A DNA stretch of 64,000 bases. Origin: Neisseria subflava (lineage in GTDB: Bacteria > Pseudomonadota > Gammaproteobacteria > Burkholderiales > Neisseriaceae). Positions 1 through 64,000 of the stretch are shown one piece after another. The notes under the pieces were generated by a model. The model had not been told where the DNA came from, searched no databases, and was given only the letters and a program-made list of their open reading frames with translations. The stretch is taken from positions 1,178,001 through 1,242,000 of the forward strand of contig NZ_CP073117.1 of NCBI RefSeq assembly GCF_024205745.1. The letters are read 5' to 3'. A program made the translations under genes and the position numbers. The first letter of the stretch is position 1. Each line of letters opens with the position of its first letter.

Positions 1-2374
<2,374 letters not shown>

Positions 2375-2384
2375 GGTGGGTCTC

Positions 2385-2945
2385 TTATTTTATTTCATTA
2401 AATCTATCGTTTAAGTGGCTTAATTTTGTAGCTAATAATGGAATTTTTGATGAAGATATTTCAGTCCATAATTTCAAGCCACTTTCTAAATCATTTAATA
2501 AGTTTTGTTCAATCAGCCATAAATAACAATTAATATTTTGTTTTTTGAATGAATTAACATAATTTTGGAAGTTGTTCCATCCTCCTCCAATTCCTTCAGC
2601 AGCGATTCTTCCTCGTCTGAATACATACCATTGTTTTGTTTTAATACACTCTAATACTATTGCTGGTAAATGATAAAAAGTACTTGGTTCTGATTCAAAA
2701 AGAATATGTATTCTTGGTTCTTCAAGTAATGGAATGTATTCAAAAATTTTACCTTGATCAAAAGATATGAATCGGCTTTTTTCAGACTTTTTAGATGTGT
2801 CATTAACATCAGATATTTCAGTATTCTTTATGAGCTCTTTTGCTCTTTCTTCAGTATTTTGATTTTGTGTAATATCGTTGGAATTTCCTACCTTATTTGC
2901 AAGAATACTGGCAATAATACTTAACACAAAGTCTGTAGGGCTCAT
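2385..2945 (-). CDS. AT-rich hypothetical protein in the carA-carB interval
   Basis: Encodes 186 residues and is not recognised as any family. The start at 2945 is supported by an AGGAG 8 bases upstream. The first 15 residues are hydrophobic ([15 protein letters not shown]) and could be a membrane anchor or weak signal. A polar Asn/Glu/Lys-rich stretch follows to about residue 58, then a more globular part with aromatic residues ([23 protein letters not shown]). No enzyme motif is visible. The gene is much richer in A+T than carA and carB and carries no DNA uptake sequence, which suggests a late arrival. It ends 10 bp before carB, so the two are probably co-transcribed. The carA-carB interval is known to vary in Neisseria, which fits a cargo gene rather than a carbamoyl-phosphate synthase component. 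Confidence 0.75.
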
Positions 2946-2995
2946 AACATAATCTCCTATTAATCATAATTAAACAAGCAAGCCGTAGCCCGCAT

Positions 2996-3084
2996 GTAGG
3001 GTGTGTGCGGTACGCACGCACGCGTTTTCCATTGTCCCTGCAACCCCAATCCACCGCATGCGCGCCTTGCGGCACACACCCTAC
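2996..3084. repeat. imperfect inverted repeat, about 89 bp
   Basis: Perfect 13-bp arms (GTAGGGTGTGTGC at 2996-3008 and its reverse complement at 3072-3084) enclose GC-rich sequence that extends the pairing imperfectly. It lies in the non-coding stretch between the unknown gene and the first SemiSWEET copy. It looks like a small dispersed intergenic element, but no second copy is visible in the window. Confidence 0.5.
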
Positions 3085-3243
3085 CGATGGGTTCAAAGGC
3101 CGTCTGAAAAAACGCTCGCGGGGTTTGTTCCATCTGCCTTGCGATAAAAAACTACCTGAAAAATTCCTGCTATTGATATTTTGGCCACTTTTTTCAGACG
3201 ACCGTTTGCGTTTTTATTTTGCACAGGCCGTCTGAAAACTTCC

Positions 3244-3501
3244 TTAAAAACTAGTGATAAATGTAATCAAACCCAAAATAATGCCTGGGGCGTTTGCCAG
3301 TATGATGGGGTAGTCGCGTTTTTCTTTCAAAAAGCCGTAGGCAAACCATAATGTGCAGTTGATGGCGGCGACGAGGGGTTGCAACGGCGAGCCGGGGTTG
3401 CCGGCAAGGTTGTTTTGGATTTGCGGGATATAAGAAACGTACATACCGACGCCGGCCAGGGTGGCGGTGACGGAAAGAATGTGCATTTGTTTTTCAGTCA
3501 T
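3244..3501 (-). CDS. SemiSWEET-family sugar transporter, copy A
   Basis: An 85-residue membrane protein of the bacterial SemiSWEET (MtN3/PQ-loop) family, which acts as a homodimer moving small sugars by facilitated diffusion. Three hydrophobic helices are visible, at about residues 8-28, 41-58 and 65-83. The family Pro-Gln pair is at 26-27 (SYIPQIQ). This length is normal for a three-helix half-transporter. This copy has Gly17; the tandem copy at 3580-3837 has Ser17, the only difference between the two proteins. Both sit between carA and carB on the same strand and are probably read from an upstream promoter. The family call is firm; the substrate is unknown. Confidence 0.88.
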   Translation of the reverse strand: MTEKQMHILSVTATLAGVGMYVSYIPQIQNNLAGNPGSPLQPLVAAINCTLWFAYGFLKEKRDYPIILANAPGIILGLITFITSF

Positions 3502-3579
3502 TGGTTTTCCTTTCTGATTAGACGATTGGGTTTTCAGGCTGTACAGATGTTGATTTGCACAGGCCGTCTGAAAACTTCC

Positions 3580-3837
3580 TTAAAAACTAGTGATAAATGT
3601 AATCAAACCCAAAATAATGCCTGGGGCGTTTGCCAGTATGATGGGGTAGTCGCGTTTTTCTTTCAAAAAGCCGTAGGCAAACCATAATGTGCAGTTGATG
3701 GCGGCGACGAGGGGTTGCAACGGCGAGCCGGGGTTGCCGGCAAGGTTGTTTTGGATTTGCGGGATATAAGAAACGTACATACCGACGCTGGCCAGGGTGG
3801 CGGTGACGGAAAGAATGTGCATTTGTTTTTCAGTCAT
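3580..3837 (-). CDS. SemiSWEET-family sugar transporter, copy B
   Basis: Tandem paralogue of the gene at 3244-3501, identical over 85 residues except Ser17 in place of Gly17, caused by one base change at 3789. It has the same three-helix layout and the same Pro26-Gln27 motif. It lies nearer to carA and would be transcribed first. Because SemiSWEETs work as dimers, the two copies could form mixed dimers; that is inference. The change falls within the first membrane helix, where Gly-to-Ser could be neutral or could alter packing. Confidence 0.88.
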   Translation of the reverse strand: MTEKQMHILSVTATLASVGMYVSYIPQIQNNLAGNPGSPLQPLVAAINCTLWFAYGFLKEKRDYPIILANAPGIILGLITFITSF

Positions 3838-3921
3838 TGGTTTTCCTTTCTGATTAGACGATTGGGTTTTCAGGCTGTACAGATGTTGAGAGGGGGCTGA
3901 ATTTATATTTTTGAAGTTTGG

Positions 3922-3965
3922 TTTTCAGACGGCCTGTTGTCGAGTTGAGTGTGGCCGTCTGAAAA
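3922..3965. terminator. inverted DUS pair between carA and SemiSWEET copy B
   Basis: TTTTCAGACGGCC (3922-3934) and its complement (3953-3965) can form a 13-bp stem. There is no U-run on the minus strand, so termination after carA may be partial. Confidence 0.45.
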
Positions 3966-3973
3966 AATCAGCT

Positions 3974-5104
3974 TTATTGTTTTGCTGCTTTGATATTGTC
4001 AATGAATTTGTCGAATAGATAGCCGACGTCTTGCGGGCCCGGGCTGGCTTCGGGGTGGCCTTGGAAGCAGAATACAGGTTTGTCTGTCAGTTCGATGCCT
4101 TGCAAGGTGTTGTCGAACAAGGATTTGTGGGTAATGCGTGCGTTGGTGGGCAGAGTGTCGGCATCGACGGCGAAACCGTGGTTTTGGCTGGTGATGACGA
4201 CTTTGCCGCTGTCTAAATCTTGTACAGGGTGGTTGGCACCGTGATGGCTGAAGCGCATTTTCAGGGTTTTCGCACCGATGGCGAGGCTGATCAGTTGGTG
4301 TCCTAAGCAAATGCCGAAAATCGGTTTGCCGCTTTCCATCAGTTTTTGTACGGCTTTGATGGCGTAGTCGCAAGGCTCGGGGTCGCCGGGGCCGTTAGAC
4401 AGGAATATGCCGTCAGGATTGAGTGCCAAGACATCTTCCGCGCTGGTTTGTGCGGGAACAACGGTCAGGCGGCAGCCGCGTGAGGCGAGCATGCGCAGGA
4501 TGTTGGTTTTGACGCCGAAATCGTAGGCAACGACGTGGTAAGGCTGTTCGGAAGGTGTAACAAAACCTTTGCCCAATTCCCATTCGCCTTCTGTCCATTC
4601 GTAAGTTTCTGTGCAGGAAACTTCTTTTGCCAAGTCTTTGCCGACCATGCTACCGAATGCGGCAATCAGTTCTTGTGCTTTTTCAACGGTGGCATCCGCA
4701 CCGGTCAAGATTGCACCGCCTTGTGAACCTTTTTCACGCAACAGGGTGGTCAGGCGGCGGGTATCAATGTCGGCGATGGCGACGGTTTTGTTGCGTACCA
4801 AATAGTCGTGCAGGCTTTCGGATGCGCGGAAGTTGCTGTGCAAGAGCGGCAGGTCGCGGATAATCAAACCGGCGGCGTAAACGCTGCGGCTTTCTTCATC
4901 TTCGGCGTTGGTGCCGGTGTTGCCGATGTGTGGGTAGGTGAGGGTAACGATTTGTTTGCAGTAGGACGGGTCGGTCAGGATTTCCTGATAGCCGGTCATG
5001 GAAGTGTTGAACACGACTTCGCCGGAAGTCGAACCTTCGTAACCGATTGATGTGCCGTGAAATACGCTGCCGTCAGCGAGAACGAGAAGAGCCGGAGTGG
5101 TCAT
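3974..5104 (-). CDS. carA: carbamoyl-phosphate synthase small (glutaminase) subunit
   Basis: Hydrolyses glutamine and channels ammonia to CarB for carbamoyl phosphate synthesis. It has 376 residues, the normal length. The N-terminal CPSase small-chain domain carries the typical [10 protein letters not shown] and [12 protein letters not shown] motifs. The C-terminal class I glutamine amidotransferase domain has the catalytic cysteine in GICLGHQL and the His-Glu pair in GHPEASPGP, with SNGPGDPEP as the oxyanion-side motif. It is separated from carB by 1.6 kb of accessory genes. A long leader with two terminator-like hairpins precedes it (5178-5267), so transcription may be controlled by attenuation. 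Identity is certain. Confidence 0.98.
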
Positions 5105-5177
5105 GATGGAATCCTGTTTGCCTGATGATGGTCGGTTCGAAAAAAATGGGTCAGGCCGTCTGAAAAATAAAAATTGT

Positions 5178-5267
5178 TTACAAAAAAGACAGCCTTCGGA
5201 AATCTCGGCTAAAAAAAAACACGCTCCGCAGCTTTGATTTTGCTGTGTAACGTGCTTTTTCAGACAT
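5178..5267 (-). promoter_or_regulatory. carA leader: tandem terminator hairpins with an overlapping Arg-rich 29-codon frame
   Basis: On the carA strand a hairpin (CACG...CAGC pairing with GCTG...CGTG, within 5255-5220) is followed by nine U (5219-5211). A second hairpin (AGCC 5210-5207 with GGCT 5194-5191) is followed at once by a T-rich stretch with six U (5187-5182). Both lie about 80-150 bases before the carA start. A frame opening with ATG at 5267 runs through both hairpins to TAA at 5178. It has 29 codons, five of them Arg (CGT, CGG, CGA, CGA, AGG), three within hairpin 2. No good ribosome binding site precedes it. Arginine-sensing attenuation is an inference; the terminator-like shape is seen directly. 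Confidence 0.5.
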
Positions 5268-5586
5268 AGCGGTCTATGCCGTAGAAGCAGTGTATTTTAA
5301 GTCAAAGTAATAGGAATTTCAAGCGTAGAGCAAATAATCGATAATTTAAAAACGTTTTATCTTTACGGTACAGTCCCTTGCTTTTGGAATGCTTGATGAA
5401 TAAGGTTGAACTAAATATTCAGTCAGGTCGTCTGAAAGCTGAGCAGGCAGATTGTTTCATTTTTGTTGTGTTTGAAATGCAGGTGTAGGGAAATTCAGCC
5501 GAATCAAACATGAAACAGGCTGTTTATGCTAGAATCGTAACCTTATAAAAAATAAAAACAACGTCATTTTTAACTGAGATTATCCG
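5268..5586. other. intergenic region between carA leader and pilC
   Basis: No gene seen. On the plus strand an extended -10 element (TGC then TAGAAT at 5530-5535) lies about 50 bases before pilC and is the best promoter candidate. A perfect AG-mucDUS variant, AGGTCGTCTGAA, is at 5425-5436. A short CATAG/CTATG hairpin (about 5264-5277) lies on the carA side. Confidence 0.4.
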
Positions 5587-8500
5587 ATGAAAAAAGAACA
5601 CATTATGCAAAACGCTCCATCAGGCCGCCATCGCCTCATTCATGCAAGCGTCGCTTCCGCTTTAGCACTCATCAGTATTTCCGTTCAGGCAAATACGCAG
5701 CAATTTGCCCAAACTCCTTTTTACCTGCAAAACAAAACCGACGTCAGCGGCCAGCCTAAAGTCAAACACAATATTATGTTTTTGATTGATGACTCGGGCA
5801 GTATGTTGGCTGATGCTAAGGGTGATTATCATGTCCGTGATGAGAATAAAAAATCAATATTGCAAAATCGGCATTAAAGCAGGTTTTAGCGCAATATAAA
5901 GATCAGTTTAACTGGGGTTTGCAGACTTTGCACAATAATCCTCGGTATTGGAAATGGGATGAGAAAAAAAGGAAAGAGAATAATGCTATTTACGCATATG
6001 CAGAATTGCCTAGTCCCGACGATACCAAAGGCGATATGAAGGATTCTGAAGGCTTTACGGATGGTTCCGCAGGTCGCAATTGGGAATATGTCAGTAAGAA
6101 GGTAGACGAGATGTTGGCTTATCAAGGTACGCCGACAACGCGCCGTTATTATGAAGTCGTCAAAAATTTCGTTATCCCCAATATCAAATACCGTTGCCAG
6201 AAGTCCTATGTTGTCGTGGTATCTGATGGTGATGCCAATATGAGTTGTAGCAATCAGGATGCCGGTGAGGATCCTCGCTTATCGCGCAATACCAGCTTCA
6301 ACTACGATCGAGATTATTACTATTCAAACTACTACCGCGCCATCGAACATAGCGCGGATACGCCTGCATACCAATATTTCGGGCCGTCTGCAGCGAAGGC
6401 TTATGACGATAAATATGGAAAAGGTGAATTTTTCAACGATGGCCATGGCTTTAGTGGATACTTTGACCTGCCACTTTATCAATATGATGCCCATATCCCG
6501 GAGCATGAAAAAAAAGTGATGTGCCAATATACCGATTATAAATTCGGGTATAGCGATTATTATCGTAGGCGAATGTGGATAGGTAGCGGCGAAATCATTG
6601 TTCCTATTTGGGATAGAAACTATGGTAATGAGAAACGCGGTATGCGTTTCTTTAGTCAGACTTTGGCAGAAAAAGACATCAAAACAGAAAAAGATGGCAA
6701 AGATGCTGCAGGCAAGAGCTGGGATGGTGATCCAAGCGATCCTAAAGGCGTAGATTATAGCAAGCAATTGGTTCAGACTTTTACCGTGGGCTTCGGTGAG
6801 GGAGTTTCTAAAGTCGGGAGAGAATATCTGGAAAAGGGCGCCAGTCGCCCAGAATGGTATTTTAATGCCTCAAAACCTGAAAAGTTGCTCGATGCTTTCA
6901 AGACCATTGTCGACAATATTGAAAATGACAGTAAAAATACGAAATTTGAAGGAGTATCTTCAACTGCACCGGCAACGACCAGTACAGGTATTCCCAATAT
7001 GGCGGCAACGGTTCATTTGAATACCGGCTCTTGGAGCAGTCAGTTGCGGTTTTATAAATTAAACCGCGATGGTACGCCTAATATGACAAAGTTTGACCAG
7101 CCATCATTTAATAACCGTCTTACTTTGGTTAAGGATGGCAGTAAGACCTATTTCATCGATAGCGTTGCAGATGATAAGGCGTCAAATGCTGATTTTGGCA
7201 TTTCAGACGGCAGTGCGGAAGGTAAGTTGGAATGGAAAAATGCATTGCTGAAATGGACTGGCCGAGCAGAGAGTGATGAAGCCATTAAAGCGGATGCAGG
7301 AGCAAAAGGTTATAGCCAGTCTTATCGTATCCGTCCGACTGACCCTAAGGATCCAAATAAAGATGAACGTAATTTGGGCGATATTTTAGATGGTTCGGTT
7401 GCGGCTATTGGCGATAAGCGCGACAACCGTCAAGAGTTTTTGGTCGCCGCTGCCAATGACGGCATGGTACATATTTTCCGTAATGGTACGTCTAGCAATC
7501 CTTATGACTTGAAACTCAGCTATATTCCAGCAGGTATGGAGCGCGAGGATGATCAAGGTCAAGCAACAACTTTGGGCAAAGTTCTGAAAGATATTGCACG
7601 CGATGGTTACGGCTCCGGCACGCCACACCGTTATATGGTCAATGGTGGCTTTGTTCTTCGTCAAACACCTGATAAGCAAACCTTTATGTTTGGTGCGATG
7701 GGTCAGGGCGGACGCGGTGCGTATGCGTTGAATATTGGTGCAGTAGCTAACAGTGATCGTAGTGGTTGGAATACGACTGTGCCTCTGTTTGAAACAAAAA
7801 AAGGCTCTGACAATAAGCTGGGTTATACCATTGGTTCGACACAAATCGGCCGTGTTTCCATCAAGCGCGATACCACTCCGGTCAATCTCAAATCTGATGT
7901 GCGCTATGCGGGTTTCTTGGCCAGCGGCTATCGTACTGAAGATGTGAACAGTGCCGACAATGAAACGGCTTTGTATATCTATGATATGACAGGTAAAGAA
8001 GCGGGTACGCAAGATACCGGTAAAAATGTTTCTAGTGCCGGTAATCTCTTGGCTAAAATTCCTGCGCCGAATGGCAAAGGTGGCCTCTCTACTCCCACTT
8101 TGGTAGACACTGATTTTGACGGTATTGTCGATATTGCTTATGCCGGTGACCGTTACGGCAATATGTTCCGCTTTGACTTGAGTGGTGAAACTCCGTCCAA
8201 ATGGTCTGCGCAAATGATTTTCCAAGGTTTGGGTAATCAACCGATTACGTCTGCGCCTGCGGTATCACGCCGCAGTAAAGACAAGTATGTCGTTATTTTT
8301 GGTACGGGTAGTGAGATTTATCAGAATGAATTAGAAGGTACCAACGGCCAAATCAATGCCGTTTACGGTATTTACGACGATGTGTCTACTGATGAATCCA
8401 AAAAAGCAGTTTTGGCAAACAGCAGTGAGTTGGAACAGCAAACCAGAGAAAGTGACGGCGAACACATTTATGTCAGCGACAATAAGGTAGGCGAAGGCAA

Positions 8501-9056
8501 AAAAGGATGGAGCCTGACTTTAGATCCGAATGAACGTGTGACCGTCAAACCAACGATGATTTTGCGTACCGCTGTTGTGACCATCCGCAAGTATGAAACC
8601 AAAACAATTCATACTGACTCTTCCAGTACCGATGTTTGTTTGCCGGACAGTACGTCCACACAAACGACAGCGAAAACGATTATTTTGGGTGTAAATGCTG
8701 AAAACGGCGGCCGTTTGGGCTTGCGTGATGCGCGTATTTCCAGCAAGGATCGCACATTTATCAAACGTGAAAATAATGGCCAGATTTATTACGCCAACGG
8801 TATGACTTTTGATGGTGTTATCAACTTTACTTATATGAATTCCAGCAAAGCCGACGATTCTCCGGTTACTGCCGATGGCGATAGCGGCGGCACAGGTACG
8901 GATAAGGAGTTGAATGCTACGCCGAGCGTGCCAAACAATAAATGTTTTGCAACCAAAGGTGATCGCAGTCTCTTGTCCAATCAATTGGACAGCCTGGAAG
9001 TACAAGGCCGTACATGCGGACTCAAACGCATCAGCTGGCGTGAATTGTTCTTTTAA
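5587..9056 (+). pseudogene. pilC: PilC/PilY1 type IV pilus tip adhesin, frameshifted at an A6 tract
   Basis: PilC proteins sit in the outer membrane and at the pilus tip, promoting pilus extension and adhesion. The N-terminal part (5587-5877) has a signal peptide (cleavage probably after SISVQA) and starts a von Willebrand A fold with the metal-site motif DDSGS. It then stops early. The rest of the protein continues in another frame from 5850 to 9056: TNT-like VWA remainder (VVVVSDGDANMSC), then a beta-propeller with the PilY1-type calcium loop DTDFDGIVD near 8106, ending SWRELFF. The frame is lost at six A residues, 5848-5853; seven would restore NKKINIAKSALKQVL and a protein of about 1156 residues. 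This could be phase variation, decay or a sequencing error. Confidence 0.88.
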
Positions 9057-9076
9057 TTGGTAAGGCTTAAGTATCG

Positions 9077-9109
9077 AGGCCGTCTGAATTTTTCAGACGG
9101 CCTTTTTTG
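9077..9109 (+). terminator. DUS inverted-repeat terminator after pilC
   Basis: AGGCCGTCTGAA (9077-9088) and TTCAGACGGCCT (9092-9103) form a 12-bp stem followed by a T-run. Confidence 0.85.
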
Positions 9110-9261
9110 TTGAGAGGCAGTAATGAGAGATGCTGGATTAAAAAATGGAAAAGTTTGTTTGTGGACATAACAGGGTTTGATCAAATTGAAAGCTTGGACA
9201 GAGCTAAACGACAGATTTGAACTATTCTTTTTTAAATTTCTACCATTTGGCTGAGAAGTTA

Positions 9262-9297
9262 AAAGGCCGTCTGAAAAGATATTTTCAGACGGCCTTT
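9262..9297 (-). terminator. DUS inverted-repeat terminator after algR-like gene
   Basis: A 16-bp stem (9262-9277 with 9282-9297) lies between the convergent pilC and response-regulator genes and probably works in both directions. Confidence 0.75.
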
Positions 9298-9329
9298 GAT
9301 TTAAAAAGAGCCAGTCAAGGAATGCATTG

Positions 9330-10064
9330 TTAGATGCTGTTTTTAATGATTTTCCGCAGGGTGGACAGTTGTCGGCGGCTGACGGGCAGCGGGGTCGGAA
9401 TATCGAGAATTTTTGCGCCCCATGTGGATGCGGATTCGTCGTTTTCGTCATCGTCCAGTCGAATCAGGCTGTCGAGGGTGTGGCGGAAGACGAGGGCATT
9501 GCGGTGGATGCGGATGACTTTATCGCCCAGCAATTCTTCCCAGTAAACCAATGTCTTCGGTAATTCGTAGCTATGGCCGTCGCCGGTAAACAGATAGACG
9601 GTTTTGTGTTCCGCCATCAGATAACGCACCTGTTGCCATGGGATTTCAACCATACGCTCGCGGTTGTACACTTTGAAATGAGTGAAACTGTCTGCTTTTT
9701 CGCGGTTTTTCTCGATGATGCGGTCAAGCGCGGTTTGCAGACGAGTCATTTTGATCGGTTTGAGCAGATAGTCTGCGGCAGCCAGCTCAAACGCGCGCAG
9801 GGCGTGTTCTTCGTAGGCTGTGGTGAATACAATTTCCGGCTGGCGCTTGGCGGTACGCTTAATGCGTTCGACAAATTCGAGACCGTCGATTTCCGGCATA
9901 CCGATGTCGGCAAAGACGATGTCGACTTCGTGGACGCTCAGCCACTCCAATGCTGGCATGGCATGGTGAAAGACGTTGAGCAGTACGACGTTGCACTCTT
10001 CCAATAATACACGTAAGCGTTCTGCTGCTAATACTTCGTCTTCTACAATAATGGCACTTGGCAT
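9330..10064 (-). CDS. algR: LytTR-family response regulator (AlgR-like)
   Basis: A 244-residue DNA-binding response regulator. The receiver domain (about 1-120) has the acidic pair VEDE, the phospho-acceptor Asp53 in FADIGMP, the Thr in VFTTAYEEHA and Lys in LLKPI. The C-terminal half (about 140-240) is a LytTR DNA-binding domain, with conserved ELPKTLVYWEE and IRIHRNALV. This layout matches AlgR of Pseudomonas, which controls alginate and type IV pilus genes; the target in Neisseria is not known to me. No sensor kinase lies next to it. The next gene downstream is the convergent pilC. Confidence 0.85.
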   Translation of the reverse strand: MPSAIIVEDEVLAAERLRVLLEECNVVLLNVFHHAMPALEWLSVHEVDIVFADIGMPEIDGLEFVERIKRTAKRQPEIVFTTAYEEHALRAFELAAADYLLKPIKMTRLQTALDRIIEKNREKADSFTHFKVYNRERMVEIPWQQVRYLMAEHKTVYLFTGDGHSYELPKTLVYWEELLGDKVIRIHRNALVFRHTLDSLIRLDDDENDESASTWGAKILDIPTPLPVSRRQLSTLRKIIKNSI

Positions 10065-10302
10065 AGCGGTATTCTTTTTGTTGTATCGTGGGAGATCTGT
10101 CGCGCTTTGTCATCCTCAATAACGCGTCAGCCGTATGTTGTTACAACCTTGAAATTATCAGTTTGTGACAATTTTAGGAAATTTTTGAAATATACATGAT
10201 TTTTCGCTTCTTGGGCATGGTTTGGGATGGATCGGAAGATTACTTACATAATTTTATGAAATATTGTAATACCTAGAGTAATTTTGTTGTAATCGTGCTA
10301 AT

Positions 10303-11190
10303 TCAGTCCGTGATAATGGACGATTTGGGGATTTTGGCCATTTGCCAGTGTACCACCGCCCAATCGAGCAATTCTTGAGGATGGTTCACGGTAGGTGCAT
10401 CAGGTAGGTTGAGGTAGGTTAGGATTTGGCGGAGAAGCTGTTCTTTTTGATTCAAATCCAAAGCCGGGGCAAGGGTTTGTTTCGACCATTTTTGCCCTTG
10501 GTTGTTGGTCAATAGCGGAAGGTGGGCGTAGGCCGGTGTAGGAACGCCGAGGCATTGTTGCAGGTAGATTTGGCGCGGCGTAGAGACGAGCAAGTCTTGA
10601 CCGCGGACAATATGCGTTATGCCTTGATCGGCATCGTCGGCAATCACGGCAAGCTGATATGCCCAATAGCCGTCGGCACGAAGCAGGACAAAATCGCCGA
10701 TGTCGTGTGCCAGATTTTGTGCGTAATGTCCGACAATGCCGTCTGAAAAACCGATTACGCGATCGGGAACTTGAATGCGCCATGCCGGAGTTTTGTTTTG
10801 CGTATCGGGTCTTTGCTGAGGATTGCGGCAACGGCCGTTATATACAAACCCGTCTGCGCCATGTGTTGCCGCCGCCTGCCAGTCTTTGCGGCTGCAGTAG
10901 CAGGGATACACCAGCCCGGCTGTTTTGAGGCGGTCGAGTGTGTCTTGATACAGGTCGTAACGGCGGCTTTGATAGGCGACTTCGCCGTCCCACTCAAAAC
11001 CGAAAGCCTCAAGCGTGCGCAAAATGTCGGCAGCGGCGCCGGGCATTTCGCGCGGGGGGTCAAGGTCTTCAATGCGGACCAGCCATTTGCCCTGATGGGC
11101 GCGCGCGTCGGCATAGGAGGCGACGGCGGTCAGCAGGGAGCCGATATGAAGCAGGCCGGTAGGGCTGGGGGCGAAACGTCCTATATACAT
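10303..11190 (-). CDS. gluQ: glutamyl-Q tRNA(Asp) synthetase
   Basis: Attaches glutamate to the queuosine base at the wobble position of tRNA(Asp), using ATP. The 295-residue protein resembles the catalytic core of glutamyl-tRNA synthetase without an anticodon-binding domain, which is the hallmark of GluQRS. The class I signature appears as [13 protein letters not shown] (HIGH) and the second ATP loop as KWSKQ (KMSKS). Cysteines in [10 protein letters not shown] and YNGRCR form the probable zinc site. It stands alone between algR and tal, all on the minus strand. Confidence 0.95.
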
Positions 11191-11247
11191 GGCAGGGTGT
11201 TTGTGTAGGGCAGGGGCAGTATGCCTGCACGGTATTCAAATCGTGAT

Positions 11248-11272
11248 AGAAAAGGGCGTGCCGTACACGCCC
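11248..11272 (-). terminator. hairpin terminator downstream of tal
   Basis: GGGCGTG (11254-11260) pairs with CACGCCC (11266-11272) around a 5-base loop; on the minus strand a short T-run follows. Confidence 0.55.
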
Positions 11273-11344
11273 GAATTTGGGTTTCAGACGGCCTGAGACT
11301 TTTCAAAATGATTTAAGTTTCAATCGGCCGTCTGTTTAATCTGC

Positions 11345-12400
11345 TTAAGCCAAGGGAGCCAGCAGTTTGGCGAAAGCGTCTTCAAATTGTTTCAAACCGT
11401 CTTCCTGCAAACGCGTTGCCAAAGTTTCGACATCAATGCCGAGTTTGGCGGTTTCGGCAAGCTGCGCTTGGGCTTCGTCTACACCTTCGGTCAACGTGGC
11501 TTTGGCGGTGCCGTGGTCGATAAAGGCTTTGAGTGTCGCATCGGGAACGGTGTTGACGGTATGGGCGCCAATCAGGCTGTCAACGTACAACGTGTCAGGA
11601 TAGGCAGGGTTTTTCACGCCGGTAGATGCCCATAAAAGTTGTACGCGGTTGGCACCTTTTTCGGCAAGTGCGGCAAATTCGCTGCTGCCGAAGTATTGCG
11701 CCCAATCTTGATAGGCGGCTTTGGCCAGCGCAATGGCAACTTTACCTTTGAGATGGTCGGGCAGGGTGGCGTCCAATGCAGCATCGACACGGGAAATAAA
11801 GAAGCTGGCGACAACTTGGATATGGGAAACGTCGTGTCCCTCTTCCAAACGTTTGGCAATGCCGCGCGTGTAGGCTGCATAGGCTTTGAGGGTTTGGGTG
11901 CGGGAGAAGAGCAGGGTCAGGTTGACGCTGATGCCGTCTGAAACAAGGGTTTCAAGCGCTTCGATACCTTCGTCGGTTGCCGGTACTTTAATCATGACAT
12001 TTTTACGGCCGATGGCGGCGTGCAGGCGGCGCGCTTCTTCAACCGTGCCTTGTGCGTTTTTGGACAATTCAGGCGAAACTTCGAGGCTGACGAAGCCGGT
12101 TTTGCCGCCGGTGGATTCGTGTTCGGCAAGGCATACGTCGCAAGCGGCTTGCACATCGGCAACCGCCATGGTTTCGTAGCGTTGTTTCGGGGTCAGGTCT
12201 TGTTGTTTGAGCGCGGCTACTTCATCGGCGTACAGGGAGTCTCCGGCAAAGGCTTTTTGGAAAATGGCAGGATTGGAAGTTACGCCGCACACACCTTGCT
12301 TCAGCATTTCTGCCAATTCGCCGCTTTGTACCAGCGAACGGGAGAGATTGTCCAACCAGATTTGTTGTCCTAATGCTTTAACGTCCGATAAAATAGTCAT
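11345..12400 (-). CDS. tal: transaldolase
   Basis: Transfers a dihydroxyacetone unit between sugar phosphates in the non-oxidative pentose phosphate pathway. At 351 residues it has the longer type common in Neisseria and Actinobacteria. The Schiff-base lysine lies in [13 protein letters not shown], and the N-terminal [13 protein letters not shown] is a family signature. It is transcribed away from kdsD with a 134-bp divergent promoter region between them. A DUS lies inside the coding region. Confidence 0.96.
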
Positions 12401-12534
12401 CTCTGATTCCTTTTACATAATAGGTTTGTTTGTGAAGTGGCGATAATGCTACGCCGATTCGATGAATTTGAACAGTTTACAGCCGATTAATTTGGGCAAA
12501 ACAAACCTAAATTCAAGCACGAAAGGTGGCTTTG

Positions 12535-13509
12535 ATGGCGGAAAACATACTTTATCTCGACTGGGCGCGCGATGTATTGGATACGGAAGCCGAAGGTTTG
12601 CGTGAAATTGCGGCGGCTTTAGACCATGATTTTGTCCGTGCGGCGGAAGCGTTGTTGCACTGCAAGGGCAGGGTCGTCATTACCGGCATGGGCAAGTCCG
12701 GACACATCGGCCGCAAAATGGCGGCAACCATGGCTTCCACTGGCACGCCTGCGTTTTTCGTCCATCCTGCCGAAGCGGCGCACGGCGATTTGGGCATGAT
12801 TGTGGATCACGATGTCGTGGTTGCCATTTCCAACTCCGGCGAAAGCGATGAAATTGCGGCGATTATTCCGGCGTTGAAACGCAAAAACATCACGCTTATT
12901 TGTATCACTGCTCATCCGACTTCCACCATGGCGCGCCATGCCGATATCCATATTACCGCGGCGGTTTCCAAAGAAGCCTGTCCGCTCGGTTTGGCACCGA
13001 CTTCCAGTACGACCGCCGTGATGGCGTTGGGCGATGCGCTGGCGGTGGTTTTATTGCAGGCGCGTGCGTTTACGCCGGATGATTTTGCTTTAAGCCATCC
13101 GGCCGGCAGCTTAGGCAAACGCCTGTTGCTGCGTGTGGCGGATATCATGCATAAAGATGAAGCCCTGCCTGCCGTTTTGTTGGGTACGCCGTTGAAAGAA
13201 GCCATTGTCCGCATGAGTGAAAAAGGCTTGGGCATGTTGGCGGTAACCGATGCCGAAGGCCGTCTGAAAGGCGTATTTACCGATGGCGACTTGCGCCGTC
13301 TGTTTCAAGAACGCGACAGCTTTGCCGGTTTGAAAGTGGACGACATCATGCACGCTTCGCCGAAAACCATCTCCGCCGACCACCTTGCCACTGAAGCTTT
13401 GAAAGCTATGCAAAGCGGCCATGTGAACGGTTTGCTGGTAATCGAAGAAAACGGCGTGCTGATTGGCGCGCTGAATATGCACGATTTATTGATGGCACGA
13501 ATTGTCTGA
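12535..13509 (+). CDS. kdsD: D-arabinose-5-phosphate isomerase
   Basis: Converts ribulose-5-phosphate to arabinose-5-phosphate, the first step to Kdo for lipooligosaccharide. It has 324 residues from ATG at 12535, chosen over the GTG at 12526 because AAAGG lies 8-9 bases before the ATG. The SIS sugar-isomerase domain (about 40-180) has GMGKSGHIGRKMAAT and SNSGESDEI. Two CBS domains follow (about 205-324). It opens the cluster kdsD-kdsC-lptC-lptA-lptB-rpoN-hpf, as in many proteobacteria. KpsF/GutQ paralogues share the fold, but the context supports KdsD. Confidence 0.95.
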   Translation: MAENILYLDWARDVLDTEAEGLREIAAALDHDFVRAAEALLHCKGRVVITGMGKSGHIGRKMAATMASTGTPAFFVHPAEAAHGDLGMIVDHDVVVAISNSGESDEIAAIIPALKRKNITLICITAHPTSTMARHADIHITAAVSKEACPLGLAPTSSTTAVMALGDALAVVLLQARAFTPDDFALSHPAGSLGKRLLLRVADIMHKDEALPAVLLGTPLKEAIVRMSEKGLGMLAVTDAEGRLKGVFTDGDLRRLFQERDSFAGLKVDDIMHASPKTISADHLATEALKAMQSGHVNGLLVIEENGVLIGALNMHDLLMARIV

Positions 13510-13575
13510 AACGACGGCAAAAACGTTTTCAGACGGCCTTATGCTAGAATAGGCCGTCTGAAATAAGGAAACCTT

Positions 13576-14112
13576 ATGCAAAACCTCTCTTCCGACCTGC
13601 AACAACGCGCTTTAGGTATCAAACTGCTGATACTGGATGTGGACGGCGTTTTGACTGACGGCCGTATTTTTATCCGCGACAACGGCGAAGAAATCAAATC
13701 GTTCCACACTTTGGACGGACACGGTTTGAAAATGCTTCAGGCCAGTGGCGTGCAAACAGCGATTATTACCGGCCGCGATGCGCCTTCCGTCGGTATCCGC
13801 GTGAAACAGCTCGGTATCAACTATTACTTCAAAGGCATTCATGACAAACGTGCCGCCTACGCCCAATTACGCGAACAGGCCGGTGTGGAGGAGCATGAGT
13901 GCGCCTTTGTCGGCGACGATGTTGTCGATTTGCCCGTGATGGTGCGTTGCGGATTGGCGGCCGCCGTCCCCGAAGCGCATTGGTTTACTTTGCAATACGC
14001 CCATTATGTAACTCGGCGTTCCGGCGGCGCAGGCGCGGTGCGTGAAGTGTGCGATTTGATTATGCAGGCGCAAGGTACGCTTGAACCTGCTTTGAAAGAG
14101 TATGTACGATGA
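13576..14112 (+). CDS. kdsC: 3-deoxy-D-manno-octulosonate 8-phosphate phosphatase
   Basis: Removes phosphate from Kdo-8-phosphate in Kdo synthesis. The 178-residue HAD-family C0 enzyme lacks a large cap and works as a tetramer. Catalytic motif I is LDVDGVLTDGR, motif II is ITGRDAP, and motif III/IV is FVGDDVVDLPVM. A DUS lies just before the start. The stop overlaps the lptC start by 4 bases, so the two are translationally coupled. Confidence 0.95.
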   Translation: MQNLSSDLQQRALGIKLLILDVDGVLTDGRIFIRDNGEEIKSFHTLDGHGLKMLQASGVQTAIITGRDAPSVGIRVKQLGINYYFKGIHDKRAAYAQLREQAGVEEHECAFVGDDVVDLPVMVRCGLAAAVPEAHWFTLQYAHYVTRRSGGAGAVREVCDLIMQAQGTLEPALKEYVR

Positions 14113-14690
14113 AAATCAGATGGCGTTACGGAATCGCCTTTCCGCTGGTGTTGGCCGTCTCACTCGGCGCATTGGCGGCGTGGCTCGGCCGCATCAGCGA
14201 AGTGCAGGTCGAAGAAGTCGTCCTCAATCCGAATGAGCCGCAATATTCGATGAAAGGCATCAACGGCAAACGTTTTGACCAAGAAGGCCGTCTGAAAGAA
14301 AACCTGAGCGCGGTCGATGCCGTCCAATATCCGAATAGCGCGGACGTGCATTTGGACAAACCGCATCTTTCGTTTTACCGCGACGGTAGCCTGCTGTACG
14401 AAGTCGGCAGCGACAAGGCTGTGTACAATATTCAAAACAAGAAAGTCGTTTTTGAACAGAATGTTGTCTTAAACAAAGCGGCAGATGCCAAGCGTTTGGC
14501 CGGCATCGTCAAAACCGAACGTTTGAATGTCGATACCGAAGCGCAATACGCCCATACCGACAGCCCCGTTACTTTCCAATACGGACAGTCCGGCGGTCAG
14601 GCAAACGGCATGACTTATGACCACAAAACCGGTTTGCTGAATTTCCCTTCCAAAGTGAAAGCCACAATTTATGATACAAAAAATTTGTAA
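14109..14690 (+). CDS. lptC: LPS export protein LptC
   Basis: Inner-membrane anchored part of the Lpt bridge that passes lipooligosaccharide from LptBFG to LptA. It has 193 residues: a single N-terminal membrane helix (about 8-27), then a periplasmic beta-jellyroll domain. Sequence similarity in this family is low; the call rests on length, topology and position between kdsC and lptA. The 3' end overlaps lptA by 20 bases. Confidence 0.9.
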   Translation: MKIRWRYGIAFPLVLAVSLGALAAWLGRISEVQVEEVVLNPNEPQYSMKGINGKRFDQEGRLKENLSAVDAVQYPNSADVHLDKPHLSFYRDGSLLYEVGSDKAVYNIQNKKVVFEQNVVLNKAADAKRLAGIVKTERLNVDTEAQYAHTDSPVTFQYGQSGGQANGMTYDHKTGLLNFPSKVKATIYDTKNL

Positions 14691-15201
14691 AACCTTAGCC
14701 CTTGTTGCCGTTTTTGCCGCCAGCCCGGCCTTTGCCCTGCAAAGCGACAGCAAGCAGCCGATTCAAATCGAAGCCGACCAAGGCTCGCTTGACCAAAACA
14801 ACCAAAGTACCACTTTTTCCGGCAACGTCATCATCAAACAAGGCACGCTCAATATCCGCGCCGGCAGCGTGACCGTTTCGCGCAACGACAAAAGCGAGCA
14901 GTTGATGAAAGCAACCGGCTCGCCCGTCAAATTCAGCCAAGAGTTGGACGGCGGCAAAGGCGTGGTCAACGGCCAAGCCAATACCGTCACGTATTCTTCC
15001 GCAGCCAGTCTGGTTACCCTGACCGGCAATGCCAAAGTACAGCGCGGCGGCGATGTGGCTGAAGGTGCGGTCATCACTTACAACACCAAAACCGAGGTTT
15101 ACACCATCAACGGCAGCGCCAAATCCGGTGTGAAATCCGCCGCCAAATCCGGCCGCGTCAGCGTTGTCATCCAGCCGTCCAGCACGCAGAGAAACAAATA
15201 A
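14671..15201 (+). CDS. lptA: LPS transport periplasmic protein LptA
   Basis: Periplasmic beta-jellyroll protein that polymerises into the bridge carrying lipooligosaccharide to LptD/E. It has 176 residues, with a signal peptide ending near ASPAFA (residue about 22). The OstA-type core follows, with the typical QIEADQGSLDQNNQSTTFSGNV opening and repeating strands. The start lies inside the end of lptC. The Lys/Ala-rich tail after about residue 150 looks flexible. Confidence 0.93.
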   Translation: MIQKICKTLALVAVFAASPAFALQSDSKQPIQIEADQGSLDQNNQSTTFSGNVIIKQGTLNIRAGSVTVSRNDKSEQLMKATGSPVKFSQELDGGKGVVNGQANTVTYSSAASLVTLTGNAKVQRGGDVAEGAVITYNTKTEVYTINGSAKSGVKSAAKSGRVSVVIQPSSTQRNK

Positions 15202-15215
15202 GAAAACACACAAAA

Positions 15216-15244
15216 AGGCCGTCTGAAAAAGGTTCAGACGGCCT
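15216..15244 (+). terminator. DUS inverted repeat between lptA and lptB
   Basis: A 12-bp stem (15216-15227 with 15233-15244) without a T-run. It may only attenuate read-through into lptB. Confidence 0.5.
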
Positions 15245-15271
15245 GAGGTCAATATCGAAAGTCAACAGAAT

Positions 15272-16006
15272 ATGAGCGCAAACAACAGCCGTCTTGTGGT
15301 TCAAAACCTGCAAAAAAGTTTCAAAAAACGCCAAGTCGTCAAAAGCTTCTCCCTTGAAATCGAAAGCGGCGAAGTCATCGGCCTGCTCGGTCCCAACGGC
15401 GCGGGTAAGACCACCAGCTTTTACATGATTGTCGGTCTGATTGCCGCCGATGCAGGCAGCGTGATGCTGGACGGACAAGAGTTGCGTCACCTGCCCATTC
15501 ACGAACGCGCCCGCCTCGGCGTCGGCTATCTGCCGCAGGAGGCCTCGATTTTCCGCAAAATGACCGTGGAACAAAATATCCGCGCCATTTTGGAAATCAG
15601 CATGAAGGACAAAAGCCGCATCGATGCCGAACTTGAAAAACTGTTGGCCGATTTGAACATCGAGCGCCTGCGCAACAACCCTGCGCCGTCCTTGTCCGGT
15701 GGTGAACGCCGCCGTGTAGAAATCGCGCGTGTGTTGGCCATGCAGCCGCGTTTCATTTTGCTGGACGAACCTTTTGCCGGCGTTGACCCGATTGCCGTGA
15801 TCGATATTCAGAAAATCATCGAGTTTCTCAAATCACGCGGTATCGGCGTACTGATTACCGACCACAACGTGCGCGAAACCCTCAGCATATGCGACCGTGC
15901 CTACATTATCAGCGACGGTACGGTATTGGCTTCAGGCAAGCCGGATGATTTGGTCAACAATGAACAAGTCCGTTCGGTTTACTTGGGTGAAAATTTCAAA
16001 TATTGA
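15272..16006 (+). CDS. lptB: LPS export ABC transporter ATPase LptB
   Basis: Cytoplasmic ATPase that powers lipooligosaccharide extraction with LptF/LptG. The 244-residue ABC domain has Walker [12 protein letters not shown]-loop YLPQEASIF, signature [16 protein letters not shown], Walker [14 protein letters not shown] and switch His in TDHNVRE. LptF and LptG are not in the window, which is common because they form a separate operon. Confidence 0.97.
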
Positions 16007-16122
16007 ATGCATATTTGACGGCAATCGTAAAACCGGTTTCACACGAGGCTCTCATTTCAATTGAGGGTATCTGTAAATATTGAAATAATTACTAAGAATA
16101 CAAATATAATACCGATAACCTA

Positions 16123-16163
16123 GTTTTTCAGACGGCCCTCCGTACAAAGGCCGTCTGAAAAAC
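16123..16163. repeat. inverted DUS pair upstream of rpoN
   Basis: GTTTTTCAGACGGCC (16123-16137) and its complement (16149-16163) pair over 15 bp just before rpoN. There is no T-run, so it may be an uptake element or mRNA structure rather than a terminator. Confidence 0.6.
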
Positions 16164-16188
16164 TATCCATACACTTCGAAAAAACACT

Positions 16189-17544
16189 ATGTCTTCACTC
16201 GTCCTTAAACTCAAACAGACCCAGCAGCTCAACCAGCGGCTGCAGCAGTCTCTGCGCATCTTGCAAATGTCGGGTCTTGAGCTTGAGCGCGAAGTGGAAG
16301 ACTGGTTATTAGACAATCCTCTGCTTGAGCGTCCGGAAACCGAAGAGTTTGCCGATAGCGGGCTCAACCGTGCCGTTACCATGCCGCGCTCTGGTCAGCA
16401 GTTGAGCGGCGACGATGCCGAAGATATTTGGAGCAACATCGCCGAAGAAGAGGACTTCAAACACTATCTGCATGCCCAAGTGTGCGAGCATCCGCTCTCG
16501 CAAGTGGAAGCGGCCTATGTTCATGTCTTGATTGATTTTTTGGACGAACAAGGCTACCTCACCGACAGCCTCGAAGAAATCATCGACCACACGCCGTTGG
16601 AATGGATGCTGGACGAAGAAGCCCTGCAAAACGCGCTGGATGTATTGCAAACCTTTGATCCGCCCGGTGTGGCGGCAGCCGATTTGACCGAGTCGCTCAT
16701 GCTGCAGCTGATGCGTTTGCCGGCTTCTCCGGCCAGACAAATGGCCGCGCATTTGGTGCAAAGTTCGCTTCAAGATTTAGGCAAAAACCGCAAACAAAAC
16801 GTTCTGCGTTTCCGCAAACTCTATCCCGATACCGACAGCGAAACCATAGAAGCTGCACTCGATATGATTGCCGGGCTCAATCCCTATCCGGCCTACGGTT
16901 TCGCCTCTGCCACGCCTACGCCTTATATTCAGCCTGACGTTTGGGTCAAAGAGGGCAAGGACGGCTGGGAAGTCATCAGCAACGAGGCGGCTTGGCCGAA
17001 GCTGCAGCTTAATCAGGAATATTGCGACCTGATGAAATCGGCGGAAGAGGGCGCACCGGAGTGGAAGGAAAAAATCAGTGAAGCCAAACAGCGCATTGAT
17101 TCTTTGGAGCTGCGGAAAAGCACGGTTCTCCGCCTTGCCGAGTATATCGTCAAAAATCAGGAAGATTTTTTCATCTTCGGAGAAATCGGCCTGTCGCCCA
17201 TGCTGATGAAAGATGCCGCCGCCGAATTGGGTTTGGCGGAAAGCACCATCTCGCGCGCTGCCAATCAGAAATATTTGTCTTGCCCGCGCGGCCTGTTTGC
17301 GTTACGCTATTTCTTCACACAGGCAGTGAATGCCGATGATGACGGCGAAGGGTTCAGCCAAGGCGCAATCAAAGCCGTATTAAGCCAGCTGATTGAAAGT
17401 GAAGACAGCAGCAAACCCTATTCGGACGAGACCCTCGTCAAATTATTAAAACAACGCGGCATTGAAATCGCCAGACGTACAGTTGCTAAATATAGAGAAT
17501 CATTAGACATACCACCGGCACACAAACGAAAATTTACCGAGTAG
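16189..17544 (+). CDS. rpoN: RNA polymerase sigma-54 factor, intact
   Basis: Directs RNA polymerase to -24/-12 promoters that need an AAA+ activator. The 451-residue protein looks complete. Region I (1-50) is Gln/Leu-rich (LKLKQTQQLNQRLQQSL) and carries activator-response functions. An acidic region II and the core-binding domain follow, then a helix-turn-helix (LGLAESTISRAANQKYL) and the RpoN box ARRTVAKYRE at residues 428-437, which reads the -24 element. In N. gonorrhoeae and N. meningitidis the rpoN-like locus is reported as a degenerate remnant without this DNA-binding part. PilR, an AAA+ activator, is encoded at 30367. Together these suggest a working sigma-54 circuit. Confidence 0.97.
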   Translation: MSSLVLKLKQTQQLNQRLQQSLRILQMSGLELEREVEDWLLDNPLLERPETEEFADSGLNRAVTMPRSGQQLSGDDAEDIWSNIAEEEDFKHYLHAQVCEHPLSQVEAAYVHVLIDFLDEQGYLTDSLEEIIDHTPLEWMLDEEALQNALDVLQTFDPPGVAAADLTESLMLQLMRLPASPARQMAAHLVQSSLQDLGKNRKQNVLRFRKLYPDTDSETIEAALDMIAGLNPYPAYGFASATPTPYIQPDVWVKEGKDGWEVISNEAAWPKLQLNQEYCDLMKSAEEGAPEWKEKISEAKQRIDSLELRKSTVLRLAEYIVKNQEDFFIFGEIGLSPMLMKDAAAELGLAESTISRAANQKYLSCPRGLFALRYFFTQAVNADDDGEGFSQGAIKAVLSQLIESEDSSKPYSDETLVKLLKQRGIEIARRTVAKYRESLDIPPAHKRKFTE

Positions 17545-17593
17545 ATATATTCCGATCCGTTTTGACGGACTAATCAACCGAAGGAGCTGTATC

Positions 17594-17908
17594 ATGAATC
17601 TGAAAATCACCGGTCTGAATTTTGATGTTACCGAAGCCATCAAAAACTATGTTTCCGACAAGTTGGCACGAATCAATCGCCACGCCGACAACATCATCTC
17701 CGTGACCATTACACTCTCGGTGGAAAAAGTCAATCAAAAAGCCGAAGCCGATGCGCATCTGGCAGGCAAAGATTTGCACGTTGAAGCAATCGAACAGGAT
17801 ATGTACGCAGCGATTGATGTTTTGATGGATAAGCTCGACCGCGCTGTTTTGAAACATAAAGAAAAAAGCGGTGATGTCCGCAGTACTGTCAAACCTGCTG
17901 CCGAATAA
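17594..17908 (+). CDS. hpf: ribosome hibernation promoting factor, short type
   Basis: Binds the 30S subunit and blocks its decoding centre in stationary phase, helping form inactive 100S dimers. The 104-residue protein is the short form without the C-terminal dimerisation domain. A strong AAGGAG precedes the start. Family motifs include NLKITGLNFDVTEAIKNYV near the start and the basic strand further on. It follows rpoN, the usual order in proteobacteria. Confidence 0.92.
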   Translation: MNLKITGLNFDVTEAIKNYVSDKLARINRHADNIISVTITLSVEKVNQKAEADAHLAGKDLHVEAIEQDMYAAIDVLMDKLDRAVLKHKEKSGDVRSTVKPAAE

Positions 17909-17922
17909 AGTTTTTGTATGAT

Positions 17923-17958
17923 AAAGGCCGTCTGAACATTCAGACGGCCTTTTGTTTT
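17923..17958 (+). terminator. DUS inverted-repeat terminator after hpf
   Basis: A 14-bp stem (17923-17936 with 17939-17952) followed by T-rich sequence closes the lpt-rpoN-hpf cluster and faces the convergent ampG. Confidence 0.85.
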
Positions 17959-17977
17959 TAAGGATTTAAAGAAGAGT

Positions 17978-19255
17978 TTAACTGTTTGCTTTTTCGCCAT
18001 TCCATGGTGCCACTTTAAACAGCAGCAACATGCCCGGTATGCCCAAAGCAAAACATAGCCAGTAGAAATTGAAGTAACCCATCGCTTCAATCAGATAGCC
18101 TGCCGTTGCATTCATGAATGTACGCGGTACAGCGGAAAGGCTGGTAAAAAGGGCTAATTGTGTGGCCGTAAATGCCGTATTGGCTTGTTGCGCCATATAC
18201 GAGACAAACGCTGCTGTGCCTAAGCCGACGCCGATTGCTTCAGCCGCAATTACAACCGCCAAAAAGATTCGTTCCGATGCTCCGACATGGTCAAAATGTC
18301 CGAAGCTTGCCAGCCATGCAAAGCCTAAAATGGTGACCCACTGTACCAAACCGAATAACCACAGGGCACGATTAACCCCGAGTTTGGTGATCCAAACGCC
18401 GCCGATAACGCCAAAAATTACAGCCGGCCATAAACCTGCGTTTTTTACAATCAGACCAATATCGGTTTTAGAGAAGCCCATATCGAGATAAAACGGTTGA
18501 GCCAAAGCAACTGCCATGCTGTCGCCCAGTTTATACAGTAAGATGAACGCCAAAATAGTCAAAGCCTGCTTTACACTTTGTCGGGTAAAGAAATCGTGAA
18601 ATGGTTCGATAACGGTTTCTTTTAAGCCTTTGGTTTCAAGAGTTGAGTGATCTGGCTCGCGCGCTATGAATAAGGTCGCAAGTAAACCTGGGATCATAAA
18701 CAGGGAAGTAATGATGAAGACGGTTGACCAAGGCAATCTGTCGGCCAAAATCAGACTTAATGAGGCCGGAATTAATGAAGAAATACGGTAGGCATTCACA
18801 TACAGCGAGTTGCCTAATACCAATTCTTCATCTGACAGTACTTCGCGTCGGAATGCATCAATCACAATATCTTGGCTGGCAGAGAAGAATGCTGTAGCAC
18901 AAGCTAAGCCTAAGATGATGGATAAATGCTCTTGCGGTCGGACAAATGCATAGGAAGCCAAAAGCAATAGGAGTGCTATTTGGGTAATCAGCATCCAACT
19001 GCGCCGTAAACCTAAAAATGGCAGGCGTACGGTGTCCAATAGAGGGGACCAGATGAATTTCCAAGTGTAGGGGAAACCAATCAATGCAAATAGGCCGATG
19101 ATTTTCAAATCAATGTGTTCGCTACGCAGCCATGCCGGAAGCAGGCTGTATAGAAAATAAAGCGGCAACCCCGAAGTGAAGCCTGTGAAAATGCAGATCA
19201 GCATTTTGCGCGAGAAAATTCGCTGCATAGTGCTGGGTTGGGGTGCGGTTGTCAT
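17978..19255 (-). CDS. ampG: AmpG-type muropeptide permease (MFS)
   Basis: Inner-membrane transporter that imports anhydro-muropeptides for cell-wall recycling. The 425-residue protein has about 12 hydrophobic segments. AmpG hallmarks include FTSGLPLYFLYSLLPAWLR near the N-terminus, SPLLDTVRLPFLGLRRSW at loop 2-3 and ASQDIVIDAFRRE. In gonococci AmpG activity sets how much cytotoxic peptidoglycan fragment is released; that is established for the species, and its effect here is unknown. The gene is monocistronic with a DUS terminator on each side. Confidence 0.92.
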   Translation of the reverse strand: MTTAPQPSTMQRIFSRKMLICIFTGFTSGLPLYFLYSLLPAWLRSEHIDLKIIGLFALIGFPYTWKFIWSPLLDTVRLPFLGLRRSWMLITQIALLLLLASYAFVRPQEHLSIILGLACATAFFSASQDIVIDAFRREVLSDEELVLGNSLYVNAYRISSLIPASLSLILADRLPWSTVFIITSLFMIPGLLATLFIAREPDHSTLETKGLKETVIEPFHDFFTRQSVKQALTILAFILLYKLGDSMAVALAQPFYLDMGFSKTDIGLIVKNAGLWPAVIFGVIGGVWITKLGVNRALWLFGLVQWVTILGFAWLASFGHFDHVGASERIFLAVVIAAEAIGVGLGTAAFVSYMAQQANTAFTATQLALFTSLSAVPRTFMNATAGYLIEAMGYFNFYWLCFALGIPGMLLLFKVAPWNGEKANS

Positions 19256-19336
19256 AGTGGAATCAATAAAAAAGAAAAGGGATATTGTAGCAAAGATGGG
19301 GATATGGCGAATTAACTTCTGCTATCTTTATTGAAT

Positions 19337-19384
19337 AAAGGCCGTCTGAAACTTTGACAAATTAAGTTTCAGACGGCCTTTTGT
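19337..19384 (-). terminator. DUS inverted-repeat terminator between bacteriocin gene and ampG
   Basis: AAAGGCCGTCTGAAACT and its complement (about 19337-19382) form a long stem with T-rich flanks on both strands. It would stop transcripts leaving the bacteriocin-like gene. Confidence 0.7.
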
Positions 19385-19511
19385 TGGAACAACTGGTTTG
19401 GCGGGCAACGGAGACTTCAGGACGGAAGAAGGGTTGCTTGGGTGTATTCATAAAATTGAAGTTAAGAAAGTTTCAGACGACCCCTAGAGATCGTTTGAAC
19501 GATGAGAAATA

Positions 19512-19829
19512 TCAGTGGTAATTTGTGCCGTCAGTGTAGCCGTTTCCTGATTTGTCCACAGCAAAAGCAGAAATCGGACCGACCGTTACTGTCCCTTTAG
19601 GCTGAGTTTCTTGGTAATACTCATATGCTGCAACACCCATACCAGTTGCAGCACCAACAGCAGCACCAATTGTGCCACCGACCATAATAGCTGGTCCGGC
19701 AGGAATACTGCCAAAAGCTATACCGACACCCAGACCAATACCTGCACCATTTGCTCCTCCTTGAAGGATTCTCTCTCCTAAGCCTCCTCCATAAATTAGT
19801 TCCAGATCCTCAATGGATAGTTCAATCAT
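19512..19829 (-). CDS. bacteriocin-like peptide precursor with double-glycine leader
   Basis: A 105-residue precursor starting at ATG 19829 (AAGGA 8 bases upstream), rather than the in-frame TTG at 19847. The first 15 residues, MIELSIEDLELIYGG, fit the double-glycine leader (LSxEEL, hydrophobic, GG) cut by C39 peptidase/ABC exporters. The predicted mature part, about 90 residues, begins GLGERILQGG. It has a long Gly/Ala-rich hydrophobic core with repeated GxxxG-type spacing (about residues 24-72) and a polar C-terminus. This is typical of pore-forming class II bacteriocins and microcins. The start lies one base after the stop of the small membrane-protein gene, so expression is coupled. No exporter gene is in the window. 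The leader is seen directly; killing activity is inferred. Confidence 0.75.
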   Translation of the reverse strand: MIELSIEDLELIYGGGLGERILQGGANGAGIGLGVGIAFGSIPAGPAIMVGGTIGAAVGAATGMGVAAYEYYQETQPKGTVTVGPISAFAVDKSGNGYTDGTNYH

Positions 19830-19830
19830 G

Positions 19831-20040
19831 TTATTTTTCCTTTTCAAAAAAATTAGATGTAGAATATTGAGTCAATACACCCAATATGGAAAAAATAATA
19901 AAAGCATGAATATAAATCATAAAATCAACATTATCTCCTTGGTAGCTTTCATAAATAAAAACGATTGGTATTGATATACAAATTAAAATGTACAGGTACT
20001 TTGAAATTACCAGTAACTTATACACAAATTTTGATTTCAT
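19831..20040 (-). CDS. small two-helix membrane protein, candidate immunity protein
   Basis: A 69-residue protein, not recognised by family. Two hydrophobic helices are clear, at about residues 7-29 and 39-59, with basic and polar ends (MKSKFVYK and FFEKEK). Its stop (19831-19833) is one base from the ATG of the bacteriocin-like gene, so ribosomes can re-initiate directly. Small polytopic membrane proteins coupled to bacteriocin genes are often immunity proteins; that role is inference from position and topology. The region is AT-rich and has no DNA uptake sequence. The start is preceded by only a weak AGG-type site. Confidence 0.65.
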   Translation of the reverse strand: MKSKFVYKLLVISKYLYILICISIPIVFIYESYQGDNVDFMIYIHAFIIFSILGVLTQYSTSNFFEKEK

Positions 20041-20043
20041 AGC

Positions 20044-20217
20044 CTAGTCTTTCATTTGAATAAAATCTACCCTAATCAACTTTCCAACCAACTTCCTAAC
20101 TTCTTCATGCTTTCCCTGATTGAAGTTAACCAGTAGATTTTTCAACAATATGTATATTATGTTAAATAATAAATGGTAATTGTCACATTCAAATATTAAG
20201 GATAACCTACTTTGAAA
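20044..20217 (-). other. 57-codon open stretch directly upstream of the small membrane gene
   Basis: The frame is open from just after a TAG at 20218-20220 to a TAG at 20044-20046, which is 3 bases before the next start. It lacks a convincing start codon. The translation is protein-like: a hydrophobic run (HLLFNIIYILLKNLLV), then a charged end (GKHEEVRKLVGKLIRVDF). It could be the 3' remnant of a truncated first gene of the operon, or a chance frame in AT-rich DNA. Confidence 0.3.
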
Positions 20218-20412
20218 CTATATCGCTTTGATGCGTAATTCTATAAAAAACATTGAATTTTCATGTTTTCTATTTATCCAGTATTTTGGAGTTGATAAGT
20301 GAGAGCAAAAAACTTTGGAAATCTACGATTCTCCTTCCAACACCTCATCATTTCTCTAGAGAATTTAGGCAAAGGCGATATTGATAACTCATTTCATTAA
20401 ATAGAACCAAAT

Positions 20413-20431
20413 GAGAATGAGAATGATTTAT
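20413..20431 (+). promoter_or_regulatory. Fur-box-like element upstream of ferritin genes
   Basis: GAGAATGAGAATGATTTAT matches 13 of 19 positions of the Fur consensus built from NATWAT hexamers. It lies about 50 bases before the predicted -35, which would suit activation or remote repression by iron-loaded Fur. Confidence 0.45.
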
Positions 20432-20483
20432 TTATAAAATCCTTTTAAATTAATGGGTTACAATAAAAATTGATAAAATAAAA

Positions 20484-20512
20484 TTGACTATTCTCAATAA
20501 AATGAGTAAAAT
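20484..20512 (+). promoter_or_regulatory. sigma-70 promoter of the ferritin operon
   Basis: TTGACT (20484-20489), an exact 17-base spacer, then TAAAAT (20507-20512). Both hexamers are one base from consensus, and the site is well placed for the ferritin gene starting at 20579. Confidence 0.7.
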
Positions 20513-20578
20513 TCATCCGCAAATACAAATTTTGTATTGTGATACATCTATTAACCGCATTAAGAAAAGGAGTTAGTT

Positions 20579-21064
20579 ATGCTAAGTAAGTCAATTACAG
20601 CAAAATTAAACGAACAAATTAATCTCGAGTTGTATTCATCAAATGTCTATTTGCAAATGAGTGCATGGTGCCATAAACATGGTTATGAAGGCGCTGCAGC
20701 ATTTTTACTTCGTCATGCCGATGAAGAATTGGAACATATGCAAAAGTTGTTTACTTATGTGAGCGAAACCAGTGGAATGCCTTTGTTAGGTAAAATTGAC
20801 GCCCCTAAACACGATTACGCTTCATTAAAAGAAGTTTTTGAAACAACACTTGAACACGAAAAACTAGTGACATCTAAAATTAATGAGTTAGTTGAGAGTA
20901 CTTTTGCAGAAAAGGATTACTCTACTTTTAACTTCTTACAATGGTATGTAGCTGAACAGCATGAAGAAGAAAAATTATTTAACAGTATTGTTGATAAATT
21001 CAAACTTCTTGGTGAAAGTGGTACAGCGCTCTACTACATTGATCGTGAATTAAAAACTTTATAA
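20579..21064 (+). CDS. ftnA: ferritin, Pasteurellaceae-like, copy 1
   Basis: Non-haem ferritin that oxidises Fe(II) and stores it in a 24-subunit shell. It has 161 residues, normal for FtnA. The ferroxidase ligands are in place: Glu17 in NLELYSS, Glu50 and His53 in DEELEHM, a central Glu in TLEHEKL, and Gln/Glu in [11 protein letters not shown]. There is no haem-ligand Met signature of bacterioferritin. AAGGAG precedes the start. The sequence and AT-rich codon use look like Haemophilus tandem ferritins, unlike the neisserial bacterioferritins. The pair lies in a DUS-free stretch and is followed by a Haemophilus uptake-signal core at 21655. Confidence 0.95.
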
Positions 21065-21080
21065 GAATAGGAGAAATAAA

Positions 21081-21578
21081 ATGTTATCAAATAGCGTGAT
21101 TAAACTATTAAATGATCAAATGAATTTAGAGTTTTATTCTTCTAACTTATATTTACAAATGAGCGCCTGGTGCGAACAACAAGGTTTCGAAGGAGCTGCA
21201 AAATTTTTATCAGAGCATGCGGCTGAGGAAATGCAGCATATGCGTAAACTCTTCACTTATTTAAATGAGACCGGCGCATTGGCTATCATCACACAAATTG
21301 ATGAACCACCTCATCAATTTTCATCATTGAAACAAGTACTTGAATTAACTTATGAACATGAAAAGTTAATTACCTCTAAAATCAATGAATTAGTTGGTAG
21401 AACTTTTGAAGAGAAAGACTACTCTGCCTTTAACTTCTTACAATGGTATGTGGCTGAACAACATGAAGAAGAAAAATTATTCAGTGGAATTTTGGATAAA
21501 TTAAATCTTCTTGGTGAAGATGGTAAAGGTTTGTTCTTAGTTGATAAAGATTTAGGCGCATTAACAACAAACAACTAA
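21081..21578 (+). CDS. ftnA: ferritin, Pasteurellaceae-like, copy 2
   Basis: Tandem paralogue of the gene at 20579, 165 residues, 16 bases downstream with its own AGGAG. The ferroxidase centre is conserved (Glu17, Glu50, His53, [11 protein letters not shown]). Similarity between the two is clear but far from identity, so the duplication is old and probably predates transfer. Haemophilus influenzae carries a similar adjacent ferritin pair (from memory), and mixed shells of two subunits are possible. Codon use is AT-rich, like copy 1 and unlike the surrounding genes. Confidence 0.95.
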
Positions 21579-21592
21579 TCAAGTCTGATGAA

Positions 21593-21627
21593 AAAGGCTA
21601 AGTCATTATCGATTTAGCCTTTTTTTA
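21593..21627 (+). terminator. rho-independent terminator of the ferritin operon
   Basis: AAAGGCTAA (21593-21601) pairs with TTAGCCTTT (21614-21622), and a T-run follows. Its stem carries no DUS, unlike most terminators in this window. Confidence 0.85.
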
Positions 21628-21654
21628 TATCAAAATCTAGCTACTTTTGTCTAA

Positions 21655-21663
21655 AAGTGCGGT
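21655..21663 (+). other. Haemophilus-type DNA uptake signal core (USS)
   Basis: AAGTGCGGT, the 9-base core of the H. influenzae uptake signal, with further A upstream and a T/A-rich tail (CTTTAA) downstream, as in the extended consensus. It lies 77 bases after the second ferritin gene. A given 9-mer is expected about 0.5 times by chance in 64 kb on two strands, so its position matters more than its presence. Confidence 0.65.
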
Positions 21664-21700
21664 GCTTTAACGGTTCATTCTTACCGCCGATTAGGTTTTG

Positions 21701-21744
21701 AAATGCCCGTAAGACAGGCAGATATGCTTGTCTTACGGGCATTT
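21701..21744. terminator. bidirectional hairpin between ferritin operon and pgi
   Basis: A perfect 16-bp stem (21701-21716 with 21729-21744) with T-rich sequence on the plus side. It separates the convergent ferritin and pgi genes. Confidence 0.75.
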
Positions 21745-21749
21745 TATTT

Positions 21750-23390
21750 TCAGACGGCCTTCGATCTTGCGTTGCAGTTGCGGTAGAAGGCGATCAGACC
21801 GTTGGTGGAGCTGTCGTGTGCAGGCGTGCCGCGTTCGAGTTCGGGTTCGATGGTTTTGGCCAGCTCTTTACCGTATTCCACGCCCCATTGGTCGAAGGGG
21901 TTGATACGCCAAATCACGCCTTGAACGAAAGTACGATGTTCGTAAGCAGCCATCAGCATGCCGAGGTTGAAAGGCGTCAGGCTGTCGATGAGCAGGCTGT
22001 TGCTCGGACGGTTGCCGGGGAATTCTTTTTGCGGTGCAAGGCGGTCGCGTTCGTCTTGGGGTAGGGCGGCCAATTCGATTTGCACTTCGTCTAAGGTTTT
22101 GCCTTTCATCAGCGCTTCGGCTTGGGCGAAGGCATTGGCAACGGTAAAGCGGTGTTGGCGGTGGTTGCCGTAGACTGTGGTCATGGGGACGATGAAGTCG
22201 ACGGGAATCAGACGCGTGCCTTGGTGCAGAAGCTGGAAGTAGGCATGTTGGCAGTTGACGCCTTCATCGCCGAAGACAATGCCGCCAGTGGTGCAGGAAA
22301 CGGGTTGGCCGTCTGAAGTACGCTGTTTGCCGAGGCTTTCCATATCGAGCTGGTTGAGCCATGGTGTGAAGAGGCGCATGTTGTGGCTGTATGGGACAAC
22401 GGTTTGGCCGTCTGAATGTTGGAAGTTGTTGTACCAAACGTTGATGAGCGCCATCAGGACGGGAATGTTGTGGCGGAATGGCGTTTCGAAGAAGTGGGTA
22501 TCCATCGCGTGTGCGCCAGCCAGCATTTTGCGGAATGCTTTTTCACCGACGGCAACCATCAATGGCAGGCCGATGGGCGACCAGACAGAATAGCGGCCGC
22601 CGACCCAGTCGGACATGGCGAAGACTTTGTCGGGGGAGATGCCGAAGTTTTGGGCGGCGGCCACATCGGCAGAAATGGCGCAGAAGTGGCGGTAGATGCC
22701 GGAATCGGGCAAACCTGCATCGCGATACCAAGTACGCGCCGCATAGGCATTGAGCAGGGTTTCCGGTGTGCGGAACGATTTGCTGGCAATGCTGAATACG
22801 GTGGTTTCGGGGTTGAGGCCGAGAAGGGTTTGGGTCAAGTCGGCATCATCGGAATTGCTGACAAAGTGGACGCGGATGTTTTGCCAATAAGGCTGCAGCG
22901 CCTGTGTGGCCATGCGCGGTCCTAAATCGGAGCCGCCGATACCGATGTGAACCAAGTCGGTAATCGGTTTGCCGGTAATGCCTGCGTGCGTGCCGTCTAA
23001 AAGTTGGCGTGCGAACTCGAGTGCGCGGTTGAGTTCGTGATGAATATTGGGCACGATGTTTTCGCCGTCAACGTAAACAGGTTTGGCATTGGCAGGCAGG
23101 CGCAGGGCAGTGTGGAGGACGGCGCGGTGTTCGCTGGTGTTGATTTTTTCACCGCTGCTCATGGCCTGCATATATTGTGGCAAATCGGCTGCTTCGGCCA
23201 GTTGGCACAATAAATCAAGGGTGTTTTCATCTAGGCGGTTTTTGCTGTAATCAAATAACAAACCGTGCAGAATTTCGTGCATATTGTTGAAACGTTCGGC
23301 ATCTGCAGCGAAGCGTTCGCGCAGGGTAACGTGTTGAGTATCGGCATGATGGGCTTCCAAAGCCTGCCATGCGTCTGAGTATGCGGACAT
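21750..23390 (-). CDS. pgi: glucose-6-phosphate isomerase
   Basis: Interconverts glucose-6-phosphate and fructose-6-phosphate. It has 546 residues, the usual size for the large bacterial type. Family signatures include GGSDLGPRMATQAL, SDWVGGRYSVWSPIGLP and GNRPSNSLLIDSLTP near the C-terminus, with the SIS fold carrying the sugar-phosphate site. A DUS sits within or next to the end of the gene. It is transcribed divergently from the LacI-family regulator at 23642, with about 250 bp between them, so the regulator could affect both. Confidence 0.97.
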   Translation of the reverse strand: MSAYSDAWQALEAHHADTQHVTLRERFAADAERFNNMHEILHGLLFDYSKNRLDENTLDLLCQLAEAADLPQYMQAMSSGEKINTSEHRAVLHTALRLPANAKPVYVDGENIVPNIHHELNRALEFARQLLDGTHAGITGKPITDLVHIGIGGSDLGPRMATQALQPYWQNIRVHFVSNSDDADLTQTLLGLNPETTVFSIASKSFRTPETLLNAYAARTWYRDAGLPDSGIYRHFCAISADVAAAQNFGISPDKVFAMSDWVGGRYSVWSPIGLPLMVAVGEKAFRKMLAGAHAMDTHFFETPFRHNIPVLMALINVWYNNFQHSDGQTVVPYSHNMRLFTPWLNQLDMESLGKQRTSDGQPVSCTTGGIVFGDEGVNCQHAYFQLLHQGTRLIPVDFIVPMTTVYGNHRQHRFTVANAFAQAEALMKGKTLDEVQIELAALPQDERDRLAPQKEFPGNRPSNSLLIDSLTPFNLGMLMAAYEHRTFVQGVIWRINPFDQWGVEYGKELAKTIEPELERGTPAHDSSTNGLIAFYRNCNARSKAV

Positions 23391-23641
23391 TTCGTTTCCT
23401 TAGTATGTAACGGTAAACAAGCAGGGTATCTATTTTCTGCTTTTTGTAGTTGTTTGTAGTTTAACAAATTTGAACAACTTTTGGGAGATAGTAGGGTCGG
23501 TTTTGTTTAAGAAATGTATGCAAAATGCAATAGAAACGGTTGATTATCATCAAGTTTCTGTAAAAAAGGGGGTATGACACCGATGTCTGCTGTGTTATCC
23601 TATGTAACATTATTGAAATCTTGTCGGGGCGGGTCCGTAAG

Positions 23642-24685
23642 ATGGCTACAATTTATGATGTTGCTGCTTATGCCGGGGTATCTCCCAAGACGGTCAGCCG
23701 GGTAATTAACGGCGATGCGCCGGTCAGTGATAAAACCCGTTCCAAAGTAGAAACAGCGATTGCTGCTTTGGGCTATATCCCGTCTTCTGCGGCGCGGATT
23801 ATGCGGTCACACCGTTCCGGATTGGTCGGTCTGATTACCGGCGCCATTTCGCGGACAGGTGAGAGTACGGGCGGACACGGTATGCCGGATATGTTCTTGA
23901 TTAAGGGCATTCAGCAGCAGATTCGCGCACAAGGCAAGATTTTGATGATTGCCGACATCGACAATAAGCCGGGGCAGCCCGGTCAGATGGAGCCGCTAAT
24001 CCGTACCTTTATGGAGCATCGTGCCGAGGGGATTTTATATGTGGCAGGTTTCCATCAGGAAGTATTGCTGCCGGAAGTGCCCAACCGTTGCCCGATGGTG
24101 TTGGTCAACTGCTTTGATTCGGCGGGTACACCTGCGGTTTTGCCGGACGACGAAGCAGGGCAGTATGGCTTGGTGCGCCGGATTATCCAAAGTGGACACA
24201 AACGGATTGCTTATGTGACTTTGCAGCCGGGCGTGGAAGCGACGCGTTTGAGATTGGCCGGATACCGCCGTGCTTTGGCTGATTCGGATATTGTCTTCGA
24301 TCCTGATTTGGTACAAACTGGTTATCCTGACTTCAGCAACGACAGCGGGTCTTTGATTTCGGCTATTTTGAAGCTGCTGTCTTTGCCGCTTCCGCCGACG
24401 GTAATTTGTTGCGGCAACGATGAAATGGCGGTGCGCGTGTACGGAATTTTGAGGACGCGCGGCGTGCGGGTTCCCGAGCAAGTTTCGGTTGCCGGCTATG
24501 ATAACCACAGCGCGATTGCGGAAACGCTGTTTCCGCCGTTGACCAGTACCGAGTTGCCCTATTTGCGCATGGGCGCGATGGCGGCGGATTTGCTGTTTCA
24601 ACACATTGAACACCCGACCGGCGCGGTTCAGCCAGTCAAGGTCGTTGGGGAAACCATCTGGCGTCAGTCTGTGATTAATAAATAG
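23642..24685 (+). CDS. LacI-family transcriptional regulator
   Basis: A 347-residue sugar-responsive repressor. The start is set at ATG 23642 (MATIYDVAAYAGVS), because LacI proteins begin right at the helix-turn-helix; the upstream TTG adds unrelated residues. The DNA-binding domain is about residues 3-48 with the hinge helix SSAARIMRS. A periplasmic-binding-protein-like effector domain follows, ending with the typical VSVAGYDNHSAIAETLFPPLTS. It lies between divergent pgi and a downstream sugar transporter gene, so control of sugar uptake is likely. The effector is unknown; GntR and maltose-type regulators share the fold. Confidence 0.92.
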   Translation: MATIYDVAAYAGVSPKTVSRVINGDAPVSDKTRSKVETAIAALGYIPSSAARIMRSHRSGLVGLITGAISRTGESTGGHGMPDMFLIKGIQQQIRAQGKILMIADIDNKPGQPGQMEPLIRTFMEHRAEGILYVAGFHQEVLLPEVPNRCPMVLVNCFDSAGTPAVLPDDEAGQYGLVRRIIQSGHKRIAYVTLQPGVEATRLRLAGYRRALADSDIVFDPDLVQTGYPDFSNDSGSLISAILKLLSLPLPPTVICCGNDEMAVRVYGILRTRGVRVPEQVSVAGYDNHSAIAETLFPPLTSTELPYLRMGAMAADLLFQHIEHPTGAVQPVKVVGETIWRQSVINK

Positions 24686-24882
24686 TTTCAGACGGCCTGA
24701 AAATAAGCTTTAAACAACACAAACACACATCAAAATAAGAATCATGCAAACGGTCAAAATAAAGGCCGTCTGAAAACGGAGTTGCCTCAGTAAAAAGGGC
24801 AGCCCAAATATAATAAAAGCGTCATACCGCTGAAATTGGAGTTTGTTGTTTCCATAGTTTATTACCCAGGAGTAGCCTTCCT

Positions 24883-26205
24883 ATGAAAATCTCCCCACAA
24901 GTGGCGATGACACTTCGCCAGATTATGCTGATGAACTTCGGTTTCTTCGGTATTCAATATAGCTTCGGGTTGCAGCAAACTGCGATTAATCCGATTTTCA
25001 ACTTTCTTAACCCAGATCCCAGCATATTGCCTTACCTTAATATGGCTGGCCCGGTTACTGGCTTAATCGTACAACCTATTATTGGTGCAATGAGCGACCG
25101 AACATGGGTACCGGGATTGGGGCGCCGCCGTCCGTATTTCTTAATTGGTGCGATCGGTTGCAGTTTATGCTTATTCTTGTATCCGCACGTTACTGCCTTG
25201 TGGATGGCTGTATTGCTGCTGTGGCTCTTGGACATCAGTAACAACACCGCAATGGAACCTTTCCGTGCATTTATTGCCGATACGGTTCCTGAGAATCAGC
25301 AATCCACCGGTTTCTTGATGCAGTCTGTGTTTACCGGTTTGGGTATTACCCTTGCTAACATTTCTCTTTATCTCCTTAAACAAGTTGGTTGGTTGAACCA
25401 AACTTCTGAAGTGGGTATTCCGTATTGGGTGTTTGGCTCATTCTATATTGGTGCGGTTTGCTCTATTGGTTCTGTCCTAGTAACTGTATTAACTACTCCT
25501 GAACGTGAACCTTCACCTCAAGAAATGGCAGCAATTAAAGCTCAGCCAAGAGGTCCTGTTCATGCCGTCAAAGAGATCTTTAGTGCCATCAAAGAAATGC
25601 CTAAACCTTTGTGGCAGCTTGCTTCAGTTTATCTTTTCCAATGGTATGCACTTTTTATTTATTGGCAATACATTTCACACAGTCTTGTTAAATCTGTTTG
25701 GGATTCCAACTCTGCTGATAAGGTTGCTTATCAGGAGGCGGTTGCATGGACCGGTTTGGTAAATGGTTTCTATAATGTTGTAACTTTTATCTCTGCTTTT
25801 GGCTTGATGTGGATGGCACGCAAATACGCCGCCAAATATGTTCACGCCTTTGCCGTAACCCTTGCCGCACTGGCCTTGCTTAGCATTCCGCACATCGGTA
25901 ATAAATACTTAATGTTTGTTCCAATGATTGGTTTTGGTGTCGGTTGGGCAAGTATGATGGGTGTACCGTTTATGATTGTGGTAAATTCCATTCCGAAAGA
26001 GCGTTACGGTGTGTATATGGGCATCGTCAACATGATGATCGTTATTCCGATGTTTATTCAAACTCTTACTTTTAGTAAAGTTTATGAGAAGTTGCTTGGC
26101 GCAGACCCTGCCAACGCGATGACTTTTGCCGGTGTTTTCCTTGCCATCGCCGCCGCGTTGACCTTAACCATTAAAACTGCGGCCAAACCGGCTACTGCAG
26201 AATAA
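24883..26205 (+). CDS. MFS sugar (maltose/sucrose-type) transporter
   Basis: A 440-residue inner-membrane protein with about 12 helices, of the SLC45-like/GPH-related sugar-proton symporters. Signatures include [26 protein letters not shown] between helices 2 and 4 and [21 protein letters not shown]. Similar neisserial proteins sit beside maltose phosphorylase and phosphoglucomutase genes; here those are not adjacent, and a terminator follows at 26233. CAGGAG precedes the start. The gene lies 197 bp after the LacI regulator. Transport of a disaccharide is inferred from family; the substrate is not fixed. Confidence 0.85.
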
Positions 26206-26232
26206 TGAAGTTTTGATTTAAAACCAAAATGA

Positions 26233-26275
26233 AAAGGCCGTCTGAAACATGAAAGGGTTTCAGACGGCCTTTTTT
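26233..26275 (+). terminator. DUS inverted-repeat terminator after sugar transporter
   Basis: A 16-bp stem (26233-26248 with 26257-26272) followed by a T-run. Confidence 0.85.
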
Positions 26276-26413
26276 GTCGAAACGGATTCCATTTGCTGAC
26301 CTGATTCGGTAAGCCTTATTGTCGCTGCACTACCGTTCATCACTCAAATTGGCTATGACTACCGATTTTGCTTTACAATATCCTTCTTTAATTTATTTCG
26401 TTTTACCATCCTG

Positions 26414-28717
26414 ATGACAGAACACATTTCCGCTCCAAGCCCATCTCCTATCGGCGAAGACTACCTGCTGTTAGGTCAATACGCTGAACGCGCCTATCTC
26501 GAATACGCCATGAGCGTGGTTAAAGGTCGCGCGCTGCCTGAAGTTTCAGACGGCCAAAAGCCTGTACAACGGCGCATTTTGTTTGCCATGCGCGATATGG
26601 GTTTGACGGCGGGGGCGAAGCCGGTGAAATCCGCGCGCGTGGTCGGCGAGATTTTAGGTAAATACCACCCGCACGGCGACAGTTCTGCCTATGAAGCGAT
26701 GGTTCGCATGGCGCAGGATTTTACCTTGCGCTATCCCTTGATCGACGGCATCGGCAACTTCGGTTCGCGCGACGGCGACGGGGCGGCGGCGATGCGTTAT
26801 ACCGAAGCACGGCTGACGCCGATTGCGGAATTGCTGTTGTCCGAAATCAATCAGGGGACGGTAGATTTCGTGCCGAACTACGACGGCGCGTTTGACGAAC
26901 CGCTGCACCTGCCCGCCCGCCTGCCTATGGTGTTGCTCAACGGCGCGTCGGGCATCGCGGTGGGAATGGCGACCGAAATTCCGTCGCACAATTTGAACGA
27001 AGTCACGCAGGCGGCGATTGCGTTGTTGAAAAAGCCGACGCTGGAAACCTCCGACCTGATGCAGTACATCCCCGCGCCCGACTTTGCCGGGGGCGGTCAA
27101 ATCATCACGCCGGCGGACGAATTGCGCCGGATTTACGAAACCGGCAAGGGCAGCGTGCGCGTGCGTGCACGTTACGAAATCGAGAAGCTGGCGCGCGGAC
27201 AATGGCGCGTGATTGTGACCGAGCTGCCGCCGAACGCCAATTCAGCCAAAATCCTTGCCGAAATCGAAGAACAGACCAACCCGAAACCGAAAGCGGGCAA
27301 AAAGCAGCTGAACCAAGACCAGCTCAACACCAAAAAGCTGATGCTGGATTTAATCGACCGCGTGCGCGACGAGTCCGACGGCGAACATCCCGTGCGACTG
27401 GTGTTCGAGCCGAAATCCAGCCGCATCGATACCGACACCTTCATCAACACGCTGATGGCACAGACTTCGCTGGAAGGCAATGTGTCTATGAATTTGGTAA
27501 TGATGGGTTTGGACAACCGCCCCGCGCAGAAAAACCTGAAAACGATTTTGCAGGAATGGTTGGATTTCCGCGTCGTGACCGTAACACGTCGTCTGAAATT
27601 CCGTTTGAACCAAGTGGAAAAACGGCTGCACATCCTCGAAGGCCGTCTGAAAGTCTTTCTGCACATTGATGAAGTGATTAAAGTCATCCGCGAATCAGAC
27701 GATCCGAAAGCCGACCTGATGGCGGCGTTCGGACTGACCGAAATCCAAGCAGAAGACATTTTGGAAATCCGCCTGCGCCAGTTGGCGCGTTTGGAAGGTT
27801 TCAAACTCGAAAAAGAATTGAACGAGTTGCGCGAAGAACAAGGCCGTCTGAATATCCTTTTGGGCGACGAAAACGAAAAGCGCAAGCTGACTATCAAAGA
27901 GATGCAAGCGGACATGAAGCAGTTCGGCGACGCACGCCGCACGCTGGTGGAAGAGGCCGGACGCGCCGTGTTGACGCAGACTACCGCCGATGAGCCGATC
28001 ACGCTGATTCTGTCGGAAAAAGGCTGGATACGCAGCCGAGCCGGACACAACCTCGACTTGAGCCAGACTGCGTTCAAAGAAGGCGACCGCCTCAAACAAA
28101 CCCTCGAAGGCCGCACTGTTTTACCCGTTGTCATCTTGGATTCATTGGGCAGAACCTACACGCTCGATGCCGCCGAAATCCCCGGCGGACGCGGCGATGG
28201 TGTGCCGGTTTCATCGTTAATCGAGTTGCAAAACGGCGCGAAACCCGTCGCCATGCTCACCGGCCAGCCCGAACAACATTACCTGCTCTCAGGCAGTGGT
28301 GGCTACGGCTTCATTACCAAGTTGGCCGATATGGTCGGACGCGTGAAAGCGGGTAAAGTGGTCATGACCGTGGATAGCGGCGAAACCGTCCTGCCGCCGG
28401 TTGCCGTCTATGCTTCTTCACTGATTAATCCTGACTGCAAAGTCGTACTGGCCAGCAGCGACCACCGTCTCTTGGCGTTTTCCATTGGCGAACTCAAAGT
28501 CATGCCTAAAGGCCGCGGTTTGCAGCTGATGTCGTTGGCCGAGGGTGCATCTTTGGAACACATCATGGTAACGACCTCTCCTGAATTTACCGTTGTATCG
28601 GTCGGCCGACGCGGTGCAGAACATCAGGAAAAACTGCGTATTGCCGATATTGACGGTAAACGCGGTAAAAAAGGCAAGGTATTGGAAATCTCAGGCCGTC
28701 TGAAAAGTTTGTTCTGA
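26414..28717 (+). CDS. parC: DNA topoisomerase IV subunit A
   Basis: The breaking-rejoining subunit of topoisomerase IV, which decatenates daughter chromosomes. It has 767 residues, normal for Neisseria. The winged-helix region holds the quinolone-determining stretch [13 protein letters not shown], with Asp89, Ser90, Ser91 and Glu94 (gonococcal 86, 87, 88 and 91), all the susceptible-type residues. The catalytic tyrosine is in [12 protein letters not shown]-terminal six-bladed pinwheel domain begins near residue 500. The very end of the gene contains a DUS that encodes GRLK. Confidence 0.97.
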
Positions 28718-28787
28718 AACAAGAACAAATATATCTAAATAAATTAAATTTATACGACATTGCATGATAATAAAAAAAGGTTCACTT

Positions 28788-30374
28788 ATGAACAGAGCCA
28801 ATTTTCAAGAACTGGGTAATCTGAGGGAGCGGATTCCCGGTGTAATCAACATTGCCCGAATAGCCATCGTCTTACCGCTTTTGGTTTTGCACGCTTTCGG
28901 CAGCTACACGGGCGGCAACCTGATTGGCGTTTCGTTGCCGGACATTGAGTTTTATATCTGGGTAACGCTGTATTTCTTCCTAATTATGCTCTCTGTGTTC
29001 CGCCCGGGCTGGCAGTGGCAGTCTTTGGATTTGCCCAATGCCAGCGCCGTGGTCGATATCACCATGATGATGGTTTTAGTGTATATCTCCGGCGGTACGG
29101 CTTCCGGTTTCGGGATTTTGGTTTTGCCGTTTGTCGCCACGTCGTGTCTGCTCAGTTATGGCCATTATCCCATGCTGTACGCAGGTTATACGGCAATGTT
29201 GTTTATTTTGAACCTGTTTTTAGACGGCAGTATGCGTTTCGATTCGTTTAATTGGGACGCGAAATCAATGTTGAATTCTTTGATGCTGATCGGCGCAGGC
29301 TATCTGGTGGCGATGCTGACATCGTTTGCCGCCCGTTATTTGGAGCAGGCCACAGAGTCCGCCAGCCGCCATCAACTGGCCTACCGCCGTATCAGCGGTT
29401 TGAACCATTTGGTTTTGAACCGCGTGCAGGAAGCGGTTGTGGTGATTGATGCGACCCAACGCGTGTGGCTGTTTAACAAGCAGGCAAAAATCTATTTCCC
29501 CAGCTTGATTATCGATCAGCAGGAAATCGTGTTTGGCGAACTGGTGGCACGCTGGCAGCGTCAACCCGACAAACCTTTTGAAACCGATATCCATATTTTC
29601 CAACACGCCATGCACGTCCGTGCCGTTCCGCTGATTCAGGAGCAAACCGAGCTGCTGATGTTGTACGTCCGCTCATTGCGTGAAGTGGCTGCGGAGGCCA
29701 TGTCCACCAAGCTGACTTCGCTCGGACAGTTGACTGCCAATCTTGCACACGAAATCCGTAACCCGATGTCCGCCATCCGTCATGCCAGCGATTTGTTGCA
29801 AGAGGGCGACGAGGCAGATCCGCTCAAGGCTAAGCTCTACAACATCATCGACAGCAATATCCAACGCATCGACAAGATGTTGGAAGATGTATCCCTGCTT
29901 AACAAACGAGACAACATCAGCCGCCAGCCGATTAATCTGATGAAATTCTGGTTGGAGTTCAAGCAGGAATTTACCTTGAACAATCCCGATGCCATCGGTT
30001 GTCTACGCATGAATATGGACGGCAACAACCTGACCGTATTGGTTGACCCCATGCATTTGCAGCAAGTGATGTGGAACTTGTGCAACAACGCTTGGCGACA
30101 CAGCCGTCAGGACGAAAACGCCATTACCGTTCTTATCCGCTCTAGCGGCAGGATGCATATTTCTATCGTAGTGGCGGACAACGGCAAAGGCGTGCCGCCC
30201 GATGTACGAAATCATCTGTTCGAGCCGTTTTACACCACCGAAAAACAAGGTACCGGCTTGGGGCTTTACGTCGCACGCGAGTTGGCACATGCCAATATGG
30301 GGCAGCTACATTATCACCCTGAAATGAACGGGTTTGAACTGATTTTACCGAAGGAGCAAGCGCAGGATGAATAA
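28788..30374 (+). CDS. pilS: PilS-type sensor histidine kinase
   Basis: A 528-residue membrane sensor from ATG 28788, preferred over 28764 because AAAGG lies 7 bases before it. About six N-terminal helices (residues 20-180) match the PilS sensor that reads pilin levels in the membrane in Pseudomonas. A PAS-like linker follows, then the H-box LAHEIRNPMSAIRHA with the phospho-acceptor His. The ATPase boxes are N (QVMWNLCNNAWRH), G1 (DNGKGVP), F (FEPFYTT) and G2 (GTGLGLYVARE). It overlaps pilR by 8 bases, so the pair is co-translated. With PilR and intact RpoN it completes a sigma-54 pilus control circuit. Confidence 0.93.
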   Translation: MNRANFQELGNLRERIPGVINIARIAIVLPLLVLHAFGSYTGGNLIGVSLPDIEFYIWVTLYFFLIMLSVFRPGWQWQSLDLPNASAVVDITMMMVLVYISGGTASGFGILVLPFVATSCLLSYGHYPMLYAGYTAMLFILNLFLDGSMRFDSFNWDAKSMLNSLMLIGAGYLVAMLTSFAARYLEQATESASRHQLAYRRISGLNHLVLNRVQEAVVVIDATQRVWLFNKQAKIYFPSLIIDQQEIVFGELVARWQRQPDKPFETDIHIFQHAMHVRAVPLIQEQTELLMLYVRSLREVAAEAMSTKLTSLGQLTANLAHEIRNPMSAIRHASDLLQEGDEADPLKAKLYNIIDSNIQRIDKMLEDVSLLNKRDNISRQPINLMKFWLEFKQEFTLNNPDAIGCLRMNMDGNNLTVLVDPMHLQQVMWNLCNNAWRHSRQDENAITVLIRSSGRMHISIVVADNGKGVPPDVRNHLFEPFYTTEKQGTGLGLYVARELAHANMGQLHYHPEMNGFELILPKEQAQDE

Positions 30375-31995
30375 ATTGCAAGAGCCGGTTTTGGTTGTCG
30401 ATGACGAGGCAGACATCCGCGACCTAATGGAAATGACCCTGATGAAAATGGGTCTGCGCGTCGATACTGCGGCTGGTGTTGAAGAGGCCAAAGACAAGCT
30501 GGACAACAACGATTATTCGCTGGTGTTGACCGATATGCGTATGCCCGACGGCTCCGGCCTCGAGGTGGTCCAATACATTGATGAACTGATGCTTGACACG
30601 CCCGTCGCCGTGATTACGGCTTTCGGCAATGCCGACCAAGCCGTTGAAGCCTTGAAAGCAGGGGCATTTGATTATCTGCAAAAACCGATTACGCTGTCGC
30701 AGTTGCGTTCATTGGTTAAATCGGCAGTATCGGTTTCCGACAATACTGCCGAACCCACGCCGTCTGAAAAAGTCAAATCGCAGCCTGCGCCTGTTTCTGC
30801 CGCCCTGTATAAACCCGAACCTCAGCCGGCCAAGCCTGTCGTTACGCCTCCTAAGAGTGTACAGAGCGAATTTAACCGGCCTTTGACTGTTCCAGAAGGG
30901 CTCAATTCCTTAAAAGAGCGTTTTTCGGCTGGTAGCATCAATCCTGCTCTGCAACAAGATGCACCTATATTGGAAGGCGAGGACGATATGCCGCGCCTGT
31001 TGGGTACTTCGCCGCAAATGGTCGAAGTGCGCCACCTGATTCGCAGATTGGCCCACAGCCTTGTTCCTGTTTATATCTCCGGCGAGTCCGGTACGGGTAA
31101 AGAGCAGGCGGCGCGCACGATTCACGAGCTGTCCGACCGCGCTGACAAACCATTTATTGCCGTCAACTGCGGAGCCATTCCTGAAAACCTGATGGAAAGC
31201 GAATTTTTCGGCTACAAAAAAGGCAGCTTTACCGGCGCGGATCAAGACCGTTTAGGTTTTTTCCAACACGCTGACGGCGGCACTTTGTTCCTTGATGAAG
31301 TTGCTGATTTGCCGCTTGCCATGCAGGTCAAACTCCTGCGCGCCATTCAAGAAAAAGCTGTGCGCCGTATCGGCGATGCGCGGGAAACCACTGTGGATGT
31401 GCGCATTATTTGTGCAACCCACAAAAATCTCGAAGCCTTGGTTGAAAGCGGCGCATTCCGTCAGGACTTGTATTACCGCCTCAACGTAGTTTCCCTGCAT
31501 ATGCCACCTTTGCGCGAAATGCGCGAAGACTTGGGCGCGCTGATTCTGTATTTGCTGTACAAACACCGTCACGGCAATCAAACCTACAAACTCAGTCCCA
31601 AAGCCCAAGAAGCCCTGTTGCATTACAGCTACCCCGGCAACTTCCGCGAGTTGGAAAATATCCTCGAACGCGCTGTCGCGCTGACGGTCGGCCAAGTGAT
31701 ACAAGTGGACGACTTGCAGATTCAAAACGCCCCACAGGTTAAGGCTGAACGCAGCGGCTTCTCTTTTGATGATATTGCCGAACCTGACGCACGCGAAACT
31801 ACACTCAATCACAGCCCCATTCCGCCGTTTGATCCGCGGACCATGCAGATACAGGATTACCTCGACCAAGTGGAGCGCAGCATCATCGAGCAGGCTTTGC
31901 AGCAAACTCGTTACAACCGTACCCAGGCCGCCAAACTTTTGGGCATCAGCTTCCGCTCCATGCGCTACCGCATGGAACGCTTGGACATCAATTAA
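30367..31995 (+). CDS. pilR: PilR-type sigma-54-dependent response regulator
   Basis: A 542-residue NtrC-family activator. The receiver domain (1-120) has the acidic pair VVDDEAD and phospho-acceptor Asp56 in LTDMRMP. A Pro-rich linker leads to the AAA+ domain: Walker A GESGTGKEQ, sigma-54 contact loop GSFTGA (Ser instead of the usual Ala at position 2, a tolerated variant), and Walker B GGTLFLDEVADLP. The C-terminal Fis-type helix-turn-helix is NRTQAAKLLGISFRSMRYRM. It activates pilin transcription with RpoN in other bacteria; pilE is not in the window. Intact key motifs suggest it works. Confidence 0.94.
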   Translation: MNKLQEPVLVVDDEADIRDLMEMTLMKMGLRVDTAAGVEEAKDKLDNNDYSLVLTDMRMPDGSGLEVVQYIDELMLDTPVAVITAFGNADQAVEALKAGAFDYLQKPITLSQLRSLVKSAVSVSDNTAEPTPSEKVKSQPAPVSAALYKPEPQPAKPVVTPPKSVQSEFNRPLTVPEGLNSLKERFSAGSINPALQQDAPILEGEDDMPRLLGTSPQMVEVRHLIRRLAHSLVPVYISGESGTGKEQAARTIHELSDRADKPFIAVNCGAIPENLMESEFFGYKKGSFTGADQDRLGFFQHADGGTLFLDEVADLPLAMQVKLLRAIQEKAVRRIGDARETTVDVRIICATHKNLEALVESGAFRQDLYYRLNVVSLHMPPLREMREDLGALILYLLYKHRHGNQTYKLSPKAQEALLHYSYPGNFRELENILERAVALTVGQVIQVDDLQIQNAPQVKAERSGFSFDDIAEPDARETTLNHSPIPPFDPRTMQIQDYLDQVERSIIEQALQQTRYNRTQAAKLLGISFRSMRYRMERLDIN

Positions 31996-31999
31996 AACG

Positions 32000-32032
32000 T
32001 TCAGACGGCCTGAGTTTTCAAGGCCGTCTGAA
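32000..32032. repeat. inverted DUS pair between pilR and rsmJ
   Basis: TTCAGACGGCCT (32000-32011) and AGGCCGTCTGAA (32021-32032) can pair over 12 bp. No T-run follows. Confidence 0.7.
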
Positions 32033-32043
32033 ACATAAGCCTT

Positions 32044-32796
32044 ATGTACAAGATTTATTTTGACGAAACCGCATCTGTCGAACTTCGCAGCCTTGCCGCG
32101 CCTTTCGGGCTGACCGTTATCGACCGGCAGCCTGAAGAAGGCAGTTTCCTTATCGCTGACGAAAGCGGCATCAGCTTGTGCCGCGCCGGTGAAAAAGGCC
32201 GTGTCCGCGTTGATTTTGATGGCGGTACCGCCCATTATCGGCGCACTAAAGGCGGAGGCGAGTTGATTGCCAAAGCAGTCAACCATACTGCGCAACCGAC
32301 TGTCTGGGACGCTACCGGCGGACTGGGACGCGACAGTTTTGTGCTTGCCTCGTTGGGTTTGAATGTACACACTTTTGAACAAAATCCCGCCGTTGCCTGT
32401 CTACTTTCAGACGGCCTCAACAGGGCAAGGCAAAGTGAAGAGACACGGGAGATTGCCCAACGCATTACTTTGTACTTCGGCAATGCCAGTGATTTAATGC
32501 AGGAATTGGCCGCGCGAAAAGGCAGACCCGATGTGGTGTACCTCGACCCGATGTATCCGGAACGCCGCAAAACCGCCGCTGTGAAAAAAGAAATGGCTTA
32601 CTTTCACGACTTGGTCGGTGCGGCACAAGACGAAGCCGAGCTTCTGGATGTAGCGTTGAATACCGCCAAAAAACGCATTGTCGTCAAACGCCCGCGCTTG
32701 GGCGAATTTCTCGACGGGCGCAAACCTGCTTATCAATACACAGGCAAAAGCACGCGTTTTGACGTTTACCTTCCGACAAGGCCGTCTGAAGACTAG
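32044..32796 (+). CDS. rsmJ: 16S rRNA (guanine-1516-N2)-methyltransferase
   Basis: Methylates G1516 of 16S rRNA using S-adenosylmethionine. The 250-residue protein has the Rossmann-fold AdoMet motif VWDATGGLGRDSFVLASLG and the catalytic DPMYPERR motif that marks RsmJ. The last codons (RPSED) are partly encoded by a DUS. It follows pilR but appears functionally unrelated. Confidence 0.93.
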   Translation: MYKIYFDETASVELRSLAAPFGLTVIDRQPEEGSFLIADESGISLCRAGEKGRVRVDFDGGTAHYRRTKGGGELIAKAVNHTAQPTVWDATGGLGRDSFVLASLGLNVHTFEQNPAVACLLSDGLNRARQSEETREIAQRITLYFGNASDLMQELAARKGRPDVVYLDPMYPERRKTAAVKKEMAYFHDLVGAAQDEAELLDVALNTAKKRIVVKRPRLGEFLDGRKPAYQYTGKSTRFDVYLPTRPSED

Positions 32797-32898
32797 AAGC
32801 AAACTTGCAACATATCAAAAGAAACCGCCGGCGTTATCAGCGCGACGGCAAAGTGTGATATAAATACCCTTTCCCAAACTTTATTGGAGCAAACCATC

Positions 32899-33582
32899 AT
32901 GGAATTAGTATTCATCCGTCACGGACAAAGCGAATGGAACGCGAAAAACCTTTTCACCGGCTGGCGCGACGTCAAGCTGAGCGAGCAAGGTTTGGCAGAA
33001 GCCGCGGCAGCAGGTAAAAAGCTGAAAGAGAAGGGCTATGAGTTTGACATCGCCTTTACTTCCGTTCTGACCCGTGCCATCAAAACCTGTAACATCGTTT
33101 TGGAAGAATCCGACCAACTGTTTGTTCCACAAATCAAATCATGGCGCTTGAACGAGCGCCACTACGGTCAGCTGCAAGGTATGGATAAAAAACAAACCGC
33201 AGAAAAATACGGCGACGAACAAGTCCACATCTGGCGCCGCAGCTACGACACCTTGCCTCCGCTGCTGGATCCTAAAGACCCTCACTCCGCCCACAACGAC
33301 CGCCGCTACGCCAATCTGCCTAGCGATGTCGTACCTGATGGCGAAAACCTTAAAGTTACCCTCGAGCGCGTCCTGCCTTTCTGGGAAGACCAAATCGCTC
33401 CGGCCATCTTGAGCGGCAAACGTGTATTGGTTGCGGCACACGGTAACTCCCTGCGTGCGTTGGCAAAACACATCGAAGGCATTTCCGACGAAGACATCAT
33501 GGGCTTGGAAATCCCAACCGGTCAGCCGCTGGTGTACAAATTGGATGAAAACCTGAAAGTGATTGAAAAATTCTACCTGTAA
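32899..33582 (+). CDS. gpmA: 2,3-bisphosphoglycerate-dependent phosphoglycerate mutase
   Basis: Interconverts 3- and 2-phosphoglycerate in glycolysis and gluconeogenesis. It has 227 residues from ATG 32899, which has GGAG 10 bases upstream; an upstream in-frame TTG is less likely. The phospho-histidine motif is [12 protein letters not shown], with [11 protein letters not shown] and the second catalytic His in [11 protein letters not shown] strong non-DUS terminator follows. Confidence 0.97.
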
Positions 33583-33591
33583 GGTAAAGGG

Positions 33592-33622
33592 AAAAAAGGA
33601 CGTGTTGGACACGTCCTTTTTT
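33592..33622 (+). terminator. rho-independent terminator of gpmA
   Basis: AAAAAAGGACGTGT pairs with ACACGTCCTTTTTT around a 3-base loop. Confidence 0.9.
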
Positions 33623-33674
33623 GTATTTGTCTGTATCCGAGGCCGTCTGAAGGCAGTTGATGGCGGGCCGCATG

Positions 33675-33700
33675 AAAAAAGGACGCGTAAAGCGTCCTTT
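33675..33700 (-). terminator. rho-independent terminator of the dsbC-like gene
   Basis: GGACGC and GCGTCC pair around GTAAA; on the minus strand a run of six T follows. Confidence 0.85.
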
Positions 33701-33719
33701 ATGGAGATTAAACCCTGTA

Positions 33720-34511
33720 TTACTGGTTTTTCTCGATGATTTCTTTGAGGTGAGGCATAGGGCTGTAACCGCTTTGGCTGCGACCGTTAGGGAAGACCAC
33801 GGTCGGTGTGCCGTTGAAGCCGAATTGTTCGCCCAATGAAGTGGTTTCAGCAACAGGGTTTTCGCAGTTTGCTTTGCCGCTTGGGAGTTTGCCTTTGCGC
33901 ATCCAGTCGATCCATGCCTGGGTCGGATTAGGTTGACACCACAACAGCTCGGCTTTACGCGCGGCATCAGGGTGCAGGCTTGGAATCGGCATCATGAAGG
34001 TATAAATCGTGATGTCGGTCATTTTTTCAAATTCATGCTCCAAGCGTTTGCAGTACGGGCAGTCCGGATCGGAGAAAACAGCGACTTTCAGTTTGCCGTT
34101 GCCGCGCACTTCTTTGATGGCTTTGTCCAAAGGCAGTGAAGCGAAGTCGATTTTGTTCAAATCGGCGGCGCGTTCTTCAGTCATGCTTTGGCGCGTGTTG
34201 ACGTTGATAAGGTCGCCAACGAGCATATAGTCGCCTTTGGCGTCGGTATAGATGATTTGTTTGCCGCTGACGACAACTTCATAAATGCCTTTAATCGGTG
34301 TTTCACTGACGCTCAAAACTTTCAAATCCTGGGCGGCATAGACTTTTTCCAAACGCGCTTTCAAAGAAGCGGCAACAGATTTGTCGGCAGGCGCTTCCGC
34401 TTTGGCAGCCGGTGCAGGCGCCGCGTTGGCGTTGGATACGGCAGGTTGACCGCATGCCAACAAAGGAAGGACGGCAAACGGTGTTAAGATTTTGATTAAC
34501 TTGGTTTTCAT
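33720..34511 (-). CDS. dsbC: DsbC-family thiol:disulfide interchange lipoprotein
   Basis: Periplasmic disulfide isomerase. The start is set at the ATG for MKTKLIKILTPF (34511), which gives a clean lipoprotein signal with lipobox LLAC; 263 residues in all. An Ala/Pro-rich tether (about 20-40) leads to the DsbC dimerisation domain, then a thioredoxin fold with active site DCPYC and cis-Pro in GTPTVV. Two further cysteines (LLWCQP and KANCENP) form the usual structural disulfide. Lipid anchoring is unusual relative to E. coli DsbC, although I am not certain how common it is in Neisseria. It is divergent from priA. Confidence 0.9.
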   Translation of the reverse strand: MKTKLIKILTPFAVLPLLACGQPAVSNANAAPAPAAKAEAPADKSVAASLKARLEKVYAAQDLKVLSVSETPIKGIYEVVVSGKQIIYTDAKGDYMLVGDLINVNTRQSMTEERAADLNKIDFASLPLDKAIKEVRGNGKLKVAVFSDPDCPYCKRLEHEFEKMTDITIYTFMMPIPSLHPDAARKAELLWCQPNPTQAWIDWMRKGKLPSGKANCENPVAETTSLGEQFGFNGTPTVVFPNGRSQSGYSPMPHLKEIIEKNQ

Positions 34512-34646
34512 GCGAGAGACTTGCGTGTGTTGAAAGTAAGGCATTGTATCAAACCTCTGTCATGTCTGCATTGTACTCAGGCTCAAATTATCGTCTGAAA
34601 ATAGCTTTCGGCTGTTAAAATACGAAAAAATAATTTGATTGTTTGT

Positions 34647-36836
34647 ATGTTCTACCACCGTATTGCCGTAAACGTGCCGCTTTCAGACGGCCTTTTGACG
34701 TATTCCTATTCTGAGCCGCTTCCTCCGGGAACGCGGGTGCTTGTGCCTTTTCGCAATAAAACCGTTGTCGGGATTGTGTGGGAAACGGATATTGCGCCCG
34801 ATATGGATACGGCGCGAATTTTGAGTGTTCAGACGGCCTTTGTGGAAGAAAAGCCGTTGCCTCAAAGCTGGCGTGATTTGTTGGCGTTTACGTCGCGTTA
34901 TTACCACTATCCGACCGGGCAGGCAGTATTTGCCGCATTGCCGCAAGGTTTGAAGGAAACACGCGCGGTGGAAATGCCGCAGCCACCGTTGTTTTACGCT
35001 TTGAACGAAGCGGGCAGGGCGCAAACGCCGCCGCCGGCTCGGTTCAACAAAAAAGCGGCTTTATGGGACGCGTTGCTGTCGGGCGGAATGACGATGGCGG
35101 CGTTGAAGCAGGTGAACGCGCAGGCGGCGAAATTAATCGAAGATTGGGCGGAACAAGGCTGGATTGAAACGACGGAAGCGGCAAAGCCCGTTTTAAGATC
35201 GTGCAATGGGCAGGCTTCGCACTCTGAATTTGTATTAAATGCCGACCAGCAGAAGGCTTCCGATGAAATTCAGACGGCCTTTGGTAAATTTCAGCCGTTT
35301 TTGCTGTACGGCATTACCGGCAGCGGCAAGACCGAAGTGTATTTCGATGCGATGGCGAAAGTGTTGGCGCAGGGGCGGCAGGTGTTGTTTCTATTGCCCG
35401 AAATCAACCTCACGCCGCAGCTTTTGAAGCGGGTGGAAGACCGTTTTACCGACGTGCCGACCGCTATGTTGCACAGCCAAATGGCGGCAGGCAAGCGCAC
35501 GCAGGATTATTTGCGCGCGATGTTGGGGCAGGCGAAGCTGGTGATCGGCACTCGGCTGGCGGTGTTCACGCCTTTGCCTGATGTCGGGCTGATTGTGGTC
35601 GATGAGGAACACGACGGCTCGTTCAAACAGGACAACGAATTGCGCTACCACGCCCGAGATTTGGCGGTGTGGCGGGCGAAACAGAGCGGCTGTCCCATCA
35701 TATTGGGCAGTGCCACGCCCAGCTTGGAGAGTTGGCACAAGGCGCAAAGCGGCGCGTACCGCCTGCTGCAACTGACCGAGCGCGCCCATGTTTCCGCACA
35801 ACTGCCGCAAGTAGAAATTCTCAACGTAGGCCGTCTGAAACTTGACAACGGTTTCTCGCCGCAAGCTTTGCAGCTTTTGAAACAGAACTTTGAAGCAGGC
35901 GGCATGTCGCTAGTGTACCTCAACCGGCGCGGCTTCGCGCCCGCGCTGTTTTGCGGCGACTGCGGCCATACCTTCGGCTGTCCGAATTGCTCCGCCAAAA
36001 TGGTGTTGCACCAACGCGCCCGTCAACTGCGCTGCCACCACTGCGACCACCGCGAACCCATCCCGTTCAAATGCCCCGACTGCGGCAACCAAGACCTGAC
36101 CGCCGTCGGCCACGGCACGCAGCGCGTCGAAGAAACCCTGCGCGCCTTTCTCCTTAAAGCAACCATCGTCCGCGTTGACAGGGACAGCACTGCGCACAAA
36201 AACGATTGGGCGGATTTGTACCGCCGCATTGCCGACAACGAAATCGACATTCTGGTCGGCACGCAGATGCTCGCCAAAGGTCATGATTTCGCGCGGCTCA
36301 ACCTTGTTATTGTATTGAACGCCGACGGCAGCCTGTATAGCGCGGACTTTCGTGCGCCGGAAAGGCTGTTCGCCGAGCTGATGCAAGTGTCCGGCAGGGC
36401 GGGGCGCGCCGACAAACCCGGCAAGGTGTTGATACAGACGCAACTGCCCGAGCATCCCGTCTTCGCCGCCGTCAAAGCGCAGGACTACGCCGTATTTGCC
36501 GAAAACGAATTGAACGAGCGGCAAATGTTTACTATGCCGCCTTTCGGTTTTCAGACCGCCGTCCGTGCCGATGCGCCGCGTGTTGCTGATGCGATGGAAT
36601 TTCTCAACGCCGCCAAAGAAACCCTTGCCCCGCTGTTGCCCGAAAGCGTCTCACAGTTCGGCGCCGCCCCGATGCTGATGGTTCGCCTCGCCGAACGCGA
36701 ACGCGCGCAAATATTCCTCGAATCGACATCCCGACAGGATTTGCACCGCGCCGTGAGTTTGTGGGTGCAGGTGTTGCAGCAAAATCGCGACGGTAAAATC
36801 AGATGGTCGGTGGACGTTGATGTGCAAGAGGCTTGA
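34647..36836 (+). CDS. priA: primosomal replication protein N' (helicase)
   Basis: Restarts stalled replication forks by loading the replisome at branched DNA. It has 729 residues; ATG 34647 (MFYHRIAVNVPLSDGLLTY) is preferred over the upstream TTG. The 3' DNA-end binding domain is N-terminal. The helicase core has Walker A GITGSGKTEVY and DEEH in VVDEEHDGSFKQ. Four CxxC pairs (CGDC, CPNC, CHHC, CPDC) bind two zinc ions. Several DUS fall in the coding region. Confidence 0.97.
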   Translation: MFYHRIAVNVPLSDGLLTYSYSEPLPPGTRVLVPFRNKTVVGIVWETDIAPDMDTARILSVQTAFVEEKPLPQSWRDLLAFTSRYYHYPTGQAVFAALPQGLKETRAVEMPQPPLFYALNEAGRAQTPPPARFNKKAALWDALLSGGMTMAALKQVNAQAAKLIEDWAEQGWIETTEAAKPVLRSCNGQASHSEFVLNADQQKASDEIQTAFGKFQPFLLYGITGSGKTEVYFDAMAKVLAQGRQVLFLLPEINLTPQLLKRVEDRFTDVPTAMLHSQMAAGKRTQDYLRAMLGQAKLVIGTRLAVFTPLPDVGLIVVDEEHDGSFKQDNELRYHARDLAVWRAKQSGCPIILGSATPSLESWHKAQSGAYRLLQLTERAHVSAQLPQVEILNVGRLKLDNGFSPQALQLLKQNFEAGGMSLVYLNRRGFAPALFCGDCGHTFGCPNCSAKMVLHQRARQLRCHHCDHREPIPFKCPDCGNQDLTAVGHGTQRVEETLRAFLLKATIVRVDRDSTAHKNDWADLYRRIADNEIDILVGTQMLAKGHDFARLNLVIVLNADGSLYSADFRAPERLFAELMQVSGRAGRADKPGKVLIQTQLPEHPVFAAVKAQDYAVFAENELNERQMFTMPPFGFQTAVRADAPRVADAMEFLNAAKETLAPLLPESVSQFGAAPMLMVRLAERERAQIFLESTSRQDLHRAVSLWVQVLQQNRDGKIRWSVDVDVQEA

Positions 36837-36865
36837 TTGAAATGATTCAATCAATAAGGAAATAA

Positions 36866-36899
36866 AAGGCCGTCTGAAAATCTGTTTTCAGACGGCCTT
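36866..36899. terminator. DUS inverted-repeat terminator between priA and the zinc-ribbon gene
   Basis: A 15-bp stem (36866-36880 with 36885-36899) between convergent genes. Confidence 0.75.
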
Positions 36900-36915
36900 A
36901 AGTTTTTGAATCAGT

Positions 36916-37590
36916 TTAGAAGAATTTTGCAGCGATATAGCCGAGTGCAAGCAGGCTCAAAACGGCGAATACGATAGCCATTGTAAGCAGAAACTGTGTT
37001 TTCTTCCTCGCTGCAAGTGCAGCCAGTTCAGGATTTTGGCCTAATTCTTCGCGTAGTTGAGATTCCAATTCGGCACGGATTTTTTTGCGCAGCTTTTTCT
37101 CTTCCTGCTCACGTTCGTATTTGAGCTTGTGGGCAATTTCGGTTTGTTTTTTATGCTCGAAAGAGATTTTTTCCTGCCATTCAATGCGCTTGCGCTGGAT
37201 AGCCAGCTCATTTTTCTCTGTCAAATCAAAGTGGCAGGTTTTACATTCCTGTGCGTCTAATTCATCAATAATCGTCATGCAGACGGGGCATTGGATAGGG
37301 TCGGGAGTGTTGACTGCCAATACGGGTTCTTCTTCAACCGCTTCCAATTCCATAGCTTGACGGACGATAACGTCCAAACCCAAATAGCTGAAGTAATGCT
37401 GCGCATTTTCGCGCTCGTCTTGGGTGCATTTCTCGGCCACAATGGCTTGCGGACGCTCAGCCAAGGCTTGAATCAGGCTCTCGACTTCGTTTTCAGGCAG
37501 GTTGTCATACAGGCAGGCATGGATGCGCTCCCTATCCGTGTTCGGCGGATAGGAAACGTATACGTCGAAAAATTTTTCTTGTTTGCTCAT
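36916..37590 (-). CDS. zinc-ribbon, coiled-coil, tail-anchored membrane protein of unknown function
   Basis: A 224-residue protein that I do not recognise by name. The N-terminal part (1-90) is a small globular domain. A zinc ribbon follows (CPVC near 100-103 and CKTC near 117-120). Residues about 125-190 are highly charged and helical (repeated Glu/Lys/Gln, likely coiled coil). One membrane helix closes the protein (about 200-219), so it is probably anchored by its tail with the rest in the cytoplasm. It appears to be a single-gene transcript. Function unknown. Confidence 0.82.
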   Translation of the reverse strand: MSKQEKFFDVYVSYPPNTDRERIHACLYDNLPENEVESLIQALAERPQAIVAEKCTQDERENAQHYFSYLGLDVIVRQAMELEAVEEEPVLAVNTPDPIQCPVCMTIIDELDAQECKTCHFDLTEKNELAIQRKRIEWQEKISFEHKKQTEIAHKLKYEREQEEKKLRKKIRAELESQLREELGQNPELAALAARKKTQFLLTMAIVFAVLSLLALGYIAAKFF

Positions 37591-37926
37591 TGATATCCCA
37601 TGAGTATTTCGACTGCGTCAACCAAATGGGTTTAGCCTAAGGTTTTGTTATTGTGTTTGAGCTGTTTTGGCTTATGATACGAGCCATAACAGAGGCTGCA
37701 GTCTCAGGCAGACCAAATACGGTTTGCCTTTGTGTCGTTAATCGGCTGGACAATAATTTTTTATTTATATGGCAATATGCATGTCCAATGTTATGTCTAT
37801 TGTAGAGTAAATATTCACGCCCGATATTATTATTATAAGGTAAATCTGATATTGTTTAAAATAAATTCACACAAAAGGCCGTCTGAAGATACAGACGGCC
37901 TGTTTTTTATGGCAAAAACGGATTGT
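37591..37926. other. intergenic region with possible small structured transcript
   Basis: No protein gene seen. On the plus strand a weak promoter (TTGTGT, 16-base spacer, TATGAT near 37673-37678) is followed by two hairpins: GAG...CTC around CTGCAG, and GGCAGACC with GGTTTGCC near 37708-37730. The T-run after them is poor. A DUS inverted repeat with six T lies at 37876-37908. Confidence 0.3.
37876..37908 (+). terminator. DUS inverted repeat with T-run near erpA 3' end
   Basis: AGGCCGTCTG (37876-37885) pairs with CAGACGGCCT (37892-37901); six T follow on the plus strand. Confidence 0.7.
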
Positions 37927-38265
37927 TTATACGGAGAAGGATGAGCCACAACCGCAAGTTGTCTCTGCATTCGGATTGCGGATGACGAATTGAGAACCTT
38001 GCAGGCTTTCGGTGTAGTCGATTTCCGCACCAACCAGATATTGGTAGCTCATCGGGTCAACCAAGAACGTCAGGCCGTTTTTCTGGATTTCAAAATCGTC
38101 GTCGTTTTTGATTTCATCAAAGGTAAAACCATATTGGAAGCCGGAGCAACCGCCGCCGTTGACGAATACGCGCAATTTCAAATCGGGATTGTTCTCTTCG
38201 GCAATCAGGTCGGCAACTTTGGTGCAGCAGCTGTCAGTAAAGATAATAGGGCTTTCGTCTGACAT
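37927..38265 (-). CDS. erpA: iron-sulfur cluster insertion protein ErpA
   Basis: A-type carrier that hands Fe-S clusters to apo-enzymes. The 112-residue protein has the three conserved cysteines: one in [12 protein letters not shown] and two in [11 protein letters not shown] near the C-terminus. IscA is the nearest alternative, but the gene is outside an isc cluster and the N-terminal sequence fits ErpA. The gene appears monocistronic. Confidence 0.93.
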
Positions 38266-38397
38266 GATGTGATTCCTTTTATATGAATATTTTTACTATT
38301 GTCGCGCAAACCGTTAGTCAAGGCAAGTTTGTGCAGACAGGGTCTGCCAGCTTACATGGAGGGCATGGCAGAAATTTCAAGCACCAGTATGTCAGAT

Positions 38398-39084
38398 TTA
38401 GATGCTTCTGCCAAACCATTCTACACGGCCGATGATGGCAACGTCGTCGGTCGGGTTTTTCAAGTCGATTTCAAAAGTAGGGTAGGCCTCGTTGGCAGAA
38501 ATGACGTTGACGATGCCGCCGGGTATCAGTTGCAGGCGTTTGACCAAAAGGTTTTCGTTGAGGCGTAAAACATAGAGGCCGTCGCGCGGTGTGGTTTGGC
38601 CGTGGTTGATGAGGATGGTGTCGCCATCATTCAGTACGCCTTCCATCGAGTCGCCTTTGACTGAGATAACGGAAAGGTTTTTGATGTCTCGCGTTACATA
38701 ATTTTCAATCCAATAGCGTCGGAACGCCATGGCAAATATGGGTTGCTCATCGCCGACGAGCTGGCCGTGTCCGGCCGCGGCCTGGATGTCGTAACGCGGT
38801 ACGAAGACAAATTCGTCTATGTCGACAGGGTTGCCCAGTGTGTCAGTTGCCGTGGCTTTTGGGGCTTCGGAATCGGGGAAGGGAGAACCTTCGCCTGTCA
38901 AAAGCCAGTCTATGCTGCAGCCTTTAAGTTGTTTGATTTTTTTTAGCGTTTCCGATTTCGGCAGGCCGCCTTCGTTCCAGATACGGCTGAATCCGGCGAT
39001 GGTCATATCGATGTCGGCGGCAATTTTGGCTTGGCGGGCTTCATCTTTCCATAAGAAAGCCAGGCGGTCTTTAAAGGTATCCAT
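38398..39084 (-). CDS. LexA/CI-like S24 self-cleaving repressor
   Basis: A 228-residue repressor. The N-terminal part (1-65) is a helix-turn-helix of the phage-repressor type (GLPKSETLKKIKQL). The C-terminal S24 domain has the cleavage bond Ala104-Gly105 (AAAGHG), nucleophile Ser146 in VKGDSMEG and general base Lys182 in LLVKRLQ, so autocleavage after DNA damage is possible. No other phage gene is near. A cluster of TTTTTCTTAG-type sites lies just upstream (39163-39279), between it and a divergent secreted-protein gene; these are the obvious operator candidates. It may be a domesticated prophage repressor. Confidence 0.88.
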   Translation of the reverse strand: MDTFKDRLAFLWKDEARQAKIAADIDMTIAGFSRIWNEGGLPKSETLKKIKQLKGCSIDWLLTGEGSPFPDSEAPKATATDTLGNPVDIDEFVFVPRYDIQAAAGHGQLVGDEQPIFAMAFRRYWIENYVTRDIKNLSVISVKGDSMEGVLNDGDTILINHGQTTPRDGLYVLRLNENLLVKRLQLIPGGIVNVISANEAYPTFEIDLKNPTDDVAIIGRVEWFGRSI

Positions 39085-39162
39085 GTTTATGCCTTTATGG
39101 AGGTATGTTTTTTATATGGTTTGGACGATTTGAGTGTATTTTACCTTAGTTTTTATAAAATT

Positions 39163-39279
39163 GTAAGAAAAAAATTACTTCATCTAAGAAAAAGTATTGC
39201 GTATTCTATTTTTTCTTAGTACTATTCGTTTTGTCTTATATAAATCGATATTTCTAATTTTCTATTCGATTTTTCTTAG
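39163..39279. promoter_or_regulatory. operator-like cluster of TTTTTCTTAG motifs
   Basis: Exact CTAAGAAAAA at 39184-39193 and TTTTTCTTAG at 39210-39219 and 39270-39279, with near matches at 39163-39172 (GTAAGAAAAA) and 39229-39239 (TTTTGTCTTAT). The first two exact sites form an inverted repeat. The cluster lies in the very AT-rich region between the S24 repressor and the secreted-protein gene and probably controls both. Confidence 0.6.
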
Positions 39280-39345
39280 TTTAATTTTATTTGGTTTAGT
39301 TTTTCTGATTTAGACCTGCTATATGATTATGATGAGAGGTGTGAA

Positions 39346-39621
39346 ATGACTCGTTCGCGTAAAAATATTTTTTGGGTGCTGCTGGCGTTGGTACTGGGTT
39401 TTTTTGCTCTGCCTTTCGGATCTTCGGAGGCGCATGAGGCGGACGGTAATCTGACGGCTTCGGAATGCGAACGCTTGGGCAGCTTGAGTCTGGATCAGAT
39501 GGATGGCAGGCTGCTGGCTTTTGCCAAAGAATGCGATATGGTGGAGGCTACCCATGATTGGGAGCAACAGTACGGCAACTTGAATGAAGAAGAAATGCTT
39601 GCCGGCGTGGTGTATGAGTGA
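39346..39621 (+). CDS. small secreted protein of unknown function
   Basis: A 91-residue protein, not recognised. A basic start (MTRSRKN) and a hydrophobic helix (about 8-23) followed by SSEAHEA make a signal peptide with probable cleavage after SEA or SHEA-type sites. The mature part is about 60 residues, acidic, with two cysteines (SECERL and AKECDM) that could form one disulfide. GAGAGG precedes the start. It is divergent from the S24 repressor and its promoter region holds the operator-like cluster, so it may be a repressed effector. A DUS terminator follows at 39642. Confidence 0.7.
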   Translation: MTRSRKNIFWVLLALVLGFFALPFGSSEAHEADGNLTASECERLGSLSLDQMDGRLLAFAKECDMVEATHDWEQQYGNLNEEEMLAGVVYE

Positions 39622-39641
39622 TGTTTGTGAATGAATCGATA

Positions 39642-39677
39642 AAGGCCGTCTGAACGATCAAAGTTTCAGACGGCCTT
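39642..39677. terminator. DUS inverted-repeat terminator between secreted-protein gene and argC
   Basis: A 13-bp stem (39642-39654 with 39665-39677) between convergent genes, with T-rich sequence on the plus side. Confidence 0.75.
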
Positions 39678-39697
39678 GTGTTTTCAATAAGATGATA

Positions 39698-40744
39698 TTA
39701 AGGCATCAATGGTGCATTAGTCAGGCCGGTGGTTTCGGGCAGGCCGAACATGATGTTCATATTCTGCACGGCTTGACCGGCTGCGCCTTTAACCAAGTTG
39801 TCGATGACGGAAAGAACAATCCACACATCGTCTTGATTGGGCGCTCTTTGAACGCTGATACGGCAAAGGTTGGCGCCGCGCACGCTGCGGGTTTCAGGTG
39901 TCGAACCTGAAGGCAAAATATCAACAAAAGGACTGTTGCGGTAATATTCGCGCAGCAAGGCTTCAGGATCGGTATGTTCTTGCAGGTGCAGATACAGGGT
40001 GGCATGCATGCCGCGTATCATCGGAACAAGGTGTGGCACGAAAATTAGGCCGTCTGAAACATGGTCTTGCAGTCCGGACAAAGTTTGTCGGATTTCTGGC
40101 AAATGGCGGTGGCCGCCGACGCCGTAGGCTTTGAAGTTGTCGCCAGCTTCGCACAATAGGGCGTGGGTGCTGGCTTTTCGGCCTGCACCGGAAACACCGG
40201 ATTTACAGTCGGCAATTAAAGGCGCGTTGGCCTTCAGACGGCCAGCCTGAAGCAGTGGCAATAAGGGCAGGGAAACGCAGGTAGGGTAGCAGCCCGGATT
40301 GGCCACCAACATGGCTTTGGCGATGTCGTCTTTGTAAAGTTCGCACAAGCCGTACACCGCTTGGGAAACGAGTTGCGGCGCGGCATGGGTCATTTTGTAC
40401 CATTGTTCCCATGTGGGGATGTCGTGGATGCGGAAGTCGGCAGACAGGTCAATCACGCGTACACCTTTTTCCACAAGGGCCGGTGCTTCTTTCATGGCCA
40501 CGCCATTGGGCGTGGCGAAGAATACGAGGTCGCAACGGTCAAGCCCGGCATCTTCAGGCGTTTGGAATGCAAGGTCGTAAATGCCTCGAAGGCTGGGAAA
40601 GTAGTTGGCAACCGCAATACCGGCTTCGCTTCGGCTGGTGACGGCAGTGACTTCTGCGTTGGGGTGGCTGCTGAGAAGGCGTAACAATTCAACGCCTGTG
40701 TAACCGGTTGCACCGACGATACCAATTTTAATTTTTGTGGTCAT
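39698..40744 (-). CDS. argC: N-acetyl-gamma-glutamyl-phosphate reductase
   Basis: NADPH-dependent third step of arginine synthesis. The 348-residue protein has the nucleotide loop [17 protein letters not shown] and the active-site cysteine in VANPGCYPT. Motif [10 protein letters not shown] is typical. It is not in an arg operon here. A -10 hexamer TATAAT lies on the minus strand about 35 bases upstream, near 40778. carAB, also needed for arginine, lies 35 kb away. Confidence 0.97.
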
Positions 40745-41061
40745 GGTGTGGCTCCTTTGTAGGGTAACAATGCGTTTGATTATATAGTAATTAATTGCCG
40801 TCGGTCAGCGGTGCTTGTGCCAAGCTTTGCAATAGAGGGTTAAACAGGCCGTCTGAAATATGGGATTAACGATATTGAAGAGAGGATTTCAGACGGCCTG
40901 AAAGTTTGGGAAAACGCGGTTTGCGGTTTTATTTGACTATCGATTTGAGATTGGTGTTTTTTATTTATAGTCAATCTTTTATAAAGATTATAGGCCTCGT
41001 GTTTTTAAAACCTTTTATATTCCGTCTTTATCCTATTCATACAAACACAAAATAAAAACGC
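40745..41061. other. intergenic region upstream of argC
   Basis: No protein gene. Contents: argC promoter region; an inverted AG-DUS pair near 40847-40900; a TTGACTAT/ATAGTCAA inverted repeat (40933-40940 with 40967-40974); and a tight palindrome of AATCTTT and AAAGATT (40973-40989) that could be an operator. Confidence 0.4.
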
Positions 41062-41134
41062 AAAAAAACGCCCCCGGGTTGGAGAACCGGAGGCAAGTAT
41101 CCAAGGAGTAGCTCTCATCAATAAGAACTAGTTA
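41062..41134 (-). ncRNA. candidate small RNA, about 73 nt
   Basis: On the minus strand a sigma-70 promoter (TTGCTT at 41169-41164, exact 17-base spacer, TATAGT at 41146-41141) is followed within about 75 bases by a GC-rich hairpin (GCCTCCGG with its partner, 41094-41070) and seven T (41068-41062). No reading frame with a ribosome site lies between. The single-stranded part contains TACTCCTT, complementary to a ribosome binding site, as in Hfq-type repressor sRNAs. It could belong to the neisserial sibling sRNAs (NmsR/RcoF), but I cannot confirm this by sequence. It lies just after the ABC transporter stop. Confidence 0.6.
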
Positions 41135-41140
41135 CTTAGT

Positions 41141-41169
41141 ACTATATCCCTTGTTAGGATTGAAAGCAA
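41141..41169 (-). promoter_or_regulatory. promoter of the candidate sRNA near 41.1 kb
   Basis: TTGCTT, 17-base spacer, TATAGT on the minus strand. It shares TTGCTT and GATATAGT with the promoter of the second candidate sRNA at 48.0 kb. Confidence 0.6.
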
Positions 41170-41190
41170 GCGTTTTGCACATTTTAACAT

Positions 41191-42912
41191 TTAAATAATT
41201 TTTTCATTCAAATTCAGAGAGCTATCAAACAGGGCTTGAATCTTGGATTGGTGGCTAATACCGATGACCAAAGTATCGGGCAAATGTTGCTTGAGGGTCT
41301 GCATCAACATCAAGGCGGATTCGTCATCGAGCTGGTTGGTGGCTTCATCTAGGAACAGGATCTGCGGTTTGTGCAGCAGTGCGCGGGCGAGGCTGAGGCG
41401 TTGCTGCTCTCCGCCGGAAAGGATGCCGTGCCATTCGTATGAAGTGTCCAAATCGTTCATCAACGTGTGCAACCTACCCGTGGGGCTGCTTAAGCCGACT
41501 TGTTCCAAGACGGTTTGAATCAAATGGTCGTCTTGGCAGGCCGTATAGGGATAGCTGACAGTTTGACGCAATGTGTCCGCAGGTAGGTAAGGGCGTTGCG
41601 GGAAGAACAGGCGGCTACCTTCGAGGGCGAAGTTGCCTTGGTAATACGGCCACAAGCCTGCGAGGGCGCGCAGCAGGGTGGATTTACCGATGCCGCTTCT
41701 GCCTTCGAGTAATACCCATTCGGGAGCGTGGGCTTCGAGGTTGATGTCGGTAAGCAGGGGGCTGCCGATTTGGGTGTGGATGGTGAGGTTTTGCAGAGCG
41801 AGGATGCCGCTGTGGCGGTGGTTGTTTAAAGTTGGGGCAGATGCGGACGTTGAGCGGGCGGTGCTTCTGCCTTCCTGTTCTACTTGTTCCAAGGCCGTCT
41901 GAAAATCGGAAAGCCGTTCGACGACTGCCGCCCATTCAATCAGGCGGCGGTATGCGTCAGTAAACCAGCCGAAACTGTCTTGGACGCGGGCAAACGATGT
42001 GCGGGTCTGCATCATGTCGCCGAAGGTCATGGTTTTGGCGAGGTACATGGGCAGGGTGGCGAGGATGGGGATGAAGATGCTGATGCGCACATAGGTCGCC
42101 CAAAAGGTTTCTTGGCGAAATTCGCAGTTGGTCAATCGTCGCCAGTTGTCGCGGATGCGGAGGTAGCGCTGTTTCAGACGGCCTGTTTCGGCTTCGCCAC
42201 CGTTGTAGAAGGCGATTTGTTCGGCATGGTCGCGCACGCGTAAAAGGGCTGCGCGGTAGTCGGCTTCTCGGTGTTGGCGGTCGATGTTGAGGTTTTTCAG
42301 GTTTCGGCCGACAAGATGGGCGATGATGGTGCTGAAGATGGAATAAATCAGTGCAACCCAAACAAGGTAGCCGTAAACGGTAATGCTGTATCCGCCGATG
42401 TTGAAAGTCTGTACGCCGGAGAGCGTCCACAGTACGGCGACGAACGCGCTGAATTTGGCAATATTATTGATGAAGGAGCGAAAGAGGCTGATGCTTTTGT
42501 CGGCAAGGAGGTAGATGTCTTCGGCGATACGTTGGTCGGGGTTGTCCGGTTCGCCGGTCAGGCGCAGGCGATAGTGTTTGTGGCCTTCGAGCCAGTTTTT
42601 TTGAAATTGCTCGGTCAGATGGGTACGCCAACGGAAGATGAGGCGTTTTTGCAGCCAGTCGGCACAAACGATACAGCCGATAACCATCGCCATATAGCCG
42701 AGGTATTCGACAATGAGCGAAGGCATAGATGCGCCGTCAAACGCGGCCAGCGCGTCGTAGAAGCGTTTGTCCCATGCGGCAATCCAAACGCTGATGGTGA
42801 TGGAGAATAGGGTAAACCCTATCAAAACGGCGAGCATCAGCCATTGGAGGCGGCCGTGTGCCCCCGACCAAAAAGGGCGGGCAAGGTAAAAGAATTTTTT
42901 GAGGATGTTCAT
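41191..42912 (-). CDS. SbmA/BacA-like ABC transporter (fused permease-ATPase)
   Basis: A 573-residue inner-membrane half-transporter. The first about 350 residues hold the SbmA/BacA-type membrane domain with about six helices (start FYLARPFWSGAHGRLQWLML; WRTHLTEQF). An ABC ATPase follows: Walker A EGRSGIGKST, signature LSGGEQQRLSLARAL, Walker B ILFLDEATN. This matches the YddA and cobalamin-transport (Rv1819c) type of exporter-fold proteins, which can import peptides or vitamin B12. The substrate here is unknown. TonB-dependent receptors follow upstream, but a terminator at 43097 separates them, so joint function is only a suggestion. Confidence 0.88.
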   Translation of the reverse strand: MNILKKFFYLARPFWSGAHGRLQWLMLAVLIGFTLFSITISVWIAAWDKRFYDALAAFDGASMPSLIVEYLGYMAMVIGCIVCADWLQKRLIFRWRTHLTEQFQKNWLEGHKHYRLRLTGEPDNPDQRIAEDIYLLADKSISLFRSFINNIAKFSAFVAVLWTLSGVQTFNIGGYSITVYGYLVWVALIYSIFSTIIAHLVGRNLKNLNIDRQHREADYRAALLRVRDHAEQIAFYNGGEAETGRLKQRYLRIRDNWRRLTNCEFRQETFWATYVRISIFIPILATLPMYLAKTMTFGDMMQTRTSFARVQDSFGWFTDAYRRLIEWAAVVERLSDFQTALEQVEQEGRSTARSTSASAPTLNNHRHSGILALQNLTIHTQIGSPLLTDINLEAHAPEWVLLEGRSGIGKSTLLRALAGLWPYYQGNFALEGSRLFFPQRPYLPADTLRQTVSYPYTACQDDHLIQTVLEQVGLSSPTGRLHTLMNDLDTSYEWHGILSGGEQQRLSLARALLHKPQILFLDEATNQLDDESALMLMQTLKQHLPDTLVIGISHQSKIQALFDSSLNLNEKII

Positions 42913-43096
42913 GGATGGTGTGTTGGTACAAATAACGGGAGGTTGTCTGAAAATCTACATTGGCGGGGTAACGGTATCAGACACGCTATCCGAAACTTTT
43001 GTTTCCTGATGGGTTTTAGACGACTGTTTGCAGATGTTCAAATGAAAATACCGATGCCGTCATGTCGGTATGAACGGGTATGACGGCAGGGGTAAG

Positions 43097-43134
43097 AGGT
43101 CGTCTGAAAGCCGGATTGTGTTTTCAGACGACCT
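43097..43134. terminator. AG-mucDUS inverted repeat after TonB receptor 1
   Basis: AGGTCGTCTGAA (43097-43108) and TTCAGACGACCT (43123-43134) pair. This is the AG-mucDUS dialect, unlike the AG-DUS used almost everywhere else in the window. Confidence 0.8.
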
Positions 43135-43149
43135 CGCTTCATACAATGG

Positions 43150-45369
43150 CTACATCTTCCACTTGAAGTTCAAGGTTACATTGCGCGGCTGTCCGTAGAA
43201 ATGTCCTTGGTAGGTAGCGCGGTGGGCATAGCTTTCGTAATAGCGTTTGTCGGTCAGGTTGTCGACTTTCAGGCTGAGCTTGGTGTGTTTGGAGGGCTCG
43301 TATTGTACGGTTGCATGCCAAACGGCGTAACCGCCCAAATATTGTTTCTCTCCGTTCACCATAATCGGGCTGGATTTGCTTTGGACGTTCACACCTCCGC
43401 CCACCGTCCATTTGTGCGCCGCACCGGGCAGGCGGTACATGGTATTGAGGCGGAAGATATGTTGGGGCGTGTGCTGGCTGAAATCGACCCCGCGACCGTT
43501 GCGCTCTGCGGTTTTGGCGGCAGCAGTGGAGGTATAACGCCTTTTGTTGAAGGTATAGCCCGCAAAAATCTGCCAGTCGTCGGTGATGTTGCCGGCAATT
43601 TCGGCATCAATACCGCGGCTTTCCATGCGTACAGGCGTGTAGATGGCGCGGTCGCCGCGTACCCAAGGACGGATATTGCCCGTTGCAAGGTCTTTACCCA
43701 ACCATGTATCTGTGGGTTGGTTGTGTTTTTCGGTTTGAAACAAGGAGAGGGTGGTGTTCAGCCCGTTGTTGTTCCACGCGCCTTTCCAGCCGATTTCGTA
43801 GCTGTTGCCCATTACAGGCGGCAAGAGCTTGTCATTGATGTCGTAATAATCGCCCGAGTATTTGAAAATGCTGGTGTAGCTGGCATATAGGTTTTGTTGC
43901 GGGGTGATATCGTAGGTAATGCCTGCGTAGGGGATGAAACGGCCTTTTTTATAGTGGCTGTCGGGGGTTTTCATCCATGACAGATATTGTGATTGCCGCC
44001 AGCGGCTGTAACTTGTACCGAGCAGGATGTGCCATTTATCAGCAATGTTCAGGCGGGTGGCTATGGTCGCTGTGTGGGTGTCGGGAACGGTTTTACGAAT
44101 TTCGAGATTGCGGGTCGTGTTCCAATCAGGTTTGGCAATTTCATCACCCGTCCAAGAAAAAACAGGATAGTTGCCATCTTTCAAGGGTGTGCCTCTCCAC
44201 ATATTATCGAATTTTTCTTTGGTGTATTCATAGCCCGCGTAAAACTCATGTTCGCGGCCGAACCAATCAAATTTTCCTTCTAAATCGCTTTGCACAGTCC
44301 ATTGACTGTTGTTGCGATCGCTTCTGCCAGTATAACCGTCACTCAATGTGCCTGCGGGCGAAATATTTTGCCGCTGCGGGACGTAACCATATTCGGTAAC
44401 GGATTTGTTGCGGCGGTAATCAACGGAAGTGGTCAGATTCCAACGATCGCCGAAATAGTGCTTCCATTCGGCGAATATATTGGCTTTTTTGTAATCCGCA
44501 CGATTCCAGTTCGCACCCAAATAGCTGTCGCGCGGCAATCGTAGGTCGCTGCCGTCGGGATTGGCAGGCAGCCCGAACAGGGAAGGTACATCTTTTTCAC
44601 GGTGGTACATCGCACTCAACGTCAGCATATCGTTTTCACCGACTTGCTTGTCGATAACGCCGTAAATGATCCCTTTATTGCCGTCGCTGTTTTTACGCCA
44701 GCTTTTATTTTTTTCAAGTACGGCAACCGCGCGCCCGCGCAAGCCATTGTCGTGACTGAGAAATCCCGATACATCGGCGGAAGAGCGCAGCGTGCCGAAG
44801 CGGTCGGCAGTTGCATCAAATTCAAGCAGCGGCGCAGCGGTCGGGCGTTTGCGGATGGCATTGATGCTGCCGCCCGGCTCGCTTTGCGCTTTACGCAGAC
44901 CTGTTGCTCCGCGCACGACTTCGATGCGGTCGTAAAGTGCGGTATCGGTCAGTTGTTTGGCATCGTGCGGATTATTGCCGCACATGGTACAGACAGTCGA
45001 ATTGACACCGTCTTCGCTGATCTGAGCGATGTCGAAGCCTCTGGATTGAAAGCGGGTTTGGAAACCCTGTTTGTAAATATTCAGCCCTGTGGTGGTTTTC
45101 AACGCTTCTTCCAGCGTGGTCGCGCCCGAATCGTCCATTTGTTTGCGCGTAATGACGCTGACGGATTGCGGCGTGTCTTTTGGGGAGATCGGCAGGCCGG
45201 TGGCGGTGGACATGACCGGCACGGTATAACTGTCGCGCGAAGCAGTACGGCTTTGTCCGATTACGTTAACGGTGGGCAGGTCAACATGTTCCGTCTGTTC
45301 GGTGGTTTGGGCGGAAAGTTGCAGCGGGACGGCGGCAAGCAGGTAGGCATAACGAATCGGATGGTTCAT
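43150..45369 (-). CDS. TonB-dependent siderophore receptor 1 (FhuE/FpvA-like)
   Basis: Outer-membrane receptor importing a ferric siderophore with TonB-ExbBD energy. It has 739 residues: a short signal peptide ending near LSAQ, a plug domain starting about residue 45 (PQSVSVITRKQMDDSG) with VVRGATGL and GSINAIRKRP motifs, then a 22-strand barrel. A Cys pair (CTMCGN) in the plug is unusual. It ends in Lys-Trp-Lys-Met rather than the usual terminal Phe, as does receptor 2. There is no uptake sequence inside the gene; AG-mucDUS-type repeats flank it on both sides. The siderophore is unknown. Confidence 0.93.
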   Translation of the reverse strand: MNHPIRYAYLLAAVPLQLSAQTTEQTEHVDLPTVNVIGQSRTASRDSYTVPVMSTATGLPISPKDTPQSVSVITRKQMDDSGATTLEEALKTTTGLNIYKQGFQTRFQSRGFDIAQISEDGVNSTVCTMCGNNPHDAKQLTDTALYDRIEVVRGATGLRKAQSEPGGSINAIRKRPTAAPLLEFDATADRFGTLRSSADVSGFLSHDNGLRGRAVAVLEKNKSWRKNSDGNKGIIYGVIDKQVGENDMLTLSAMYHREKDVPSLFGLPANPDGSDLRLPRDSYLGANWNRADYKKANIFAEWKHYFGDRWNLTTSVDYRRNKSVTEYGYVPQRQNISPAGTLSDGYTGRSDRNNSQWTVQSDLEGKFDWFGREHEFYAGYEYTKEKFDNMWRGTPLKDGNYPVFSWTGDEIAKPDWNTTRNLEIRKTVPDTHTATIATRLNIADKWHILLGTSYSRWRQSQYLSWMKTPDSHYKKGRFIPYAGITYDITPQQNLYASYTSIFKYSGDYYDINDKLLPPVMGNSYEIGWKGAWNNNGLNTTLSLFQTEKHNQPTDTWLGKDLATGNIRPWVRGDRAIYTPVRMESRGIDAEIAGNITDDWQIFAGYTFNKRRYTSTAAAKTAERNGRGVDFSQHTPQHIFRLNTMYRLPGAAHKWTVGGGVNVQSKSSPIMVNGEKQYLGGYAVWHATVQYEPSKHTKLSLKVDNLTDKRYYESYAHRATYQGHFYGQPRNVTLNFKWKM

Positions 45370-45410
45370 TACAGCTCCTTCAGGTGGGGGTTAAGAGGTT
45401 TTTATGGAAA

Positions 45411-45456
45411 AAGGGGTCGTCCGAAAACTCAAACGGCAGTTTTCAGACGACCCCTT
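45411..45456. terminator. mucDUS-like inverted repeat upstream of TonB receptor 1
   Basis: Imperfect AG-mucDUS copies, each one or two bases from AGGTCGTCTGAA, form a long stem (45411-45428 with 45439-45456) between the two receptor genes. Confidence 0.65.
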
Positions 45457-45564
45457 ACTTTTACAACAACGGCAATTGTTCCCTGTCTGTCAGGAGCAGG
45501 TCGGGTAGATTGCCGAATATGATTTAGTTATTGTTTTTTTTAAAATTTTGCTACCGCAGACGGA

Positions 45565-47772
45565 CTACATCTTCCATTTCAGGCTGAACACGGCATTGCG
45601 CGGTTCGCCGTAGAAGTTGCCGCTGTTGGCGGCACGGCTGTATTGGTTTTCGTAGTAGCGTTTGTCGGTCAGGTTGTTGATTGCCAGTCCCAGTTGCAGG
45701 TTTTTGCTCGGACGGTATTGGACGTTGGTATTCCAAATGGTGTAGCCGCCTTGCTTGATGGAGCCGTAGGAATTGGCGGTTTTGCTGCTGCTCTTCAAGC
45801 CAAGACCGACCGTCCATTTGCCGTCATCCACCGGCAGGACATAGCTGGTGTAGAGGCGGAACATATGCTTCGGCGTATGGCTGCTGAAGTTGTAGCCTTT
45901 TTGGCGCGATTCAACATTGCCGGTAACGCTGCTGCGGTTGGTGCTGCGGTTGAAGGTGTAGCCTGCGTAAACTTGCCAACGGTCGCTCAGGCTGCCGGAG
46001 ATTTCGGCGTCCAGTCCACGGCTGCTTTGGTTGAGCGGTTCCCAGTAGGCGTGCGGTTTGGCATTGACGCGTTGGTTGTTGTTGTCTTTGTCGGTGCGGT
46101 AGAGGGCGACCGAGGTGTTCAGACGGCCTTCGTTCCATTCGCCTTTCCAGCCGAGTTCGTAGTTGCGTCCCATAATCGGAGGCAGCAGGTTGTCGTTGTA
46201 GTCGCGGTTCATCGTTTGTTTGAAGATGGACGTATAGGCGGCGTAAACGCTTTGTTTAGGCGTGATGTCGTAAGTGATGCCGGCATAAGGAACGAAGCGG
46301 TTGCGTTTGAGCGAGTCTGATGAACCTGCTACCCCGTCTTTGAGGTCGCGATCCCAATAGAAGTCGCGTTTCCAGCTGGTATAGCGTCCGCCTGCGATGA
46401 TGTGCAGTTTGTCGGTAGGATTGATGCGCGCGCCCAAACCAAAGGCATGGGTAGTATAACGGCCGTCACCGCCACGGGCTTTGGCTGTGGCGGAATCCCA
46501 ATCGGGTTTGGCTTTTTCGCTGCCGTTAAAGGCATCTGCGTCATAGGTACTGCTGTCATCAAACCAGCGGTTGCTTGAGTTCACGTTCTCTTTGGAATAG
46601 CTGTGCATGAAGAAGAGATCGTGATTTTGGCCGAAAGCAAAGATGCGGCCGGTCAGGTTGTTTTGGAAAGTGAACTGGCGGTTGCCAGCATCGTAACGGT
46701 CGAAGCTGTATGTGGTTCCCAGGCCGTCTGTACCGATGCCGTTACCTGTGCCGCCCAGCGTGTAATATTCTTTTGAACTGGTGTTCTTACGCCAGTCCAA
46801 CTTGCTGCTCAGTTTCCAGTTGTCGTTGAAATAATGTTCAAACTCGGTAAAAAGATTGTATTTTTTCAGGCGGGCTTCGTTCCAATCCGCACCCAGATAG
46901 CGGCTGCGTTTCCACTCTTTGCCGTCTGCACGCATAGGCAGGCCGTCCGGATCGGGTGTTTCGGTTTGGTTGAGATAGCTTGCGCCCCAAGTAAGTTTGC
47001 TGTTGTCGCCGATGTCTTTGTCCATTACGCCATACAGAAGGACGTCGCGGCCACCGGATTGGTCTTTGAAGGTTTTGTTGCTGCCAACCGAGCCGACAAA
47101 GCGTCCGCGTAGGCCGTGTTCTTGGCTTAAGGTGCCGGATGCATCAAAGACGCTGTTTACTTTGCCCCATGAGTTTGCCATCAAATCGGCGGAAAGCTGG
47201 CGTTTTGCAGTCGGCTTTTTGCGGACGGCGTTTACCGTGCCGCCGGGTTCGTTGTTTGCCTGTGTCAAACCTGCCGCACCGCGCACCACTTCAATGTGGT
47301 CGTACATTGCCATATCAGTTGCACTGGTCGGGTCGCCGGCCGGGCCGCCTAAGCCGAATCCGCCGGGAGAGCCGAGTTGCGTGGCAATGCCGTCTTCTTC
47401 AAACTGTTCGATAAAATAGCCGCGCGACATGAAATGCGTGCGTCCGCCGCTTTTGAAAACATTGATGCCCGTAGCGTTTTGCAACGCACCTTCTAAGTCG
47501 GTGATGCCCTGGTCTTCAATTTGTTTTTTAGTAATGACGCTGACAGATTGGGGAATTTCCCGCGGAGAGAGCACCAGCCCTGTGGTTGAGCGCAGGGCGG
47601 ATACGGTGTAGCTGTTTTGACTTTCAGTGCGCAGGCTTTTGTTTTTACCCACTACGGTAACTTGCTCCACTTCAGCCTGTTGTATCTCTTCGGCAGCTTG
47701 TGCGGCTTGGGGTAATGCAGCAAGGTAGAGGGCAAGTGTGCTTAGTTTGAATAGTTTCTTAGAATGATGCAT
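45565..47772 (-). CDS. TonB-dependent siderophore receptor 2 (FhuE/FpvA-like)
   Basis: Outer-membrane ferric-siderophore receptor, 735 residues from ATG 47772 (AAGGA about 10 bases upstream). An in-frame start further up, at 47826, would add residues before the signal peptide and is less likely. The signal peptide ends LPQAAQA. The plug (QSVSVITKKQIEDQGITDLE, VVRGAAGL, GTVNAVRKKP) is followed by a barrel ending LKWKM. It is a paralogue of receptor 1 with about the same layout, but it contains an AG-DUS (near 46118), which fits longer residence. It is read from a promoter at 47904-47929. Confidence 0.94.
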   Translation of the reverse strand: MHHSKKLFKLSTLALYLAALPQAAQAAEEIQQAEVEQVTVVGKNKSLRTESQNSYTVSALRSTTGLVLSPREIPQSVSVITKKQIEDQGITDLEGALQNATGINVFKSGGRTHFMSRGYFIEQFEEDGIATQLGSPGGFGLGGPAGDPTSATDMAMYDHIEVVRGAAGLTQANNEPGGTVNAVRKKPTAKRQLSADLMANSWGKVNSVFDASGTLSQEHGLRGRFVGSVGSNKTFKDQSGGRDVLLYGVMDKDIGDNSKLTWGASYLNQTETPDPDGLPMRADGKEWKRSRYLGADWNEARLKKYNLFTEFEHYFNDNWKLSSKLDWRKNTSSKEYYTLGGTGNGIGTDGLGTTYSFDRYDAGNRQFTFQNNLTGRIFAFGQNHDLFFMHSYSKENVNSSNRWFDDSSTYDADAFNGSEKAKPDWDSATAKARGGDGRYTTHAFGLGARINPTDKLHIIAGGRYTSWKRDFYWDRDLKDGVAGSSDSLKRNRFVPYAGITYDITPKQSVYAAYTSIFKQTMNRDYNDNLLPPIMGRNYELGWKGEWNEGRLNTSVALYRTDKDNNNQRVNAKPHAYWEPLNQSSRGLDAEISGSLSDRWQVYAGYTFNRSTNRSSVTGNVESRQKGYNFSSHTPKHMFRLYTSYVLPVDDGKWTVGLGLKSSSKTANSYGSIKQGGYTIWNTNVQYRPSKNLQLGLAINNLTDKRYYENQYSRAANSGNFYGEPRNAVFSLKWKM

Positions 47773-47893
47773 TTTATGAGGTCCTTGATAAAGAAAGGTC
47801 TGTTTGTTTTTAAATATTGGCAGCAATATCTGTTTAAATTGAGCCGTTATTTTTTATAAGCCGTTTTGTTTTAATAATTAAATATAAATCCTC

Positions 47894-47929
47894 GAATCAT
47901 TTTATTTGATTCAATTTTAATATTGTCAA
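47894..47929 (-). promoter_or_regulatory. promoter and 19-bp palindrome upstream of TonB receptor 2
   Basis: On the minus strand TTGACA (47929-47924) heads an AT-rich spacer. A perfect inverted repeat GAATCA-N7-TGATTC (47912-47894) covers the -10 area. The palindrome has the length of a Fur box but a different sequence, so the regulator is unclear. Confidence 0.5.
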
Positions 47930-47940
47930 CCCATCGGGTC

Positions 47941-48035
47941 AAAAAAAGGTTGCCATCGGAAAGGGAGCCGTTGGCAACGAATGGAGGTGGTAATGCAATG
48001 AAAGCTAGATATAAGGGGTAGTGCCAAACTAGCCA
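47941..48035 (-). ncRNA. candidate small RNA, about 95 nt
   Basis: On the minus strand a promoter (TTGCTT at 48069-48064, 16-base spacer, TATAGT at 48047-48042) precedes a hairpin with GCTAG/CTAGC arms. A single-stranded stretch with ACCACCTCC, complementary to a ribosome binding site, follows, then a terminator hairpin (GTTGCCA 47978-47972 with TGGCAAC 47955-47949) and seven T (47947-47941). No translated frame is apparent. The layout (hairpin, anti-Shine-Dalgarno linker, terminator) is typical of Hfq-dependent repressor sRNAs. It lies between divergent serB and TonB receptor 2. Confidence 0.6.
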
Positions 48036-48047
48036 TAAAGAACTATA

Positions 48048-48333
48048 TCGAAACTGTAAGAAAAAGCAATAACAAGTTGTCTGTTGCTTGCAAAGTTTTT
48101 TAAACAGCTTGTCCTAAATCAAATTTTTGAGTCATGACTTGTTTAGTTGATGCAGGGATTGGTATTGGTAGCTCTAGTTGAATTGTTTACAGGCCGTCTG
48201 AAAATTGCCGGGGTTGTTCGGCTATAATGCTGTTTTGGTTTTTTAAGGCCTTTGCAAAAATACGGTTTCGTTGTTTTAGACTGAATGTGTACCCGATATG
48301 TTTGTAAAGGTCTTGGGGTATGAGGAGAATGAG
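48048..48333. other. intergenic region upstream of serB
   Basis: No gene seen beyond the sRNA promoter at its left edge. One DUS is near 48192. A TATAAT hexamer at about 48217-48222 is a probable serB -10 element. Confidence 0.35.
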
Positions 48334-49164
48334 ATGAAGAAAGTTTTGGTGTTGCAACATGGGGATTTGGGCGCTTGCGACTGGTCGGCATTTGGCGGTT
48401 TGGTGTCTGCGCCATCAGGGAAGTCGGTGTTGCGTGTGCCGGTTGATGATGATTTTGAATTGACGGACGAGATGCGTGCGGCGTTGATTGCGCAGCAGAT
48501 AGATGGCGCGGTGTTGCCGGATGTGGCTTTTGCTGATTTGGGACTGATTGTCAGCGATATGGATTCGACGCTGATTACGATTGAGTGTGTGGATGAGATT
48601 GCGGCCGGTGTCGGGTTGAAGGATGAGGTGGCAGCGATTACGGAGCAGTCGATGCGCGGCGAGCTGGACTTTGAGCAGTCTTTGCGTAAGCGTGTGGCTT
48701 TGCTGGCCGGTTTGGACGAGCGCGTGTTGGAAGAGGTGTACGAGAATGTGTTGCAGCTGTCGCTGGGCGCGGAATTTTTGTTGGAAGAGTGCAAACGGAA
48801 TGATGTGAAGTTTATGCTGGTGTCGGGCGGATTTACGTTCTTTACGGAACGTCTGCAACAGCGTTTGGGCTTAGATTTCCATTTTGCGAATGTGTTGGAA
48901 GTGGAAAACGGCAAGCTGACAGGCCGTCTGAAAGGGCGGATTATCGATGCGCAGGCTAAGACGGATTTATTGCGTGAATACCGTGAACGTCTGGGTTTGG
49001 CTTCGTGGCAGGTGGTGGCTATGGGTGATGGTGCGAACGATATTCCGATGATACGGGAGGCGGGATTCGGCATTGCTTATCGGGCGAAACCGAAAACCGA
49101 AGCGAATGCGGATGCGTGTGTGCGCTTTGGTGGTTTGGAGCGGATACGCGGTTGGTTTGCGTAA
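48334..49164 (+). CDS. serB: phosphoserine phosphatase
   Basis: Last step of serine synthesis. The 276-residue HAD enzyme is read from ATG 48334, which follows GGAGAATGAG; an in-frame ATG at 48298 would add 12 residues without a clear ribosome site. Motif I is VSDMDSTLI, motif II LVSGGFTFF and motif III GDGANDIPMI. The N-terminal about 75 residues form a regulatory-type domain. A DUS encodes GRLKGR within the C-terminal half. Confidence 0.96.
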   Translation: MKKVLVLQHGDLGACDWSAFGGLVSAPSGKSVLRVPVDDDFELTDEMRAALIAQQIDGAVLPDVAFADLGLIVSDMDSTLITIECVDEIAAGVGLKDEVAAITEQSMRGELDFEQSLRKRVALLAGLDERVLEEVYENVLQLSLGAEFLLEECKRNDVKFMLVSGGFTFFTERLQQRLGLDFHFANVLEVENGKLTGRLKGRIIDAQAKTDLLREYRERLGLASWQVVAMGDGANDIPMIREAGFGIAYRAKPKTEANADACVRFGGLERIRGWFA

Positions 49165-49188
49165 ACCGTTTGAGGATGTTTGTCAGTC

Positions 49189-49229
49189 AGGCCGTCTGAA
49201 CAATCGGGAAACCGGTTTTCAGACGGCCT
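49189..49229. terminator. DUS inverted-repeat terminator between serB and lpxH
   Basis: 12-bp arms (49189-49200 with 49218-49229) between convergent genes. Confidence 0.75.
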
Positions 49230-49235
49230 GATGTT

Positions 49236-49943
49236 TTATAAGGCGATAAAACGGTAGCCTTCGGCATCGACTTCGAGAATGGAGGCGTAATTGTCGCGCC
49301 AGTCGCCGAGTACGATGCGGGTGTAATCGGCGTTACGATGGATGTTTTCGCGGTGGGTATGACCGTGGATGAGCAGGGGCGTGTGGAAGCGTTGGACGGT
49401 TTCGTGGGTAAAGGCTGGATTGACGTCCATGATGTCGGCAGTTTTGTGTTGCTTGTCCTGTTTGCTCTGCTTGCGGATTTTGGTGGCGATGTTCAGTCGG
49501 AGTGTGAGCGGCAGGAGCAGGAACAGGCGTTGCAGCCATTTTTGATGGACGGTACGGCGGAATTTTTGATAAGAATGGTCGTCGGTGCAGAGGGTGTCGC
49601 CGTGACAGAGTAGGGTGGGCATGCCGAATAGGTCAATCACGGTGTACTCGGGCAGTAAGGTCATGCCGGTATCGCGGGCGAAGGTTTTGCCGATGAGGAA
49701 GTCGCGGTTGCCATGGATAAAATAGCAGGCGACGCCGCGCTCGGTCAGGCTACGGATGGTTTGCTTGATGGTTTGCACCAAAGGGCTGTTTTCGTCATCG
49801 CCGATCCAAAAATCGAAAAGGTCGCCGAGGATGTACACGGCTTGGGCGCGGGCGGCTTTTTCTTGGATAAATTTTTGGAAGAGAGCGGTCAACTGAGGAT
49901 GGGATTCGCTCAGGTGCAAATCGGCGATGAAGTAAATCGGCAT
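49236..49943 (-). CDS. lpxH: UDP-2,3-diacylglucosamine diphosphatase
   Basis: Cleaves UDP-diacylglucosamine to lipid X in lipid A synthesis at the inner membrane face. The 235-residue calcineurin-type metallophosphatase has all metal motifs: [31 protein letters not shown] and HGHTHR. A basic helix rich in Lys/Gln near residue 160 suits membrane association. Confidence 0.96.
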
Positions 49944-50059
49944 GATGATGTGGGGCGTATGGGAAGGGTTTTATTATAACTTGGGTTGTCGCGTTTGGAT
50001 TTGGGCTTGGTGTTTTTCGTTTGTAATGCGGTGATTTTGTTGTTTTGATTGGGTGTGAT

Positions 50060-50094
50060 AAAGGCCGTCTGAAACATCTTTTCAGACGGCCTTT
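50060..50094. terminator. DUS inverted-repeat terminator downstream of the PIG-L gene
   Basis: 15-bp arms (50060-50074 with 50080-50094). Confidence 0.75.
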
Positions 50095-50099
50095 ATGGT

Positions 50100-51485
50100 T
50101 TATTGGGCTTTGCCCTGATAGGTGATTTTTTTCAGCGTCTCTTCTTGGTACAGGTCGGTAATGGGGACGCTATAGAAGAATTCGTTGCTGCGGACAAAGC
50201 GGTTGACCAAGTCTTTGTCGATGTGGAGGACGTGGTGCCGCAGTTTGTTTAGGCCTTTGAATATCATGGTGCTCCAACGCATATAGCCGTCTGAATTGGG
50301 GCGGATGTCGTTCATGGCGTCAAGGGCGAGGAGTTTGCGGTTTTGCTCCTCTTTGTCCAAAGGATGGGAATAGATGCTTTGGAAGTAAAACGGCTGTTCG
50401 GCAAGCGGTGGCAGGCTGAGGGAAGAGCCTACTTTGCCGATTGGGAAGTCGTCGCTCAGATAATGGATGGTGTGCAAAAACAGATTGCCGCGGCGGTAAT
50501 TGATTTTGCGCAGGGCTTCGATGGCGGCCAGCGTTGTGTGTTGGTGGTCGGGATGCGTGTCAATATTGGGGGAAGGCGACACGATAATGTCCGGCTGGAA
50601 TGTTTCTATCAGGTAGCCGAGATTGTCCACCAAGCTGTTCCAGGTTGAGCCGGGCTTGAGTTGTTGCGCCAATGAGGAGGTGTTGGCACGGCGGAAAATG
50701 TCGACGTCGGTCGTATCGATTTTGGTCGATTTAATCTCTTTTTCCGGATTTTGGCGCATGGCGGTCAATGTGCTGTCGAAGTAGCCCAGTTGCAGGATAT
50801 TTTCAGACGGCACTCCGGCTAAAAGGGGAACGGTCAGGCTGTTCCAAACGCGCATCCTGCCTTTTTGCAGATATTGTGCCTGAGTGTCGCAGTCGCATTG
50901 GCCGTAAAGATTGCCATAGTGGAAGCTGCCGCCTTCGCTGGCGGTTAAGGTGCAGATCATTGAATTGGCGGCGTGTTTTTCGTACAAACCGTATGCGCTG
51001 AGTTCAGCATCGTCAGCATGAGGCGCGAGGACAAGGATTTTTTTGCCGTCGAGGTTTTCACGCGGATAAACAGAGAGTTCGATTTCTTGGTCGGGCAAGG
51101 TTAGGTATTTGCCTTCCAGGCGGATGGTTTTGTCGCTGTCGGAGAAAGTATCGCTCAGATTGATATAGCGCACGCCTTTTGCACCGTACTCGAAATATTG
51201 CTTCCATTTGCCTTTAGATGAAATGGTTTCCACAAAAGGCAATACCAGCAATCCTGCCCAAGTGGATTTGATACGGATTTTGGCAATAACGGTATCTTGT
51301 CCGCTGATAGCAGCGGGTAAAGTCAGGCTGCCACCCTTGAGGGTAGCATGCGCGGTAGAGGGAAGGGAGGGATAGTTATAGTCTTGGTGTGTGTTGTAGG
51401 CAAACTGTTTTTTATGAATAATTGAAGTAATAATAAGCAATGTAACAAAAAAAGTCAGTATCAGCCCCGTTAGTATTAGAAACAT
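50100..51485 (-). CDS. membrane-anchored PIG-L family deacetylase
   Basis: A 461-residue protein. An N-terminal membrane helix (about 3-22) anchors it, so the rest probably faces the periplasm. A beta-rich domain (about 45-145) precedes the PIG-L/LmbE deacetylase domain, recognised by APHADDAELSAYG (zinc ligands His and Asp) and HPDHQHT further on. PIG-L enzymes remove acetyl groups from N-acetylglucosamine-type sugars. Placement beside lpxH hints at envelope sugars, but this is only context. It is longer than typical family members (about 230-300), the extra part being the N-terminal domain. Substrate unknown. Confidence 0.85.
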   Translation of the reverse strand: MFLILTGLILTFFVTLLIITSIIHKKQFAYNTHQDYNYPSLPSTAHATLKGGSLTLPAAISGQDTVIAKIRIKSTWAGLLVLPFVETISSKGKWKQYFEYGAKGVRYINLSDTFSDSDKTIRLEGKYLTLPDQEIELSVYPRENLDGKKILVLAPHADDAELSAYGLYEKHAANSMICTLTASEGGSFHYGNLYGQCDCDTQAQYLQKGRMRVWNSLTVPLLAGVPSENILQLGYFDSTLTAMRQNPEKEIKSTKIDTTDVDIFRRANTSSLAQQLKPGSTWNSLVDNLGYLIETFQPDIIVSPSPNIDTHPDHQHTTLAAIEALRKINYRRGNLFLHTIHYLSDDFPIGKVGSSLSLPPLAEQPFYFQSIYSHPLDKEEQNRKLLALDAMNDIRPNSDGYMRWSTMIFKGLNKLRHHVLHIDKDLVNRFVRSNEFFYSVPITDLYQEETLKKITYQGKAQ

Positions 51486-51647
51486 TGTCAGGTTCCTTTA
51501 TCGTATAACAGCTATGATATTGCTTGCGAAGATTATTTGTTTGTTTTTATTACAAACGGTTAATTTTCACACCCTAACGTCATTAAAGTGAACATTTAAA
51601 ATAAAACAGTTTGCGGGTTGATTATATATAAACGACTAAAATGTAGA

Positions 51648-51697
51648 AAGGCCGTCTGAAAAATTTGAAAGAAATTTCAAAAATTTCAGACGGCCTT
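51648..51697. terminator. long DUS inverted-repeat terminator after aspS
   Basis: AAGGCCGTCTGAAAAATTTGAAA-type arms pair across 51648-51697 over more than 20 bp, one of the longest stems here. Confidence 0.75.
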
Positions 51698-51723
51698 GAT
51701 ATTTTAAAGGTTAAGCCGGTAAA

Positions 51724-53532
51724 TTATGCTTCTTTTGTTTCAACTGTTTTCTGACGCAGACGCAGGCCCAACTCGCGAAGTTGTTTGTCGTCGACCACAT
51801 TAGGTGCATTTGTCAGCAGACATTGTGCACGTTGTGTTTTCGGGAAGGCAATCACGTCGCGGATAGATTCGGCACCGGTCATCAGGGTAACCAGACGGTC
51901 GAGACCGAATGCAAGGCCGCCGTGAGGAGGCGCACCGAATTTCAGGTTGTCCAAGAGGAAGCCGAATTTCTCTTGTTGCTCTTCAGGACTGATTTTCAGC
52001 GCGGCAAATACTTTCTCTTGTACGTCTGCGCGGTGGATACGGATAGAGCCACCGCCGATTTCCCAGCCGTTCAATACCATGTCGTAGGCGCGGGCCAAGC
52101 AGTTTGCAGGGTCGGAAACCATCAGGTCTTCATGACCTTCTTTAGGAGCGGTAAACGGATGGTGTACGGCAACGTAGCGGTCAGCTTCTTCGTCGTATTC
52201 GAACATTGGGAAGTCGACCACCCACAAAGGCTTCCATTCGTCTACGAAGTAGCCGTTGTCTTTGCCGTGTTCCAAGCCGACTTTAATGCGCAATGCGCCG
52301 ATGGCTTCGTTCACGACTTTGGTTTTGTCCGCACCGAAGAAGATGATGTCGCCGTTTTGCGCGCCGGTACGCGCAATGATTTCTTTCAGGGCGTTTTCGG
52401 ACAGGAATTTCACGATTGGAGATTGCAGGCCGCTGTCTTCGCCGTTGGAGAGGTTGCTCACATCGTTTACTTTGATGTATGCCAGACCTTTCGCGCCGTA
52501 GATGCCGACAAATTTAGTGTACTCATCAATTTCTTTGCGGCTGAATTTCGCGCCGTTAGGCACGCGCAGAGCGACCACTCGGCCACCTTTCATGTCAGCT
52601 GCGCCACGGAAGACTTTGAATTCTTCCGTTTTCATCAGGTCGGTCAACTCGGTAAATTTCAGGTTGATGCGCATATCCGGTTTGTCAGAGCCGTAGTAGA
52701 ACATGGCTTCAGAGTAAGGCATGCGTGGGAAGTCGCCTAAATCTACGTTCAAGGCATCTTTGAAGACTTGTTTGGCCATGCCTTCGGTGATGTCCATGAT
52801 TTCATCCTCGTTCAGGAACGAGGTTTCCAAGTCGATTTGAGTGAATTCAGGTTGGCGGTCGGCACGCAAGTCTTCGTCACGGAAACATTTGGTAATTTGG
52901 TAGTAACGGTCGAAACCGGCCACCATCAGCAATTGTTTGAACAATTGTGGAGATTGCGGCAGAGCGAAGAATTCGCCCGGATGAACGCGGCTTGGTACGA
53001 GATAGTCGCGTGCGCCTTCCGGAGTGGAGCGGGTCAGCATCGGAGTTTCGATATCGATGAAGCCTTGTGCGTCCAAGTAGCGGCGAACGCCCATAGCGAC
53101 TTGGTAACGCAGACGCAGGTTGCGTTGCATAGTAGGACGGCGCAAGTCGATAACGCGGTTGGTCAGGCGAACGTTTTCGCTGATGTTTTCATCGTCGATT
53201 TGGAACGGAGGCGTAGCGGCAGCGTTCAAGACTTCGATTTCTTTGGCAAGAATTTCGATTTTGCCGGAAATCATTTTGTCATTGGTGGTACCTTCAGGAC
53301 GGTTGCGTACGCGGCCGGTAATGCTCAAAACGTATTCGTTGCGGGAAGAATCGGCAGCGGCAAATGCTTCCGGAGTGTCAGGGTCGATAACGACTTGAAC
53401 GATGCCTTCGCGGTCGCGCAGGTCGATAAAAATCACACCGCCGTGGTCGCGTCGGCGGTGTACCCAGCCTTTGACGGTAACGGTTTGGTCTAAGTATTGC
53501 TCGCTGATAAGGCCGCAATAGTTGGTACGCAT
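51724..53532 (-). CDS. aspS: aspartyl-tRNA synthetase
   Basis: Charges tRNA(Asp). The 602-residue bacterial-type class IIb enzyme has an OB-fold anticodon domain ([21 protein letters not shown]), class II motif 2 ([18 protein letters not shown]), a GAD insertion domain, and motif 3 ([15 protein letters not shown]). In many betaproteobacteria this enzyme is non-discriminating and also charges tRNA(Asn); I cannot decide that here. It follows the DUF502 gene with a 64-bp gap and may share its transcript. Confidence 0.97.
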
Positions 53533-53596
53533 AAAATCACCTTTTTATATTGTTCAATTTGAAAAAGAAGGAAAGGCCGTCTGAAAAAAGAAGACC

Positions 53597-54298
53597 TTAA
53601 TTGTTATGTTCGGTATCACCGTCTTTAGACGGTTTTTGAGCGGGTAGGGCTTTAACCGGTAAGTCGTCCGGCATCACCATGCCCAGCGAAATTACATATT
53701 TCAATGCCTGATCCACACTCATGTTCAGCTCGCGAACGTCGCTTTTTTTAACCATGATGTAATAGCCGCCGGTCGGGTTGGGCGTGGTTGGGACGTAAAC
53801 GGAAATATAGTCGTCATCTTGCGGCAGGCTGCCTTTGAGTTTGTCGGGGATATGGCCGGAAACAAAGGCTATCGTCCAAATGCCCGGTTGCGGAAAGGGA
53901 ACCAGTACGGGGGTTTTGAACGAGCGGCTGCTGTCGGAGAGTAGGGATTCGGAAACTTTTTTAACGCTGGAGTAGATGGATTTGACGACGGGAATGCGTC
54001 CCAAAAGGCTGTCCCACGCGCCGAGAATCCGTCTGCCTAAAACGTTGGCGGCAAATACGCCGGTAACGAACAAGACGACGGTGGCGGCAACAATGCCCAA
54101 ACCGGGTACATTAAATCCCCAGAAATGCTGGGGCTGCCAGCTTTCCGGCAATAGGCTGATCAGTCTGTCGGCGGCGGATATGATGTAGGTCATCGCCCAG
54201 ATGGTTACGGCAATCGGCAACCAAACCAGTACGCCTGTAATCAGGTATTTCTTTAAAGCCTTGGCGATTTTTCCGCTTTCGGCTGCGGCTTCTGTCAT
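53597..54298 (-). CDS. DUF502 family membrane protein
   Basis: A 233-residue inner-membrane protein. ATG 54298 (MTEAAAESGKIAKALKKYL) is the likely start; an in-frame start at 54337 adds 13 residues without support. Two hydrophobic helices (about residues 17-40 and 64-90) are followed by a soluble domain with the family motif KSIYSSVKKVSESLL and VPFPQPGIWTIAFVSG. Members commonly sit upstream of aspS, as here, but no biochemical role is known to me. The C-terminal tail is polar and likely flexible. Confidence 0.88.
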   Translation of the reverse strand: MTEAAAESGKIAKALKKYLITGVLVWLPIAVTIWAMTYIISAADRLISLLPESWQPQHFWGFNVPGLGIVAATVVLFVTGVFAANVLGRRILGAWDSLLGRIPVVKSIYSSVKKVSESLLSDSSRSFKTPVLVPFPQPGIWTIAFVSGHIPDKLKGSLPQDDDYISVYVPTTPNPTGGYYIMVKKSDVRELNMSVDQALKYVISLGMVMPDDLPVKALPAQKPSKDGDTEHNN

Positions 54299-54399
54299 CT
54301 TTGTTTCATTCCGGCAAGTTTTGCCCAAACTTTGCATTATACGCGTTTGGGCGCTAGGAAACGAGTATTTTAAACGAATGGCTTGTTTTGTTTTATTGT

Positions 54400-54435
54400 T
54401 TCAGACGGCCGCCTTGATTGCACAGGCCGTCTGAA
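54400..54435. repeat. inverted DUS pair between pldA and DUF502 gene
   Basis: TTCAGACGGCC (54400-54410) and GGCCGTCTGAA (54425-54435). Confidence 0.65.
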
Positions 54436-54449
54436 CAATATGGGGGGAA

Positions 54450-55592
54450 TTAGATTCCGTCCCAGTCGTTGAACATCAGGCCGAAGCCGATGCCGTTTTG
54501 TTTGTGGTTGTAGTCAATCAGGCTTTCGCCGTAGCCGTGGAAACCGCGGACAACGCCTTTGAGTTTGCCTTTAATTGGGAAGGTATAAGCAGCTTCAACG
54601 GCACCGCGTCCGCTTTTGGGGTTGTAACGCAGGACGGAATAAACATTTTGCTTATCGTTGAAGCGGTATTGGACTTTCAAGTCGCCGTAGCCCATGTATT
54701 TGTTGATGTCCGGATTGTCGTCGTCATCTCCTTTTTGGTCGAAGGCGCGCATCCAAACTCTAGGAATGACGGTCAGCTTGCCCCATTCCATGCCTGCCAT
54801 GGCGTAAACCCGGTTCCATGAGCGGGATTCGGGGCGGCTTTGACCGTTGGACTGGTGAACAAAACCTGCGCCAACCATACGCAGTTTGCCACCGAAAGGC
54901 AGGTCTGCTTTAACGGGTTGGGTAATGAAGATTTCGGGCTCGTAGTCGGTATTGCGGAACGGTGCGGATTTGCGGCCTTGGTTGAAGATTTGCCAGTCGG
55001 ATTTTTGGGTGTAGCCAAACCATACATCGGCACGGGTTTTGAATAAATCTTCGGCAATCTTGCTTTTGAAGGAAACCTGCATTTTGGTTTCGAGGCGTTT
55101 CTGCTCGCTGAATTTTTCCTGCGTGGTTACGCCGCGACTGGGGGATTCCGGGTAGTAGTTGGGGCTGCTGTTGTACCAAACGGGCATGAGGTACATAGGA
55201 TTATGCTCGCGTACGCTCAACAGGCCGCGTGTGTCGTTTTTATCCAAATCGTACATCAGGCTTAAAGGCGTGTAGCTGTCGGCAGTTTCGCTTAATACGT
55301 CGTCTGAAATATTCGGATGGGTAGGGTTGTCGAATACGATGGCCGCTTCTTTTTTCTCAATGCTCTTGCGGACGCTTTGTTCGAGGTCAACCGGTGTTTT
55401 GGCGGTTTCGGTTTGCGCTTGCGGCAGTGGGGATTGAGGGGGGAATTGCGCCGAGTAGATGTTGTCGTAACACGCCAAACGGGTGGCATTGTCTTGAATG
55501 GTGGTGCAGTGTAGGGCGGCGGTATCGGCGGCGGCCAGTGGGGCGGCAGCAATGAATCCGATACTTAGGGAATGTTTCAACATCTTGTTCAT
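54450..55592 (-). CDS. pldA: outer-membrane phospholipase A
   Basis: Hydrolyses misplaced phospholipids in the outer leaflet, acting as a calcium-dependent dimer. It has 380 residues: signal peptide ending near AAPLAAA, an extended N-terminal region (about 25-120) longer than in E. coli OMPLA and rich in Pro/Gln, then a 12-strand barrel. The catalytic His-Ser pair lies in FVHQSNGQSRPESRSWNRVY, the defining motif. Two Cys in the N-terminal part (LHCTT and LACYD) may form a disulfide. The usual Asn third residue of the triad is expected at the end of this motif. Confidence 0.94.
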   Translation of the reverse strand: MNKMLKHSLSIGFIAAAPLAAADTAALHCTTIQDNATRLACYDNIYSAQFPPQSPLPQAQTETAKTPVDLEQSVRKSIEKKEAAIVFDNPTHPNISDDVLSETADSYTPLSLMYDLDKNDTRGLLSVREHNPMYLMPVWYNSSPNYYPESPSRGVTTQEKFSEQKRLETKMQVSFKSKIAEDLFKTRADVWFGYTQKSDWQIFNQGRKSAPFRNTDYEPEIFITQPVKADLPFGGKLRMVGAGFVHQSNGQSRPESRSWNRVYAMAGMEWGKLTVIPRVWMRAFDQKGDDDDNPDINKYMGYGDLKVQYRFNDKQNVYSVLRYNPKSGRGAVEAAYTFPIKGKLKGVVRGFHGYGESLIDYNHKQNGIGFGLMFNDWDGI

Positions 55593-55671
55593 GAGAGTTT
55601 CCGTTGTTTTTCAGACGGCCTGATGAGAGGGTAAATGGTTTATTCAGTCGGTTTGAATTGTGAATACGGCA

Positions 55672-55702
55672 ATGCCCCTGAAAGGCAAGACCTCAGGGGC
55701 AT
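55672..55702 (-). terminator. hairpin downstream of rpsT
   Basis: ATGCCCCTGA (55672-55681) pairs with TCAGGGGCAT (55693-55702). There is little T-run, so terminator strength is uncertain. There is no DUS in the stem. Confidence 0.55.
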
Positions 55703-55759
55703 CGTATCAGCTCGATTATCCTGCTTTGGTTGTCAGGATTTCCGGCATCTGCGTCAGTA

Positions 55760-56023
55760 TTAAGCCAAAGCTTTTACTTTAGCAGACAGACGGCTTTTAT
55801 GACGGGCTGCTTTGTTTTTGTGGAATACGCCTTTGTCAGCAATGCGGTCGATGACTTTAACGGATTCTTGGTAAACTGCTTGAGCAGCAGCTTTGTCGCC
55901 GGCTTCAACTGCTTTCAACACTTTTTTCACAGCGGTACGGAATGCAGTACGCAGGCTGGCGTTGTGGGCGCGTTGTTTAACCGACTGGCGGGCACGTTTA
56001 CGGGCTTGTGCGCTGTTTGCCAT
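55760..56023 (-). CDS. rpsT: 30S ribosomal protein S20
   Basis: Binds the 5' domain of 16S rRNA in the small subunit. The 87-residue, Lys/Arg/Ala-rich helical protein opens [18 protein letters not shown], typical of S20. AGGAGA precedes the start. It stands alone and is divergent from potD. Confidence 0.97.
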
Positions 56024-56331
56024 ATTGAATATCTCCTGAAAAATAAATTCTGTAAACGCGCAATTTTAAAGACAGATTTCCTTGTGTGCAAGCTTTTTCT
56101 CTATAAACGCGCGCAAATCAGCCGTATTTTGCCCAAAAACGACAGCCGGTGCAACGCTTTTGGGAAAAAGATGATGTTGCTTTGCCTTATTTCAATAAAA
56201 ATCAGATGGATATTGCTTTTCGTTTGCTTACGTTTCCATTACAATAGCCTAACTCTGCGCCGGGGTGTTTATGGGGTGCAGGGTTTCTTATTTATTGACA
56301 TTAACCACTCTTTCATCAGGAATCTGCCCGT
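56024..56331. other. divergent promoter region of rpsT and potD
   Basis: 308 bp without a gene. A TACAAT hexamer near 56240 is a plausible -10 for potD. No uptake sequence or strong hairpin was seen. Confidence 0.35.
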
Positions 56332-57474
56332 ATGAAAAAATCTGTATTAGCCGTATTGGCCGCATTGTCTTTGGCCGCGTGCGGCGGTGGCGAGAAAAAA
56401 GCCGAGCAACCTCAAGCAGGCAGCGCGCCTGCTGCCAATGCCGAGGCAGCCGCTACCGATACTTTGAATATTTACAACTGGTCAAACTACGTTGACGAAA
56501 GTACAGTCGAAGACTTCAAAAAAGCCAATAATTTGAAGCTGACTTACGATTTGTATGAAAACAACGAAACGCTGGAAGCCAAAATGCTGACCGGTAAATC
56601 CGGCTATGACTTGGTTGTGCCCGGTATTGCCTTCCTGCCGCGCCAAATTGAGGCAGGTGCATACCAAAAAATTAATAAGGATCTGATTCCGAACTACAAA
56701 AATATCGACCCTGAATTACTGAAGATGTTGGAAACCGCCGACCCGGGCAATCAATACGCCGTTCCTTATTTCTCCGGTGTGAACACTTTGGCGATTACTG
56801 CGAAAGGTAAAGAGCTTTTGGGCGGCAAGCTGCCTGAAAACGGCTGGGATTTGCTGTTTAAACCTGAATACACCAATAAGCTGAAATCTTGCGGTATCGC
56901 TTTGTGGGATACTCCGAGCGAAATGTTCCCAATCTTGTTGAACTACTTGGGTAAAGATCCTAAAGGCTCGAATCCTGAAGATTTGAAAGCGGCGGCGGAA
57001 GTTTTGAAAACCATCCGTCCTGACGTGAAACGTTTCAGCCCTTCCATCATTGACGAATTGGCGCGCGGCGACATCTGCTTGGCGGCAGGTAACGGCGGCG
57101 ACTTGAATTTGGCCAAAGCGCGTTCTGAAGAAGTGAAAAACAATGTCGGCATCGAAGTGTTGACTCCGAAAGGCATGGGCTTCTGGATTGAATCTTGGCT
57201 GATTCCGGCCGATGCGAAAAACGTCGTCAATGCCCACAAGTACATCAACTACACGCTGGATCCCGAAGTGGCTGCGAAAAACGGTATCGCCGTAACCTTC
57301 GCGCCGGCCAGCAAACCTGCACGCGAAAAAATGCCTGCCGAGCTGGTGAACACACGTTCTATTTTCCCGAACGAGCAAGATATGAAAGACGGTTTCGTCA
57401 TGCCTCAAATGAGCGCAGATGCGAAAAAACTGTCTGTCAACTTGTGGCAAAAAATCAAAGTCGGTTCAAATTAA
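56332..57474 (+). CDS. potD: polyamine-binding lipoprotein (PotD/PotF-like)
   Basis: Substrate-binding lipoprotein for spermidine/putrescine ABC uptake. It has 380 residues: signal with lipobox SLAAC (Cys about 18), a short Gly/Ala-rich tether, then the periplasmic binding fold, starting LNIYNWSNYVDESTVEDF, the PotD/PotF signature with its Trp. Asp/Glu and aromatic residues that cradle the polyamine are conserved in outline. The permease and ATPase genes are not adjacent, so this is probably an orphan binding protein. Choice between PotD and PotF is not possible by eye. Confidence 0.92.
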   Translation: MKKSVLAVLAALSLAACGGGEKKAEQPQAGSAPAANAEAAATDTLNIYNWSNYVDESTVEDFKKANNLKLTYDLYENNETLEAKMLTGKSGYDLVVPGIAFLPRQIEAGAYQKINKDLIPNYKNIDPELLKMLETADPGNQYAVPYFSGVNTLAITAKGKELLGGKLPENGWDLLFKPEYTNKLKSCGIALWDTPSEMFPILLNYLGKDPKGSNPEDLKAAAEVLKTIRPDVKRFSPSIIDELARGDICLAAGNGGDLNLAKARSEEVKNNVGIEVLTPKGMGFWIESWLIPADAKNVVNAHKYINYTLDPEVAAKNGIAVTFAPASKPAREKMPAELVNTRSIFPNEQDMKDGFVMPQMSADAKKLSVNLWQKIKVGSN

Positions 57475-57497
57475 TATTGAGCTGATTGTTTGAAACG

Positions 57498-57531
57498 AAG
57501 GCCGTCTGAATTTTTTCAGACGGCCTTTTTT
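57498..57531 (+). terminator. DUS inverted-repeat terminator after potD
   Basis: 13-bp arms (57498-57510 with 57515-57527) and a T-run; it faces the convergent EamA gene. Confidence 0.85.
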
Positions 57532-57544
57532 GATGTCCCAATCT

Positions 57545-57976
57545 TTATCGTTTCAAAGCCAAAGTCAATACGCCTGCGGTTACCAAGCCTAAACCTACCC
57601 ACTCCTGCGTGCTTGGGCGTTCGTCTAAGAAAACGACAGCCATCAGAGCGACTAAGACCAGGCTGAATTTATCGACGGGTGCAACTTGCGAGGCGTTGCC
57701 CAGTTGCAGGGCTTTGAAGTAGGCGAGCCAAGAGGCGCCGGTGGCGAGGCCGGATAGGATGAGGAATGTCCAGTTGCGGCCGGTAAAGCCGTTCACGCCC
57801 TGCCATTTGCCGGTGTAGGTTAAAAACAGTACCAAAGCGGCGAGGATGACCAAGGTGCGGATAAAGGTGGCGAAATCCGAATCTATGCCCTGCAAACCCA
57901 TTTTGGCAAAAATGGCAGTCAATGAGGCGAAGCCTGCCGATGCCAATGCCCAAAACAGCCATGCGTTGCTGCTCAT
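57545..57976 (-). CDS. EamA-family small transporter
   Basis: A 143-residue inner-membrane protein with five hydrophobic segments, the size of a single EamA repeat. Most family members have two repeats (about 300 residues), so this acts as a half-size unit, probably a dimer. Motifs include FAKMGLQGIDSDFATFIRT near the start and DERPSTQEWVGLGLVTAGV near the end. The substrate is unknown. It is divergent from fhs and convergent with potD. Confidence 0.85.
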   Translation of the reverse strand: MSSNAWLFWALASAGFASLTAIFAKMGLQGIDSDFATFIRTLVILAALVLFLTYTGKWQGVNGFTGRNWTFLILSGLATGASWLAYFKALQLGNASQVAPVDKFSLVLVALMAVVFLDERPSTQEWVGLGLVTAGVLTLALKR

Positions 57977-58067
57977 GTTTTATTCCTTTGTTTCAAATTG
58001 TTGACAATATGAATCCGCTTGTTGAGGAAATATCAAAATTTTCACTGCGGTTTGTCTTTGGAAAACG

Positions 58068-58073
58068 CTATAA
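58068..58073 (+). promoter_or_regulatory. probable -10 element of fhs
   Basis: A perfect TATAAT lies 82 bases before fhs. No good -35 matches at 17 bases. A DUS lies between it and the gene. Confidence 0.4.
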
Positions 58074-58155
58074 TAGAACTAATATTCTTTTTCTTCCAGC
58101 TGTCTTTAATGGTATTGTTTCAGACGGCCTTTCCCTCTCTCAATAAAGGAAAATC

Positions 58156-59832
58156 ATGAGCTTCAAAACCGATGCTGAAATTGCCCAGTCTTCCACCATG
58201 CGCCCGATTGGTGAAATTGCCGCCAAGCTGGGTTTGAACGTTGACAACATCGAGCCCTATGGTCACTACAAAGCTAAAATCAACCCTGCCGAAGCGTTCA
58301 AACTGCCGCAAAAACAAGGCCGTCTGATTTTGGTTACCGCCATCAACCCGACTCCGGCGGGCGAAGGTAAAACCACTGTAACCATCGGTTTGGCGGACGC
58401 GTTGCGCCATATCGGCAAAGACTCGGTTATCGCCCTGCGCGAGCCTTCTTTGGGTCCGGTGTTTGGTGTTAAAGGCGGTGCGGCAGGCGGCGGCTATGCT
58501 CAAGTTTTGCCGATGGAAGACATCAACCTGCACTTTACTGGAGACTTCCATGCCATCGGCGCGGCGAATAACTTGCTCGCCGCCATGCTCGACAACCACA
58601 TCTACCAAGGCAACGAGTTGAACATCGATCCGAAACGCGTGCTGTGGCGTCGCGTGGTCGATATGAACGACCGTCAGTTGCGCAACATCATCGACGGCAT
58701 GGGCAAACCTGTTGACGGCGTGATGCGTCCCGACGGTTTTGACATTACCGTTGCGTCCGAAGTGATGGCGGTATTCTGTCTTGCTAAAGACATCAGCGAT
58801 TTAAAAGAGCGTTTGGGCAACATCCTCGTCGCCTACGCCAAAGACGGCAGCCCCGTTTACGCCAAAGATTTGAAAGCGAATGGCGCGATGGCGGCATTGC
58901 TCAAAGATGCGATTAAGCCTAACTTGGTGCAAACCATCGAAGGTACGCCGGCCTTTGTACACGGCGGCCCGTTCGCCAACATCGCCCACGGCTGCAACTC
59001 CGTTACCGCCACCCGACTGGCGAAACACCTTGCCGATTACGCCGTAACCGAAGCAGGCTTCGGCGCGGATTTGGGTGCGGAAAAATTCTGCGACATCAAA
59101 TGCCGTCTGGCAGATTTGAAACCTGATGCGGCTGTCGTTGTCGCCACTGTCCGCGCGTTGAAATACAACGGCGGCGTAGAACGTGCCAACCTCGGCGAAG
59201 AAAACCTCGACGCTTTGGCAAAAGGTCTGCCTAATCTCTTGAAACACATTTCCAATCTGAAAAACGTATTCGGCCTGCCTGTGGTGGTTGCCATCAACCG
59301 CTTCGTATCCGACTCTGATGCCGAGTTGGCTATGATTGAAAAAGCTTGCGCGGAACACGGCGTTGAAGTTTCTTTGACTGAAGTATGGGGCAAAGGCGGC
59401 GCAGGTGGTGCAGACTTGGCGCACAAAGTTGTCAACGCCATCGAAAATCAACCGAATAACTTTGGCTTTGCCTACGATGTTGAGTTGAGCATTAAAGACA
59501 AAATCCGTGCGATTGCTCAAAAAGTGTACGGCGCGGAAGATGTTGATTTCAGCGCGGAAGCGTCTGCCGAAATCGCTTCACTGGAAAAACTGGGCTTGGA
59601 CAAAATGCCGGTCTGCATGGCGAAAACCCAATATTCTTTGAGCGACAACGCCAAACTTTTGGGCTGCCCCGAAGGCTTCCGCATTACCGTACGCGGCATT
59701 ACCGTTTCTTCCGGTGCAGGCTTCATCGTTGCATTGTGCGGCAATATGATGAAAATGCCGGGTCTGCCGAAAGTTCCGGCTGCCGAGAAAATCGATGTGG
59801 ACGCAGAAGGAGTGATTCACGGCTTGTTCTGA
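58156..59832 (+). CDS. fhs: formate-tetrahydrofolate ligase
   Basis: Makes 10-formyl-THF from formate, THF and ATP for one-carbon metabolism. At 558 residues it matches the normal size. The P-loop is [14 protein letters not shown], followed by [23 protein letters not shown], and the C-terminal [17 protein letters not shown] is also typical. It is a monocistronic gene with its own promoter and a DUS terminator. Confidence 0.97.
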
Positions 59833-59855
59833 TTTAGATTGATATTGAAATAGAT

Positions 59856-59892
59856 AAAGGCCGTCTGAAACCGAGGTTTCAGACGGCCTTTT
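59856..59892. terminator. DUS inverted-repeat terminator after fhs
   Basis: A 16-bp-range stem across 59856-59890 with T-rich flank, between convergent fhs and the glycosyltransferase gene. Confidence 0.8.
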
Positions 59893-59897
59893 ATGAT

Positions 59898-60827
59898 TTA
59901 AGTGAATTTCAACCGGCTTTTTAAGAAATTGAAGAACTGGTCTATCATACCGAACAACGTATTGCGGTCTTCGCCAAACAAAGAGATGCTGCGGTCTTTG
60001 CTGATTCTGTCATAAGCGGCAAAAATGGTTTTCAGTTCTTCGGTGGTTAAACGCAGTTGCTTTTCATGCAAGATTCGACTTAAGAGAGTGACTTCTACTG
60101 GGTTTAATTCAGGGAAAAGGTGGCTGAACCATAATTCCATGGTGTATTGGACGGATCTGTTGATTTTGTCTCTTTTTTTGCTTTCTTGAGCGGTGTGTAT
60201 CCTGTAAGACAATAAAGGCTCGGGCAGGTTGGCAAAGGTTTTTCCATGTAGGGCGCATTGCACCCACATATGGAAATCGGGCGCAGTTTCTGTCGCGGTG
60301 TAGTTTATCCCGAGGTTTTTAATACTGTCGTGCCGCCACATGGTTGTGGGGTTGAACATGTTTTGGGCGGCAAAGGAGAGAAAGGCTTTAATGTCTTTGT
60401 CGAGCAGGGGGAGGTCGCTTAAAACGGGTTCTCTTCCGGTTTGGTCGTTGAAAAAGATGGTGGCTTGGCTGCCGACAATATCGATTTCGGGATGGCTGTC
60501 TAAAAACTGAATCTGTTTTTCAAAACGATCCAAGGCGCAAATATCGTCCGCGTCCATTCGTGCCACATATTCGACCTCTACGTCTTTGAGCATATCCATG
60601 GCAAATTGGCAGGCAAACGGCTCGCCCTTATTTTCCGGAAGATGGAAAACCTGTAAACGTGAATCTTTGGCTGTGTAAGCCTCGAGGATTTCGCCGGTTT
60701 TGTCTGTTGAAGCATCGTTGATGGCGATGACGAAAAAGTCGCGGAATGTTTGATTCAATACCGAATCCAAGCATTCGGGCAAATAAGCTTCGGCACAATA
60801 GGCCGGCAGAATAACGGCGAGTTTCAT
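59898..60827 (-). CDS. family 2 glycosyltransferase
   Basis: A 309-residue inverting glycosyltransferase with the GT-A fold. The N-terminal nucleotide-sugar domain reads VILPAYCAEAYLPECLDSVL, then NDASTDKTGEIL, with the metal-binding DxD motif in ARMDADD (about residue 93). No membrane segment is visible, so it is cytoplasmic or peripheral. In Neisseria, such enzymes act in lipooligosaccharide, capsule or pilin glycosylation; neighbours do not decide which. No homopolymer tract of the phase-variable kind is seen. Confidence 0.88.
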   Translation of the reverse strand: MKLAVILPAYCAEAYLPECLDSVLNQTFRDFFVIAINDASTDKTGEILEAYTAKDSRLQVFHLPENKGEPFACQFAMDMLKDVEVEYVARMDADDICALDRFEKQIQFLDSHPEIDIVGSQATIFFNDQTGREPVLSDLPLLDKDIKAFLSFAAQNMFNPTTMWRHDSIKNLGINYTATETAPDFHMWVQCALHGKTFANLPEPLLSYRIHTAQESKKRDKINRSVQYTMELWFSHLFPELNPVEVTLLSRILHEKQLRLTTEELKTIFAAYDRISKDRSISLFGEDRNTLFGMIDQFFNFLKSRLKFT

Positions 60828-60892
60828 GTTTGCTTTCGATGTGTTTTGATGTGTGGTCGGTGGAAGATTTTACTATAAATTTCTCAAAAACT

Positions 60893-60934
60893 AAGGCCGT
60901 CTGAAACCTTATTGCCAAGTTTTTAGACGGCCTT
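60893..60934. terminator. inverted repeat with one degenerate DUS arm
   Basis: AAGGCCGTCTGAAA (60893-60906) pairs with TTTTAGACGGCCTT-type sequence (60920-60933), where the second DUS has C to T at one position. Confidence 0.7.
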
Positions 60935-60955
60935 AGTGTGAATCCGATATACGGA

Positions 60956-62020
60956 TTATTTAACGATTTGGTTCAATTCGCCTTTGGCGTATTTGGTTGC
61001 CATTTTTTCCAAAGAAATCGGTTTGATTTTGTCTGCTTGGCCTTCGCAACCGAATGCGAGGTAGCGGTCAAGACAGATTTGTTTCATGGCTTCGACGGTT
61101 TTGCTCAAGTATTTGCGCGGGTCGAATTCGGATGGGTTTTCTGCCATGAAGCGGCGGATGGCACCGGTAGAGGCGAGGCGCAAGTCGGTGTCGATGTTGA
61201 CTTTGCGCACGCCGTGTTTGATGCCTTCGACGATTTCTTCAACCGGTACGCCGTAGGTTTCACCGATTTTGCCGCCGTGTTCGTTGATGACTTTCAGCCA
61301 TTCTTGCGGAACGGAGCTGGAGCCGTGCATCACGATGTGGGTATTAGGCAGGGCTTGGTGGATTTCTTTGATACGGTCGATACGCAATACATCGCCTGTG
61401 GGCGGACGGGTGAATTTGTATGCGCCGTGGCTGGTGCCGACGGCAATAGCCAATGCGTCAACGCCGGTATCTTTAACGAAACGTACGGCATCTTCGACGC
61501 TGGTCAGCATTTGGTCGTGGGAAAGTTTGCCCACTGCGCCTACGCCGTCTTCTTCGCCGGCTTCGCCGGTTTCGAGGTTGCCCAATACGCCGATTTCACC
61601 TTCAACAGACACGCCGCAAGCGTGGGAGAAGTTAACCACGGTACGGGTGGCGTTGACGTTGTATTCGTAGGTGGACGGAGTTTTGCCGTCTTCCATCAGC
61701 GAGCCGTCCATCATCACGGAGGAGAAACCCAGTTGGATAGAGCGTTGGCACACATCAGGAGATGCGCCGTGGTCTTGGTGCATCACAACGGGGATGTGCG
61801 GGAATTCTTCGACTGCGGCCAAAATCAGATGGCGTAGGAATGGGGCACCTGCGTATTTGCGTGCGCCTGCGGATGCTTGAACGATAACGGGGGCGTTGAC
61901 TTGGTCGGCCGCCTCCATGATGGCGCGCATCTGTTCGAGGTTGTTAACGTTGAATGCGGGCAGACCGTAGCTGTTTTCGGCAGCATGGTCCAATAATTGG
62001 CGCATGGATACGAGTGCCAT
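60956..62020 (-). CDS. fba: class II fructose-1,6-bisphosphate aldolase
   Basis: Zinc-dependent aldol cleavage of fructose-1,6-bisphosphate in glycolysis and its reverse in gluconeogenesis. It has 354 residues. The zinc-ligand motif is [13 protein letters not shown], and the phosphate-binding loops include GTSHGAYKF and [11 protein letters not shown]. In meningococci the enzyme is also reported on the cell surface as an adhesin; no signal is present in the sequence. AGGAG-type sequence precedes the start. Confidence 0.97.
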
Positions 62021-62170
62021 GAGGAGCTCCTGAAGTAGTGAAGGGTAAATTTATCCGATAAATTATAATGTTTTTTGAAATGAAAAACTACAAGCTGCTA
62101 CATTGTTTTTATATATTAACGAACAGGGTCTCGGTTTATAATGGCGTGGTATTGAAAACGGGTGTGCAAA

Positions 62171-62599
62171 ATGGATAGGATTTCGGTGGCCGAGTGTGAT
62201 AAGCCTTTGTTTCAGACGGCCTTGACGGTGCAGGTGGGAGATGTGAACTATGGCGGTCATCTGGCGAACGATGCGGTGTTGCGTTTGTGCCATGAAGTGA
62301 GGATGCGTTGGCTGGCGAAGCTGGGTTGGAGTGAAATGGACGCCGGAGGGGCAGGCCTGATTATGGCGGATGCGGCGGTGCAGTATTTGGCGCAAGGCCA
62401 TCATGGCGATGAGCTGTCGGTGGAAATGGGAGCGTCGGGCGTGGCCGGTGTGGGCTTTTCTTTGCTGTACCGTATCCGCAGGATTTCAGACGGCCTTGTG
62501 CTGGCGAAAGTGCAGACAGGCATGGTGTGTTTCGATTATGGCAAACAGCGCGTCTGCCGTTTGCCTTCGGCATTGAAAACGGTATTGGAGGCCGTCTGA
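62171..62599 (+). CDS. acyl-CoA thioesterase, hot-dog fold
   Basis: A 142-residue 4HBT-type thioesterase. ATG 62171 is preferred over the GTG at 62162. Motif [23 protein letters not shown] is typical of the family, with Asp and His near the active site. Two DUS lie in the coding region, and the stop codon TGA is part of a third at the end (62590-62600). xerC starts one base after that stop, so the two are coupled. The natural substrate is unknown. Confidence 0.85.
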
Positions 62600-62600
62600 A

Positions 62601-63497
62601 ATGGCGGAATCAAACAATTTTGCGCTCCATTTTGAACGCTATCTGAAAACCTTGCTGCAACAAGGCAAGTCGGAACATACCGTTTCCGCTTATCGGCGCG
62701 ATTTGAGTGAGTTGATGCGCCTGTTGCCCGATAATCTTGAAAACGGCCTGCCGACGCGCCGTGATTTTGTGGCGGTATTGAAAAAGCTGTCGCAAAAGGG
62801 CTTGAGCGAAAGCAGCTTGGCGCGGAAATTGTCGGTGTGGCGGCAGTATTGCAGTTGGCTGGTGCAGACAGAAGTCATGGAAAGCGACCCGACATTTAAT
62901 ATGAAAGCGCCGCGCCTGCCCGAACGCCTGCCCAAAGCGCTGCCGCAAGAACCTTTAAACTATATCCTTGACCATGCGCCTGTTGATGACGAGTTGGACG
63001 TGCGCGATAAGGCCATGTTTGAATTGATGTATGGCAGCGGTTTGCGCTTGAGCGAGATACAAGGTTTGAATCTGGACGGTATCGTTTTGGACGAAGGCTG
63101 GGTCAGTGTGAAGGGTAAAGGCGGCAAGCAGCGGCAAGTGCCTTTGGTGGCTAAAAGCATTGCGGCATTGCGTGATTATCTGGCAGTGCGTATTGCCAAA
63201 GTGGGCGAGCAGGCCTTGTTCACCAATAAGAACGGCGGCAGGCTGGGGCAACGTCAAATCCAAAAACGCCTGCAGGCGTGGGCGGTGCGCGTGGGCAGTG
63301 CCAGCCATATCTCGCCGCACATGATGCGCCACAGCTATGCAACCCATCTTTTGCAGGCATCGGGCGATATCCGCGCTGTGCAGGAATTGTTGGGACACAG
63401 CAATCTTTCCGCTACGCAAGTTTATACCAAGCTGGATTTCGACCATTTGGCGCGCGTTTATGATGAAGCGCACCCAAGGGCGAAACGGAAAAAATGA
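62601..63497 (+). CDS. xerC: tyrosine recombinase XerC
   Basis: Works with XerD at the dif site to resolve chromosome dimers. The 298-residue protein has an N-terminal SAM-like core-binding domain and a catalytic domain with Arg in GSGLRLSEI, Lys in [12 protein letters not shown], HxxR in [12 protein letters not shown], His in LLGHSNLS and nucleophile Tyr in VYTKLDF. The [21 protein letters not shown] end fits XerC rather than XerD. It starts one base after the thioesterase stop within a shared DUS and has no clear ribosome site of its own. Confidence 0.95.
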
Positions 63498-63510
63498 TTT
63501 TGTTTGAGTC

Positions 63511-63550
63511 AGGCCGTCTGAAAGAATGTTTTCAGACGGCCTGATGTTTT
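63511..63550 (+). terminator. DUS inverted-repeat terminator after xerC
   Basis: 13-bp arms (63511-63523 with 63530-63542) followed by T-rich sequence. Confidence 0.8.
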
Positions 63551-63848
63551 ATGGATAAAAATACAGATGGTTTGAAACCATTTGAATTTTTATCGGTCTG
63601 ATGAGGTTTCAATATTGGTCTGATGTGCGGATGGCATAAAGATTGTAAGAGACGATGGCTTTTGCAATACCGTTTATCTTTTCAGACGACCGCTTGTTTG
63701 ATAATATTAGTAATGAGAGCTAATATCATATTATGATATGCAGCCTTTAAAACAGCAGGTCTATAAACTTTCTATATAAGCATTAATGCTTATTTTGACT
63801 GTAAAACGACTTGCAAACGGGAATTGTTGCTATTAACATAACGGAATT
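63551..63848. other. regulatory region upstream of tonB
   Basis: No gene seen. It holds a mucDUS-like site (near 63680-63692), a Fur-like box (63700-63718) and a perfect palindrome (63723-63739). A small ATGGTTT/AAACCAT palindrome lies near 63568-63582. Confidence 0.4.
63700..63739 (+). promoter_or_regulatory. Fur-like box and 17-bp palindrome upstream of tonB
   Basis: GATAATATTAGTAATGAGA (63700-63718) begins with the exact first six bases of the Fur consensus. Adjacent is a perfect palindrome of ATATCATA, T, TATGATAT (63723-63739). Both lie 110-150 bases before tonB, which is usually iron-regulated. Confidence 0.5.
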
Positions 63849-64000
63849 ATGGATAAAAAACGAATTTTAACTCCAGCCGTCGTGACTTCCGTTGCGTTGA
63901 TTCACGTCGGCTTGGTTGCACTTTTATGGCACGCGCACAAACCGCCTCCTGTCGAAATGGCGAATATTGAATTTGTCGATTTGGGCGATTTCGGCGGTGG
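63849..64000 (+). CDS. tonB: energy transducer TonB (5' end only)
   Basis: Links the ExbB-ExbD proton motor to outer-membrane receptors such as the two siderophore receptors in this window. Only 50 complete codons are present before the window ends. They begin MDKKRILTPAVVTSVALIHV, with the N-terminal membrane helix (about 9-27) carrying the conserved His of the TonB Ser-His motif region, then a Pro-containing stretch. The FVDLGDFGGG sequence matches neisserial TonB. exbB and exbD are expected just outside the window. Confidence 0.9.
   Translation, partial: MDKKRILTPAVVTSVALIHVGLVALLWHAHKPPPVEMANIEFVDLGDFGG

Follow-up and report, generated by a model that had tools for sequence, protein, structure and literature searches.

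Class II microcins of the microcin V type, described in Enterobacteriaceae, carry an N-terminal double-glycine (GG) leader, have mature masses of ~5-10 kDa, and go with an ABC exporter bearing a C39 peptidase domain (C39-ABC) and an HlyD adaptor, as set out in the excerpted parts of a review (PMC10233263). In the siderophore, or class IIb, microcins, a conserved Ser/Gly-rich C-terminal region goes with modifying enzymes of the producer's cluster, according to the same excerpts (PMC10233263). In Moraxella catarrhalis, the GG bacteriocin McbC is encoded with a 74-aa immunity protein, McbI, and with its own export genes, and the portion of that report cited here also names NMB0091 of N. meningitidis with other GG-leader peptides (PMC2761928), so that such Neisseria peptides are not new as such. 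In N. gonorrhoeae, GG peptides are also encoded in the AT-rich nap island, which was acquired horizontally, in the sections of the account cited here (PMC11798529).

The locus described here lies on the minus strand of a 64,000-nucleotide stretch of Neisseria subflava DNA (the window). It is probably an orphan cassette derived from the interior of a Neisseria microcin-type operon of class II; it would be non-secreting and would provide immunity if anything useful. Like the class II microcins in the excerpts of the review, its precursor has a GG-type leader, here of 15 residues, and a predicted mature peptide (90 aa, 8.6 kDa, pI 4.9, Gly/Ala-rich) within the ~5-10 kDa range; a probable immunity gene lies alongside, and C39-ABC and HlyD genes are present in its intact relatives. 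Unlike them, the locus itself has neither exporter nor adaptor, and Pfam and NCBIfam scans of both proteins gave nothing above a cut-off. Assignment to class IIb was rejected, as the C-terminal tail, DKSGNGYTDGTNYH, follows the pattern GNxY..DG[TC][NDG]Y where a Ser/Gly-rich region would be expected, and the enzyme that goes with it is a JmjC oxygenase. The McbC/McbI system, as far as the cited portion goes, differs in its four-gene operon without an oxygenase and in the position of mcbI, which comes after, not before, the peptide gene. The nap island was also rejected as a counterpart, on different genes, charge and size: in the cited sections the mature Naps have 16-36 residues and a pI of 9-10.1 and stand beside NapP and NapF, whereas the peptide here would come from an HlyD/C39-ABC operon and its genome has no detectable C39 gene.

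The first-pass annotation had described a GG-leader precursor one base after a two-helix gene, itself preceded at 3 bases by a 57-codon frame, and coordinates and hydropathy agree with this anatomy (Table 1). The hydrophobic stretches of the 69-aa protein span approximately residues 9-29 and 38-57 (19-residue Kyte-Doolittle mean >1.6); a single base separates its TAA from the peptide ATG, ahead of which stands an AAGGA stretch. The block had also been called AT-rich, which holds for the membrane-protein gene (23.3% GC) and the 57-codon frame (28.2%) but not for the peptide gene (47.5%; window, 49.5%), and free of DNA uptake sequences (DUS); indeed, neither of the two 10-base DUS cores sought, GCCGTCTGAA and GTCGTCTGAA, occurs in 19512-20217, and the nearest one lies just outside at 19472. 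Counting leader motifs in the window gave no discrimination, and the pattern used did not pick up the peptide itself. Three features had escaped the annotation: the oxygenase source of the 57-codon frame, the start of an HlyD gene past the right edge, and the common tail. The whole cassette accordingly spans 20150-19393, beyond the 19512 end first noted. Because window 20150-20054 aligns with the oxygenase gene at its 3′ end, the 57-codon frame reads as largely an oxygenase remnant, in its later part; 33 residues align with the oxygenase at a score of 124, against a maximum of 56 in 1000 shuffles.

Table 1. Features of the cassette and of the insertion that contains it (window coordinates).
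Feature	Position	Strand	Remarks
Microcin-type precursor, 105 aa	19829-19512	-	ATG start; starts MIELSIEDLELIYGG, then G; leader = MIELSIEDLELIYGG
C-terminal tail DKSGNGYTDGTNYH, last 14 peptide residues	19515..19556	-	common to otherwise different peptides of oxygenase-bearing loci
Two-helix membrane protein, 69 aa, family A, probable immunity protein	20040-19831	-	TAA one base ahead of peptide ATG
57-codon frame	20217-20044	-	ends 3 bases before membrane-protein ATG
RoxA-like JmjC oxygenase gene, 3′ end; left cassette edge	20054..20150	-	84.5% (L065) and 85.6% (L084) to full-length genes
HlyD-type adaptor gene, first 59 bases (MNTPKQPFFRPEVSVARQ); right cassette edge	19393..19451	-	HlyD by Pfam on intact L064 gene
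Insertion = cassette + ferritin pair	19393..21685	.	by comparison with G037 (L103) and G024 (L104)

The edges of the cassette are sharp. Window 19556-19393 shares 92.1% and 93.3% DNA identity with the operons L065 (N. gonorrhoeae DSM 9188) and L084 (G019), respectively; the match covers the tail codons, which in those operons end another peptide, the spacer, and the HlyD start. No DNA match to the membrane-protein gene or to the body of the peptide was seen in L065 and L084, which carry a family B pair there instead; with another pair between matching edges, these loci reveal a variable middle between constant ends. Host DNA common to G037, G024 and G035 resumes exactly at 19392, and at the empty site in G037 and G024 window position 19392 lies 3 and 0 bases, respectively, from 21689 or 21686. 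Since the MFS-transporter side and the pgi side meet there so closely, 19393 to ~21685 is an insertion, consisting of the cassette and two ferritin genes and flanked by an MFS-transporter gene (PF07690), which we take to be ampG-like, and by pgi (PF00342). G036 carries the same insertion, as a single 12.5-kb alignment with the window, at 94.6% identity, spans the region. The cassette is 97.0% identical to that of G023 over 334 bp, while pgi is only 80% identical, which points to a recent transfer of the cassette; the frames neighbouring the cassette in G023 and G009 differ from those in the window.

Stretches of up to 20 kb around exporters were examined in genus-mates. In five of them, L046 (G028), L064 (N. 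dentiae), L060 (G043), L062 (G034) and L059 (G038), the order is oxygenase, membrane proteins with leader peptides, HlyD and C39-ABC, some small genes lying between HlyD and C39-ABC. These related pairs in HlyD and C39-ABC operons bear out the earlier identification of a precursor of the class II microcin type alongside a gene probably for immunity. The L064 adaptor is HlyD_3 by Pfam, and the L046 exporter has the Peptidase_C39, ABC_membrane and ABC_tran domains. The RoxA-like oxygenase is 383-387 aa long in these five operons; the one protein scanned, from L046, matches JmjC_2 (E = 7e-30) and ROXA-like_wH, and H139, D141 and H204 of the HxD...H motif are invariant in all six aligned sequences. 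By JmjC_2 and this motif the neighbour gene would encode a JmjC oxygenase of the RoxA type with predicted hydroxylase activity. Its best PDB match is NO66 (E = 5e-7), with MINA also matched, and its AlphaFold model (mean pLDDT 45) was too poor for fold-library comparison. Like RoxA, NO66 and MINA, the enzyme has JmjC_2, a ROXA-like wing and HxD...H, but it is distant in sequence and stands beside microcin-type genes in the stretches examined. Full-length oxygenases also occur in L065, together with HlyD and an interrupted exporter frame, and in L084 and L085 (G004), where export genes are broken or missing. The gene was found in 11 of 83 family genomes, all from Neisseria, with a full-length copy in eight of the 11, and in none of 369 genomes sampled across the class (E<=1e-20), a weak limit, as that sample held no known positive. 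A description of leader peptides linked to a JmjC oxygenase was not found among the papers listed from an open-access library, a body that mostly leaves subscription papers aside. As a side observation, L060 contains two oxygenase half copies (2642-3259 and 4150-4773; residues 203-382, with the same first residue 203), both of them followed by a further membrane-protein gene; they are compatible with cassette exchange and might form a silent-cassette array. Likewise, a second microcin-type cluster of G043 without an oxygenase (L045, 1372-13308) has several GG peptides, HlyD, C39-ABC and an outer-membrane-factor-like gene, presumably TolC, and no tailed frame.

The tail, searched for as GN.Y..DG..Y ahead of a stop, goes with the oxygenase. 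At least one tailed frame is present in all eight loci with a full-length oxygenase compared with none of the seven intact HlyD/C39-ABC loci without one (Fisher p = 1.6e-4), and in 5/5 oxygenase loci with an intact exporter compared with 0/7 (p = 1/792, hand-calculated); these loci are related to each other and the p values serve as guides. The count leaves aside 14 of the 29 sources, namely one stretch truncated where its contig ends, loci whose exporter is broken or distant, stretches with a stand-alone C39, solitary pairs, remnants, and the window itself. Four of the 14 (L047, L049, L050 and the window) are tailed, and all four contain a remnant of the oxygenase; such remnants are also present in L051 and L086, which lack the tail. 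The tailed frame is continuous with a leader in six of the eight oxygenase loci and shifted against it in L065 and L084; several leaders end in GA or GS instead of GG, and three peptides in oxygenase loci have shortened tails. Tailless leader peptides also occur there, at L065 9340-9687 (a GG peptide with the Cys-rich end NCQCGEDCHCDPCNC) and L060 6827-7132. When one exact tail variant was searched for in 46 whole genomes, all six matches fell in oxygenase loci of G012, G028 and G043, and the backward control gave two. As the tail is found in 8/8 oxygenase loci and in 0/7 without, the oxygenase probably acts on tailed peptides, and it may hydroxylate the tail or dock on it.

At E<=0.01, the peptide has matches in six of 46 genus genomes, its own included, the relatives being G036 (99%, with two stops in frame), G009 (83%, broken), G008 (50%), G015 (43%) and G028 (27%). 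The last of these (G028:C19) was regarded as a chance match and sits in a longer frame; the Gly-rich core also weakly matches unrelated frames. The GG leader, whose conservation among homologues had been proposed as a check, is kept in G009, and the G008 and G015 homologues have GG leaders. With leader-bearing homologues in other species and sharp homology edges to microcin-type operons, the block stands above chance. The peptide query confirmed nothing in genome_contigs, had no match in plasmids and hit one solved structure weakly (E = 0.12); MccV matches of two relatives and a Bacteriocin_IIc match of one were weak and below cut-offs, and an NCBIfam scan of eight proteins from related operons gave nothing.

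The 69-aa protein is a probable immunity protein. Its matches at E<=0.01 are likewise in six of 46 genus genomes, its own included (G023, 99%; G009, 91%; G036, broken; G043, 32%; G028, 27%). With queries taken only from other loci and a limit of 600 bases between peptide and membrane protein, a family A peptide lies beside a family A membrane protein in six of eight loci, of which the window and L049 are near-copies; pairing is seen in three of six loci for family B (L060 being outside this count) and in 5/5 for family C. Membrane proteins without a partner peptide are of family A in L046 and L051 and of family B in L066 and L086. In G023, the membrane protein is kept with four synonymous changes and one nonsynonymous, and homology stops after the first four peptide codons; in G009, it is intact, and the peptide DNA gives way to exporter codons from residue 464 onwards, although dN/dS there is 0.45 on few changes, which speaks against retention. 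This survival of the membrane protein after loss of the peptide is in keeping with an immunity gene, which may persist once its weapon is gone, and selection might be what retains it. Orphan immunity proteins have been discussed for streptococci, in the cited part of that work (PMC2806384). Retention is not general, since both genes are broken in G036, whose copy of the pair (L049, 7078-7616) has a deletion that shifts the membrane-protein frame.

The genome of this strain is complete, a single contig of 2,213,981 bases (2.21 Mb). The C39 peptidase profile PF03412 found nothing in it, and matched 20 of the 46 genus genomes, a set that includes this one as a miss, and 8 of 14 control genomes. 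Twelve of the 20 have an open frame of 698-730 aa of the exporter type, the one in G014 with one stop inside; the remainder have shorter frames only, mostly stand-alone C39 genes. A full-exporter query gave 34 matches in the genome, and among the 17 listed none starts before residue 161, so that none of these covers the peptidase part. The oxygenase gene was not found at the sensitivity used. Since neither oxygenase nor C39 exporter was found, the precursor would be neither modified nor exported by that route, and the useful product, if any, would be immunity.

By analogy to class II microcins, an intact operon would encode together a RoxA-like oxygenase, at least one pair of membrane protein and leader peptide, HlyD and C39-ABC; the exporter would cleave after the leader and secrete the peptide, presumably antibacterial, and the small membrane protein would protect the producer. 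The oxygenase would probably hydroxylate the peptide, most likely in the common C-terminal tail or docking on it. Natural transformation or rearrangement could then have put only the middle of such an operon next to ferritin genes of foreign origin, in the interval from the MFS-transporter gene to pgi, where it might confer immunity against relatives still making the peptide. Read in this way, the odd gene pair becomes a traceable fragment of an operon type that links leader peptides to a JmjC oxygenase, and offers a natural test case, in transformable bacteria, for the persistence of immunity genes after their weapons have been lost.

The first-pass annotation had instead supposed a functional bacteriocin locus dependent on an exporter from another part of the genome. 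The leader and peptide frame are intact and preceded by AAGGA, as it would require, and G008 does carry a solitary pair at 2.39 Mb with a C39-ABC exporter at a separate place, 1.11 Mb. However, the absence of any C39-type exporter from the genome had been set beforehand as one ground for refutation, and as no C39 part was found by PF03412 or among the matches listed for the full-exporter query, export by a borrowed C39 system is unsupported in this strain and its present export as proposed falls away; with no detectable oxygenase in the complete genome either, a working locus is highly improbable. A plain decaying remnant, debris adjoining the ferritin insertion in which selection acts on neither gene, is a real possibility on the doubtful side, and overlaps the orphan-cassette reading as to origin. 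It is favoured by the broken frames of G036 and the fused peptide of G009, as well as by promoter-like sites at chance level (six found, 5.1 expected, both strands) and terminator-like sites at zero (0.9 expected), but both frames are intact in the window, and G000, G023 and G009 all have an intact membrane protein even though the peptide is broken in the latter two. The cassette is most likely a non-secreting leftover, immunity-only or decaying.

As to the tail, it could be conserved as a recombination anchor for cassette exchange, with the oxygenase acting on another target, for example the ribosome or the exporter. The match to L065 and L084 begins exactly at the tail codons, so the tail is a DNA homology edge as well, and in L060 additional membrane-protein genes follow the two oxygenase half copies; recombination could account for part of the conservation. 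Nevertheless, the amino-acid pattern of the tail is kept in loci with diverged peptides (L059, L062 and L085), and the seven intact exporter loci lacking the oxygenase lack the tail too, which makes a pure anchor rather unlikely. We put forward a broader picture that falls a little short of being probable: a class of Neisseria microcins in which the C-terminal tag GNxY..DG[TC][NDG]Y would be hydroxylated by a dedicated JmjC oxygenase, and in which a variable middle of immunity gene and peptide core would be traded by natural transformation between constant ends, namely the oxygenase 3′ end and the tail with the HlyD start, leaving orphan immunity cassettes behind. If the oxygenase does modify the tail, this would be a second tag-and-enzyme solution beside that of the siderophore microcins.

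The two ferritin genes within the same insertion (20579-21578; PF00210; 33% GC) share 81% DNA identity over 993 bases with G334, whose genome belongs to a different family of the class; this suggests that the pair originated outside the Neisseria family. A AAGTGCGGT motif, which we take to be a Haemophilus-type uptake signal, stands at 21655, and the 4-kb stretch of G334 (L106) has three AAGTGCGGT motifs and no GCCGTCTGAA.
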